The notes under the pieces: generated by a model
Database searches by the model: none
What the model was told of the DNA's origin: nothing
Seen by the model: only the letters and a program-made list of their open reading frames with translations
Origin: Paramacrobiotus metropolitanus
Taxonomy: Eukaryota; Tardigrada; Eutardigrada; Parachela; Macrobiotidae
DNA length: 64,000 nt
Assembly (NCBI RefSeq): GCF_019649055.1
Contig: NW_026570294.1
Span: forward strand, 310,001 to 374,000
Direction: 5' to 3'
Position numbers and translations under genes: made by a program
In this document: positions 1 to 64,000 of the stretch, piece by piece
Position numbering within the stretch: position 1 is the first letter of the stretch
Layout: every line of letters starts with the position of its first letter

Positions 1-9
1 TTCTCCGTA

Positions 10-412
10 CTGTAGCCGCTGGATGAAGTGGCTCCACAGAGTCTGGTATACGGGAAAATGCAGGCCCAATATACACACATTGCTCCGTGCAGAATTGTGT
101 TTGATTTCAAACAATTTTCACTCTGATGCTGACGTTCTACATGTTTTACTGAGTTTCTTAATTTTAGCAACGTACGATAATTATTGTAAGAGCATAATGT
201 CACAGCTAGGATAGTTTCCGATTTATAAATCTGGTTTGTTGTGGTTTTTGGGGTGCCCCTGGCAGGGGCAGAACAGTTAGTAACAGTACAGTACTAATAT
301 CGAAAAGCAAAGTGCGCGCCTCCCGGTGGGAGGAAGGCTCGTGCTCAATGCCCGGCCAGGTGCAGGCAGCGGGCGGATCTAAAAGTGGAGCCACTTCATC
401 TAGCGGCTACAG
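10..412. mobile_element. MITE, family A copy 1 (TA target site, Tc1/mariner-like)
   Basis: The ends are inverted repeats of about 28 bp (10-37 and 385-412) with one mismatch, beginning CTGTAGCCGCT. A TA dinucleotide flanks each side (8-9 and 413-414), the target site expected for Tc1/mariner-type cut-and-paste elements. The roughly 400-bp body has no credible ORF. A second member at 45729-46262 shares the terminal bases, a CGGGAAAA-rich subterminal block and an internal block (TTGTTGTGG then GGGGTGCCCC), in opposite orientation. It is therefore a non-autonomous element that needs a transposase encoded elsewhere. Confidence 0.85.
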
Positions 413-2188
413 TAACCAAAATGCTGCCGATTGGTGTTTGATTTGAAATACAACAAGTTTCCAGATTTTACCGAACAGCTGTTCGTTATATATTAAAGTT
501 GAGATTAATAACCAAGAATCGTGTTGCCAATAACTTGCGCGCTTCCAACGTTGAAATATGTAACGTGGGGCCTTATGGGCGCCCACGTACCATCGACGGC
601 GAAACAGCGGCGAACCCGGATTGAGGCTTTAATGCCGAAATCTAAGGTGCGCACCGTGGCGCAGCAAACACCGACTAATGAGATCGGATCCTACAGCCAG
701 CGCAGCTGTGCTGTAGGTCCGTCAAAACAGCAGCAATGTGTGGGATGGAAATCCCCAGAACAGCAAAACACAATGGCGAATGGCCAATCATGAAGGCGGA
801 GCTATCGGCCTTCACAAATATAAAGGTGACTTTGATAATAAAACGGGAATTTTACATGAATTCCTTTTCCTTTTATAAGCGCTGTTATTAGTAACTAATA
901 AAATTTCTGGAGTCAATATACCCGATAAATGTATACGTCTAGGCTGAGTTTAGCAACAGTTCACAAAAATGCTTCGCTAGAATTCCAGCAATTACGTCTT
1001 CCGCCTGGATTTTGCGGTCACACTATGCAACTATTCTTTGCGCTGTTTCTGCTTGCGTTGTTAGATACGAGTATGATCGTTAGCTACGAAATACTAGTAC
1101 TGTACTACAGTAGTTATCCAGTACTGGCTTATTTGTATGCTCACACGTTATCAGTGAGCGGATATGGTTGGGAATGAGTCATGCGAGAAAGAGTCGGTTG
1201 TTGACCCACACAAAAGATTCTTACGCACATTTAACGGACAGTATTACTATACATAGAAATCACACATTATACGTACACGTATCTTCGGCTCATTTGTGCT
1301 GATAATAAAGATCTCAAAAAAACGCACATTGGCTTGGTGAAAGTAACACTAACTAGTACCACAGCTACGAGTATTTCCAAAACGAAAAATAAATAAAAAC
1401 TTTAAACTTTTAATTAGTGAAAATTCCGATAAATAATGCTGTATTCAACGGTGTGACGGACACATAACTGTAATCAACGGTGCAACGGACACATAACCTC
1501 TTCTCACTTACGGGCGCAATAAAAATCTGCACAGCTGTCTGTATATACTGTCGTGTTATTATGGACCAGATAACAACGACAACAGTTCTACCTGGGCTGT
1601 GCGCGACTGTCTGTATTGCAAGTTACCTGTGGTCAGCAGGTGCACCAACAAATACCTGTGTCGCTGTGGGCTAAATAATCCTCGGTACCGGAATGAAAAT
1701 CCAAAATTAAATATGTTCCAAATAATTCAACGCGCGCAATTGTATCAAAATCTCTCCAGGTCACAAATTATTAGCATAATCTCACAATGTGATGCACTTA
1801 CAAGTCTTCCTTCACGCCATTTGTCGCAGTATAGAGTTCTCCTGTAAGCGCACCTGTGCTACACCTGTGTAGGTCGACGATGACCTTTACGTGTTACCGA
1901 TGTGTCCCTATAACGATTAGACAACGCACCCGTATGATAGTGACCTTTATTCAATATAACCCTATGCCCACAATAACAATGCTAATGCTAGGTAATCCAG
2001 GTGTAGCCTGGGAGTCGACTGAGAGTCTGCTGGTAGACTGCTGTCAGACTACTGACTGGTACGGTGTGGAGGGGCGCTTTATATATGGTCCTGGTCCGGA
2101 TGGGCTCGGCTGCCATGGGTGGGGCTGGTGTGGCGACAAGCCAATGACAGAGTGCATGACGGCATGATGATGTAATATGCGGTCCGCG
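413..2188. other. Intergenic, no gene recognised
   Basis: Only short ORFs with no recognisable domain are present. A short imperfect direct repeat of about 29 bp (containing CAACGGTG and ACGGACACATAAC) lies at 1441-1498. No cyclase-like reading frame is found on the minus strand, which matters for the truncated receptor gene that ends at 2189. Confidence 0.6.
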
Positions 2189-5100
2189 TTACGTCATATG
2201 ACCGCGCAGGAATGTGCAGGGCATACCAACACGTAGGCTTCCCGTGACTAATGGTCGTGCAGTGCGACTAGTGACGATGTCGTCACAGTACATATCGCTC
2301 TCCTTCGTTGCTTTGACTGCTGCCCCGGAAATAACTTCCGGTGCGGCCCACAAGATGCTGGGATCCAGTGGCAGCTCTGCGGGGTAGACGCTTCCATAAA
2401 GTTTTCCTCGAAACTTCGCCACCGCGTACGACGAAAGTTTCAAGCAGAAGCGCTTGTCTATCTTAATGCCTAGGCTCGATAAGGTCCCGTGATAATGCAG
2501 CAAAGTTTGGTGGAGATATTTTAATCCCTGTACACAGGTACAAATGTTAGTAAGACCCTTGCCGTGTTTAACGGTTGATGTTGTTTCTTACATGCACTAC
2601 TTCCCAAATCATCGATGTCTTTAAGGTGTGATCTAAGTGTATGGGTTCGCTCTCTATCAGCAAGCGTAGCGTATCGCGAGCGCCATAATCGAAAACCATA
2701 CAGGAACCCGCAGGCATCACACGGACAGTATTGGCCGTAATACCGACAAATTTATTCAGGTTCTCGTGATGCAGATGTTTCATCTAATAGGGAATAAGTT
2801 TCTGAACCCCACTCGAAGGTTGTAAAGGCTACCAACATATTGAATTTTACCTGATGTAGGACATTGCGGAAAGTTGCTTGCGCTAGGATAGCATTCACTG
2901 ACAAGCATTTCCTATAAAACGAGTCTATGACAACTGAGCGACCGCGGTATAAGCGTCGGTTAATGCAGACACTGATTTCGCTTTCGGAATGCAGCTGCCG
3001 TACAATGACACAAGCTGGTCCAAGATCGGAAAGCGGTTGCAGGTCAGTCGACGATAAGTGCCACCATGGTGAATCACTGAGCTTTTTATTTGAGCGATTC
3101 CTGTAAAAATGACCTTATTCATACTCCAACAGGAGATAAAGGTTCTGGAGAAATCACCAGCAGATCACAGCTGTCAGTCCAATACAGGCAATAACCGCTA
3201 TAGCCACCACAACTCCGGTGAAAACTGTTCTTGACACTGCAACGCAATATAGCATGTTAAACCAAAAAATGGAGATTTCGAGCGAGACCTTTAATTTGGT
3301 CCTGGTGAGATGAACGAATTGCAGGCATATCAATAGTTATTCAGTGTAGCGCTTGCGGGACAAGTTGGCCGCCATGCATCGTAGCGGCCTGCGAGCGGCT
3401 GCAAACTACTCTGGAATATCCACGGAATCGTTCATGACTAAGCACGGGATCCTTCCTCTGTTCACAAGATGGAGACAAAACGAAGCGACGTGGTTGTACA
3501 AAATCAAGCATCCGGAAAAATTCCATGTGCCGCAGTACATCAGCGAGATGGTGGAATTCAAAGAAGAAGTGAAACCGTACAATCTTCGAAAAGGGAACCG
3601 GACCATAATCAAGGCGAAAGCAAAGAAAAAAGTCGGCGAAACAACCTTGGCTTGGAAGCTTAATAAATTGTGGAAATTTTTCGTGGATTCTAATTCTTCT
3701 GATATTTTTAGTGTTCGATCTGTTGGTGCGTTTAAGCATGCGTTGCGCAGTGCAAATTTTGTTTAAGCGTGCTGGGAATTTCACTGTGCAGTTACTGTTT
3801 GGCCAGGTTTAAAATCCCATGCTAGTATGTCACCCTAGCCGGAAATGGGCTACCTGCTCCACGAAGAAATAATAATAATAATAATAATAACAACAGCGTC
3901 CTGAATTTCAAAATGCTTATTAAATTTGACCAGAATGGTATTTTGAAAGGGCCTTACTACTGCTGGTTGGGCAAAGGTCGTTGCGGAATCCACACTGTGG
4001 CACGTCGGTGGGCTGACCGCATTTGCTTTTCCACGTGTTCGCTAATTTTGGGGAAACTTCTTTCAGGTCGGAAGAGAACGTATCATAATGCCAGGTATCC
4101 TGTTGGAAATTTGATCGATACTTAGTCAGTCAACTTTAACGAAAGGCAGAACAAGATTTGCTATCGGAGGAAGTAAAGACTCGACAATTTAGATTGTCTT
4201 CGTTGGACGCCTAATTCGGGAAAAGACAGGAGAAAGCCGATCTACCGCCTTCTTGAAACAACGCATCAGTCTACCGATAATGAAGGGAAACGCTGCCGCA
4301 ATTTTAGGCACTTTGCCGGGCAGAAGTAAATTTGGGGAAGGGAATGATTCTGGTTGTTTCTGGAACTTGTAACCGTAGTGTGTAACCATTGTTGTTGAAC
4401 ACAAAGGAAACCAACCATTAAAATGAAATAAAAAATTTAGATTGTGCAGAGCTTTCTTGACTCAAAAACGCCGGTATCGGCGTTGAATCGATGGTAAACA
4501 TCGTTCACTCGCTTTCCGTTTTCATTGATGGAAAAATTTCGGAAGCATATGTTAAACAATCGATTGTAGAATCTTTTGACAAAACTGGTTCCCGTTAAGG
4601 CGTGGATCTCCTTTCGGACTTCGTCCAAAACCTATAAACCTTTAATTGTATAGAAGTTCTTTCCAGTTAAAATAGGGTCTGATGTCTTACGCTAGCAACC
4701 GCAATCACAGATTCGTACCCCGAAATGGCCAGATCGTTAAGCTATAAAACACAGGGCGTACTTCGTCAAATTAGCAATTTATACTTATGGTAACGGGATA
4801 CCTGTCATTGCGAGATACTGAGCGGTTGTAACGCTAGAACGAAATAGTATTAGCTTTTTCCAGTTCATCGTCGATAAGTTCCCATCTTGGATTCGGGTTC
4901 TGGAAGTTGATCAGTGACTGGAAGCCATCGTGAGCTGCCTAATTCGTGACGCCAGCAAATGCCAACTCATTAAGTACGGACCACTAAAGGTAATAAACCG
5001 ACCGCGGGCACTCACTTCGTCGTTGCCATCGAAAAACTGCCAAAGAATTTCCGTTTGACCTGGCACCCGTGTGGTTTGCACTTTGCAGAGTGAAGAATAT

Positions 5101-6932
5101 CTGTAACGATTAATTTAAGCAATGAAGTTTAAGGCAACGGAACTGCAAAAGGTCTATCTTTAATAATAACAGGTAGCGCATGGTCAGTAAAGATATAGCA
5201 AATATAGTACACGGAAGCGACTAAGTGCTAACGTACATAGTCGCCGTTGGTCATGTTTAGGCGATTTGCCGTCACCTGTCGATCAAAAAGAGCGTATACG
5301 TATAACGAGTCAGTGTGGTCAGAAAGTTAGTAATAATAATCCATGACGCTCACCATAATATCGCGAACAACACGAGGATGAGCGCAGATCACTCCCACTG
5401 TCATGGTCATAAACAGGCAAAAATCATGATTTTAGCAATGTTCCGTATCATAATTATGATTTAACGATGCATCACCTCGGCTTTGGTTCTGCATCCGTGA
5501 CAGGAGTGTTGTGGAGTCTTGACTTCCTCTGGAGCTGAATTCCAGTTTATAGGTAAGATATTTGGTTGTCGTTGATCCATCTAGAGACCGCTTAAGATCG
5601 TGGCAGGCTATCATAGGACACACCCCTTTGCTGGAACTGCATGGGCGTATCGCACAAGAGCGTAATGTTACTCCAACGGTATCTGTCTAATAATAGCTTG
5701 AAACTCCGGAACGTTGCTACTTCATCCGAGGATGTAAAGCTCATTAACGTTGGATAACGTTCTTTATCGGCAAGCGTACTGTACTATCGCTTGCTGAACT
5801 AAAAAAGACGATACTAAGGATGCATAAGGTACTTTCGAATTTTAATCTTTTTTTTGTAACGCAGGTCAGCGTTTCGGTTGATTGTGGCTTTTTCCTCCGG
5901 TTAAATAGGCAGTTCTTAAATTTCATATGTTTCATTAAAAGCCGTTTGCAAGAGTGACCTTACGATGCAATCAGCGGAACATCCCATTCTGCAATGCAAA
6001 CCGCATTGTGATTGATGAAATTCAATAAATACTCAGTTGATGTTGAATATATCAAAGTTGTAGTCAAGGTGACAATCAATAATCAGTCGCACTAACTTAT
6101 GGTTAATCTTTATTTGATGAAGATTACCCAATCCAAACTCTTATGGATTGCTGAGAGGAATCGTGTGTAAGTAATTTAGAAACATTCGCTGCATTTGAGC
6201 AACTGGGTTCTCCAACCTGCCTTGGGCAGAGTGTCCAAGATTCAGCATCTCCATGCTACACCCTGTAATAAAATCTGGGAAGATGCAAAAAATTCCTGGA
6301 GGTGGTATGGGAGCGGCTGACAGGTGCAGTACCACTGTAATGTAGTTAATCTCGCAAAAGTTGGAAACCCGTTTCGATACTATCATTTTTATTAAGTTAT
6401 TTGAAAGACTGGGCATGTACCGTACAGTTCTACAGTGCTAACCGATTTGAATCATTTTGTATAAAAGATGCGGGATGTTCTTTAACATACTGGAAAAACT
6501 AACTAAAGCTGATTGAACCGCTTGCAGTAACTTTCTGCTTGTTGTTAATTTTACGTTTTCAAAATTTACGGGAAAGTTTACCTGGAGAAAACATGACCGT
6601 AAAGCTGTGAGGATATCGCAGGATGGCTTGATAGATGGTTTCTGATAAGACCGGAATTAAGGCCGCGCCATCGGCACAACTGAGTGTGCCAGGGTAATGG
6701 ATTGTCGTTCTGGATATATTAACAAATGTCATCGGATAGTCCTGCTGCACTCGCTCCAAGGCCACGTCTAATGCCGGTCCAACTTCGTAATAACTGAATG
6801 CAGTAGCGTCACCGATAAAAATGTTAATGACATGGATGTGTGTTTGATTAGAATCGCCCAATGTGAGCCTGCAAAAAAAAAACTCAGCGCAACATACAGC
6901 GACAAGGTCAACTCATAAACACGCAACGGCAT
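2189..6932 (-). CDS. Receptor guanylate-cyclase-like protein lacking the cyclase domain (ANF-binding + TM + kinase homology)
   Basis: Read on the minus strand. Around 6582-6870 is a start-of-ANF-domain exon with GPALDVALERV followed by a conserved Asp-Gly-Ala stretch, ending at a GTAAAC donor. Further ANF-like pieces lie near 6262 (GCSMEML), 5590-5780 (LLLDRYRWSNITLLCD), about 5020-5110, about 4840-4945 and 4437-4633 (end of the ligand domain). A hydrophobic TM segment lies at 3160-3240 (exon end 3158). The kinase-homology domain follows in exons 2855-3100, 2592-2783 and 2189-2527, with phase-matched introns of 57, 71 and 64 bp; it shows HLHHENLNKFVG, a GLKYLH segment and LWAAPEV. Catalytic kinase residues (HRD, DFG) are replaced, as in receptor cyclase pseudokinases. 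The frame stops just after the APE region. No coiled coil or cyclase catalytic domain follows. Several middle exon borders are unresolved. Confidence 0.75.
3353..3893 (+). mobile_element. 5'-truncated non-LTR retrotransposon (LINE), reverse transcriptase C-terminus and 3' tail
   Basis: The reading frame 3353-3766 has the look of a LINE reverse transcriptase C-terminus: a GILPLFTRWRQNEATWLYKI block, a YNLRKGN motif, then a Trp-containing block and a final FKHAL segment before the stop. About 100 bp of 3' UTR follows, ending in an (AAT)n run at 3867-3891, the simple-repeat tail typical of CR1/Jockey-like LINEs. The upstream domains (endonuclease, RT palm) are missing, so this is a dead 5'-truncated copy. 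It lies antisense in the intron between the ligand-domain and TM exons of the receptor gene. A related fragment sits at about 30233-30790. Confidence 0.75.
6871..6932 (-). other. Probable signal-peptide segment of the receptor gene, one base out of frame
   Basis: An ATG at 6930-6932 (minus) begins a hydrophobic stretch, MPLRVYELTLSLYVALS then Phe residues, that looks like a secretion signal. It runs straight into the ANF exon through a run of ten T (minus strand, 6873-6882). With ten T the signal is one nucleotide out of frame with the following LTLGDSNQTHIHV; eleven would join them. The run is followed by GCAG, so it could instead be a splice acceptor with the first exon further upstream. 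Homopolymer assembly error, real frameshift and intron all remain possible. Confidence 0.4.
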
Positions 6933-8234
6933 TCTGGTGGAATAATCACAACTACAGCGTTCGCATCAATATTTCGGCGATGAAAATTATAAAATGTACA
7001 TATTACTGTGCTGAAAGTACTGTCTTATCTTAACGTAAATCTTATCCTGAAGTAGCTGGTTATTCAATCTCCTTGAACCCTACTCAAGCCATACGAAAGA
7101 ATTATTTTATAGTATACTCTGCAATATCAAATGGAATTCCAATCTAATATTCCAATCACCACATAGTCTAGCACCGTTGCCGTGAGGTATGCATGAGAAA
7201 TTAAGTTCAATGGCGTTTCACCTGGCGTTCCCGTAACCTGGTCGTCATGATGACAGCATTTGTGGGAGTTTCCATTACTTAATTTGGCCCTCATATCGGC
7301 AGGAACGGATCCGTATGATCTGTCATTACACCAGTACCGATAATCATTTCAACCGATGGAGTAGCGAATGTGGGCGAAATTTCCTCCGGTGAGAGGAGTC
7401 AATTATACAATATCCTTTCCAAGTTTCCATTTACTTACAAGCTTTTCTCAGCATGTAATAAATGACATTCTGCACTTTGCTGTATTCATAGAACTTGCGA
7501 TGGGGAAGAGCCACGATAAATGCTTAGTTAGCCAAATCGCTTCCGATGTCAAGAAGCAAGCATGCAATAATCGCACTCAACTGTACGAAGAATTGACCGC
7601 TTGTCTGTACTGTTCAAGCAAAGAGGCTGATTCAAAATTCCCCTAAATAAGTGAAACGATCGCTTCGCAATCTGGCTAATGCGTATTTTTTGAATGGCAA
7701 CGCCTACTCACACTGGAGGATATACTTACCTAATTGCGACGCACAGTAGTACAAGCACTACCGACCTTCAACGGTTATTCCCACCTCTTCTCATTTTAGG
7801 ACAACAGATTGTGCCACTAAAACACAACAAGCTGCTTGGTTTGTTGACAAACATATCCTAGTTTTCTGCTACACTAATAATTTTGGTACATTTTATCTCG
7901 CTTGTAATTGTTGTGCATGATTTCAGTTTTATCTGTAAGCTATGGGTAGGGTTTTTGAATTCGTAATGTGGGTTGCGTTAGACCTGCTCGTTATTTTCTT
8001 TGCTCGCTAATGCACAACCTGCAAAAATCCTGCATCAGCAGTGAAGTATCCACGCCAACTTGAACTCACATAGAAAATCTACGCCGAAACAAAGTTCTAT
8101 TCAGGAACAATTTAGTTACCTATTGTAAGTATTGATACGTAAATGTCGCTGTTTCGGCATTTACAGTCAGATAACCGTTCATGCGACGCAATTACATGAA
8201 TATTTATACTTCTTTAAGATTGATGGGCCGTCAG
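6933..8234. other. Intergenic, no gene supported
   Basis: A 92-codon ORF at 7368-7646 (+) begins at ATG and ends with a Cys-containing stretch (ACNNRTQLYEELTACLYC), but it shows no domain, signal peptide or splice evidence I can use. The rest of the interval is AT-rich spacer between two minus-strand genes. Confidence 0.4.
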
Positions 8235-10017
8235 TTAGGGTTCCGATAAAAAATCTTTAACCCAACTGGGATTATTTTTCAAGGCTTGCTCCGGATTTTT
8301 CGATTCTTTACAGTCGAGAAGCTGGATTTTCTCAGTCACGCGTATGCTGATTTTAATTTCTTCTAACCTTTTAATACTGTCCAAAAAGCCTGTCCGCTTT
8401 TCGGACTTTTCTGCTTCAATTAAAATATCCACGTAAGCAGCATTCCCGATCGCGTTAGGGAGAAGCGCAGTCGCCTGAATTCTCTGTAGACATTCAAGCG
8501 ATTCCACAATAGGTGCAGCCATTTCCAATACATTTCTTGCAAAAGTATCCGTCAAACTCTCTAAAATATTTTGTGTTGCCTTCTTTTTGTCCTCAGCTTT
8601 ATCACGAACTTCCTTCATACTCTCGTCTATCTTGGCTTCGCCCCTGAAGCCAGACTGGAACCGGTACTGCATGTTTGCATGTTCGAACGCATAACAGTTA
8701 CGTGGGCAAACAAAACACCGTCCATCCATCATTATCTCAGCGGGAATCTTATCGGTGTTTTGTAAATGCCTATACGACTGATAACACGTTGTGTTGCAAC
8801 GTAAGCAGTTGGTAGCGTACTGCCCAACTGGAACTTCCGTTTTGCTCGTATAAGGGATGTTTCTCACTTGCTCGTATTTGCTGTTTGCCTTTATTTCTGC
8901 CTCCAGTTGTTGTAGCTCTACCTGTGGATCAAGAGACGATTAATCTCATGTTTTATAACACGCCCACGTTTTTGTAAACAATTGATAACTAATTACCATA
9001 TGTGAAAAATTAAATAGAGTAGAAACAATATTAATAATATTTTAGATGGCTTTACATTCCTACCTGATGTTTCCGGATCGTTTCCATTGAATTTTTATTA
9101 CTCATATATAAAGGAACCAAAAGCCGCATTGCCTCTTTTAGTGCATGCCGTTCATGCAGTACTTTACATGTCAGATTCAGTCGGCAGGGACTAGTCCGCT
9201 GGAGATGAAGAAAAAATTTGTCGATACTGTTTTCGCACATGTTCCAGTATAACGTACTGAATGGACCACAGTTCTCATTATTATCAGCGTATAGTGCGCA
9301 ATTGTTGAAAGAAAACCATTGTTTATAAGGGATTTCGGCTTTCTTAGCGGCAGCCAAGACCGGAGGATCTTTATCGTCCGCAAACGTACAGAGCAAAAAT
9401 ATATTTTCGGCAACGTCTTTTCCAAACAAAGCCAACACGGAATTGTATATATATTGCTGGGTTACGGTCAACCGTGGTCTGGCACTTTGGGTTACGATGC
9501 AGACCGCATCCAAATGCGTAATTCCAAGCTGTCGGGTATTTTCATCGCTTAGAAAATGTTGGATCTGGCGAATAATTTCCTCATCGCGCAGCATGCCTTG
9601 CGTGTCACCTAAACCGGGTGTGTCAATAATTTTCAGACAAAACTGCGATGCCACTGCCGGATTTGGCGATATTTCATATACGGTAACATGTTTTGTGATA
9701 CTTTTTGCTTGATTTGTGTCTTCATCGTCCTCCAGAGCAACTTCGAAGCGAACGCTGTCGGTCCATTTGACACCAAAACTATGATTAGCGAATGCGTTAA
9801 TCAGCGTTGTCTTTCCAGCTCCAGTTGCTCCCACCAGTAAAATAACTTTTTCGGGTTTAGTACTCTTTGCCGCAGTTGCGGGGCATCTTTTAAATTTTTG
9901 TGATCCATCCAGTTTCATTGAAACTCCGTAAATATCAGGAGAACCGACAGAAAGCAATTTAGCATTTTCTACTAGTCCATATATGTACTGCGAGCGCGCA
10001 GTTTCCATGTTCGACAT
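8235..10017 (-). CDS. AIG1/IMAP-like GTPase with C-terminal Cys-rich region
   Basis: Two exons: 9064-10017 and 8235-8921, joined in phase 0 by a 142-bp intron (donor CAG/GTAGGA, acceptor CCACAG/GTAGAG). The predicted protein is 546 aa, counting from the ATG at 10017. Exon 1 holds a complete P-loop GTPase core: Walker A GATGAGKTT (about residues 63-71), a G3 motif IIDTPGLGD (about 131-139), and LLCTFADD in the region where AIG1-type GTPases carry their G4-like motif. Exon 2 begins with a short coiled-coil-like segment (ELQQLEAEIKA) and then Cys pairs (NCLRCNTTC, CFVCPRNC) with a nearby His, possibly metal-binding, followed by a helical tail. AIG1/IMAP-type GTPases act at membranes in immunity and stress; the role here is unknown. 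A close paralogue with the same exon layout lies at 22919-25369. Confidence 0.85.
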
Positions 10018-12050
10018 GACTAACCAGATCGCAGATACGCGCCGTGAATAATATATCAAGTGTCAAAGTTTTTCGAATTACTATAGAACCTCAAAATCCT
10101 TATGCGTATGGCAAAAATAAATATGAGGCAAAAGTAAAGGGCGTAAGTAAAAAACCTGAATGCGAAAAAACTCAAAATGTCGGTCAGTTCTCCTTTAATG
10201 TTCCATTAAAGATACATGTAGTTGTTCAGGTCATAATTCCTCGTGCTTACGAGGAATTAAGATTATCAGACAATATACAGTATTTCTAATGCTTATTAGC
10301 AGTACTGTATATTGTATGATAATCGGCTTATCAATTTTAAATTCATCGGGTACTGATCGATTTTAGATTCACCGAATAGAAACAAGGCACGGTATCTGGA
10401 ACGTAGTGCATACAATGAAGACTGGATAAAAGATTTTCTCTTTCTGATAACAACAAATTGTTGATTATCGTCTATTGGTAGTACGTACTAGAATAGAAAT
10501 GCACCGACTGATTATTGTATCAGTGTGGCATAACGCTCTGCCTCTTAGTAATTTTCTGTGCGATATCCTGTATATCTAACGTGATACTTAGGCAATTTAG
10601 CGTACAGAAGTCCTTACAAAACGCTCTTGCAGCTTACGCGCAAGATGCATCACATTTATAGGATATGTCTGAAAGCTTTTTGAAAACGAGGTGCATCGCT
10701 AAGAAATGAACAAGCTTGAAATGGAGACCACCTGACCTTTGCATGTTTTTAGAAAGTGCACTCAGGTCAACTTGGCATACAGCATGTTAGCAACCGCATG
10801 GTGCTTACTGCTTTTCTGCAGGCCTGTTTAAATCACGTTCATTTGTCTACTCGAGCAAAATGCTGTGAAAGATACAAACAGTTTATGTCTCTGCGCGCAA
10901 AAGTCCCGGCGGATGTAAATTAAACAATCGAAATCGGAATTATGTGTTTAAGTAAGTACCGGCAATTGGCGCATCCACAATATGCTGACCGGCAGGTTGC
11001 TCGGAAGCAAAACGGCAGTCCGGAATCGACACTCCTATTATGCTAATTAATGTTCCTAGATGTTAATAAAATAATAGCTATGAGTGAATAACACAGTACA
11101 AAACATAAATCGTCGTGTTACTGTAATGACGTAATATAAAAGTAATGTAGCAAGGAAAAGAAAGTACAGACTGTACAGTGAATCTTCTGTGCAACATATA
11201 CCGTCCGCTCTTGCCTTCCTGAATATTGCAGAGGGGTGTATGTTAAATAGAAGCAGTACCCCTAGGGGCGCTGCCCTTAGGGGTAGGGCCCCTGGGGGTA
11301 AGCCATAATTATATTTTTCCATAGGAGCAAGCACGGTAAAGCGACAGCTTCGATTTACTCTTTGCAAGTTGATTATCAAATATATGTATCCCTCACACCG
11401 CCAGAGGCCAGAGTACAGTATACAAATCATTCGTTCTGAACGTAAAAGGTGTACAGAGGGTTGTTTATTCAGCCAATTGTGGTCAGTTTCTCAAAAATTC
11501 TTATGTAGGCGCCGCAAGCACATATTTCTTTTTCATATATATTTTATCTGAAAGCCACAACATTCTGCCATACTATCAAGATTCAGATCTATATTGCCAC
11601 GAATGGGATACACCAGAGCCGGCAAACCAGAAAAGACTGACCAAAACCAATATTATATTCTGAAAGCCCGTAATCGAAAACCCGGCCAGCTAGTATTCAT
11701 TTCTTTTAAAACCTCTCCCGCTTCGAGCGCCACAGCGGAAGAGTTTTGACTACCTTCACCAAATGTAACTAAATTATTATAATAATAATTATCATCGTGG
11801 TATTTTTAACCATGCAATGTTGCCACGTAAACCAAATAAAATATAGTTAAAAAATGAAAGTATTTTCCACTAATTAAAATATCAGAATCAATTTAATTAG
11901 CAGACCGTTGGCGTTATTGCGACAAAAACGACTACATATCCAACGTTGTCATCGAGGACAATTTCTAAACAAGTACCGGCCAAGCAGCGATAGACAGAAC
12001 TACCGCCACTGTTCAGTACACAAGCCCGTTAGTTGACCAAATTACAACTA
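10018..12050. other. Intergenic, no gene recognised
   Basis: No coding region I can support. It contains a strong stem-loop at 10261-10324 (listed separately) and a G/C-run-rich patch at about 11259-11302 with several GGGG and CCCC runs. ORFs on both strands at 11056-11551 have no recognisable content. Confidence 0.5.
10261..10324. repeat. Stem-loop, 22-bp arms
   Basis: The arms 10261-10282 (starts GATTATCAGACAATATAC) and 10303-10324 are reverse complements with a single mismatch, separated by a 20-nt loop. No TIR-flanking duplication is obvious. It could be a very short foldback element or a structured transcript. Confidence 0.7.
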
Positions 12051-12054
12051 CATT

Positions 12055-13300
12055 CTAATTAAAATAGCCCGCTAAGCCAGTGAGTGGCCGAACTGCCACT
12101 ATGGATAGCTATGCGAGCGGTTTACCGAACTGTCATTACTATCCGATGCCGAGAGACCGAGTGAGCGAGTGACCGAGCTGTCACTACTGTCCAGTGCACA
12201 AAGTCCGTTAGGTGAGCGGGTGACCGAGCAACCACTACTGTCCGGCGCAGAAAACCCCGCCAGTCCACCACTAAAGTCCAGTTCACAGAGCCAAAAGATA
12301 CGAATAAAACGATTAAAATAAAAATTCGAACAGACCAGTCGTAGACCACAAGAAACGCGGGAGCGAAGCCGAGATTAAACGAGTGACCGAGCTGCCACTA
12401 CTGTCCAGTGTACAAAGCCCGTTAGGTGAGCGGCTGACCGAGCTACCACTGCTGTCCGGCGCAGAAAGCCCGGGAGGTGAGCAGGTGACCGAGCTGTCAC
12501 TACTGTCCAGTGTACAAAGCCCGTTAAGTGAGCGGCTGACCGAGCTACCACTGCTGTCCGGCGCAGAAAGCCCGGGAGGTGAGCAGGTGACCGAGCTGTC
12601 ACTACTGTCCAGTGTACAAAGCCCGTTAAGTGAGCGGCTGACCGAGCTACCACTGCTGTCCGGCGCAGAAAGCCGGGAGGTGAGCAGGTGACCGAGCTGT
12701 CACTACTGTCCAGTGCACAAAGCCCGTTAAGTGAGCGGCTGACCGAGCTACCACTGCTGTCCGGCGCAGAAAGCCGGGAGGTGAGCAGGTGACCGAGCTG
12801 TCACTACTGTCCAGTGCACAAAGCCCGTTAGGTGAGCGGCTGGCCGAGCTACCACTGCTGTCCGGCGCAGACAGAAAACCCAGTTCACAGAGCCAAAAGA
12901 TACGAATAAAACGATTAAAATAAAAATTCGAACAAACCAGTCGTAGACCTCAAGAAACGCGGAAGCGAAGCTGAGATGAAGCGAGTGACCGAGATACCAC
13001 TACTGTCAGTGTACAAAGCCCGTTTGGTGAGCGGGTGATCGAGCTAACACTGCTGTCCAGCGCAGAAAGCCCGGGAGGTGAGCGGGTGACCCAGTCCGCT
13101 AGGTCAGCGGCTGACCGAGCAACCACTGCTGTCCGGCGCAGAAGGCCCGGGAGGTGAGCGGGTGACCGAGCTGTCACTACTGTCCAGTGGACAAAGTCCG
13201 TTAGTTGAGCGGGTGACCGAGCTACCACTACGGTCCGGAGAACGGAACCGGTTAGCTAAGCAAGTAATCGAGCCACCGCTACTGACCGGAAATACACCAC
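12055..13300. repeat. Minisatellite, 51-bp monomers in a 102-bp dimeric unit
   Basis: Monomers of 51 bp alternate in two types, one with GACCGAGCTGTCACTACTGT and one with GACCGAGCTACCACTGCTGT, giving a 102-bp dimer best conserved at about 12385-12870. Monomers become more divergent toward both edges. Because 51 is divisible by three and the unit lacks stops in several frames, long ORFs open on both strands; I treat these as by-products. Two unique-looking spacer blocks of roughly 95 bp (about 12279-12374 and 12881-12977; each contains AAAAGATACGAATAAAACG) recur about 602 bp apart, so a larger segment has also been duplicated. A partial spacer relic occurs near 13722-13751. Confidence 0.9.
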
Positions 13301-13452
13301 TGGGCACACACCAACTTCCAGTGAAATGAGCCAGTGAAGTGATCAGTTACCGAACTGGTGATCCAGTGCACTATCACTGTTTCGAATTTCACACCTTATG
13401 GACTGATATTTCGGCTTTCTTTTCGGGTAGGGGATATCGTATCGTAAATTAT

Positions 13453-13662
13453 CTGTATGTACAGCGAAAGGGAATGCTTTCAAGGTTGAGAGAATCATGA
13501 ACTGATTTTCATAGAAACTTCATGTTTACCCTGTTGCATGTACCGATCATGTTTCAACTGTATGTACAGCGAAAGGGAATGCTTTCAAGGTTGAGAGAAT
13601 CATGAACTGGTTTTCATAGAAACTTCGTGTTTACCCTGTTGCATGTACCGATCATGTTTCGA
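13453..13662. repeat. Tandem duplication, 2 x 105 bp
   Basis: Two adjacent copies begin CTGTATGTACAGCGAAAGGG at 13453 and 13558 and are nearly identical (a few substitutions, such as GATTTTC versus GGTTTTC). There is no coding potential. The pair directly follows the minisatellite. Confidence 0.9.
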
Positions 13663-13795
13663 CGAATAGACTGATGTTAATCTAATAAATATTCATTCAA
13701 ATTCAAATAAATGGCCATGGACCACAAGAAACGCGGAGGCGAAGCCGAGGCTGTTTCTTGTAAATTCATAATTTGTATGTATAAACCATATAAAT

Positions 13796-13850
13796 AATAA
13801 ACTATATAAATACAAACTATAATACAAATTATAAATTTATATAGTTTATT
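13796..13850. repeat. AT-rich perfect palindrome, 16-bp arms
   Basis: AATAAACTATATAAAT at 13796-13811 is exactly reverse-complemented at 13835-13850. The surrounding 13760-13890 is almost pure A+T with further partial copies of TACAAATTATAAATTTA. It is likely a slippage- or cruciform-prone AT tract. Confidence 0.8.
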
Positions 13851-13889
13851 ACTTATATAATTTATACAAATTATAAATTTATAATTTTA

Positions 13890-15034
13890 AATGTAGCTGT
13901 AAAGGGTGAATGTTATACAGAGAACTGTCCCTGTGTTATAGCCTACCGGAAATCGGTTCCCAGACTCGTCTATTCAGTAAAGGGGTAAATGTTATATGAG
14001 AGCGAATGTTGCGAGGAGTTTCACTGCACTAAAGTAATAAGAAAGTAGATTTAACTTCCGTAACAGACAAGCATATATTTTTCAATTTTTGTTATGTCGG
14101 AGGACCGTCGCTGCGCTCCGGTGAAATAATCGCTAATAGTAATGATGTCTTCCTGCGACCGACGTGACCGTTCCCCTTGACAGCAGTGGGCAACCAACAT
14201 AACTGCACCACAAAGGCAAAATGGAAACAGAAAAAATATTGACAAATCGACATTGGCATGAGAACAGAAAACAGACAAACGGATTTTAGAAAAAGTATTA
14301 TTTAAGTAAGGCCACCAGACAAAGACATCACACCGGTGCAGCTACCGTGATTGAGCCGACGAGAGAAAAACCATGGCCATAGTTGTAAGCAAGGCGGGGC
14401 CAAAAGCTCAGCCTTGTACACGTAGCCTTTTTACATTTGAATCTGCACTAAAATGTTCTAACGGTAACGGCGGAATGGAAAAGTTAGAAACTACGCAGAA
14501 AACCAGAGCCAAGCGCCATTTGTATTCAGTTTTACTTCTGACACCAATGTTGCAATTTATTTTACTAAAACAAAAGGAATATCAAAAGCTGGTAACCTTT
14601 AATAAGTATCATGATACGAGTACGAACTATGTACCAAAACGAAACAGCATTTATATCAAAAGGAGTTCCTTCTGAAATGCAAGGAAGTTAATTCAAAAGT
14701 TGCGGCACAAACAATTTGACATGTACGAACGTGTCCATATTATATTACAAAATTGCTTATGATGGTGTTTCCTCATAATTTCCACATGACGATTACGCTG
14801 AAACAGGTTGTGGGAAACGACGACATTTAGTGGCTTACATAACTGCATGTCAATAGCAAATTAGCAACAATAAAAAGCCTGATGATGCTCATAGCGCGGC
14901 AAGCTTCACCAACATTCGAGCAAAAAAAATTTCATGGGAAAATCATATACAGCAACTAATTTTCGATATTTACTGCATAACGGGCAACGGTCGTCAAAGC
15001 TCCCATAAAGCGCAGCATTGTACAGGTCGGCGGC
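13890..15034. other. Intergenic, no gene supported
   Basis: A 100-codon ORF starts at an ATG at 14373 (+), but its product (MAIVVSKAGPKAQPC...) has no recognisable domain, signal or splice context. Otherwise AT-rich spacer. Confidence 0.4.
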
Positions 15035-16420
15035 TTATTCTTCATTATGCTCTTCAGTGTCTGGCATGATCGCTGAAAGGATGTGGTACCGTTTTGATGT
15101 GAAACTGGTAACGTCCTTCCCAATGAACTTAGTCCAATTTTTGCTGAACGGCGGGCGCATAAATTTCGGTTCCATTACCATGACAACAATATGGAGTGCC
15201 ATTAGCAGAAGCTCCAAATCAAGCGCGGTTGCCTTTCGGCATATGTCCAAAAATTTCGTGAATTCAGCAATACTGCCACCATTTTCCAAATGTATGCCCA
15301 AGGCTACGGCATCTCGTATTAAATACAATTCACACAGTTTAGTCAAATCTTCTACATCGTAGTGGTGCGCGGCATCACATAATCCTTCATAAAGCATTGA
15401 CACGTTCGGCGCAATCCGACACTCACAAAATACAAACATTTCCGCTATAAGGTTGCCGTCGAAGGAAGTAATTTCATGGCCTTCTGTTGCATCGTCTGCT
15501 TCATCGATGTTGTGCTTGTCTAGAATAGATGAACGCAGTCCTAACGCCGACTTGCTAGCATATAGGGTGTTCTGGGGATCATTCTTGCAAGTGAATTTAA
15601 CCGAGCCTGTATGCGGAGCATTAAACGATTTGCGAACGATAGCTGATGTCATCATCTCGCGTGCGGTGTAAATAAGCCGTGAGATAACAAAGTCGACATT
15701 TTCTTTTGCAGTAAGAACTATATTAAGGGCAACCTGCTCAAACACGAAGCAAATTCTTGGTGTTACCCACGGATTCCTGTTACTAGTGTACAAAATGCCA
15801 CCTCCGGACAGCATGAGACTAGGCACGGGCGTTGTAAGCATGGTCTGGTAAGTAGCGGGAGAAAGCCCACCGACTTCAACCTGAGGTGCAAATGGATCAA
15901 TTTCCGGGGGCAGAACGGTTGCTAAAGTCTGAAGGCTCCATGAAGCGACGGTTGGAAAAAGTAACTGCTGGTCGATTTGCAATGTTTTGAGCTTTAGCAT
16001 GCAGCTTTCGCCCTCGGAAGAAATAAAAATAGAGTCCCCGCTTTCCTGCATCTTCACCGGCGTTAGTTGGGCTTTACCGGATAAGAAAAATACGCTTAGC
16101 TTCCAGTTCACGTTAATATTATCATGTGGTCTTTGCTTGTCGTTTTCCCACTCCAGCTTTAATATAATGAACTCCATAATCGTAGAAAACCAATCTGAAT
16201 AAAATGTAGACTTGCCCATTACGCAATGGCTTGTAATTTGCTTTTCTGGTATTTGGTAGCTGAGAAACTGCTGCTCCTCTTGTGAGATCGTAGCACGGGG
16301 CGCTACCGTTTCGCACGTTAACACGATATCGTTGGATACCATCATGTCATCCTTGTTTGGTAAGGTAATTAATGTCTTTAGTTGGCTTTTCAGGTCTTCA
16401 TAGGCTACTGTAACATCCAT
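15035..16420 (-). CDS. BTB/POZ-domain protein, single exon
   Basis: One uninterrupted 461-aa frame starts at an ATG at 16418-16420 (MDVTVAYEDL). The C-terminal part from about residue 270 has the BTB fold pattern: a strand VKFTCKN, an ASKSALGLRSSIL helix, then LIAEMFVFCECRIAP and an AHHYDVEDLTKLCELYL segment matching the last BTB helices, followed by a BACK-like helical tail. The N-terminal ~260 residues may be a diverged MATH-like or other substrate-binding region, but I cannot assign it. BTB proteins of this kind usually serve as Cullin-3 ubiquitin ligase adaptors; that role is family knowledge, not shown here. No intron is needed. Confidence 0.8.
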   Translation of the reverse strand: MDVTVAYEDLKSQLKTLITLPNKDDMMVSNDIVLTCETVAPRATISQEEQQFLSYQIPEKQITSHCVMGKSTFYSDWFSTIMEFIILKLEWENDKQRPHDNINVNWKLSVFFLSGKAQLTPVKMQESGDSIFISSEGESCMLKLKTLQIDQQLLFPTVASWSLQTLATVLPPEIDPFAPQVEVGGLSPATYQTMLTTPVPSLMLSGGGILYTSNRNPWVTPRICFVFEQVALNIVLTAKENVDFVISRLIYTAREMMTSAIVRKSFNAPHTGSVKFTCKNDPQNTLYASKSALGLRSSILDKHNIDEADDATEGHEITSFDGNLIAEMFVFCECRIAPNVSMLYEGLCDAAHHYDVEDLTKLCELYLIRDAVALGIHLENGGSIAEFTKFLDICRKATALDLELLLMALHIVVMVMEPKFMRPPFSKNWTKFIGKDVTSFTSKRYHILSAIMPDTEEHNEE

Positions 16421-19400
16421 TGTTTGTCACCTGCAACGGCATCTTTTTAGTTTGCAAACAGTAAAGTGCTTCGGTAATACCAATGTATTTATATTAACAA
16501 AAAATATATACAGTATATCTATATAGAGTACCGTATATATTAATACTTTGCACTTCAACCCAGATCCGGGGTCCGCATACTGCATTTGCAGCAGTGAAAG
16601 AGAGTACTGTAACGAGTACTGTAACCGCGCGATGCGACGGCACTACTCCCAGGCCAGGCCGGTGGCCGCTGGATTCATCTGAGCAATGGCACCGCGCCGC
16701 TACATCGAGCATCGAGCACCGTGTATTGTATGTAGTTACACCGTCTATGGCTAAGGAAAATTACGTATCCCTTGGGGTTAGTAGATTACAGAGCATTAGA
16801 GCTGCATTAAAGGGCTGTATCGCAGCACACCTTTTTAGCCTTGTTGATATCAATCGGTTTAGCAACATCCAAAAGATTTTCACGTAAAAGGGCAGATAGA
16901 AAACCGAGAAATTACTAAAAACATCCTTGCAAACGCTGATGTTTTGCATAAATATTTGTCTCGGCTGAAGTATATTTAACTATCACGCAAATTCACATCA
17001 ATTCAGTTATCAGGTCAATTCAGTTATTTCGGCTTCGGTTAAGACAAAAAATGTGTTTTAGGCTGTTACGTTTGTTTGTTTTACTGTATCGTTTGTTTTA
17101 CTATATCTGCCACAAAATTCAGCACCGCACAGCTTTCCACAGCATAAAACGTCGGGTGCAATCTAGTCAGTGACCACTGGTCACTAATGGACGTCTCCTA
17201 CACGGCAGCAGTGCGACATTCCAGAGAGAAAAAGTAATACTACCGTACTGCCCAAACAAAGTTAAAATGGTCTCCTGCTAGCACTGCTATGATTGCTATC
17301 CTTCTGAAAAAACTGAGGTTTTTCTGAATCTACAAAATGTGCCTCGCACACGGCACAGGCTTAGCGTTGCGTCAGCATCGTAACGCCCCGCTTGACGTGT
17401 GTTCACAAAAAACCTTTGCAAGTTTTCTAACTAAAATTTAGTCATCGATTTCAACACTTACTAGTTTGTGGATTTGCAGTCCGAAATGGTTTGGGCTGCT
17501 GAAGGCTAATAATGATAATGGAGCAGCAATATTGTAGTTAGAACAAGTAAAACTTGTTCAGTCAGGCAAGATGTTTTATCTGTATCTTACAAGCACGCTT
17601 CTCAGTAATAAAATCGCTGTTGGTCACTGTGGTTTAATGCAATATGTGAGTGCTGCGCTAGTACTTCTAAATTACTACATAAGTAGTAAATTCACCCAAC
17701 CACGTACTGCTTGTGTTACAAGTTACACAATTATTTGCTTAAAAGTCCTTAAATGTACTTTGCTCCTGATTTTAAATCGTGCATGCTTGCAAGTTATTGT
17801 AACACAAGGAATAACAAGTGTAGTTACATAAGCTGAATAGCCTGTACTCACAATAAGGAACAAAGTTTAGCGCGGAACTGGACTTATAATGTGCATTCGC
17901 TCCTGATTACCACCATTTCCTTTATACAGCTCGTTAAAGTCTTATCGCGTTAAACAATGTTGGCGCGTTTGGCGCACACAGTACGCTAAAATTGTTCAGC
18001 GATAAATCGTAAAACTGAAGCACAAATATCATTGATTGTTCTTGGGTTATTTGGCTCTAAGACAATGAAAATCTCTTTAATTCTTAAAAAAACTGAATAT
18101 CTTTATTCTTTAATAGCCACACATATAAAAATATGCCTGCACTAATAGATACTGATTAAAATATGATCCAAATTAATTATTTTGATATTATTTTATCATC
18201 CAAATGATAAAATAATATATATGATCCAAATTAATTATTTTGATATTTAATTATCAAAAATGATTTTTATATGATCCAAATTAATTATTTTGATATTTAA
18301 TTATCAAAAATCAAAGAAACGGATATTCTAATCGAGTCAATCTAAAACAAAAAGCAGTGATTCGTCTTGTAAAAATATACATGCGTACAGACGACACACT
18401 TTATTTACAAGGCCTTCAACTAATCAAGCAGCCGGTATACATTTTATATAATATTTAGTATATTCAGCCTCTTATGTTCTTATAACTTAATGAAGTTTGG
18501 ACATGACTTGGAACCTCTAGCTATTAAATTTGGAGAATTCGGAGTTCGGAGAAATTGACTTCAGTAATAAATTTTGCAGCTGTGAAAAAGTTACTAAATA
18601 TCCTAAAAATTGCTGGGCAAACTTTGTATGAATGATACGAGTACATTCTAGTGCCTGATTTTTTATAGACGCGACCGTCCGTGGCTCCGAACATACAGTA
18701 TTGCACATGTTTATACTTCGTTACGGTACAGTACGAGTTCTTACTTCGATTTCGCTCCGAAACCGGTCACTTGTTATACGGGTCAGCTCAGCGGTCACCC
18801 ACGTTCGAAATTTCGTAAAAAGTACGTACCTGACTGATTTTAAAAGTGATAATTTTATGCATTTGTTGTAATTTACACTTTTTTATTAGCACATACCTGC
18901 TTACATGTTTCACCTACGTAATCTCATAAAAAATTAAATTTTTTTACAAACCCTCTGAAAAAGTTGCCGAAACAAAAAATTGTTATATTTTTTCTATCAA
19001 CGCTGGATCTACTTTTTTCCTTTTACTATCAGAATACAGTTAGCTAATTTAAGGAACGGGAACAGATAAACCGAATTTTTATCTCATAATCCTGTACTTT
19101 TTGGAAATTGGAAACGTGGGTGATCGGTGTGCTTGCAGTTTGGCGTTTGCAAAACGGTTTGCGAACGAAGTCAAACCATCGTTTGCCTAGTACTACAGAG
19201 TAGTATTTTGAACTGCGCGATATGTAGGACAGTACGACTGTACGAATATAATTATTATTTTGACAAACAAGCGGAGATAGTAAAGCACGATTACGCACAA
19301 TAAGCCAGCAGAATAGTAATACTAGTCAAAGGCGCTGTTATGCAATCAAAGCATAATATGCTGTTCAGCAAGCGGCGTAACGCTAAGTTTGACAAATGAC

Positions 19401-21562
19401 ACGCTGCACCAATGAGTTGTGTAAAATTAATAAAGATTGTCTTGGAAATTGCTGCTTTCTGAATAGTCAGTTTAAATACGATATTGTATGGATTAAAAGT
19501 TGCACCAAAAGGACGAAGCAATGGATAAGGCCCAAAAGCAAACGGAAATGTCTGCAGCAGGTACGGTTATAAAACCTCATTTGGGTAAGTTATAATAATA
19601 TATATACCTATGTGTTATAATTGTCGGCTGCACGGAAGCAGTAGCACACTAGCACGTAGTAAAAAAAACTCGGAAATTACATAGATCTGCGACACTCCGT
19701 AAAGCCACTAGAAGGTAGAATTCCTAGCGATTGGGGCTCCACCAAACTTTGAGCTCTTACGCCTTTGACGGGAACGTGCAGAATTCCGCAGAATAATACT
19801 GTACTGCTTGCCATACTGCTAATTTCAACGTGTTTTTATTAATACGAGTACTTTATAGCATATCTTGCTTGCTTTATACTGAGGTTATACTTTAAACCTT
19901 GCTTTTATCAACGAAATTGGTGTAGCTTCGCCTGATAGACCATTGCCGAAGATTGCATGATTTTTAGCACGTATACTGCAAGCTCTCCTTTCAGACAAAA
20001 ATGTAGTTTTTCGGACTTTAGTGTCTCTGACCGTTAGAATGATCACACCTCCTATACAGCGCGGGACACAGGTAAATGTTCCTTTCCAAAAAACTTCATC
20101 TCCACAACGAGTCAAAACGCTTGTATAAAAAGAGAAAGTTTAGCAATATACGAGAAATGAAAAAAAAAGATTTTGAGAACTTTTTCGTAATGTGAATTAA
20201 AAGCTGATATTAATATTGGAGGCCTAAAAATTTTTACATCCGGTTTGCAAGCATTTTGCATGGAACAGAGAAGCCTACGGAATTAAAGTCAAGAGATCTC
20301 GCAAGGTACTTATGGAGCCGTCAAGGCTCCAAAAACGTAGCACGCTAAGCCTGCATCGTTCGTTTTGACCATGGTTATCCACTCATTGGGGTGTCATGAT
20401 ACGAAAAAACTTTCCAGTTGAGATTCCGTTCGTTGTCTCGGTTCTGTTTATTAAGCAGCGGGCCCCGTCCCAATTGCTAAGTACTACCCCCCGTCACAAA
20501 TAGTGGCAGTATCACTAGCTGCTCACTTATTTTGTTTGGGAAATAGCCACAGTTCTGTTACCCTCGCAATCTTGACCGCTGCCGGACAGCAACAAAAATC
20601 ATCCTTCCTAAACATATCAGACAGATTCATTATTATCGCAAGCTTTGCCTGCTAGCACTGGTTTCTGGAACCTTAAAATAAGGTTTCTAGTCCGGTGTTC
20701 AATTTCTGATTTATGTTACCGCCCCATAGTTTACCGGAGCGCTTAGGCTGGCTCTAAATTTAAAACATTCTAATTTTTTTTGTAGAAAGATTTTTTATAG
20801 AAAAAAGGTGACCTAAAAACATTTTCATCTGCAAAAATCAATAGGGCTAAGCAAATAGTATTACCATTTGTTTAGCTAACCACGTATTATACTGCAGTAC
20901 AAATTTCATCAGATTGACTATAGTCTGTGGTAATACTGTATCGTCGAGTCAACTTGGCACTTTTTCGTACAGTGAGTTACGAGTAGTATCACTATTTGGA
21001 TTTTGCGGGCAGTGCAGTAACCGCAGACTCATACAGCTGCCAGGCTCCGACGAAACTGAACCTCGAGCGCAAATTATCGTGAAACCGCTAATCGCCAGTT
21101 TCAAAAATTTGTTATCATGAAATTTGCAAACATAGCCGTACATAGAATCATTTCTTTACAAATAAGCAGATACAAAATTAACAACAAAATTAAAAATATG
21201 CACTTTAGACCCGGTGGCACGAGCTACCGCACGCGAGGTTAAGTTAAGTTGGCGGTCTGTGATGGTATACTTCGTACGGCTACTGCTGTGCCCGCAAAAT
21301 TAAAATAAAAGCGCGCTTTGAACCAGTACGAGTACTGCAGTGTCCCTCTATGCAATTATATATATAATAATTATGTAGTATACAGAGTACATTTTCAATT
21401 TTCGTTTGGTCCCGCCTTATTGAACATTGCAGATGAAATACAAACATAAGCATAATATGGTATTATCTTACCTTTCTACAACAAAATCAAAATTTTCTGA
21501 ATTTGAAGGCTATGTGCCCTAACTGTTGCAAGCAGCACAGGTTATTGTAAATTTGTAATCAC
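16421..21562. other. Long intergenic region, no gene supported
   Basis: About 5.1 kb of AT-rich DNA without a convincing coding region on either strand. It holds the tandem repeat/hairpin at 18162-18312 and repeated TACTGTA and TACGAGTA words (for example 16611-16637, 18725-18740, 21325-21340). ORFs such as 17571-17831 (+) and 19885-20115 (-) lack domain or splice support. Confidence 0.5.
18162..18312. repeat. AT-rich tandem repeat, three units, with hairpin
   Basis: Three units begin TATGATCCAAATTAATTATT at 18162, 18220 and 18270 (spacings 58 and 50 bp). Unit 1 differs by containing a perfect 12-bp hairpin, TTATTTTATCAT at 18188-18199 with its complement at 18204-18215 and a CCAA loop; units 2 and 3 have TTTAATTATCAAAAAT instead. 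Confidence 0.85.
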
Positions 21563-21598
21563 ATGTGCCTGTATATCGTAGGTTGGGGCCACATTGAG

Positions 21599-22915
21599 AT
21601 GGCTCCGACAGCCATCATGAATGTACCATACCACAACTTTCGTGTTTCGGTGTACCAGAGAAGTGTCACGGCAACCCAGGATGATGGAAATCAATTTTAT
21701 TACACTCCTCTTTTACTTCTGCAACCGGAAACGGCTAAAAGTGTATCAAATCCGTTTACACAGAAGTATCAAGTAACATTTGAAGTTACTATGTGGAATG
21801 CGGCACTTGAAGAATATTTGCAGATAGTTCTCTCCAAAAGAACTAACTTGGAGATTCCCATTACCAGCATTCGGCCTTTACCGGTGGAACAGATTCGGCT
21901 AGAAGCGCACGAGCACTCGCCTCTATACACAGTGGACAGTAACTGGCAAAGCAATGCAATGAACTCCAATGTAGTTACTTTTCGAGTAAACTGTGGTAAC
22001 AAGGTTGCTTGTGCAGAACTAGCAGAAAATATTATGGAGTATCCGGACTTGTTTGCCAGCAATTTTACCGTGCACTATAGTATGGAAGCACAAAAAGTGG
22101 GTAGGAGAGTCATTACTATAACGGCAAAACACGCGCGCCGTGCCGATTTGGTCACAAAATTGGATCAAAAATTTCCAAATTGTGGCAACGTCTACATGAA
22201 AGCTGATGATGCTAAAAACTTGACCCTGGAAATCACTACCCATGTTTTGGCTACTGAAATAATGGATGGAGATTTTGTGAACAATGATCAGTCGTTGAAT
22301 GTTATGAACTTGATCAAGTCTGCGCTTGACCTTACTAACGTCGGCACAGAAAACTTTTCCTCTGAAATGTGGGAATCGACATTTTGGCATGATGATAACG
22401 CGAGGCCGGACAAAATCAGCCATACGCTAAATGAAATTTACGATAAAAGTGACAGCGAGACGAAAGTGTTGATGGAAAGAGAAATGGCCGAATCAGCGAA
22501 GCAGCACGACAAAGAATCCAGCTTTTCCGAATCCGACATACATCGATCAGGTAAAAATGCGAGAAGCGCACAATCCGATCGATCGAATGAGAGCCATTCA
22601 GATCAGGCGAATGAACAATCGTCTAAATATAACTTCGGCGCTAGTGGTAAAGGGTGGGGTGTCAAAGTGAACGTCAATGCCAGCGGCGAATCGGCAAGCA
22701 AATCCAGCTTAAGTACCGGAAGCAAGTCACATGCAAATTTTGCAAATGCAAATGCATCAGAATCAGAATTTTCGAGCCACAATGCCAGCGCGCAGTCTTC
22801 CGATCGCCTTTCCGAATCCGCAAAGAGCTCGAGAAACAAAGATGACCGCCTTGATTCCCTCCTCAAGGAAGCCAAAAGCCTAGCACAGTGGGATGGTGAG
22901 AAATTTGTTCCGTAA
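21599..22915 (+). CDS. Ser-rich-tailed protein of unknown function, probably the 5' exon of the following GTPase gene
   Basis: An open frame runs from 21563; the likely initiator is the ATG at 21599 (MAPTAIMNVPYHNFRVSVYQ). Residues 1 to about 280 look globular (strand-rich, with a cysteine pair around VNCGNKVAC). Residues from about 290 are charged and low-complexity: Ser/Asn/Asp/Lys-rich with a Gly-rich island (GASGKGWGVKVNVNASG) and many SSS-, SES- and SAQS-like clusters. I do not recognise a family. The frame ends KFVP then TAA at 22913, but the last bases read CC/GTAAGC, a strong splice donor, and a compatible acceptor lies at 22970. The next ATG is only 3 nt after the stop. A fusion to the downstream AIG1-like GTPase is therefore more likely than a separate gene (see findings). 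Confidence 0.65.
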   Translation: MAPTAIMNVPYHNFRVSVYQRSVTATQDDGNQFYYTPLLLLQPETAKSVSNPFTQKYQVTFEVTMWNAALEEYLQIVLSKRTNLEIPITSIRPLPVEQIRLEAHEHSPLYTVDSNWQSNAMNSNVVTFRVNCGNKVACAELAENIMEYPDLFASNFTVHYSMEAQKVGRRVITITAKHARRADLVTKLDQKFPNCGNVYMKADDAKNLTLEITTHVLATEIMDGDFVNNDQSLNVMNLIKSALDLTNVGTENFSSEMWESTFWHDDNARPDKISHTLNEIYDKSDSETKVLMEREMAESAKQHDKESSFSESDIHRSGKNARSAQSDRSNESHSDQANEQSSKYNFGASGKGWGVKVNVNASGESASKSSLSTGSKSHANFANANASESEFSSHNASAQSSDRLSESAKSSRNKDDRLDSLLKEAKSLAQWDGEKFVP

Positions 22916-22918
22916 GCA

Positions 22919-25369
22919 ATGGAGCTAACCAGGTTAAACATGTCGGCGCTAAGATCATCTTCTAATTTAGGCACCGTGCAGATTCAGGTAAGCAAGTAGC
23001 AGTCTAGTGATAACGATAAATTACATCAACGTTAACTATGTACAATACATAGAGTAGTGCAACATTTATATACTTAACACACCTAATTTACTTAATGCAT
23101 ACGTGCTACAGATATAATATAATAATTACAAGTGTTTGAATGGCATTTGGTAAGGAGTGATAATTGGATGTGTTGCGCTCAGATTGTGAGAGAAATGACC
23201 GAACTATTTTGCAGATTACCCATACTACAGCAACGCTAAGCAGCAAAATTAACGTGCTACCAACTAAAGTCGTGAAACCATCTGTAGCCCCCGAGCAGAC
23301 TGCTGGCATACGCTATCTTGACGAAATCATCTCTCGAAGCACAAAAATTCACGCTGGTACACCTGACATTTATCAAGCATCGCTAACGCAAACAGGAGTT
23401 AACCATACACACAAATTAAGACGTTATACGGTTGGCTCTAAACCGGCTTCTGCAACCACTCCAAAGGTCATACTAGTGCTCGATGCCACAGGAGCTGGAA
23501 AGACAACCTTGATTAACGGCTTGCTAAATTATATGTTTGGAGTAAAATGGGAAGACGGTGCACGGTTAAAAGTTATTGTGGAGGAAGGCGAAGCGACCAA
23601 CCAGGCGAAAAGCATGACGAAATTTGTAAGCGCTTACGAGTCGTACAAGCAATACGACAGTCCCAGTCCATACTGTTTGACCATCATCGACACGCCAGGG
23701 TTTGGTGACACCGATGGCATGTCTCGAGATCGAGAAATTACTGCTCAGTTAAAAGAAATGTTTTCCTTAAATAATCAGAATTCCGGAGGCATTGATCATG
23801 TGGATGCCATATGTATTGTGGTGCAAAGCGCTTTGGCTCGACTGACCGCCACGCAGAAATACATCTTCGACTGCATTCTATCCATTTTTGGAAAAGATAT
23901 TGAGAAAAACATTTTTTTGTTATGCACATTTGCGGATGATAAAGAGCCCCCCGTCTTGGCAGCGGTCAAGGAAGCCAAACTACCGTTCTGTAAATGGTTC
24001 CCGTTCAACAATAGCGCTTTGTATGCGGACAATGGGCCGCAGTCCGGAATGTTTAGCAAGCTTTACTGGGAAATGGGTCTTACGAGTATTATGGAATTTT
24101 TTAAGTACCTCAGTCAAGTGGAGTCACGAAGTTTGACACTTACTCGCGAAGTACTCAAAGAACGTGAAGCTTTGGAAGCAGCCATCAGTGGTCTCCAGCC
24201 ACAAATTAACATGGGCTTGGCAAAGATGGAAGAGATTCGGCAGTCACAGGTTAGAGGGCAAAGCAAATCTTGTCACTTGAGAGTAATCATTAATATGTAC
24301 GTACTCGTGTTCTTAAAACCTTCGTACTCGTACTGTTAGTACGGTCTTGGAAAAAAAATGTACAAGAACACATTGTACGTGGAATACGATTACCCATCTA
24401 CCGAGTACATAATTACAGCGTTTAGAAAACAGTTATTAGTTTTTCGGTGTCTAAGCTACTATCGTCTGTGAATTTGCCGCACTCCATGTCAAACCGTTTC
24501 AGAAGACGTGTCACCGCACTGAAACGGATTTAACTTAAATTTCTTCTTCAAGCATGGTTTATCTGTATTGTTACTTGTTAGTAATTTTAACAAATTTCAG
24601 GCTAATTTTTCTTTAGATACAAATTGCTGCACATGAAAAGCAACTTCAAGCCAACGTAAATTTTATCATGGACATTGATGAACCATATGCGACCAGAATA
24701 GCGCTCGCCGTCGGAGAGTTTGTGACCAATTGCTTAAAGTGCAATCGCACGTGTCATTATCCTTGTGGGATACCGAACAACGCGGATAAGGCCGGGTGCG
24801 CGGCAATGGAAAATGGAAACTGTTATGTGTGCCCTCAACGGTGCCATTGGAGCATGCACTGCAATGATCAATACCGTTTTGACTATGGGACTAAAAAAGT
24901 TCGGAGAACGTTAGAAGACGTTAAAAGAGTGTATGAGCAAGCAAGAGGTGAGAAGATGTCAGCAGAAACCTTGCTAAGTCGAATGCAGGATCATCTGGAT
25001 TCCGTGGGTCAAAACGTTATGGAGTTAATATTTGTGTGCAACGAAAGCTTGAATCGACTGGATGAAATTGCGCTTAGACCAAGCATGATGACCACAACGG
25101 AATACGTCGAGATTCTTATTGAATCCGAGAAGTCGGAAAAGCGTCCCGGTTATTCCCAAAGAATCAAAGCATTAGAAGAAGCAAAAGAGCGGGCAATACT
25201 GATTGAAAGAGCACGTAGCGCAGACATCATGAAGGATGGCAAGCGCAAGCCCATAAAAGACAGCCGCAAATGGATATCCGATTTCTTCAGTCGTGGTGTT
25301 TTTAGTGCAAAGAAAATTTCGCACCAAGGAACAGAAGGCAAGAGTTGGCTGAAAGGGGTATTTTTTTGA
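22919..25369 (+). CDS. AIG1/IMAP-like GTPase paralogue with altered P-loop and Cys-rich C-terminus
   Basis: The core exon is open to 24249 and joins in phase 0 to exon 24617-25369 (intron 367 bp, CAG/GTTAGA ... TTTAG/ATACAA). Two 5' models work. Model A: ATG at 22919, exon 22919-22987, then 23215 onward (618 aa). Model B: the upstream Ser-rich exon to 22911, mini-exon 22971-22987, then 23231 onward (about 1,033 aa). The GTPase core shows DATGAGKTT, with Asp replacing the first Gly of the Walker A motif; G3 is IIDTPGFGD and is followed by LLCTFADDKEPPVLAA. The C-terminal exon has NCLKCNRTC and CYVCPQRC Cys pairs plus a long charged helix, as in the 8.2-10.0 kb gene, which has the same exon layout. 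Nucleotide binding may be altered by the P-loop change. Confidence 0.8.
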
Positions 25370-25980
25370 CAAAATTTAATATCATGATCATAATGGTTAC
25401 ACGTCTTGATGCGGTACGTAACGATACTGTTTCTGATATCACGGCCACATTCTAGCCCTGTTAAACACTATTTCAGTTTTTCTACAATTGCAGTAGCCCG
25501 AAAATTATTTACCAAAACAGTTATTTGTATTTGATAATAACATCGTGAGAAATCTGTGTATCCTCACGCAAGCTCCAGTCATACGACATAGCTGCTGACG
25601 CTTTGCGTGTTCTTTTTTAAACGTAGATACTCATAAGTCATAGGAATTAGTGAAGGTTTTAATGGTTGGCCACCCATTTCCCGTTTCCATGCATGGAAAC
25701 GTGAAACCTTGGTGGAATAGAAACACTCCTTGCACAACTTCACAAGTGAGTTCAGCGCACACTGTTGCCCGGCCCGCTCCCGGTAACTGGGTGAAGGGTT
25801 TTGCTAATGTATTTTTTATACTTTAAATTATATCAAAGAGCAAAGAGAGCAGCTTACAGAAGGAAGTAAACAGTCCAGTCTGTGTCATCACTCAAGGAAT
25901 AAATAAAATGTAATAACTGAGAATACTTGCAAAATTGTGTGTGTCAAAACAACCGTATTTCCTACTTCTCCATTTGAGAA
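25370..25980. other. Spacer between convergent genes
   Basis: It separates the 3' ends of the plus-strand GTPase gene and the minus-strand PAN-like gene. No coding signal, RNA gene or clear repeat was seen. Confidence 0.5.
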
Positions 25981-26800
25981 TTAACATTTGTTTTTTGGAG
26001 CCAGTTCAGCCTTTGCAAATGCTGCTTTGTACGTCTCCGGTGGCCCGTTCTTCTTGCTGCGGCATACGGCCTCTTTGCCCACTGGTTTGAAATAGCTTTT
26101 TAACATGCAAACAGGACCAGTGGGAGTGCCCGAACTGAGCACGAAGGTGTAACCATTGCAGCCGGTATATAATGCGCACATCTGTCCACACTTCTCCTCA
26201 CCAATGGACGAGGGGCCGCCAAAACCAGCGTTACTCCGTTTATCTCCCACCTCGATCACGTCGACGTTGTTGGAATTAATTTCCACTTCTTCCGCAACGG
26301 TATACTTAAGGGCGTCGATGTTGGCAAAGGTCACGTACGAGTGGCTCAAATCGACCGAAGCAACGCCTTCCATTTCTGGTCCACATTTAGCGCCCTTCTC
26401 GACGATGGCACAGGTGTCTTTCTTCACTTTGCCATCGTGAACGGCGGCCAGGCAGTTTTTGTTCTTTTGGCATTTGGCGAAGCAGGCCTTCTGATTCTCG
26501 TTACCACTGAATTTCACCGGGCCTTGCATAACATTAAGACATTGTCCAACTGGTATGTCGCTAAATTATAAAATTGTAAAAAAAATATGTGAATGTACGC
26601 ATTTACTTAGCATATTTTGTTATAATAATTATGTGATTCTGTACTCACCATGGATATAGGCCACCAAACCTAACAGCAAATAGGCAGCTGCAAACAGAAA
26701 AATAAAATTGAAATATATTTTGCGCACGCACGTAAGTTGTCGCAATAATGTTGCAATTATTCCATGGCTTACTTGTTATTTTCTCAAAGGCCGTAAACAT
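25981..26800 (-). CDS. Secreted PAN/apple-like cysteine-rich protein
   Basis: Three exons with matching phases: 26773-26800 (ATG TTT ACG...), 26649-26687 and 25981-26549, separated by introns of 85 and 99 bp. The product is about 211 aa. The first two exons encode a signal peptide (MFTAFEKITTAYLLLGLVAY). The mature part has regularly spaced cysteines: KACFAKCQKNKNC, KDTCAIVEKGAKC, then EEKCGQMCALYTGC and a final Cys, in a pattern like PAN/apple modules that bind proteins or carbohydrates. Ends AELAPKNKC. The assignment to PAN/apple is by Cys spacing only. A paralogue lies at 33.6-34.5 kb. Confidence 0.75.
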
Positions 26801-28330
26801 TTTCTAATGTAGCGACGATACTAGCCCCTCAGTACAAAGCTTGTCTTGCAAAGGAGTAGTACAGACAGACGATTTTTAGTAATGCTGAGCAGTGGCGTTA
26901 AATACTGTGGTCAGTGGTGCCAAGTGAATTCCGCACTTTTTCGTAGAGCATGCTAGACAAGCGCTGTATGGACGGCTCTAGCGTTCAGTGGGTTCACTGT
27001 CTACAGGCTTATGAACTGCCTGAACAAGCAATTTGAAAAAATTCCCATTCAGTAGTACGTGCGGGTACGACCAAGCATTTCGAATCAGCAGCTAGACAAT
27101 ACGTAATGCAGTTCGCATGTTTTGTAAACATAAATTGTAAAAATATTGTTTTGATTAAATTCAAGTCTATAAGTCTTGATAGAGAGCCGTTTTGAAGCAG
27201 GAACGATTCTTCAAGAGTGAGCAACGCTCGGCCCTTTACTACTGGCAGCCTGACGCTGTTCAGCGCGTTCAGCGAACGCTGAACCCCGCCTACAGCTCTA
27301 GCGTATCACACTTTACGAAATGGTGCGGAATTCACTTGGACTGTCTGGTGAACTGAGTGAATTCATAAATCGACAACTCGAGATTCCATATCCGGAAGGA
27401 GAATGAATTAGGAACTAGTGATTTATGAAGTTTTAATTGGTGTCCGAACGTGAAATAGAACAGCCGAAAGATCTTTGGTTTAGGTTGGAAACAAGTTTTC
27501 GGTAATGAGAGTCTGATTTCTTAAGTGTTTTAATTACAAAACTAAATGCTAGTACTAGTATCAGTTTCAAATCGGTAAACAAGCGTTACTTTCTAGAGTT
27601 CGGGTTGCATCGAGCCGGTTATGGAAATACAATTTCGATATTTCTCCGTCCATAAACGACTTATGCCTGACAAAGCACATATTTACCGCTAAGCACAACT
27701 GGAATAAGCGATAAATAATGAATTAATTGTTTTATGCTTCAATTGTTTTGTCACATTTCTTAGGCATTTTGCAGGTATCTGTACATCATCGCATTCGAAT
27801 CAACAGTACATCAGTATCTTTGTAATTACGAAAATGCAACTGAAAGTTAAGAAAATAGATATTCAGTGGTAATATACGAGTACTACAGATACTAATGGGG
27901 TAAGCATTAAACATGTCCCAGTTTTCATGAGTGCTACACAAATGGTAAAGGAAATTCCTGTCATTGGTAAACTGGCCACGTAAGAGATGTACCGTGACTG
28001 AACATCCGCATTAACGGATATATTAACGTCCGAATTAACACACTATAAACGTACCCCATCAAATAAAAACGGCTGTTTATGCAAACTTTTCTCGTCTGAA
28101 TTGGTGCTATTGTTCTAGCAAACACTGTTTCGTTTTGCGGGAAAGCCACTGCACGCGCTTACTTGTTTTTACGCTTTTCGTAGCGTTAATTGCGGATTTA
28201 TCTAGTTTTTTTTATTTTTCTACTAGTCACGAGAACTATTAAAAAATTATAAATTGCTTTTGTCCGTTTACTATTACCGCATTGCGGCAATTTCGTTTTG
28301 TCTGAAGGTGCTAAATTAAAAGGTTACAAA
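26801..28330. other. Intergenic, contains a candidate MITE
   Basis: Apart from the candidate inverted-repeat element at about 26910-27350 nothing is recognised. The ORF at 27009-27224 (-) lies inside that element. Confidence 0.5.
26910..27350. mobile_element. Candidate inverted-repeat element
   Basis: CCAAGTGAATTCCGCAC (26924-26940), followed by TTTCGTA, is repeated as its reverse complement at about 27316-27341. Weaker complementarity continues inward (GCGTTCAG and CTCTAGCG motifs near both ends). The outer borders and any target-site duplication are not clear, so element type cannot be named. Confidence 0.5.
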
Positions 28331-29407
28331 TTAGATAGAGCTTGGTGCATGCAATAAATATCGGGTGACCGGCACAAATGTCTGCGCTTTCTTTGCACTC
28401 GTTGTCCAACCCATAAAACACGCCTTGAGATCCGGTAGAGCAAAGGTAAACAAAATCGCATCAGCAACGGATTGTAAGGGATACAGAATAGTCGGCACGG
28501 ATCGCTCGATAAAATACTCCGTCTTCGGCGTAAACTGCAACTGACCAATCCGTCGCAACACCATGAAACCCTGCGGAATCGCCCAGAAAATACACACACT
28601 AATGGTCAGGACAGTCAACACGTGAAACCCACAGCTCGTCGTCGTGTCGTAACTGGCACGTGTCCGCACCGTGCTCTCGTTCTCCGTTGAGACGTTCTGT
28701 GTTTTCTCATCCTCCACCGATGCAAAAATAAACGACTGCCGCAAGCGTTTGGATTTCGTGCTGCGCTTCCGCAAAAAGCGTCGTCTCCGCAGCCAGAGAA
28801 ACGGATACGCAAACGCCGTGAAAAACGCCGGGAAATTGAACACCGCGATCTGCAGCGCCATGCGCCACTGTGGATCGGCGTCCATGCGCCAATCACACAG
28901 CGCGTTCCCCGGAGAATTCATCGCATTCTTGATAATGACGTATATGACGATAGAATGCACATAAATCCACATGCCGGCGCAGATTCCGATGGCTTTTCGC
29001 CGGTTGTGCGAGTTGCGATACGATACCGGATAGACAATCGCCCAGATGCGGTTCAAGGTCACCAGCGCATGCGTGTGCCGGACGATCCCCGTTCCCACGT
29101 AATTCGCGTACTGGAAATGGAGACACTGCACGTGCTCCATCTGCTCGTAGCCGTAATGACGCAGGAGGCCGTAAACGTTGATAGGATGCGCTAAAATTGC
29201 GTATATCAGATTTGCCGATAATAGATTAAGCAGATAAATCATAAATGGATTGGAATACAGCAGGCGCTTTTGGCAAAATACAGCTAAAACAACTGCGTTA
29301 GAAATAAGGGTTAACAGAAACGCAATCAGTGCTGCAATCGGTGTAAAAGTCCAAGAAATCTCGGAAGCGTTAACAACCGATATATTTCCCAAACTTGTCA
29401 AATCCAT
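28331..29407 (-). CDS. Class A (rhodopsin-like) GPCR, orphan, single exon
   Basis: A 358-aa frame starts at the ATG at 29405-29407 (MDLTSLGNIS) with N-glycosylation-like NIS and NAS sites. Seven hydrophobic segments are visible. Class A landmarks are kept in part: the TM1 Asn (LISNAVV, N37), a likely disulphide pair C95 and C171, and a TM7 ending ADAILFTFALP. The canonical TM3 DRY is replaced by NRIWAIVYP and the TM7 NPxxY is degenerate. The third intracellular loop is long and basic. It is a paralogue of the gene at 31879-32970, which it faces head-to-head across 2.5 kb. Ligand unknown; the divergent motifs suggest a lineage-specific, perhaps chemosensory, receptor. Confidence 0.85.
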   Translation of the reverse strand: MDLTSLGNISVVNASEISWTFTPIAALIAFLLTLISNAVVLAVFCQKRLLYSNPFMIYLLNLLSANLIYAILAHPINVYGLLRHYGYEQMEHVQCLHFQYANYVGTGIVRHTHALVTLNRIWAIVYPVSYRNSHNRRKAIGICAGMWIYVHSIVIYVIIKNAMNSPGNALCDWRMDADPQWRMALQIAVFNFPAFFTAFAYPFLWLRRRRFLRKRSTKSKRLRQSFIFASVEDEKTQNVSTENESTVRTRASYDTTTSCGFHVLTVLTISVCIFWAIPQGFMVLRRIGQLQFTPKTEYFIERSVPTILYPLQSVADAILFTFALPDLKACFMGWTTSAKKAQTFVPVTRYLLHAPSSI

Positions 29408-30232
29408 GTTGTATAATAACTGCGCCGACTGTGCAGGCTAAGCCGTGTTAAGCGATATTTAATAGAGTAATTGGTCAAGGCAAACATGAGAGATGCGGTG
29501 ACGACAGGATCACACGGAGGTTGAGTCAACATACGCTGCCGTGTTTGTTCGCTGCGTAAACTACTGCCGCATATCCGGAGGTGCTGCTGCCGTAACGTTA
29601 AAATAACAAATCGCAATTTATAGATTGCTCTTTTGCCCGGTATCCCTGATTCATAGGCACGATTACAACTGAAAATTCAATAATACGAGTATTCTGCGTG
29701 CACCATGAAAAATATTGTCTCGCTTCCAGAAAACGGCACGAAAACGTTTATGCAGACGTCAGGTTCAGCACACACGCTAGTTTCCAGGAAAGACACCATT
29801 ATGGGCCGTAGTAAAGTAAGCAATAACGAAGTAAAGGAAGAGAACAGCGATACTGTACCGTCAAAAATCACGGATCTTTGAACGTCGTAGGCGCAGACTG
29901 ATAATGATAGTTCAGGCTGGATATGCGATCCTCAAGGGAATTGCAGATGGAATGATAGCCAGCCTAAAGAGAAAACGATGGCTGTGTTCTTTACAGAGTT
30001 TCACTGCAAGTGAGAGATATCGATCCTTGCATGCAAGTCATTTAGTATCATTATAAGAGGCTCGTTAACGCTGTAATTACTTAACGCTGTAATTAGCAGA
30101 TGAAATCTTTGTTATTTGTAATCCGCCGCCAAGAACTATCATTAGAACCTAATATTTTTAGCAAGGAACTTCACTGCCATACAGTACCGCAGCAGTGAAT
30201 CGTTGAGTGTCTAGAACAAGCTAAACGATGCG
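29408..30232. other. Spacer between divergent GPCR genes, GPCR-1 side
   Basis: No ORF with recognisable content. It may hold the promoter of the minus-strand GPCR. It runs up to the LINE relic that begins at 30233. Confidence 0.4.
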
Positions 30233-30790
30233 GTTTAGTTTAGTTTAGTTTATTCATTGAGCAGACAAATTCTCAGGCACTCACAAGTCCGATGAGAACG
30301 ACATGCATTTAAAATCAAGATAAAGAACAGCACAACAGATTTGCAGATTTAAGCAAATACAGATATTCCTTAACAGAACCTGAGAATCACAACCAAAAAA
30401 TTCAATGCCGCTGTTTTATCCGCTATCAGTGATTTTATCAAACAAGGTTTTCAGCCTCCAATCCGTGACCTTGCGGCGGTGTCAACCGGATTCTATCGGA
30501 GGAGGGCATCCCTCGCGTGGTCTTTAAATGGAATCCGCTCACACGTGTACGCTGGTTCTATATAGTTTTGCCGCTTTCGGACTTGTACAGCCACACTGCT
30601 TCTTTCTGGGGCCATCGGTCGACTGTTGCGGTAATACCAAGCCGTTGGTACAGTTCCCGGTAATGGTCCGTAGCGTGTTGCCGGTTTATTAGCTTCTCCT
30701 GCTCTCCCAGAGACGCTGTCGACCATGCCATAGCTCAGTATTCTATGTACGGCTGGACGAAAGCATGAGAGGGAAATTCGCCGGGAATCG
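30233..30790 (-). mobile_element. 5'-truncated LINE, reverse transcriptase C-terminal remnant
   Basis: On the minus strand one frame reads AFVQPYIEY, stop, AMAWSTASLGEQEKLINRQH, then YRELYQRLGITATVDRWPQK and EAVWLYKS, matching the C-terminal part of LINE reverse transcriptases and resembling the block at 3353 (GILPLFTRWRQNEATWLYKI). In-frame stops show it is decayed. The 3' end (low coordinates) carries a TAAAC tandem tail, visible as TTTAGTTTAGTTTAGTTTA at 30236-30254 on the plus strand. It sits between the two GPCR genes. Confidence 0.7.
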
Positions 30791-31878
30791 CTGAGACCAG
30801 ACTTAACGCGCTTAATCTTCCAGACCTCTAATCTTCTTAGTCTTAATCTTTAACGGTCTCAACGAGGCTGAATAGCCATCACGTTTTATACAGCTTTAAT
30901 GATCACAGTTGTGAGAGTGATGGCCAGCAGACTCGTTTGATCCCTCTGGAAATAGTTGCACAGCCAATATCTTCCGGCAGTTCAGTGTTTCACTACTCTA
31001 GAACTCAACTGTACATATTGACCAGTAATACTGGAAGGATTCTGTTTAAAACATTGGTCGGTTTGCTGCGGAGTTCGGCGGTGCCACTGGACTGCTTTCA
31101 TGAAATCATTGCCAAATTCGAGCCCATTGGTTACAACGAAACAAATTCGGGGTAGCTCGATTAGTGTCTCCTAAACAAACACTGCGATGGGATGACCTTA
31201 ACGCCATTCGCAAGGCCCTTCGCATTTTGCAAGGACAAGGAAGCATAAACACCCACAGCGGAGAAAGGCATCTGTTCTCAGTACACCGCCCGTATTAGGA
31301 CTTCGTCTTGTTGTGTCGATGCAGCCGTTAGGTATTAAAGGAAGATCGAAGTTAAATATGTTGCACTTATAATTTGCCATGTAGTGCTGCATTGTTTGGC
31401 TGTTGCCCCATTTTAAAAAGACTATAATAAGTTGTATAAAAGTACTTTTTAAATATCGAGACTAATTCAAGAAGACACATGCACGGTTAAGTAGAAAAGT
31501 GCTGGCGAACACTGCTATCAATTACGACACGGACAACATCACTGAGTCCAGTTCTGTCCTATGCAAGATCCGGAAGTATCTGTTTGTTTATATTACAGCA
31601 AGCATCCGCCCCTCCGCGTTTTCGTATCGCGGTTGTATTTCTCTTTCCACAACGGCTCCTGTGTTATTAATTGTAAACAGAATATTCATCGTGTTGAAAG
31701 CATCCTTGTATTCCTTGAGCTCATCGGGGAATACCGATCAAGTGTTTGAGAGGAATTTTACCAGCATCACTACGTTAGGTAGTCCAACATCTAACGCAGA
31801 TGGTGTACGCGATATCCGGGAAACGATGGCACGATTCCTGGAAATACTTTGAAGAAACCCAGCCAAACGATCAGGAAT
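30791..31878. other. Upstream region of GPCR-2, no gene supported
   Basis: ORFs at 31499-31852 (+) and elsewhere have no recognisable domain. The region probably holds the promoter and 5' UTR of the plus-strand GPCR that starts at 31879. Confidence 0.4.
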
Positions 31879-32970
31879 ATGTGGCTGCCTAATGAGACCC
31901 TCAACTGGACAACCAACGCAGCGGCAGCGTACCAATGGCATTTCATCCCGGTTCTCCGTATTGTTATGGTGACGTTAACGCTATCCATCAACGCCATCGT
32001 CTTAGCGGCGTTCTTCCTCAACGACCGTCTCATCCACAACCCGTTCATGATCTACCTCATCAATCTACTATTGAACAACATGGTGTACGGATTATTAGCC
32101 AACATCATGAACATCTTGGTCAGCCTTCACGGCGACAGCTACCATTGGATGGACAAGTCTGTATGCGGATTATACTTATACGCTAATTACACCGGTGTCG
32201 GCATTGTCATGAACTGTCACGCGTTGGTCACACTGAACCGCATCTGGGCGATCGTCTTCCCTGTATCGTACCGCAACCGACACACACCACGGATCGCGGT
32301 ATTACTCTGTGTTAGTGTGTTTGCTTATGTGCACATCTTCATCCTGTCGGGGATTGTCAAGCACTCCGTAGAGGATCATCTGATATGCGACTGGCAGCTG
32401 CGTATGCTGATGTCATGGCGGCATGCCATCCAGCTGCTGGTGTATGATGCGCCGCTGCTGTTCCAGCTGGGCGCCTATCCGTTTCTCTTCTATAAACGCC
32501 GGCAGTTTATGCAGAAGACGCAGAAAGAAGAGATGCAGCGGCGTGCGTCGAAGAGAGAGAAAGAAACAAATTTCTTGGAGGTGCCTAGACAGATGCCTCT
32601 GCGCTCGCAGTCAGTCACGTGCGAGACGGAGGAGCGGCGGGAGATGTTCAAGCGCAGTAAGTCGCTGTCGGTGACATATCGCAAAGATGCGCTGATTATT
32701 CGGCGCATGCAGAGCAACCCGGATGGAAGTTATGGGTTTTTGGTGTTGACCTTGTTAACGATTAGTGTGCTGATTTGTTGGGCGGCACCGCATGCTTTTT
32801 GGACGATTCTCCAATTTAAGGAGCTGCCGGAGAATATTGCTTATCTATTCGGAGCGATGATTCCGTCGATTTTGTACCCTGTACAGGCGGTTGCTGATCC
32901 GATCCTTTTTGCGCTTGCTCTACCCGATTTGCGTAGGGTCCTTTGTCGGTATTGTAAGAAAAGGGCATAG
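31879..32970 (+). CDS. Class A (rhodopsin-like) GPCR, orphan, single exon
   Basis: The 363-aa frame starts at the ATG at 31879 (MWLPNETLNWTTN, with N-glycosylation sites); upstream in-frame codons lack ATG. Seven hydrophobic segments are visible, with the TM1 Asn (LSINAIV), a likely C96-C170 disulphide, NRIWAIVFP in place of DRY, and TM7 VADPILFALALP in place of NPxxY. The third loop is long, basic and Ser-rich (QKTQKEEMQRRASKREKE; RSKSLSVTYRK). The NPFMIYL..NLL, YANY.G.GIV and HALVTLNRIWAIV.PVSYRN blocks are shared with the minus-strand GPCR, showing a recent common origin. Confidence 0.87.
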   Translation: MWLPNETLNWTTNAAAAYQWHFIPVLRIVMVTLTLSINAIVLAAFFLNDRLIHNPFMIYLINLLLNNMVYGLLANIMNILVSLHGDSYHWMDKSVCGLYLYANYTGVGIVMNCHALVTLNRIWAIVFPVSYRNRHTPRIAVLLCVSVFAYVHIFILSGIVKHSVEDHLICDWQLRMLMSWRHAIQLLVYDAPLLFQLGAYPFLFYKRRQFMQKTQKEEMQRRASKREKETNFLEVPRQMPLRSQSVTCETEERREMFKRSKSLSVTYRKDALIIRRMQSNPDGSYGFLVLTLLTISVLICWAAPHAFWTILQFKELPENIAYLFGAMIPSILYPVQAVADPILFALALPDLRRVLCRYCKKRA

Positions 32971-33644
32971 CGGAAGATTAGTCTAACAGTAGTCTTTATA
33001 ACTTTTCATGCGGATGTAAAATTTTCACCATCCCAAGATTTGGTGATCAGCGTAATTTTGGAAGTTGATAGCTTGTGTGATATGTTATTATCGCCGTTAC
33101 TTTCTTTTTCCAATGTAATCCTATACACTATTAAACTTTGCTGGAAAATACTGCAGACTGTACATTACTGGAAAGATGGCGCGATGGAAAAGGATTTTAT
33201 TCTAGCAAGCCCAAAGCAAAGCCAGAAATAATTATTCAACAGAAGCAGTTAATAGTCACCAGAATTTAAAAATTTTTGGGACACCAGCCAAATCGATATT
33301 GTCCTACAGAGATTGATTAAAAATTTTACTTTCCAACCCCTCTGGCTAGTATAGGGAACATTACAGAGAACCGGCACCTTTTCATTGCATGATAAGTGCA
33401 ATACTTTCTGATTTTCACGATAGTACTGTGAAGTACTCCGCCGCAAAAACTGGAACTGGTAACTAAAACGATCTTAATGTGCTTGTAATTCAATATGCCA
33501 ACTTGGATAAAATGTTCCTGGGGCGGTAATTTGGGGTGGCATAAAAGCCGGATTTTTTGTTCACCTTTTCGTCGCCTAAGAACTCGGATTTAGTGCAATT
33601 TCCAAGTTGCCGGCATCTTTTATCAATCAGTTTACTGGACCAGC
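32971..33644. other. Spacer between GPCR-2 and the PAN-like copy
   Basis: A short ORF at 33040-33231 (+) lacks recognisable content. Nothing else was identified. Confidence 0.4.
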
Positions 33645-34461
33645 ATGATGGTTTTGGCAAAGTTATTTATTAGGTATGGAAATTTTTTAGTGTGATGTCG
33701 GAGAATTTACAGATAGTCTACCGGTTCTTTTTTTTATTGTAGTTGCCGGTTTGGTATGTGGATTTGCTGCCCATGAACAAGGTAGCTTGCTTGACATGAA
33801 GAATGGTCTGTTTACTATTCTAGGTACTGTACATAGTAATAAGGAATATAATTTGTGTGCATCCACACAGCCGGTATGGATCTCGGCTTCCGTGGTATGG
33901 TCTGCAATCCGCCGCTGAAATTCTCCGGTACGGAAAATAAAGAAGCCTGCACAGCAAAGTGCAAGAAAGACAGGAACTGTCTGGCGGCCGTCTTCGATAA
34001 TGACGTGAAAAAGGACACCTGCGCCATTGTCCAGAAGGGCGCCAACTGCGGACCGAGCCTGGACAACTATAACTTCAAAATCCCATTCCCACCAACTGTA
34101 CGCCAACATCGAGGAGACTCAGTACCTCCTGGTCGACGATTTATCCGTGGGCGGTTCCGACATACCCGAAATCAAATCCGGGGAGGAGCACAGCTTCCCG
34201 GCCTATGGCGGCGTTATCGGCGGCTTGAGTGAGGCATCATGTGGGATGTTGTGCGTACTGTACAGCGGCTGTAATGGCTACACGCACGGCTACAACGGCG
34301 TGAGTCACTCCGGTATGGACTGCAAACTGAAGCGGTTCTCGAAACCGGTGGTCATCGGGAAGGACGGAAAGTGCTTAAATAACAAGAAACGCCAAATGGG
34401 CAAGGCAATGTCCCGAGCCTTTTTTGCCAAAGCCGAATTTGCGCCGAAACAAAAGTGCTAA
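33645..34461 (+). pseudogene. PAN/apple-like secreted protein paralogue, frameshifted
   Basis: It is homologous to the gene at 25981-26800. A possible first exon starts at the ATG at 33645; exon 33747-33785 (AGLVCGFAAHEQ, signal-peptide end) and exon 33873-34461 follow with matching phase. The main exon reads PPLKFSGTENKEACTAKCKKDRNC and DTCAIVQKGANCGP, then near 34075-34095 the homology moves to the next frame and continues through ASCGMLCVLYSGCNGYTHGY to AEFAPKQKC and the stop at 34459. The shift lies close to an AAAA run. The first-exon phase also fails to match, so this is either a decaying copy or carries sequence errors. Confidence 0.65.
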
Positions 34462-35691
34462 ACGTTTTATATGTGGGGAACGTTGTGAATACGTTTCGAT
34501 TGAAATCTTGCTCAAATCAGAATATTATCAATTTTTGCGAGCATTCAACCGTAACGGTGAACGATTTTATTATTTCTTATGCCGACCCGTGTGCTCATGT
34601 GCAATCAACATGGATTTTTTGAATGAAACTCTGTAGGATTGGTAAACATTTCCTGTTAATAATGAGCCGGTTTTAAAACTGCCGGGAAGGTTACGTTGTA
34701 GCAGCCAACTGTCAATCATTATTTGTTGCTTGCTCGTTCGAATGTCATGTTCTTGTTGGCGATTCCAGTTATTTCTTATTTACTTGAGCTTGGCAATCTA
34801 CTTAGCTAATAAATTAGTGGAAGCAGGTCTGCAGTCACTTCTGCTCTATCCAGGGATTCTATATGACATAATCAACCAAAAGAAACGGCCCATAGATCAA
34901 TGCTACTGCACTTCCGCCAGTTGCTGCCGGTGCATGGCCGTCTTCATCCTGACTGCGAAATTGCAGAAGTTAGGATCTTTTCAACAAAAGCGGTCTGCGG
35001 AAATAGTCGGTGCTGCGCACAATGCAACACCACAAAAAAAAGGAAGTAAGCAGGAGCATGTGTCCAATCAGTTACAAACTTACACGTATAAATATGCTTA
35101 TAAAACGCTTGCAAAAAAAAAGAAAATTAATTTAATGTTGAGCGTTTGCCACCTCACGACTTGTGATTTTAGGCTTAACGGCAGGGCATGAATTACTGTA
35201 AGTATTCACTTTACTTAAAAACTGAGGCAAAACTCAGGGTGAGCGTTTGCCCATACATATGAACCGGATCCGGATTTGGCATTGTGTCCGCAATCTCCTC
35301 AGTTGTGTCCCCAATCTCGTCAGGGAAAATGAAATTCGGTCATGCTCTCATTTCATTTTCCTTTTCAAATAACTTCTTTCAATTTCTGCAGGGGTAGCCA
35401 GGATGTCCTGGGCGATGCCAAACTGCTACATGTCTTTCGCACCAAAACTTATCGTTTTACATTTTTGTGGCGCACATCCTGCAAATTTCAGTGTGGCCGC
35501 TGGATTCACAAGTAGTCAGTGTCATGAGGGTGAGATTTCGCTGTTTCATATTTCTGAATCTTTTCGTTCTTTTAGTAAATGTTGTCAGAGAGATCTGCGA
35601 ATAATATTAATTTTGTGGATGTTTAAATAATGCTTGGTGTTTGTAATAATGTTGCTCATCAGTTGATTTGAGCGTGAAAACAGCGGCCAAA
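34462..35691. other. Intergenic, no gene supported
   Basis: A 149-codon ORF from the ATG at 34742 to 35191 (MSCSCWRFQLFLIYLSLAIY) opens with a hydrophobic, signal-like stretch and then a Cys cluster (CYCTSASCCRC), but it ends in a Lys-rich low-complexity tail and has no homologue I recognise; I do not call it. The segment near 35340-35390 resembles sequence upstream of tandem copy 3 (TTTCATTTTC block), consistent with duplication including promoter DNA. Confidence 0.4.
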
Positions 35692-38030
35692 ATGTACAGC
35701 TACAGAAATACGGACACTGACAGAAACCTCCGGATGTTATGTGAGTCGTTTGGTAGCAGGGCTGCAGCGTGGCCCGTGCCGCGTGAAAACTCTACAGGGA
35801 TCATGGTGGATGTATTATCTGAGGACGAAACATTTTATTGCGGGAAAGTTATGGGTATATCGCATGATTGTGGTTTGGACGCTGCAGCGCAACCAACCCT
35901 GCTTATCGATTTTGGAGATGGCAAAGGCATACAGAAAATACCGCTTAACAACGTTTATCATTGTAAAAAGTGGAAGTTGTTGCTCAAAGAAAGACAAAAT
36001 GGATGCTATGCGCGTTCAATAGGTATGTGAATATCTGTGCAGTACAGCTAGATGTAATGGAAGAGTGTGTTAATGTCAAAGAAAAAATGACAAACATAAT
36101 TTTTTGCTTAAGCTTTTGTTCCCGGCAGTATCCGGAGAAAAGCGGACTTGTTGCACGTGTTCAAGCACTTATTCGTGAACTGCAAAACTTTAAGGGAAGC
36201 AAAATTACATATATTCCTATTATGAATCCTATCATAATAATAAATCTATCACGAATTTTCTCAACTGTTTATCCTGTGTTATAAAAGGGCTGTGCGATTT
36301 TGTGGTTTTTAGAGGCTTCGTTAAGTTATACTGTAAGTTTGTAGAGCGATTGGAAGCCTATCCTCAATTTTCCGCTGAAGTGCTGTTGCATTGCCGGCAT
36401 TCGTTACGATGGAAATGGTATCCTGCCACACTGCTGATGGGCGACTTTTTCATGTTCTCCTTCGGGTTGGTCCGCGTTACACTTCCAGATGGAGATGTTG
36501 CAAGTATTGTTCGTGGAAACCGGATCCGAATACCTTTCAGAGATCTGCAGCAGGCCGGCAACGTAAAACAAGCGAACGTTGGCGATTTTCGGTTCTCGAA
36601 ACCTGTAAGTGAATAGAGTACCATTCTGAGACAGTAATAAGGCGATATTACTGGACGGGAATAACTTTCAGTCGTAAAATATGCTGTCTTTGTATTTTAG
36701 TACGGACTTGCGCGCCCTGCACATCTGTCCTTGCTAAATTAATTACAATCTAAGAAAAACTGTAAAAATGGAATATAAAAGCGTTTCTTTCAATTCGAGG
36801 TAAAATCAAGAATCCACTGTTTTGTTCTACATAGTACCCTCTGAATTTAAAAAGCGCACGTACTATAATTTAATTTACGTTAGTATACTATGCATCACGT
36901 GTTTAAATTATTAACAGAAAGCCAAAAACAGCCGCGTGATAAAAAAACGAGGAAAACGGAACCGGCAATGAAGGTAGTACAAATCCGCGCCGGGATAAGC
37001 GTTGCAGGGATGATTGCGCTGATGCTGGTATCTGCTCCTTGCCCACGGAAATATTAGCACAGATTTTCGAGTTTCTCAATAGCGCGCAAGAGTGTCGACT
37101 TCGCATGGTTTGTCGTACCTGGAATTCAACTGCAGTGTCACCGCGTTTGACATTGCAGTTGTTCGCCTGGAATACGGTTATACGAAAATTAGTAAAGAAG
37201 AGTACGTGAACGCCGCTAGCATCTGCCACCGCTGGAGCAAACTGATCACCTTTGCCAACACACCGACTGAGTTGTATTTCAAGCACGAATTGCCATGCTC
37301 CAACGCAGGCGTATTCTAGCGAATCATGCAGGAAAAGGGCTATGAACCGGCCAAGAAAATGTACCTCTTAAACCAGCAATGGAATGTCAACCGGCATCGG
37401 TATGGTCACAGTACAGTTTCTGAATTTATTGCCGATTTGCATCGGGAATTGTGCGCACTGGGCTCAGTGTGCGAGACACTGTACATCCGCAACATGATTG
37501 TCGACGTGTTGGGTCCAGAAAAATACCGGCATGATTTTCGAGTGTGTATTATCCGGGGACACATCGAACGTGGCCGGCCATTTGAGCTGAATGACTTGTG
37601 GAATCTGATCGACTGCAGTTTCGCACCTCCGACAGATGAGGTTCTGAAAGACGTCGCTAAATGGATTGGCGATGTTGTTGAATGTCAACGCAAAATCCAG
37701 TACAGGCAAATTGTATCGGTGTGTATTCTATCTGCAATACCACAAACAAACATTGAAAAAACATCAAAAAATGCTTATTTTGATAATTATATTATGGTCT
37801 CTGAGTCTTTTACGGTTTGGTAGGTTTTGATCAAGACACAGTGGCCAGACCCGCGTCAGTGTAACCAGTACAGAGTACGCGATCCGGTTCCTGATCCGAC
37901 GTGGATAGGAACCAATTTCGACATTCTAGCCCGGCTAGACGTGCACAAGCTCTCAAGATTCACCGTTCACGCTCTGATGAGCGAGCTGAAATTTCACCAT
38001 AGTGCTCTGACATGTGAACTATCGTGGTAG
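35692..38030 (+). pseudogene. Tandem copy 1: SH3-like/F-box gene, disrupted
   Basis: Four exons match the intact copy 2: 35692-36022 (MYSYRNTDTD; first SH3-like module VDVLSEDETFYCGKV ... LLIDFGDGKGIQKI), 36345-36604 (second module, WKWYPATLLMGDF ... LPDGDVASIV), 36918-37718 (F-box LPTEILAQIFEFLNSAQECRLRMVCRTW and its C-terminal domain) and 37824-38030. Exons 1 and 2 are intact. Exon 3 has in-frame stops near its 5' end, a frameshift of about two bases near 37140-37160 after the F-box relative to copy 2, and CAG to TAG at about 37318-37320 (SNAGVF*RIMQEK). Exon 4 remains open. A truncated protein from exons 1-2 is still possible. Confidence 0.75.
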
Positions 38031-38975
38031 CTGTACGACTTAGCGTACGAGTAAAGAACTGCCACCTGCGCAACTTTCGTCATAGACTTTTTTTGCTGTT
38101 TGATGCAATGTTTGTTTGCAGAGAAACGGCTGTTTTTTTACTAGCTGCATAAGGCCAGAACTGTTATTCAGTTAAAGAGATAATTATGTCAATCATATAT
38201 ACGATTTGATAATAGAATTCTGATGTTTTCACTAGATATGTGTCTGCTTGCTGATTTATGTCACAATATTTACAAAACCTTTAATGTTCAAATCGTTGTA
38301 AATGTACTTCACTCTTGCTTTAGTAATTTGATTCTAATAAACATTTCACGTAAAAAAAAGAATTAAACTGAGTGAACTTTACCATCTATGCAATTTGTGA
38401 ATTACTGCGACATTGCACATGCCTAGGCACCAGCAGTAATTCTTTCGCGCAAACTTTCGATCACATGAAAGACATTTCGTCCGAGTTGGTCTACCATCTC
38501 GTGAATAAGCGTTATTTTCAGCTCAACCCAAAACGGGGACTGTGTTGTTGCCCACCCGAACCGGATGCTCTTTGTCTTTCAAACGCAACTCAATGACGCC
38601 CGAACAGGAAAAGTATCTAGTCTTTCATATCTTGTCTTGTATCCTGTCTTCAAATGACGTGCGCTTTGACATTAATTGGTTATTCCGGATCTTCTTTTCA
38701 TAATATTCATTTTCATTTGGCAGTGTAGACCTGGAATCTTGATCGTTACCTTCAAACTATTCCCCACATAAAAACTGCTATTTTAAATGTGCAGACCTTT
38801 TCGTCGTGTGCAGCTATAGGTCGTTAAATTGCTAAAAATTAAGGCAATGTCATCGCTTTGCATCGGATTTCCCAACTTTCTCAACCTATTACAGAGAATT
38901 TTTGGTGCGCTTTTCGTGAACTCGTAATTACCGCTTTACTGAACCTTCTGGTCGGACCGTAAAACCTGTGCCGAG
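38031..38975. other. Spacer between tandem copies 1 and 2
   Basis: No gene found. The stretch at about 38685-38745 (TCCGGATCTTC, TTCATTTTCATTTGGCA) resembles the DNA upstream of copy 3 at about 42055-42100, which suggests the duplicated unit included 5' flanking sequence. Confidence 0.45.
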
Positions 38976-41178
38976 ATGCGCAGATACCGACACGGGTACT
39001 TCGAACCGTTACGTAATTTGCAAGGCCAGGCAAGGCTGCAAAGCACTCGTCCGTCCCGCATGCCGCGTGATGAACCTACAGAGACCATGGCAGATGTCCT
39101 ATCTGAGAACGGAACATTTTATCGTGGAAAAGTTATATCTGTATTCAGTTCTTGTGCTTCTGACGGTGGAGCCGGGGAACAGCCCGGTCTGCTAATCGAT
39201 TTTGATGATGGCAACGGCATACAGAAGATACCGTTTGGCAACGTATACCACTGCAAAAACTGGAAATTGTTGCGCGAAGAGAGCCAAATCGGACACTATG
39301 CGCAGTCAATAGGTACTAAGAAATTTAATCCACATGTTGTTTGGGCTAAGATTGCGACACACTCGTTATTCAGTATAAGATTTTGTTTCTTTAAAGCGCA
39401 GCTCAATTTTTTTCTCCATCTAAGCAGTAACCAATGTGCAAAGAATAATTTCTAAGTAGTAAGTTTGCTGGGTCGGCAACAGCATCTTCGAAAAACCCAG
39501 ACACCTATGTACGTTGATAACGTTAATACTTTTTAATCCGTCTTGCTTTGATGAAATAACAAGAAACAAGAAAAATAACCGATATCATTATTTAAAAATT
39601 ACCTTAGGCAAGCAAAGTACCCAGTTGCAAATCAATGGAGTATCCAGTGAGCAAAAATTTCAGACTAATAATGGCAACAGAAGAAGTTAATATCATCAAT
39701 TTTTTAGTGTTTAAAATAGTCCATGTTCTTAGACCGTTGACTGAAATAATGAAATTGCAGAGCGCTTAGAAGGATTTGTTCCGATTGTGTGTGAAGTGCT
39801 AATGCGTTGCCGACTATCTAAACGCTGGAAGTGGTATTCTGCCACGCTCCTAATGGGCGACTTTTCCATGTACTCTTTCGGCTTGGTTCACATCGCACTA
39901 CCTGACGGAGAAGTTACAACCATTATTCGTGGAGACCGAATTCGATTACAGTTTGAAGATTTGCAGTTTATGAACAACGTAATACAAGCAGAAGATGACG
40001 ACTTTCTTTACCCAAAAACGGTAAGTGAGAGTTTGAAATTAATTTCTTAATCTACTACTTATATGACGTCAACTGATCATTGTTTAGTCTCAAAGTAGCC
40101 GCTGTTTGGCAGAAACGATTGAGTACATAACCGGGGATCATGATACTATGAACACGGGCCGACATAAACGTTTCAAAAATGATTGCACGGAAGGTGATAT
40201 CTGCTTTTTGCCCACGGAGATATTAGCGCAGATTTTCGAGTTTCTGAATAGCGCAGAAGAGTGTCAACTTCGCAGCGTTTGTCGTGCCTGGAATTGTACT
40301 GTAATGTCGATGCGTCTGACGAGCCACCTGCGCTTAAGATATGACTATACAAAAGACGTCAGCGAAGAAGAGTGCCTGAACGCCGCCAGTATCTGCCACC
40401 GCTGGGGCAAACTGATCACCTTTGCCAGCACACCGCGCGCCGTGTATTTCAAACACCAGTTACCAAGCTCCAACGCCGGCGTTTTCCAGCGCATCATGCA
40501 GGAAAAGAACTTCGAGCCGGCCAAGAAAATGTATCTATTAAACCACCAATGGAATGTCAACCGGGACCGTTATGGGGGCAACATAGTTTCTTCATTTATT
40601 GCCGACCTGCATCGAGAATTGTGTGTACTGGGCTCGGTGTGTGAGGCACTCGTGATCCGCAACGTGATTGTCGACTTGTTGAGTCCCGACAAACAGAAGC
40701 TTGAGTTTAGAGTGCGTATTATCCGAGGGCAAGTCGGACGCGGTCGGCCATTTGAACTGAACGATCTGTGGGATATCATCGAGGGCAGCTGCGCTGCTCC
40801 AACAGATACAGCTTTAGAAGCCATTGCAAAATGGATCAGAGATGCCGGTGAATGCCAACAAGAAACCCAATACAAGCGAATTATGTCGGTAAGTGCTTCC
40901 AAATTTTATTTATTATGGTATGTAAAAGGGCAAGCTTGTTTTTGTTGACAATGTTTTACATTACCTTTACTGTTTGATAGGTTCTTGTAAAGACACAGTT
41001 GTCGGATCCACGGGAGGGCAATCAGTACAGCCGGATTCTGTACCCGCCATGGACTGGGAACAACTTCAGTTTCTTGGCCCGGCTAAACGTACGCAAGTTA
41101 TCCAGATTCACCGTGCACTCTCTGTTAGGCCAGTTGAAATTTTGCCACAGTGTTTTAACATGTAATTTATCGTGGTAA
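38976..41178 (+). CDS. Tandem copy 2: F-box protein with two N-terminal SH3-like (Tudor/Agenet-like) modules, intact
   Basis: Four exons, all phase-compatible: 38976-39312, 39761-40020, 40088-40888 and 40981-41178; introns of 448, 67 and 92 bp; 531 aa. Module 1 (about residues 36-110): ADVLSENGTFYRGKV, LLIDFDDGNGIQKIP, YHCKNWKLL. Module 2 (about 120-190): RWKWYSATLLMGDF-type core with IALPDGEVTTIIRGDRI. Both have the Gly-x-Val ... Asp-Gly strand pattern of small SH3-like barrels, but the Tudor/Agenet label is inference. The F-box follows (about 235-275: FLPTEILAQIFEFLNSAEEC, then LRSVCRAWN), with a conserved C-terminal domain (ASICHRWGKLITFA, RGRPFELNDLW, YPPWTGNNF). F-box proteins normally link targets to SCF ubiquitin ligase. 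The only copy of the three with no visible lesion. Confidence 0.82.
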
Positions 41179-42304
41179 TGTCTATCCGTAGTAATCGCGT
41201 CGAGGTCATGTGGCGTCACACTGGGATACACTAAAAGTCAATCATTTTTGAATAACGAAGAGAGCAGATTTATTGTTTATTACCTGAACTAAACGAAATG
41301 TACTGACTTTCACAATCACTTAATTGGCACGTCGCGGTGCAATGCTTTCGCTGTTCGAGTTCGTAAAAAAAAACTGATAATTTTTTCTCATCACCATTCC
41401 GTTTAATCAAGAAGACATTTCTTTACTTACATTCTAAGGCACACCTTTTTCTTGGGCAAACAGTTACCTATTCTTGTCCTTGATTGTAACACTCCGATGT
41501 AAGCATGCCAAAATTGTTCTGGCTCACAACGGCTGTTAATTTGTATTACTGTAGTTGCCAAATGCTTACGGTAATTGTTAGTTAAGACGTATCGCTGATT
41601 CACTATTTGTATCTGCACGGTACACCTGTCTTAACGCTCACAATTTATAACGCATTACCATTCCCAACTGGAATTTTCTTTCTGTAATGGATCTATTGTT
41701 TCTCTCACGTATTATTATGACTCTGGGACACCTTCACGAAGTCTCCACGAGACTGGGTTTTGGGGAAGGATGCATTCATAGTTTCATACACCAAAATAGT
41801 ACCGGCTTTTATACCCGTACTTCTTTATCAACAACGCGCAATACTAGAAATAATGAACACGCAAAAAGCCAGCATGTCCCAGTTGAAGGTTAAATTCAGG
41901 CTGGATAATGGCTGTGCTTTTGTGTCATTTTAACCGGACGTTTGTTTTTGTGTTTTTGCGATCGTAATGCTGTAAATTTTACTATACTGTAGGCAACTTT
42001 TTCATGCCCTCATTTCATTTTCTTAGAGCGGTGGTCGCTTGGACATTTGATTTTTCCGGATGTTCTTTTGAATACATGATTTCAATTTTATTAGGCATAC
42101 GGCAGCATGGCCTCGGTGTCTTGGCTGTAACCAATCTTACTATTGCACAAAAAACGTTCTTTTATCGGGTCGACCTTTTCGTCAGACGCAGCTTAGGAAA
42201 GCCAGTGTAAGCTTGGTCTTAGTGCGGAAAACACCAACCCGTCATACTTATCTCATATTTACCAGTTGTGTGCTTTGTCTTACTGCGGAAAACAGCGAGC
42301 AAAA
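41179..42304. other. Spacer between tandem copies 2 and 3
   Basis: No coding region I can support. Its 3' end includes sequence similar to the region upstream of copies 1 and 2, so part of it probably serves as promoter DNA for copy 3. Confidence 0.45.
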
Positions 42305-44126
42305 ATGGACAAGCACGGAAAAAGATACCAGTATCCCCCAGTATTTCGTAAATTGCGATACGTGGCTAAACTGCCACAACATATCCTTTTCGAAGAAAAA
42401 TCAGAGTTCACGGCGGATGTCTTATCGGAGGACGGAATGCATTATCACGGACAAGTTATGGGTTTAACGCTTAATGCCATTACTCCTGATAAAGGGGCAC
42501 AACCAGGCCTGCTTATCGATTTTAAGGATGGCAAAAGCATACAGAAAATACCGCTTGGTAGTATTTATCACTGCGACAACTGGGAACTGCTGCGCGGAAG
42601 TGGTCAAGTAAAGTATTATGCGCACTCAATAGGTATGCACTAAGTATAGGTCCAACATATGAGATCTGACCGGCGCGGCGCACTTCTCAGTGACTTATAT
42701 TCTTCCAAAATTGTAGAGCGTCCGGAAGATTTTCTTCATCTCCCTGCTGAAATACGGATGCGTTGCCGGGCATCTGGACGCTGGAAATGGTATCCAGCCA
42801 CACTCCTGATGGGCGACTTTTCCCTTTTGTGCTCCTTTGGCTTGGTCCGTGTTACGCTTCCTGAGGGAGACGTCACGACTGTGCTTCGTGGACACCGAAT
42901 CCGAACACCTTTCGCAGAACTGCAGCGTACCAACCGACTAAAACAAGGGGAAATCGGCGATTTTCTCTACCCAAAAATGGTAAAAGACACATAAGAGACA
43001 CATAAATGGTAAATGCGCACAATATAAGTCCCAAAATATGGCACAAAAACCTCATCAACGAACGATTCGGTTCAACACCGCTGCTTTGGATTCCATGCTT
43101 TTGCTCTAAAGGGATCGGTTATTAGCTTGTTTTGTCATGATACAAAAACGGGACCATGTTGTCAAAAATCTTGTCAAATACCTTATAGAACCATACGATA
43201 AAATTAACGATGTATTTGTACATAATAGGCTGAACAAGTTCACGTACAAACACATTAAGAGGCAGACAATTTTTTAATGCTAGATTTCGCAGAACAAGAT
43301 GTCAAAGTCTTCGTCTGGCCCGTGAGAACAGTACGATTACTCAAAATTAATTATTGAAGCAGGTAGCATTATTATTTGGAGTTCGTGGCATGATTGTATT
43401 ACCACTATTATGTGATTAAACTTATAGAAGATGATGATGATAAACCCAGGCTGTCACTTGGAAAACATCCTCCTGGAGGACAACAGCGGTGATGATGATA
43501 CGGACTCGCGCCGGCAGAAACGCCCCAGATACGATTGCAACGAATCGAATATCAGTTCTTTGCCCAACGACATTTCAGCCCAAATTTTTGAATTCTTCAG
43601 CAGTGCACACGAGTGCCGGCTGCGCCGTGTGTGTCGCGCCTGGAATGTTACGATTATGTCACCACTTCCCGCGAGCCATCTGCGCTTGGAATACGGCTGC
43701 ACGGAAGAAATCAACGAAGAAGAGTACTTGATCGCCGCCAGCATCTGGCACCGCTGGGGCAAACTGATCACCTTCGCCAATCATACGCATGCGGTGCATT
43801 ATAAACACCAAGTACCAACCTCCAATGCTGGCGGATTACTGGCGGATTATGCCAGTGCGTGCTTCTGTGTACTTACATTATGTTCTTGCGAATGGTCAGA
43901 CTTTCTAGCGAAAACGCCATCTGTTCCATAGGTTCTTATGGAGATGCAACTGCCGGATCCGCGTGAGAGCAATAAGTACAGTTATACCCTGTACCCGCCG
44001 TGGACGGGGACCAACTTCGCCTTTCTGGCCCGGTTGGACGTGCGCAAGCTATCCAGGCTCACCGTACACGCTTTGTTGAACGAGAAGAAAACCAGTACCA
44101 TCAACCACCTCTCATATGCAAATTAG
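42305..44126 (+). pseudogene. Tandem copy 3: SH3-like/F-box gene with internal deletion
   Basis: Exons: 42305-42632 (MDKHGKRYQYPPVFRKLRY; first module with LLIDFKDGKSIQKIP), 42717-42979 (second module WKWYPATLLMGDFSLL), 43428-43854 (F-box LPNDISAQIFEFFSSAHECRLRRVCRAW and start of the C-terminal domain) and 43932-44126. Relative to copy 2, about 390 bp are missing from exon 3: SNAGG runs directly into the exon's terminal ATTATG and donor (GCCA/GTGCGT). The junction is out of frame, so exon 4 (YPPWTGTNFAFLARLDVRKL) would be misread and the natural frame stops at 43929. A GGCGGATTA direct repeat at the junction (43840-43848 and 43851-area) hints at how the deletion arose. The N-terminal modules and F-box stay open, so a shortened protein is possible. 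Confidence 0.75.
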
Positions 44127-44184
44127 CATGGGAATGACCGGGTTAGCGCTTACGCAAATTTTCGTCATATTGAAATCGTGCTAA

Positions 44185-44701
44185 CAAGCACGAGGACCCA
44201 GTTGTGGTTGGACTTCAGGTACATGCTTAGGCTTAAAATAAAGCTTACAATATGCTTTATTTTAATCCATTTTTTTCTATGCCACTGATATCAAAGGTAA
44301 AATTTAAAAGACTGTCAAAGTTGTTAGAGAGCAAGGATGCAGTATGGAGATCCTTATGTCTCAGCGCATGATGTTCATGTCTGTGCTTGTACACGTGAAG
44401 CACAGACCTCCTGCTTTCGTTTTGGGCAATTAGTTTTGCTTTTCGACTATTGTTTTTGGTTTTGGAACATCATGTTTGCGTTTTCACCATGCGCAGACAT
44501 TAGGAGCGTTAACATGATGGGATGAGACAAACGGATCTCCATACTGCATCCTTGCTCTCTAACAGCTTTGACAGTTTTTTACATTTTCTCTTTGATATCA
44601 GTGGCATAGAAAAAAATAGAATAAAATAAAGTATATTCCAAGCTTTATTTTAAGCCTAAGCGTGAACCTGAAGTCCAACCACAACTGGGTCCTCGTGCTT
44701 G
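44185..44701. mobile_element. Foldback MITE, about 170-bp inverted repeats
   Basis: The left arm (44185 to about 44355) and right arm (about 44531-44701) are near-perfect reverse complements, starting CAAGCACGAGGACCCAG. The trinucleotide TAA flanks both sides (44182-44184 and 44702-44704), a plausible 3-bp target duplication as seen with PIF/Harbinger-type MITEs. The roughly 175-bp centre is itself partly self-complementary and has no real gene. It lies immediately 3' of the truncated tandem copy 3. Confidence 0.85.
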
Positions 44702-44704
44702 TAA

Positions 44705-45728
44705 GGGTAACTGGGTTTTTTGACTATGAAGAGAAATTATCGCTGTAATTAGTTGTACCATAACAAGAGATTTAGCTTTTTATGTTCAGTTGTATCACTT
44801 GTATGTACCGTAAACCACACAAGTTCTGTTGTTCCCACTACTTTCTTGTTTATTTGTTTGATGACGCTGCTGCTACGAACTATGCACGGCATACTATGAT
44901 CATTAAGACGTTGCTGATGGACGCTATGTGGCTTTTCCAATAATATTGTAAGACTGAACTCTAGTTAAAAATGATCCACACTCGTTGATATACTGTAGCA
45001 TGTACAGGGGTGCTGCGCCAAGTTCGGGCAGTTGGGTAAAATAAATTATACAGTTGTCCAGTTGGTCTTCTAGTTTTTTGTTTTGCACTTTTTAGTGCAA
45101 CTTTTTATGGCAAATTTAATGATACAAAACTGGATCCGTTGAGTCTCTCAGTAACGAGTTGGGCGCTTAATAAGGGGGAGGGGGAGTGGGCGTTTTAGGG
45201 ATGGTTATTACAGCCTTTATAAAAAATTCCCCAAACTATATTTTTGCACGCCATTTTCTGGAAACGTTGAGTGGTCCAACGGTGTCTTTTTTGGGTTACG
45301 AAAAGAATCTCGCGTCATCGGTGATCGAGATTACCTCCACACAACTTGTGTCTCCCATAGACTTATATGGACTGCTAAGTCAGTTACGTGTTCGTTCAGC
45401 TTTTGAAAAGCATGGGATCACAAAAAGCTAGTACTGCACTCGTATTACGGTATTAACTGGAGAGTACAATAAGAATGAATTTTGTTTGTCTTACTCAGAT
45501 GTGGCATGAATCAACGTAATTTTGCATAGGGTTGCAGCAGCTGGTAACTGCAGTTCTTGAATGATGTTGGAAAAAGTTTGTCCAACTAGTACGCCTGTTT
45601 AAAGACGAAAGTGATAACTGATTTCTAATATTTAATCTGGATTTTGGATTTTTCACCTGATGTCATGACTTTTGCGTCCTGTACAGTCAAAAGCCAAGCG
45701 TCCATAATTTTCCTTTTGTGTCTGATTA
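44705..45728. other. Intergenic, no gene supported
   Basis: An 81-codon ORF at 45186-45431 (+) has no recognisable content. A G-run (GGGGGAGGGGGAG) lies at about 45174-45186. No terminal repeat of the neighbouring primase/transposase block was recognised here. Confidence 0.4.
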
Positions 45729-46262
45729 CTGTAGCCGCTCGCTTGAGTTATACCACACAGTTGGTGTACGGGAAAAATGCGCACCAAATATACACACGCT
45801 GGCCGGGCCAAATGCACGGACCAGCGCGATTGTAAATTCATTGACGTTTATTCTGAGAATATTGTCCATCAGTTTTTAAGGTGATAACTTTCTCTTTTCA
45901 ATTTTAAAAATCTCTTAGACAAACCGCACTGTATTCCACAGGAACGATCAGTTTTCAGGCACCAGCATACTGTCGCTCAATGTGCCTCCCCCTTCCAGGG
46001 GCACCCCAAAAACCACAACAAATCAGCTGCTAAACTCGTACATACATCAAAACTCAAAGTTTATGGCCTTATTTTGGTGTCAAATTTTAGACTGATAAGT
46101 TTTTTTAAATCTCAGATAGATCAGATCGAAAAATGTAACAGAAAGAGTTACAGAAGCACGGTAAATAAGAATCGTGCATTTTGCCCGGCCAGAGTATGTA
46201 TATTTGATGCGCATTTTTCCCGTACACCAACTGTGTGGTATAACTCAAGCGAGCGGCTACAG
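45729..46262. mobile_element. MITE, family A copy 2 (TA target site)
   Basis: Inverted repeats of about 89 bp start CTGTAGCCGCTCGCTTGAG at 45729 and end at 46262, flanked by TA on both sides (45727-45728 and 46263-46264). It shares terminal bases and internal blocks with the element at 10-412, in inverse orientation. The long well-matched arms suggest relatively recent movement. It abuts the left side of the primase/helicase/transposase block. Confidence 0.88.
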
Positions 46263-46429
46263 TATAACTTTGCAGTCCAGTATATGCTCTCCTTGAATTA
46301 TTGCCTATAATTATAAATACATTAGTTATTTATAATGAATGTTTTTAAGAAATAAAAAATATCGAATTAAAATAAAATATATTCGTATGTTTTTGATTTT
46401 TCGGTACTGATTGCGCGTAGTACCTGCAG

Positions 46430-47696
46430 AAACGATGTTTGTTGGTCTGGTAAATGGTCATCTACATCTACATGCAGGTGATTCTTCTCTAGTGGACTAT
46501 CTGGAGGTTCTTCCACGTTTTCATCCATTTTTTTCGAAAGGTCACGCTCAAAATTTATCTTTTGTAAGCTTACAGTACTTTACTATCAAAGTGTAATGAA
46601 ATTGTTGGTGGTGCTGCAGAGTTTTTACCAGTTTACGTGTTTCCAGGGAGATAATTCCGTTGTTCAAATCGATGTACTCTGTTCGTAAGAGTTGAATTGC
46701 AGGCCATCCTTTTGAACGCGCCAAATCTTTACAGGATGTATCGTGACATCTGAGCTGTACCGAGCTGGAGTTTTTCTTATAAATCAAATAGGTATGGTTT
46801 TTGTCGTGCTGCTTTCGCTGAGAAACACAGTATCTGCATTTCAGGATAATAAGAATAATTTGGGTGTGGAGGTTGTAGTCAAAAAGCATGTTATTCTGGG
46901 TCAAAAATGCTTCATCCCAACGACACAAGATTAGCGAAACGATTGTTGTTAAAACTGCGTTTGGTGCGCCTCTTTTGCAAATACTGGTCCTCGATTCAGT
47001 AGTGTGTTTTGTTGGCTGTTGACAATAATCGGATGAAAAGAAATTGGGCGCAGTGCGTACAGGATAAGAACATACTAAAGACATTTCGAAAAATATTTCG
47101 TTACTTAATGGTAGATACGATTTGGATGTTAACGAGCTTTTCGTAAGAAATGCAAATTTCCCTTTTTTTGAGCAATTTAACAATCGAAAATTTTGATTGG
47201 TGTTGTACACATTCATGTCAATGCATGACGTAAATCTTCCATATTTATCAACAACCTGGAATTCCGGTAATTCAGAAATGGGTTGCATTATTGACTTGAA
47301 CAGTTTATTGTATGGCTTTAAAATTTTTGGCCATACAAGATGAAAACTTTCTTTAAATTCTGATGTTGAATCCAGAACAATAACTTCATCATTTCCAAAG
47401 ATATCGTTGATTTTTTCGATCAGCAACGGTATTAATTTTGTTAATGTGATAGTAGGATTTTGGGTTTTTAGAAATTCAAGATCGGTATACAATTTTGCAG
47501 TGTAAAATTCCGGAATAACTTCGTAGAAGTTCCTGCTGCATGAATCAGTTGCATTAATTAATGTCCAGATATCTGATACTGAGCAGACGATAAATTGTCT
47601 GGTATCAGTTAAAGATAATTCTTGAGCGTAAATTCTGTATTCTTCTGTTGTTCGTAAATAAGATAAAGCGGGTGCAAGCTTATGAAAGTACAACAT
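46430..47696 (-). CDS. PrimPol-type archaeo-eukaryotic primase with UL52-like zinc finger
   Basis: The main frame is 46548-47696 (382 aa from the ATG at 47696). Catalytic motifs of the PrimPol branch of the AEP superfamily are present in order: YTDLEF (motif I, D72 and E74), ESFHLVWP (motif II, S117 and H119) and CIDMNVYNTNQNFRL (motif III, D160). A C-terminal zinc-knuckle pattern follows: CRYC near 287-290, KQHDKNHTYLIY and RCHDTSC at 317-322. The stop is at 46548-46550, but on the same strand, one frame over, an acidic stretch (DLSKKMDENVEEPPDSPLEK) continues to a possible GTACTA donor at about 46430, so a frameshift or an unseen splice may extend the protein. Such enzymes prime and extend DNA; here the neighbours suggest a role in copying a mobile element. 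Confidence 0.8.
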
Positions 47697-48179
47697 TCAT
47701 AATACGCAAGTTACAAGTACAATACTAATAAGCGGTAATAAAATTTAGTTTTGTACTGTAGACATATAATAACAGCAAAGCTATTAGCATCAATCGACAG
47801 TAAAGCTATCAGAATCGGTCTACACAGTTACCTAGCAAAACCAAATTTTAAAACCTATTAGTAATGTTCGCTATCTACATACAGTTATTATTCATCAGAA
47901 CAAATGCTAACGCTACGTTTATTACACCGTACTGAGGTACGTAAGCAAATCGAGATGTAGGTTCAAACAAGAATATGGATGTACAGTAAGTATAGTAGAT
48001 GTTATAAAAGTAAATAAAGTAAGTATAACAGTAAGTACAGCATTTAAGTACAGTGCAGTACATAATGTTATTATAGTAAATATAATTGTTGCAGTACGAG
48101 TATAAGTACTGTAATAATTGTCAGTAGTGCAGGTGTTCGCAACTGAAAAGTACAAGTACGAGCGCAGTACTGTGACTAG

Positions 48180-49364
48180 TTAATAAATATTCACATCGCC
48201 AAAGTCAAGAGTGTCGAAGATATCCTGTTCGTTCTGCACTGGAGAACGTTTACGTTTGAAGGGTTGAGTCTTCATTTCAGAGTTCGCTTCATTGGCAAAT
48301 GGATTCGTTTTTGTGAATTCCGCTAAGCTCTCCATCATTCCTTTCATCTTGGATGCGCGAATGCAGTACACAGAGTTGTACAATTTTTCATATTCCGTTG
48401 GAATGAATCCTGCTTTTATTAAATTTTCCGAAAGTGATTGAGATGGAGTTGTTTTATAAAATACGAGAACGGATTTCCCTGACACCGTTAAATTTCGTTC
48501 TTCTGCTTTTCCAAAACCTGACGTTTCGAGATCTTCTATCATATTCTTAAAGGTTACCTCCGAAAGCCGTGAAAATCCTTTTTTATCACCGTAGTACTCG
48601 TTGTACATTCTTGCTGTCACAAATTTTCCCGGAACCATGAGAGCACTAAATGTGCGAAATTCTTGGTCATCCTTATTATTTCCTTCGTCGTAAAGTTTCA
48701 TGCAATGGGCGCTAGTTGTAATGAATTTTAGAGAACGGTGTGCTGTTTCTTCGTTAATAATTGGTGGTATCGCAATATAGCCATCTGTCGTGTAGGAATC
48801 ACATGCGTTCTGAAAAATGTGCAATAGTACTGCAAATTTCTGTAAATTATCCTCCATTTTTGACAGAAAAATTGCGCTAACAGTTCCACAATTGGATCCA
48901 CTTTCGATTTCATTATTGTGCAGAATTTTCATTTTTTTCAGATCTTTTGACAATGAACGGATAACGGCGTAAGCCTCTTTGCTGAACGTGTAGGTTTGCT
49001 CGTCTTCTATCTCTTCATAGTATTCATACAGGGCATAAATAATATTTAAAAAATTGTGCGCGGGAGGCGGCTTCGTTGATTTAGCTTGATCACTTTCGTC
49101 AATATCCGCAACTTCGTCATCAACTGCAGTTATTAACCATCTATCTTCGAATCCGTTTCCTGTGGACCACGTTTTTAATAGATTGCAAAAATCTTGGGGG
49201 TGTATTGTCCCAAATATTGTCGACGCTGTGCGGTTTAATTTCAACGAGGTAGCAGTCTTGTATTTAAGTTTGATTGACTGACCGCCCCATATCTTATTAA
49301 GGGTATTAGGAGCGTTTTCATCGCTACCGTAAACATTTTTCAATGTCCCGAAAATTTCATCCAC
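48180..49364 (-). CDS. DUF3987-like helicase, C-terminal part
   Basis: This 394-codon frame continues upstream to an acceptor at about 49416 (TTTTAG/CATACCG); the added part reads DQLRDQKGFTSILVDEIFG, where DE is a likely Walker B. The following GGQSIKLKYKTATSLKLNRT, FGTIHPQDF and GNGFEDRWLI blocks fit the DUF3987 family of primase-associated P-loop ATPases. A basic, nuclear-signal-like PFKRKRSP sits near the C-terminus, which ends DTLDFGDVNIY. It is on the same strand as the primase and downstream of the Walker A fragment. The link between the two helicase pieces is not in phase with the obvious splice sites, so the gene may be damaged or have an unrecognised exon. Confidence 0.65.
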   Translation of the reverse strand: MDEIFGTLKNVYGSDENAPNTLNKIWGGQSIKLKYKTATSLKLNRTASTIFGTIHPQDFCNLLKTWSTGNGFEDRWLITAVDDEVADIDESDQAKSTKPPPAHNFLNIIYALYEYYEEIEDEQTYTFSKEAYAVIRSLSKDLKKMKILHNNEIESGSNCGTVSAIFLSKMEDNLQKFAVLLHIFQNACDSYTTDGYIAIPPIINEETAHRSLKFITTSAHCMKLYDEGNNKDDQEFRTFSALMVPGKFVTARMYNEYYGDKKGFSRLSEVTFKNMIEDLETSGFGKAEERNLTVSGKSVLVFYKTTPSQSLSENLIKAGFIPTEYEKLYNSVYCIRASKMKGMMESLAEFTKTNPFANEANSEMKTQPFKRKRSPVQNEQDIFDTLDFGDVNIY

Positions 49365-49577
49365 TAAAATCGAAGTAAATCCTTTCTGGTCTCGTAACTG
49401 ATCACGGTATGCTAAAATTAAAATAATTAACTAGTAACTATATATTGTTAAAATATAATTAAAAAAGTTAGTTTTAAATGCATTAGTACGAGTACGAAAG
49501 TAGGTGAACTCGTCAAAGGTCACTCGTCAAAGGTTAACAGCCAAAAAAATTAATTATCAAAAATAAAATAAATTATA

Positions 49578-50217
49578 TTAATACTTTTTATAGCATGGTT
49601 TAGTGTTATTATAAATTTCTTCTTGCTCGGTACCTGCAAAATTTGCTGGATTGTCATAGAAGGACTTCCCCTTTTTATCTCCGATATAGTCGCAAATGTT
49701 TAGACAAAATTCTTCGATGGCCTGAGATTTGCCACTACCAGGTTTCGCAACAATTAAGGCATTTACTGCCGAACAGTGAACTTTTCCATGTTCTGTTGCT
49801 TTAACTAGTACTTTCTCACCGCATAAAGCTGCTATAGCTCCCAGAATCGATATAAAGATTGCACTTTCCTTTGATCGTCTGGTCACTGCGTAATAAGTGA
49901 TGGATTCCAGCAAACTTCCTTCGAGATAATCACCGACATTATGCGTAAAATTTTTTGTAGCGGCTCTGTGTATACGGTCCGCTGTTCCGCGAGATACTGT
50001 AACTGTCTGTCCGTTATTTCGCATTTTCCGAAAATCACTGTGAATCTGTCAATCTACGATTGCAAATTTTTGCAAGAATTTTATTCATTACTTTAATTTC
50101 ATCACCTGGTTGAAATTTATATATTATTTTGTAATTCTGTTGCCAGGACCATGTTTGCACAAGTACAGATACTTCAGCTTCAGACGTACAGTACATTTTT
50201 TTTGTATTTTTTATCAT
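49578..50217 (-). CDS. DUF3987-like helicase, N-terminal part with Walker A
   Basis: Frame 49578-50024 reads KNFTHNVGDYLEGSLLESITYYAV, an ESAIFISILGAIAAL segment, then LIVAKPGSGKSQAIEEF, a Walker A motif in the context expected at the start of DUF3987 helicases. Upstream, 50035-50217 holds another frame from an ATG at 50217 (MIKNTKKMYCTSEAEVSVLV); the two frames overlap by about 10 bp out of phase, so either the first is a separate small protein or a frameshift separates them. The 3' end near 49580 has AAAAA/GTATTA, a possible donor to the exon at 49416. The initiation codon overlaps that of the divergent transposase. Confidence 0.6.
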
Positions 50218-51097
50218 GAATTTAAGATCGCTATTGGAGGAAATTGTTCACGAAGAAAGTGCGGTACAATTCGCTATTGAGAAAGGTCTTCTAAAGCGCA
50301 CAATAAACTGCCCTAATCACGAAAATGAGCAGCTATCTATTGTTAATCGCCCTGGCCGTCTATTTCGCTGGTCATACCGCTGTAGGACAGGTTCATGGTT
50401 ATCGATCAAAACGGGGACCATTTTTGACCACTGTAATGTGCCTATAGACAAAGCTATATATCTCACCTATTTGTGGTCAATGAAGACCCTGAAACAGAGA
50501 ACAATTGCGTATGAAGTGGGTATCAGCAAACAAACGTGTTCGTCATGGTTGTCTACCATCAGGGACATCTGTTACATGGAGATCCAGGAAGAGTTAAGCT
50601 TATCTCGAATAGGCGGACCAGGATTAACTGTCGAAATCGACGAAAGCTATTTATTTAAACGAAAATATGACCGCGGAAGATTCTTGGTGAATTCAACTTG
50701 GGCGATTGGTGGAATTTGTCGGGAAACAAGGGAAGCATTTGTGGTAGCTGTTCCCGATCGTTCAGCCAGTACTTTAATGCCAATCATCCTGGCACATGTA
50801 GCACAAGGCACTTATATTCTAACTGATATGTGGCGTTCCTATAACGGCCTGATCGATAGCGGATATTTTCACGAAACCGTCAATCACAGTGAGAATTTTG
50901 TAGATCCAGAAACTGGGGCGAACACAAATCTAATCGAAAACCTATGGAAATGGTTGAAAAACGACGTACCACGAACTGGAATTACACCAGAAAAACTGCA
51001 AGGCTATTTGTACCAATTTTTGTGGCGACGAAAATACGGCAACGCTGCATTTGATAACATTCTTGCTCATATAGCCGAACTATTTCCTGGAAGATAA
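50216..51097 (+). CDS. Merlin/IS1595-like (ISXO2-type) DDE transposase
   Basis: An intact 293-aa frame. An N-terminal zinc-ribbon-like CPNH ... YRC (C32, H35, C56) is followed by a helix-turn-helix-like TLKQRTIAYEVGISKQTCSSWL. The catalytic core has the DDE pattern of the IS1595/Merlin superfamily: VEIDESYLFKRKYDRGR (D142), YILTDMWRSYNGL (D204) and TGANTNLIENLWKWLK (E241), with the typical NHSENFVDP segment between. No intron is needed. The ATG (50216-50218) overlaps the minus-strand ATG (50215-50217) of the helicase-side frame. Merlin elements normally carry only the transposase; the primase and helicase genes alongside are unusual. No terminal repeats were identified. Confidence 0.85.
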   Translation: MNLRSLLEEIVHEESAVQFAIEKGLLKRTINCPNHENEQLSIVNRPGRLFRWSYRCRTGSWLSIKTGTIFDHCNVPIDKAIYLTYLWSMKTLKQRTIAYEVGISKQTCSSWLSTIRDICYMEIQEELSLSRIGGPGLTVEIDESYLFKRKYDRGRFLVNSTWAIGGICRETREAFVVAVPDRSASTLMPIILAHVAQGTYILTDMWRSYNGLIDSGYFHETVNHSENFVDPETGANTNLIENLWKWLKNDVPRTGITPEKLQGYLYQFLWRRKYGNAAFDNILAHIAELFPGR

Positions 51098-51681
51098 ATG
51101 TCACATCTCTTCGTAATTTCTGTTTACTTCCGACATAATACAGCTGACCTTTGTGTACTATAATTACTGATTTTTGATTATTAATTTAGTGGTGCATAAA
51201 TCAATGAAATAAAGATATGTAACAATTAATGTAATGGCAAGTTGCGTCTGTAGCAAAACCCCAGGGGTAGGCTACCCAAAAACTAACAGTTATAATTTTT
51301 AAAAATCAATATGAAGAGTATGTATCTGAGCAACCAGTACTTAACCAGCAACCAGTAAAATAGGGGGGTCTGTTCCACAAGTAGTCCTTTACCGTTATAA
51401 CGTACCTAACGAAGGATGGGGTTGCCTAGCACAGAGACTTAAGCGACGTCGAGCTGATATACATATAACTTATTAGAAAACTGGTAAAATTACTCCGCTG
51501 TGGTTGCGGCCCGCACCCTGCGGGCATAGCTCCTCGATGAGGCGATAAAATATCGAGCTTAACGTTGCAGGATACGTATGAAGTGCAGTAATAGTTTTTT
51601 AACCACTTTCCAGACAGAGTTGCACATCGACAAAGTCACAAAGCAGTAGTATGTACAAATCTACGAGCGGAAACGCCGGGG
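51098..51681. other. Spacer, possible right end of the transposon
   Basis: No gene found. It includes a GGGGTAGGCTACCC palindrome near 51263-51277 and a GGGGGG run at about 51362-51370, but neither matches a sequence on the left side that I could find. Confidence 0.4.
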
Positions 51682-54022
51682 CTACATAACACTGTAAGGA
51701 ACAACCAGCAACAACATCACAGAAAGACTAAACGGCAATAAATCTGAGCACAGTCTCCGGCTAACTGACGTCTGTGTCAGCGCAGTAAAATCCCGCTGTG
51801 GACTGGTTTGCGAGAGGGCCAGGGAATGGCGGATTTTCGGTGAGACAAAGTCCAGTTTGGCCATGGTGCCGAAACCAGCAGCCGACACGGCCTGGACGTA
51901 AATAATGTATTCGGTCTCCTCCTCCAAGTTGGCTATACTGAACGCCATTTCATCCTGAAAAAAAGCCAGATTTCCTGTGCTAATTTAACAGCGCTCAAAT
52001 TTAACGGTTCCAGCGAACAGTGTTTATTAGTTGCTTAATATCAGTTGTATAGAACCGTATGAAGTTTCACTTCTGTAACAGTGCAGCGGTGCTGTACAGC
52101 GCAGTATACATAAGTGGTATCGTTCTTATGTCTGCATGCTGTAGTGTATTTGCATTGCACTCTAAAAAACAAATATGGAAACAAATATTTTGTTTAAATG
52201 TACAGTAAGCCATCAACCAGGATAACTACTCTATCCGTTAACGCGTACTGTCTCGGACAATAAGGACAAGGTGCGCGCCACTACACTACGCCAGTATTTA
52301 ATTTCAATTGTAATCTCGCATCGAGTACATACCTCATCAAGAACTTTAACCAGATAAGAGTTCCTATCCAAAATGGGGAAAGGCTTAACCCCGTATAATC
52401 CTTGTGGATCGAGGAGTTTCTTGGCGAATATCGCCCGGTAACCAATGACGGGCTGATCACTGGCTCCGGGATTTTCCCACGAACACGTAGCCGAGATCTC
52501 CGCGCCCTGTACTAGGAAGATGCACGATAAATTCCTTGGTTCGCTCGGTAGCCGGGATGCTGGAAGAGAAGAGATTTGGATCCATTTGCCACCAACGCAC
52601 AACAATGTACAAACTTCTTCATACAGAGTAAAAAGTGCAAATACCATGTAGAAATACGTATTACGGTAGACGTGGAATAAATTCTACCAGAGTTTGTTTT
52701 TATTCTCTGATCAGCCGAAGCTAACACCGGCAGTTGGACACACAAGAATTTGTAGAAAATGAGAGTTCATCGACAAACCAACCTAATTTTGGACAATGCG
52801 GTTGGAGATTCCCGACCACCTGGATATCCTGGCACACCGGCGTCATGAAATGCTTGATTCCGGTCAAGCGCTCCGTCTTCCCGGACTCCGTCAGTTTGCG
52901 GTAGATTGCGACAGCGTAGCGGCAGTTGTAATCGAGATCGTATAAGAGGTGATTGTTGGTGACACTCATCCCCACCAGGGGCTTGATGAGCACGCGCTCC
53001 TTGGGGATGCGGCGTTCCCATCCCAGGCAGACTTTGGGATACCACCGGATAACGTAGCCGAACGAGTGCGGCTGGGTAAGGTCAGCAGGTAGCCAGGAAA
53101 TGTTGGCTTTGACTAGGCCGTTCTGGTAGAAGACCGACTCGATGGTAATGTTGCTGTCCGGTAACGAGGCTGTGGCATTAGCCGGCAACGATGGGGATAA
53201 GCGCAAATCTGTTAGAGAACGGAAATTTCATTAATGGCTTTGCGCGGTCGAAATAGCGGGTATTGACACGGAAACCCAAAATAAAATAAAAAAATTTACA
53301 AAAAAAGAACGAAGTTGACGGTGTACGGCCAACAACAGCAAAGGTCACCCAAGTATTAGCTTGTCGCTCCGTTCTTAAAATGCACAATTTTGAGGCACAT
53401 TACTCTTCTAATTAACAGCGCTTTGCCGAGTCCAGAATAAATTTTAGTGTACGGAAAAGAATTGCTTCGAGCGGAACGTAATAAAGCTTGCTTTACCGGT
53501 CTGTGATAAATCCGGTTGCGAGGAGATCTTCCTGAACGGCGTCCTGGCCGTGATCATCGCCTTGGCACTGCGCAGCTTCCTGTCCTCTACCCACCGGAAC
53601 GCCTGTACCTCGATTTGGATATACGCATTGATCGGCAAATGCTCAATGGTATAAGACGTCAGATCCTGCAAGACAATTAATCCTTATATCTCTGTTAATA
53701 ATAACCCTTTCTTAAATGTCTTATGTGCTCTCCACTTGATAGAATCTTGTACCCCATCGATGGTCTTGCGGTACTCATCGGGCGCTGGCTGGCCCTCTTC
53801 ACGCCAAGTGATACGGTATCGATCAATCGCTTCAAGTGGACGCTGGTCAGCGGTGGGCGATGCAGCAACAGCCGTCGTCGTCGTCGTCGCCGGCTGCAGC
53901 GGAGGCAGCCAGCCGATCTGCAGATAGGACTGCCCGTTGGGATCGACGCCGCTGCGGAGCAGGCTGAGATTGCGTGGCGCCTCTAAGGAGTGTGGAGAGG
54001 CCCATTGAGATGCTGGGGGGTT
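51682..54022 (-). CDS. Fibronectin type III repeat protein, 3' part, possibly anosmin-like
   Basis: Five phase-compatible exons on the minus strand: 53753-54022, 53497-53665, 52783-53208, 52333-52559 and 51682-51954. They encode at least three fibronectin type III domains: one from APRNLSLLRSG through YLQIGWLPP, RYRITWREEG and LPINAYIQIEVQAFRW; a second with KANISWLPADL, SFGYVIRWYP and a TPVCQDIQVVG end; a third with PRNLSCIFLVQG, TCSWENPGASDQPVIGYRAIF and TEYIIYVQAVSAAGFG. The Cys-containing TP.C boundary resembles anosmin-1 (KAL-1) but the WAP domain and N-terminus are not in view. The C-terminus is hydrophobic (LLPFSLSVMLLLVVPYSVM), suggesting a GPI-anchor signal or TM segment, so the protein is probably surface-bound. 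The 5' exons lie beyond 54022 and were not found. Confidence 0.75.
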
Positions 54023-55552
54023 CTGTGTACCGAGCAAAAATATAATACTTCATTAATAATCACACCCCAAACGGCGATTGATTGTTTTTGACGTAGGGTT
54101 AGAAATTATGCCGGGTTTCTATGCCGTATGCTCTCATATTTCGTATATTTTCCACAGTATCTGAATTTTGGAGAATCTGCAGTACCTGTAAACAGTATAC
54201 GAGTATTTTTTTTTAAATTTGTAGAGAATGTTTATGCGATTTTTTAATAAATTACCCATTGTGACGTATGAACCAAGACACTACTTTGGAAGACAGAATA
54301 AGCTAACTTGGTAGGCCGCTTCGGATTTCACAATAATTTGTTCCACACCCAGTAATAATAATTAAAAATCGCAAAGTATTCTTAAAAATTAAAAATTTTA
54401 TACTTCAAAATCTTTTAACTTTTTGCGATGAAATTCTCGCAGCATCGTTCAAACAATATTCAGTAATCTCCAATGTTACCGCAGTTTTAGCCAGTACACT
54501 ACGATATTCGATGATTCCCACTTATAATTCCTAGCCGGTTGTGCTTTACGCGGTTCGTAATTTCGTACTATAACTTATATTGGGGGACTTTTTTGGCACA
54601 CATGTTGTACTGTAATAATTATTTTATTATTATGAACTTCCTATTTCAGTGTATATCAAGAGATAACGTACTGATGATTGACTAAAAACGAGGAAAACGC
54701 AAGGCGGTGACAATTTATTTTCAACCACTTAAATTCCTCCCACTATCTGTCGGCAAATATTTGCGTTCATTAGCAAAACGTTTTACAGCCGGGTAATTTA
54801 TCAGGAAAAATAACATTTTCCCTAATTCAACATTCCATGATCGATGGTCCGGCGTGTTTAATGATCCCGCGCCAGCCGGTGCAGTCAGCAGTACAGCCGG
54901 TACCGTGTAGTGAGCCAAGCCGGGGAAAAGCGATTATTTTCCGGCCCGCTGAAGGAAATAGTTGGAATAGTTTTTGATGCGGCTACACAAAATCATTTGA
55001 CTCGTTTTTCGCATCCTGTCAAGTGGTGTGTTTTTCACCCCGGCATCAAACAGACATTTTCACCCCGTATATATACGACGCTGTCTTGTTATATGGAACA
55101 GTCAACATCATTCAACGGATTTTTTACTCCAAAGAAAAACACTTGTGCAGCAGAAAGCGCGATGCGGCTTTGCGCCATTATGACAGTTTTATGAGACTTC
55201 AGTGACGTTTGACCTAGAAACATGTGCATATCAAGTTTACTTTATTTCTAAAGAAACCAATATCCATTCAACACGAAAAGGCTATTCAAAGAACGATAAA
55301 AATTATGCAGGGGAAGTTTGGCCTCGTTAAAAGTGATTTTAGTTGCGCAAGTAATGGATTCTCGCGACCGATTAAAAAACGGCAAAATGGCAAATAAAAA
55401 ATAGGGAAAAATTTTAAAGAAAAAAATTACGGTTTCACTTCAGTTTTTGAATACATTTTTAACCACAAGGTCATTAAATTTTAAAATAATTTAAAGATGA
55501 ACTTGTAGAGTAATTTAATTGTAAAATCGATTTTCGTTTCTTGTGTGATTTG

Positions 55553-55707
55553 TGATTAAGTAGACGCAAGTAAAATTTTATTTCTCATATTCATATAATT
55601 TTGTAGATAAATTAAATATACTGAAATTTATTTCTTTGCGATTAAGTAATTGCAAGTAAAATTTTAATTCCGATATTGTGTAATTTTGTAGATAAATTAA
55701 AATATGT
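55553..55707. repeat. Imperfect two-copy repeat in AT-rich DNA
   Basis: Two similar units of about 68 bp, each with GATTAAGTA, CAAGTAAAATTTTA and TAATTTTGTAGATAAATTAA, occur at 55553-55620 and 55638-55707, separated by a short spacer. Confidence 0.7.
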
Positions 55708-58700
55708 AATACAGCTTTTTGTGATGCTTAAAAACGAGTTGAAGCCTTGGATAATTTAAAAACTGATTTATTTTAGCAACAAAAAATTAGGGTTAGTTTA
55801 CTTAAACTGTGGCAAATTTGCGGAATTTGTTGGTGTTTTCACGCTGTCACCCAAAATAGCTCTTGCGCATTCTGAAAATAATTGGATAAATATTGAGATA
55901 ATTGGATAAAGATTGCAGCCGGTACCGGCTGGGGGCGCCAACGGGCCCATAAAGCCGCTGACTGACCAATAAAACTCCCTCGGCGCTCCGCTTGCTGTTC
56001 GCGCCGCGGTGTATATGTACCGAATATAATAACGCGCATATTTAATAATACATGGATAATTTTATGCATGAGAAAGAATTCCATCACTCTCGTCTGTGAA
56101 CCGCGTCCGCATTGCGGCATATACACTTTTAATATCGTATCATATCCGGGGCAACTGTTTATGCTATTTGTGCCGGCTATCAGCATCCCTCTCTTGCGAC
56201 TCTCTTTCGTCATATATCGCTAACGCCATCGCTACAGAAAATGTTAATTGTATGGGATTAACTGGCCGGTCTTGCGTCATTATCCGTTTATGACCGGCAC
56301 CGTGGCAGTGGTCTGTCCGGGGCGTTGTTGCGTAGTGGATGGGCAACAAGGCGATATTATGCTGATTAGCCATGAGGACCATTTCCTCCGATGCAATTAT
56401 GCATAAATACGCGGTCTATTCATAACCAATGGCAACAAATAATTGCTTGGATTTAACTTGCAATCGATATTATTAGCAGTATGCAATATTATGCGCCGTT
56501 ATGTGAAAGACACTCGACTGCAGTATTTACATTGCGTGCTTGAGATATGTTTACTGAAAATGTATAAAAATTATTTGGAAAAAAATACACCAAATTTATA
56601 TTTCCCAGCAAATAATTTAAGAAAAAAATAACACAATACAGTAAAAAATATGTACATTATTTTAAAAAAAAGGATAACTATACATTAAAGAAGTATAACC
56701 TGGAATTTAGCATTAATAAATTTAGCAAAAAAGAATTATTTTTCTCAAAAATTGTGATCTGTATTAAACGGTCTTAATGAAAGCAAACTTTCTCAAGTTT
56801 TTTTTTGGTTAAAATTAAAGCCAGAAAATTCAAGCTTTGGTGGCAAGTAAATAGTAATTTTGGAGAAATCTGGTAACAATCCGAAGTGGTGAAGAGAAAG
56901 TGTTGTATTGTGCACTGTGTACTGGTCAGCAGTGTGTTTACTCAAGCCAGTCTGCGAGGCGACGGTGCGAATCACAAGTGCTCGTATTCTGATCGTGTGG
57001 TCAATTTAAGAGCGAAATATCTCCCTGCTACACGGGTAAACATGCACCATCTCTCATGGATTAAAGTGGACATTTGAAACCGGATTGCCCCATTCGATCC
57101 GCTATCCACACACCAATCACCGCAAAAATATTTGTAAAAAATTTTCACAAATCACTGCATTCACTGACCACCTAAATGGGCACTTTGAGCAGCCTTTCAG
57201 ATTTTTGTTCTGGTTGAGCAAGAAAAATATTTTCTGTTGAAAGATTGCAATACGTCAGCGAAAAATGTCACACAAAATTTGGTGTTACAGAATGCAATAA
57301 TAAAATTTATTTTTGAGTAATTTATTTTTAAATAATATTTTAAAAATTATATTTTTTAAATTAAAATTATTATTTTTTAAATACTGTAATTTATCTAATA
57401 ATAATTTAAACAATTTATTTAATAATTATTTAATATTCTTTTATCTTTTAAATTTATTTTTTATTTTAATGTGTCATTTTTATGAATGAAATAAACTTTA
57501 CAACTTCCGTACGTGACTTTTAGACACTATAGTCGGCGTTGCTTATCTCAACCGGCAAGTTGCACCTTCTAAGTCTTAAATACACGTCGTTAATGGGATT
57601 CTTTTCCCTTCACAACTGCCCTATAAATTCCCGACCATAAAAGCCACGATAAAACCTCTTAATGTACAATGTACAAAGAATTTCCGTTTCCACTTTGGCA
57701 CTTTGTAAAAGCTGATTGACGGCAGCCGGCAACGACGCCGTAGACGGTTGTTCATTGTCGGTTTGACCTAACAATGGGCCGCAGCGTTGCCGGTGGGGAA
57801 ATACATATCGTGTGGAAGGAAGTGGACAGTGACTGCATATACACATATTCGGATATTCCACAGTTTACACAGTAACAGCTTGTTCATCTGGACAGTGTCC
57901 AGCCGGTGAAGATCACGTTTTGTTGTTACAATGTACACACTGTACACACAGACGCACACAAGCTCCATTGGCCCAAAGGTCAATTTAATTTGGTTTACGC
58001 CGCATCGGTCGGAACAAAAAGCCGGCATGCAGCCGCATGTTGCGGCGGGATGATTATGCTTTCCAGCTGGCAACTTGTAATGTTAAATTTAAACAAGAGT
58101 GTATTACTTCCATCTGGAGGAAGTCTAATTTAATGCGATTTAAAATGGGTCGTGCTTGAATATCTATCCCAGCTTTTGTGTATTCTGCAGAATAATTAAC
58201 TGTGCAAGCTGTTTCTGTATGATTATACTGATTCAAATTTAAAATTTTTAAATACAGCTCTTTAAAAATAATTCTACAGTGGCCAGTTTAATAAAATAAT
58301 TTTTTTCAAATAAAACTTAATCTAGGCGATACGATAATTATTTTTTGTTTTAAATAGCACTTACAATATTTTGAAAATTATTCCAGAATATATTTTTTAA
58401 AAAACGAAGGGTTGCGGAGAAATAGTTCACAATTTAATTTCCGAAATTTTTTGCAACATTTGCACGGCGGTGATTTTTTTGTTTTTAAAGCTACAATTTT
58501 TCAGCCATAATTCTTCGGAGTAAACCTGCTGTCCGCGGTTGAGAAATTTAATTGCCCGTTATTTATTACCGCGTCGTTTTCTTCGTTGTCCAAGTGCAGC
58601 GTGTGATATGTAAGCAAACCTGTTTTTAAGTGAAAAGAAATTGATGAAAGGTGGCTGTCAATCAGTGGCTGTGACATGTGCACGACAGCACAGGGCCCGG

Positions 58701-61700
58701 CCCAAACTGACCATCACTTTACAGCGTCCTGACAGGCGGAGATGAAAACAAATTCCCGGCTTTTCTACACCCCAACCACAACACATTGGCGCAAGCTGTC
58801 AAACCGTAAGAAAAATTTATAATATCACAAATTCGCCAATGCATTCTTCAGCCGGCAAAATATGCACTTGTAAATGCGGTATAATTCTGACATAAAATAC
58901 GTTGTATGTACAACCGCGAAGGTCACTGTCCGGTAGCTTAAGATTTGACTCATTTCCGGTTGGTCAAAAACACAATTACCGCCGTCTCTGTATACAGTCC
59001 GGCATTGACACACAAACGGCGCAGCATCTTTCTAAATCAACGACCATTAGGTTTCCGTTGCGGGGGATTTATAATAAAAGCAGCGCGCTGCCAGTGAAAC
59101 ATGGTACGTTTGGGTAAATAGAGACAACTGACAACATGCATTATTTCATCACTTGACTGATTCCTTTCAGGCTTGAGATGACTCCAATGGCTCATGACAA
59201 AACAAGTGCAACTTAATTCCAAATTTACTCCAGATTTATTGCCCCGTGTGCTTTATAGCGACTGCCCGGCTGACTCACATGGGAAGTGATCAAACTCGAT
59301 TAACGCTAAATCGTCTTAAGAAAAAGCATTCGTTCTGGATCTTGATACACGTTAAAACCGATAAATCTTACTTAACTGAAATAAAATCAGCGTATTTAAA
59401 CGCGCCGTTAACAGCATTTTCGTAAATTGAATTTCTGTTTAGCAAAAAGTAATTATAAATATTCATACATACAATAAAGAAAATGATGTCTAAAATTTAC
59501 AGAAAAAGGAAAAGTAAAATGGCATTAGGTAAAACCCAGTTTGCATGGCAGTTTTCTAAGAGCTATAAAAAAGGTTTTTTATTGAATTTCTGCTTAACAG
59601 TAAAACACACATAAAAATTTATAATACATACAGTCACCAAAATACCGCTGCATGTAAAGTTTGCTGGCAAAAATCAAAACTAAACTGCTGTTAGTTAAAT
59701 TAAATTATACTTGACAGTTATAATATTTTTATGGCAGAAAATGTTACTTTTCATGCTGCGAAATGTTTTTTTCTTACCGTTGAAATGCTGGTAAAAGGGA
59801 TTCTTCTGGACACCGTCTGCGCAGATGAGTCATATACTGCCGCCCGGTGTGCCGGCAATTGGACGACAACAAAGCAGATTAGAACACCAACAGGTATAAC
59901 TGACATGTCGCGTGTTTTGTCGGCGCGTGGCCCGGCTGATAAGGCAACTAACTACACGTTTATCCAGCGGATTATCATGATTTATTCCAACAAAATTTAC
60001 CAATGCTCACAGAGATCCTCCAACCCATAACACCACATGTAATCTTCGCATCATGTACCGTTACACTGAGTACGGAGAATAAATCTGACTCTTCGAAATC
60101 CGTGCCCGCGTGGTAAGAGTTGCAAAATCTCGTTTCTTTTGACGGGCGCGGTGAGTGCCGGTTTCGTGTGTAATTCGAAACGTGAGCTGTGGAGAAAGGA
60201 GGCGGACCCGGCACGTGATACAGCTGCCGTCGGTCTGTCTGTCTGGCGCACAGACACCACGTACAGTATCTGTACAAGCTTGTCCCGCAATTTCTAGCGT
60301 AAAGATACAGATAGCACGCCTTTAGCGCGCAGTTTGCGCTATGAATGATTGCCATTACACTACGTCTATTGCATTGAAAAATTTATTCCCTTCAATATTT
60401 GGGGCAATTATAACGGAGAATGTTAATATTTTATAATTTCTTTCGATATTTTATAATTTAGATTATATTTGGCATGTATCCACCATGGGAGTTGTATGTA
60501 GAGCGTAAATAGTGTGGCACGCCATAGTATGGAGTTTGGCGCAACCCGTGAATTTGTATTTGCCGCTGTGTTAGAAAGTGCGGGACAAGCTTGTACGAGT
60601 ACTTCATACAGACGTACGAGTGCAAAGATATTTCGGAATTTGCGATAAGCAAGCGGCCAGTACCCATGCTATAGATAGCATGACTTGGAGGCACCGCGTC
60701 CTGCGTCTGAAATGGATGCTTGCCTCTTTCGCCTTGCGAAAAACTGCACGCGCAATGGACCGACCACGGGCAGACACAGGGCAGACCAATTTCTCCCTCC
60801 TCCTGTGTGTCCTCCGTTGTTTTACATCGCGTATGCGCATGACCACTACCGGACTCCGCATAGTCACTTTTGTGAGTCGGGCCCGTGCCTGTGGGAGCAG
60901 GCCATGTCTTAGAGAGCAGCGTCTTAATTACTTTTTAATTACTTTTTATGGCCCCTGCGCCCGGCTTGTGCGCCTGCTCTCTTGATCGGCGGCTTATCGC
61001 AAATCAGGTATTAAAGCGGTGGCGATCAGCTGCGCCGTATCAGTGAGTGGAGAGGCTTAAATAGCCGGTGGACGGATGTGCGGCAGCGATAGGGCGGTGG
61101 TTTAAATGCGGCCATGTGCCGTGTCTGGAGATTTGTTTAGACGATTAACTCTCGCAACTTTCCTGCAATAATAAATACGCCCGGACATTGTTCGCCCCGA
61201 TCATTGTAAACAGTCTAAACATGCTCCATCAAGATAGTAGAATGTATTGCCATTTGCCGATAAGAAAATCCTTACTCTGTATGTTAATAAAGGATAGAGT
61301 TTCTTCTTTTATGACAAACATCTGCATTTTTGGTCTTATGTATGTCTGCAGTATATTATAAAATCGAAAGATAAAACGCATCTATTTTGCTAACTGATAT
61401 AGGTGACCTTTTTTCCTGAAAGTTATATTTTATTTGAAATGAAACTTTTATGTACAACTGCAAATTGTTGTAAAGCTGTAAGATACGTAAAACGCATCTT
61501 TCTTACTAATACTTCGGTGGATGACCTTTAATTTTTCGTAATTTCTGGTTGCTACTTTTTACTTTGTAAAGACAGAATGTCGAGGGTTTTGTTATTGAAG
61601 AAATTTTCACTGCAGATGGCACATGTATGACGATATTTTTCGCGCGCGGCGAAGCGTGGTGAAAAGTATTTCTCCGGAGACTGATTAAAAATTCCTTGGT

Positions 61701-62541
61701 TAATTTTCGCTGTCCGAAGTGTCTGTATGTGTTGTCCCGCTTGGACGCAATCCTGGCGTCATCGTCGAGGAGGTCCTTATGGCCGCGTTCTCATAATCAT
61801 AATAATATATCCACGCACTCTGTGCAGATTCCCTCCGTATCAAGTGCGGCGGAATAAATTCCATCACTCGATCAGCATCGACGCGCATAAAGACCCATAA
61901 ATAAGCTGTCGTAAGGGCGCTACTACACGCATTCAGCGATTGTAACGATTTGCGATGGGGGGAAAATTAGCATTTCATTATGCCCGTGGAGAATGTATAA
62001 TAAAGATGCGCGCGGGATGGGGTCAGTTTCGGGATTATTATGCAGCGATTATGCCGGTTCTGCGTAACAATGTACTGCACGGCAAACGATCTTTACTGAT
62101 CAAAATAAAAATCTTTGTGAACCTTCAGATATGAAAGTATACGTCAGGCGTCTAATTCAGATGCTATACAAAGCATCTCAAAGTCAAACTGCGTTCATAA
62201 AAGCATGATTCCGTCTGATGATGCATTCCGAATTTCAGGTAGCAAAGCACAAGTTAAAAATATTTTATTTTTTTAATTTAATAATAAATGGGTAATTTTA
62301 AATTTGAACCACAAAAAATAAAAACTTCTTATTACAACACGGTCAAGAGAGACTGAACGCTAGGAACTTGAAATATACCGGTATAGTTACAGAATTGAGA
62401 CTAGCAAATTTAATATTGTTAAACGTGACCTTACAAACTAAACGGTTTTGTTGGTATCACGGTGTGTTTCTTGGACCGCCAAATATTTGCTTTATGGTGA
62501 ATAACATCCATGCATGAAGAGAAAACCCGCCCATACATTAT

Positions 62542-62564
62542 GCGGCTCTTCCTTGAAGAGCCGC
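62542..62564. other. Perfect GC-rich hairpin
   Basis: GCGGCTCTTC at 62542-62551 is exactly reverse-complemented at 62555-62564 around a CTT loop. It stands out in an AT-rich region. It does not match the histone mRNA stem-loop (stem too long, loop too short) and no histone gene is nearby. Function unknown. Confidence 0.6.
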
Positions 62565-63040
62565 TAACTTTAAGTTATTCGAAGGTTTTGTTGTGGACAG
62601 AAAAATAAGAAGACGGCCTTGTACGTACAGATTTGCTCTGAAAAATGTATACAGCAAAGGACAGGACGATAGTTTTGTAGGGTCGAGCTGAAAATACGAT
62701 TGTTTTGAAAATACGCATCCGCCTTCGTTGCCCCATTGAAGAATACGCAGATGAATCGTTCGCAACCGGACATAATGGTATAACAAATTAAAACAAAGCC
62801 TATTGGCTGGTTTGATTAAACTCTATATAGTGCGAGACCCGGTTTATTTATTAGTCTCCAGTTTTGCGGGACACAACATCTATGTCTAAAAATTAGTGCT
62901 GGAACCGAGCACATTTTGCATGCAAACCTGTGCCGTCCAGTATAAATGGTTTAGAAGTGGTTCGTTGGAAATTGGCACTTGCTAGCTTTAATTTCAAAAC
63001 AAATATCTTTCGAATACCAAACTAAAGACATACTTGTGAA

Positions 63041-64000
63041 ATGTTTATTTCAGTGATTATAGCAGGGATATTATGGATTTCGGTTGTTATATCTGCACCA
63101 GCAGCGAAAGGAAATGCAGGTAGGTACTTGGTAAGTTGGTACGTTTACAACAGTTACAGTACTGCATGCACTTTGCAGAAACATAATAAATAATAAACAT
63201 ACGTACTGTACCTGTATGTATCTTGGTGTACAGACTTAAAATCAACGCTTCGCTTTAGAGTCAGATCAATAGTCATTCGCTAACAATTCAGCATTCATTT
63301 ATATGATAAATTGTTTATTAATAGAGTGTGGTGTCAGCTAGAATTTTGGCAAGTAATATTAATTTCATTGTACCTGGTTTCTCATCCTGAACTATTATGC
63401 AGTACCAGCAGCTGATATCTAGCCGTAAGAATGTAGAACATAATTACAGCATAATATTATACTATAAGGGGAAAAATGTGTCTAGCCGAACCAATCCCTT
63501 GTACTTCTGATGCAAGCCAGCTGGTGGTTTACGTTGTGGCTTGACAGTGTTTTATGTAAAGCGCTGCTATTAAGATTGCAGGTACTGATAACAGGTAAGC
63601 ACCACTCGTACAACTGCTGGTAAACAGGTTAAAACTGTATTATAGCCCGGACCTGCCTGGTGCAGCTAATACCACATGTACCGTCAATGCCGCACAGCCT
63701 TAATAGCAGCGCTTTACATAAAACGCTGTGCAGCCACAACGTAAACCACCAGCTGGCTTACATCAGAAGTACAAGGGATTGGTTCGGCTAGACACATTTT
63801 TCCCCCTGTATGCATACGTTGAAAGTATGATATCAAACTGTATACAGCAATTGTTTGTCTGTTGCAGGCTCGGCGGATATCAAGAAAATAGACACCAATT
63901 ATGGAACGATCATCGATCTAAACTTGCATCTGGGTCGACGTCGTGGCGGTACCCAAAAGTTCCAGTTTCAGATACCACCAGCCAACGGAACAGGGACCGT
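63041..64000 (+). CDS. Secreted protein of unknown function, 5' part (runs off window)
   Basis: Exon 1 is 63041-63119, coding a clean signal peptide (MFISVIIAGILWISVVISAP then AAKGNA). A GTAGGT donor and a 748-bp intron follow, and exon 2 begins at 63868 after GTTGCAG in the correct phase. Exon 2 reads SADIKKIDTNYGTIIDLNLH, then LGRRRGGTQKFQFQIPPANG, and is open to the window end. I do not recognise the family. The intron carries a 344-bp MITE. Confidence 0.65.
63465..63808. mobile_element. MITE with about 110-bp inverted repeats, in an intron
   Basis: The left arm from 63465 (TAAGGGGAAAAATGTGTC) and the right arm ending at 63808 are near-perfect reverse complements over about 110 bp, flanked by TA on both sides (63463-63464 and 63809-63810). 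The centre is only about 120 bp and non-coding. It differs in end sequence from the MITEs at 10-412 and 45729-46262. It lies wholly within the first intron of the secreted-protein gene. Confidence 0.87.

Follow-up and report, generated by a model that had tools for sequence, protein, structure and literature searches.

The 64-kb stretch of DNA analysed here (the window) belongs to contig C74 in the assembly of the eutardigrade Paramacrobiotus metropolitanus (170 Mb, 533 contigs). At positions 45491-51393 it carries a recognisable copy of a transposable element, the left limit of which is set by homology to a related element on contig C81 and the right limit by the end of a right terminal inverted repeat (TIR). 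The extent of 46430-51097 given in a first-pass annotation of this DNA was thus too short. On the plus strand, an intact ORF at 50216-51097 encodes an IS1595/Merlin DDE transposase of 293 aa. As that annotation had proposed, its identity was confirmed both by PF12762 (DDE_Tnp_IS1595; E=8e-19) and by the NCBIfam IS1595 model (E=2.6e-25, 89.6 bits, cut-off 75). The N-terminal zinc-binding domain Zn_Tnp_IS1595 was not found among Pfam matches up to E=1, as expected for Merlin.

The remaining genes lie on the minus strand. When the two frames next to the transposase were compared with PF13148 (DUF3987), the frame at 48183-49430 scored above the cut-off (E=3.3e-10) and that at 49581-50048 below it (E=2.3e-4). 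A single predicted intron (222 bp, GT-AG, at 49412-49633) splits the helicase between the two frames. Exon 1 (49634-50024) holds the start ATG and the Walker A motif AKPGSGKS, and exon 2 (48180-49411) holds the Walker B motif SILVDEIFG and, at its low end, the stop codon. Splicing across the intron gave a 540-aa protein containing both motifs, which matched PF13148 with E=6.8e-16; the earlier reading of a DUF3987-like helicase with this Walker A and a likely Walker B therefore holds. When a profile of exon 2 was compared with the PDB, no convincing relative was found (two matches, E=0.36 and 0.55).

The ORF at 46548-47696 encodes a predicted PrimPol-family primase-polymerase of 382 aa. It matched the Pfam family AEP_C962R with E=5.2e-5 and 24 bits (cut-off 23), and the NCBI model of the same gene, P0001, scored 22.6 bits, just below that cut-off. 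The window primase matched the human PrimPol chains (5l2x, 7jk1) by phmmer with E=4e-14, and a profile built from four primase copies matched the human structures with E=1.6e-24. In the alignment of the two proteins, YTDLEF falls on YFDLEF and SFH on SRH, and the third Asp belongs to a second, less strongly aligned block, in which CIDMNVY falls on FVDLGVY. Judged by this alignment and by the profile, the DLE, SFH and third Asp noted in the first pass are the AEP motifs of PrimPol, in register with those of the human enzyme. A UL52-like finger had been claimed as well; its residues are present in the window protein, but the Pfam cut-off was passed only by a relative on contig C68 (E=1.1e-4). 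P0001 is annotated in P. metropolitanus as 'DNA-directed primase/polymerase protein-like isoform X2', and a gene under this name that belongs to a transposon is a warning for annotation.

Beyond the primase lies a remnant of a gene resembling the large RPA subunit (RPA70). Its downstream exons, at 45491-45739 on the minus strand, align to positions 1173-1450 of the C81 element (locus L068), and an exon of the corresponding gene on contig C32 gave a tblastn match at 45658-45729 (E=1.9e-6). The remnant is cut by a 538-bp MITE (45727-46264) with 92-bp inverted ends, of which 99% identical copies occur on C79, C92 and C182; this MITE is an insertion that interrupts the window copy and stands outside the element's machinery. 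An ORF at 46370-46579 on the minus strand (MDENVEEPPDSP...TSFLQ), which forms part of P0001, probably contains exon 1 of the RPA-like gene, and an ORF that resembles it by eye also follows the primase in the C81 element (L068:1769-2107). The remnant had been missed in the first pass. When OB-fold exons and kinase exons were used as tblastn queries, none was found in the window.

The right TIR occupies 51370-51393 and reads inward, on the minus strand, as GGTAAAGGACTACTTGTGGAACAG, matching the ends of complete copies described below. The adjoining 8-mer GTTATAAC (51394-51401) stands at the position of a target duplication, and no second GTTATAAC occurs in the 64-kb window. Homology to the C81 element ends leftward at 45491, and searches of the window for a left TIR, whether with the motif, with the 8-mer or through alignment to the C81 element, gave none. 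The window copy is probably truncated on the left. Its primase, its helicase (once spliced) and its transposase are all open.

Distribution and ends of the element family

The three genes recur together across the assembly. A search with the primase gave 13 matches on 10 contigs, and on all 10 a transposase adjoins the primase, being of Merlin type on seven and of MULE type on three. On the seven Merlin contigs (C74, C81, C154, C94, C32, C59 and C65), primase, helicase and transposase lie within about 10 kb, so that the repeated co-occurrence anticipated for a real element was borne out. The helicase query gave 17 matches on 10 contigs, nine of which also have a primase match; the tenth, C7, has a helicase locus with neither a primase nor a transposase match. 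Conversely, the primase is matched on C91 and the helicase is not. With the Merlin transposase as query, 26 matches were found on 16 contigs, with the full set on seven and fragments on the other nine. Next to the transposase on C249 (near 88 kb) and C73, helicase exon-1 DNA is kept, and the fragments on C110, C31, C446, C96, C41, C130 and C503 are accompanied by no primase or helicase match. Weaker IS1595-type ORFs were found by Pfam on C150 and at C249:51655, two contigs on which the primase has no match.

In six complete elements, 8.4-10.9 kb in length, the primase, helicase and transposase genes all lie between imperfect TIRs starting with GG. The C32 element measures 8,373 bp (L066:444-8816) and the C81 element 8,420 bp (L068:33-8452); those on C59, C65 and C154 measure 8,983, 9,076 and 8,958 bp, respectively; and the C94 element, which has an internal duplication, about 10.9 kb. 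Identical bases (GGTAATAATGTACAAGTGGGCCTG and, from the opposite side, GGCATCAGTGCACTAGTGGGACAG) mark both limits of the C59, C65 and C154 copies, whose flanks differ. When the outer 24 bases of the two ends were compared, 16 were alike in C65, 20 in C32 and 13 in C81; this comparison covered the outer 24 bases only and does not set the inner limits of the TIRs. All seven distinct end sequences start with GG. Moreover, each of the six complete copies is flanked by a perfect 8-bp target duplication, different in every case: GATTACAG in C59, GCTGCGCT in C65, GGCGGGTA in C154, TCAAATTC in C94 (with the right end taken from locus L036), CAAAAGTG in C32 and CGATTTTC in C81. In the passages of PMC8101967 that deal with them, Merlin elements are defined by TIRs of at least 24 bp with terminal GG and by target duplications of 8 or 9 bp. 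With its DDE_Tnp_IS1595 transposase, its GG-starting TIRs and its 8-bp duplications, the tardigrade element is a Merlin transposon by these defining features.

That a Merlin element had merely landed beside an unrelated primase-helicase element might be supposed from the window, which shows one end only, and from the nine of 16 transposase contigs that hold fragments without the full set. Seven three-gene sites argue against such chance insertion, as do the six copies in which the TIRs lie outside all three genes; TIRs bracketing the transposase alone were seen in none of these six. We therefore rejected chance insertion, which at this point is barely conceivable, and the first-pass interpretation of a Merlin element with primase and helicase cargo is supported in all six complete copies.

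Any two of the C59, C65 and C154 copies are separated by only 3-5 substitutions over about 8.95 kb, and these copies have therefore moved recently (C94, which was fetched only partly as one locus and holds a duplication, was left out of this count). Small gaps among the three fall in homopolymer runs of at least three bases in 40 of 46 cases; such runs hold 20% of the bases. Frame breaks affect transposase, helicase, primase, kinase and OB-fold genes at differing places in differing copies. Given that the gaps are concentrated in homopolymer runs, these breaks suggest long-read assembly error in near-identical repeats; if they are real, these copies relied for their movement on proteins provided in trans.

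Relatives also appear to exist elsewhere. ENA contigs encode a helicase 43% identical (P0011) and a transposase 57% identical (P0013) to those of the window, and the family is therefore probably not confined to this genome. A protein search with three transposase copies gave 1468 proteins; among the best 120 of these, the top species-named match was from the scorpion Centruroides, and other named sources were nematodes, insects and a sea slug.

A replication module linked to two kinds of transposase

Two further genes came to light in the complete copies. An OB-fold gene of RPA70 type is present in all six. Pfam recognised the OB-fold in the C32 ORF (E=2e-6), a profile of four copies matched yeast RPA1 (E=1.1e-6), and the C81 ORF alone gave no Pfam match. 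A deoxynucleoside kinase gene, a family that the first-pass annotation had missed, is present in five of the six (C59, C65, C154, C94 and C32) and matched PF01712 in C65 with E=2.5e-20; no kinase match was found in the window copy, in the C81 element or at C68. The best solved relatives of the kinase are the deoxynucleoside kinases 1j90 and 1zm7, which we take to be insect enzymes. Gene order is partly conserved: the RPA-like gene follows the primase on the same strand in C65, C32, C81 and C68, the transposase gene points in opposite directions in the window and in C81, and the position of the kinase differs between C32 and C65. Judged by these matches, the module consists of a PrimPol-type primase-polymerase, a DUF3987 helicase and an RPA70-like gene, with a deoxynucleoside kinase in one sub-lineage.

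Gene content was surveyed in the C154 and C32 elements, in which 107 ORFs of at least 55 aa were compared with Pfam (E up to 0.001). Only deoxynucleoside kinase, DUF3987, DDE_Tnp_IS1595, OB-fold and AEP_C962R were found, and neither a family B polymerase nor any other replicative DNA polymerase was matched among these ORFs. When the same 107 ORFs were compared with PHROGs, only two families of unknown function were matched, both of which also match the transposase.

Selection on the module was assessed in eleven comparisons, in seven of which synonymous sites were saturated and no ratio was obtained. When the helicases of C32 and C7 were compared, dN/dS was 0.06 in exon 2 (405 codons; dS 2.8, near saturation) and 0.11 in exon 1 (152 codons). 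The window helicase compared with part of the decayed C81 helicase gave 0.02 (136 codons), and the MULE-linked primases of C68 and C91 gave 0.38. In the saturated comparisons of C32 with C154, pN was 0.17 for the transposase, 0.24 for the OB-fold gene and 0.31 for the primase, with pS of 0.80-0.94. These genes could in principle be passengers of a Merlin transposon with no part in its life cycle, given that capture of host genes is known from transposons of diverse lineages (PMC6431247, PMC12730594). The ratios of 0.06-0.11 (from one pair) indicate, however, that the helicase is not passenger DNA. Moreover, the linkage has been kept although identity between the window and C32 proteins is as low as 39-47% for helicase and transposase and about 29% for primase, and the same genes adjoin MULE transposases. 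A passenger role is accordingly very unlikely, and we conclude with near certainty that this is a family of Merlin-type transposons with a selected DNA-replication module between their own ends.

On C68, C91 and C139, a MULE-type transposase gene ends 1.1-2.4 kb upstream of the primase on the same strand. The C68 protein matched PF10551 with E=1.4e-11, and when it was used as a query, the C68, C91 and C139 loci were the three best of 68 rows. For the MULE-linked element at C68, no TIR pair or target duplication was found. Primase and helicase trees, built from 14 and 9 rows respectively, placed Merlin-linked and MULE-linked sequences on opposite sides of a well-supported branch; given that the deep part of the primase tree lacks resolution and that several of its rows are long, the direction of an exchange and two separate captures are not told apart. 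Neither the place of these genes next to a MULE transposase nor the RPA-like gene and the kinase had been foreseen in the first pass. We tentatively suggest, at somewhat less than even confidence, that a cassette of primase, RPA-like single-strand binding protein and DUF3987 helicase, sometimes with deoxynucleoside kinase, is exchangeable and has joined transposases of two or more superfamilies, Merlin and MULE among them, to form animal transposons that replicate extrachromosomally without a family B polymerase.

Proposed copying of the element and known systems

The gene content suggests that the element may be copied by enzymes that it encodes. The transposase would excise the element at the TIRs with their terminal GG; the helicase would open the excised DNA and the RPA-like protein would coat the opened strands; PrimPol would prime and may extend, with bulk synthesis possibly left to host polymerases. 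Where the cell is outside S phase or not dividing, the kinase would supply dNTPs, and the transposase would finally reinsert copies with an 8-bp staggered cut. Whether copying outside the chromosome is indeed the job of the module we judge to be evenly balanced; transposon identity and extrachromosomal copying, taken loosely together, form the best overall explanation and a probable one.

The chief alternative is that the element moves by plain cut-and-paste in host S phase, with PrimPol, helicase and RPA-like protein filling gaps or restarting forks at excision and insertion sites, so that copy number rises without an extrachromosomal replicon. Cellular PrimPol reprimes DNA synthesis at stalled forks, which favours this alternative, as does the lack of any encoded polymerase besides PrimPol among the 107 ORFs of the two elements. 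A deoxynucleoside kinase in five of six complete copies would, however, fit bulk copying outside S phase better, and we consider gap or target repair a less probable, though serious, account. Also to be weighed is an integrated replicon, either a linear plasmid or a virus-like one, in which a Merlin or MULE transposase had come to serve as the integrase and from which virion genes had been lost or were missing from the outset. Sets of primase, helicase and kinase are typical of viruses and plasmids, the module occurs with two unrelated transposases, and helicase exon 2 weakly matches the phage DNA-helicase family phrog_2373 (E=2.1e-5). Against such an origin, the 107 ORFs yielded, with Pfam and PHROGs, no gene for a structural protein, for packaging or for a family B polymerase, scans of IMG/VR with three profiles gave no relative, and the RPA70-like and insect-like kinase genes look eukaryotic; we regard it as doubtful. 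A provirus with a capsid in particular is unsupported, the 107 ORFs giving only the five Pfam families named above and the IMG/VR scans with three profiles no relative.

Self-copying by the Merlin element, as proposed above, can be set beside several known systems. Polintons (Mavericks) encode a family B DNA polymerase and a retroviral-type integrase and make 6-bp target duplications. Like these and other self-synthesizing transposons (PMC6431247), and like casposons, the tardigrade element combines an integrating enzyme and replication proteins inside TIRs; unlike Polintons, it has a Merlin transposase, a length of about 9 kb and 8-bp duplications, and no family B polymerase or capsid gene among the 107 ORFs. 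Teratorn, described in the same review as a piggyBac transposon fused with a herpesvirus, likewise joins a DDE transposase to replication genes including a primase, but it is about 180 kb long and carries virus structural genes, whereas the tardigrade element has a small set of genes in which none were found. Where PMC8101967 describes Merlin, it speaks of a transposase gene between TIRs, a helicase going unmentioned in those passages; the tardigrade element differs from that description in adding three to four replication genes inside its TIRs. DNA transposons from various lineages that have captured a TET/JBP gene (PMC12730594) resemble it in that one accessory gene is common to unrelated transposase superfamilies, and differ in that a single epigenetic enzyme is involved there and a whole replication module here. 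From cellular PrimPol (human 5l2x, 7jk1), whose AEP motifs it shares in register, the tardigrade primase is set apart by its place on a multi-copy transposon and its linkage to a helicase and an RPA-like gene. Among the titles and abstract openings listed from the open PMC literature, the scope of which leaves out preprints, Repbase reports and most subscription journals, none describes an element of Merlin or MULE type that combines primase and helicase.

The usual view is that cut-and-paste DNA transposons rely on the replication and repair systems of the host to increase in number. By its gene content, the element described here would instead seem to work as a self-synthesizing transposon that lacks a family B polymerase. 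A 2019 review, in the part that bears on this (PMC6431247), speculated that a nucleic-acid-primed polymerase, a primase and an integrase together could yield new transposons. There is a real chance that a separate class is warranted for the module common to Merlin and MULE elements. The recently moved, near-identical copies make the self-copying idea testable; if it is true, a 9-kb animal transposon with a primase, a helicase, a single-strand binding protein and a dNTP-salvage enzyme would represent a second route to self-synthesis beside that of Polintons.

The public gene model and repeats at the window copy

The public protein model P0001, which covers 46.4-47.7 kb of the window and is named primase/polymerase, was found to fuse the transposon primase with the start of the adjacent RPA-like gene. 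A 538-bp MITE with inverted ends of 92 bp lies within the element at window positions 45727-46264, and it is 99% identical to copies on contigs C79, C92, and C182. To the left of the element there is also an inverted repeat of 195 bp (window 44181-44375 and 44511-44705); its arms are 91% complementary and are separated by 135 bases.

MULE-linked relatives and kinase matches

On contigs C68 (166501-186000; fetched as loci L071, L069, and L070), C91 (L020), and C139 (L012 and L033), the transposase upstream of the primase and the RPA-like gene is of the MULE type and has a SWIM-like finger. On C68 and C139, the DUF3987 helicase was also present downstream of this transposase. Element ends were sought at the C68 locus, and none were found. 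Within the MULE-linked region of C68, a 298-aa ORF (L069:4837-5730, minus strand) lies on the opposite strand; a Pfam search of this ORF returned no match, and its end, as judged by eye, may resemble Ulp1-type proteases.

The deoxynucleoside kinase family PF01712 had many further matches in the tardigrade genome beyond the elements, namely at C81:90447 and on C26, C496, C5, C35, C30, C23, C49, C8, and C6; these may belong to the host or to additional mobile copies.

Rearranged copies and an isolated element end

Among the complete Merlin-type copies, the one on C94 carries a direct duplication of more than 1.2 kb of the helicase region (L064 6245-7448 and 8801-10000), and the one on C65 contains a 94-bp internal direct duplication (L065 5459-5552 and 5560-5653). 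In the C81 copy, the primase region is broken up by ORFs of 107 and 305 aa (L068 2972-4053) that have no counterpart in the window's element and possibly represent a nested insertion. Separate from every full copy, a 281-bp stretch at C94:467520-467800 of the genome assembly, given as 100% identical to the element's left end, is perhaps a deletion derivative of the element.
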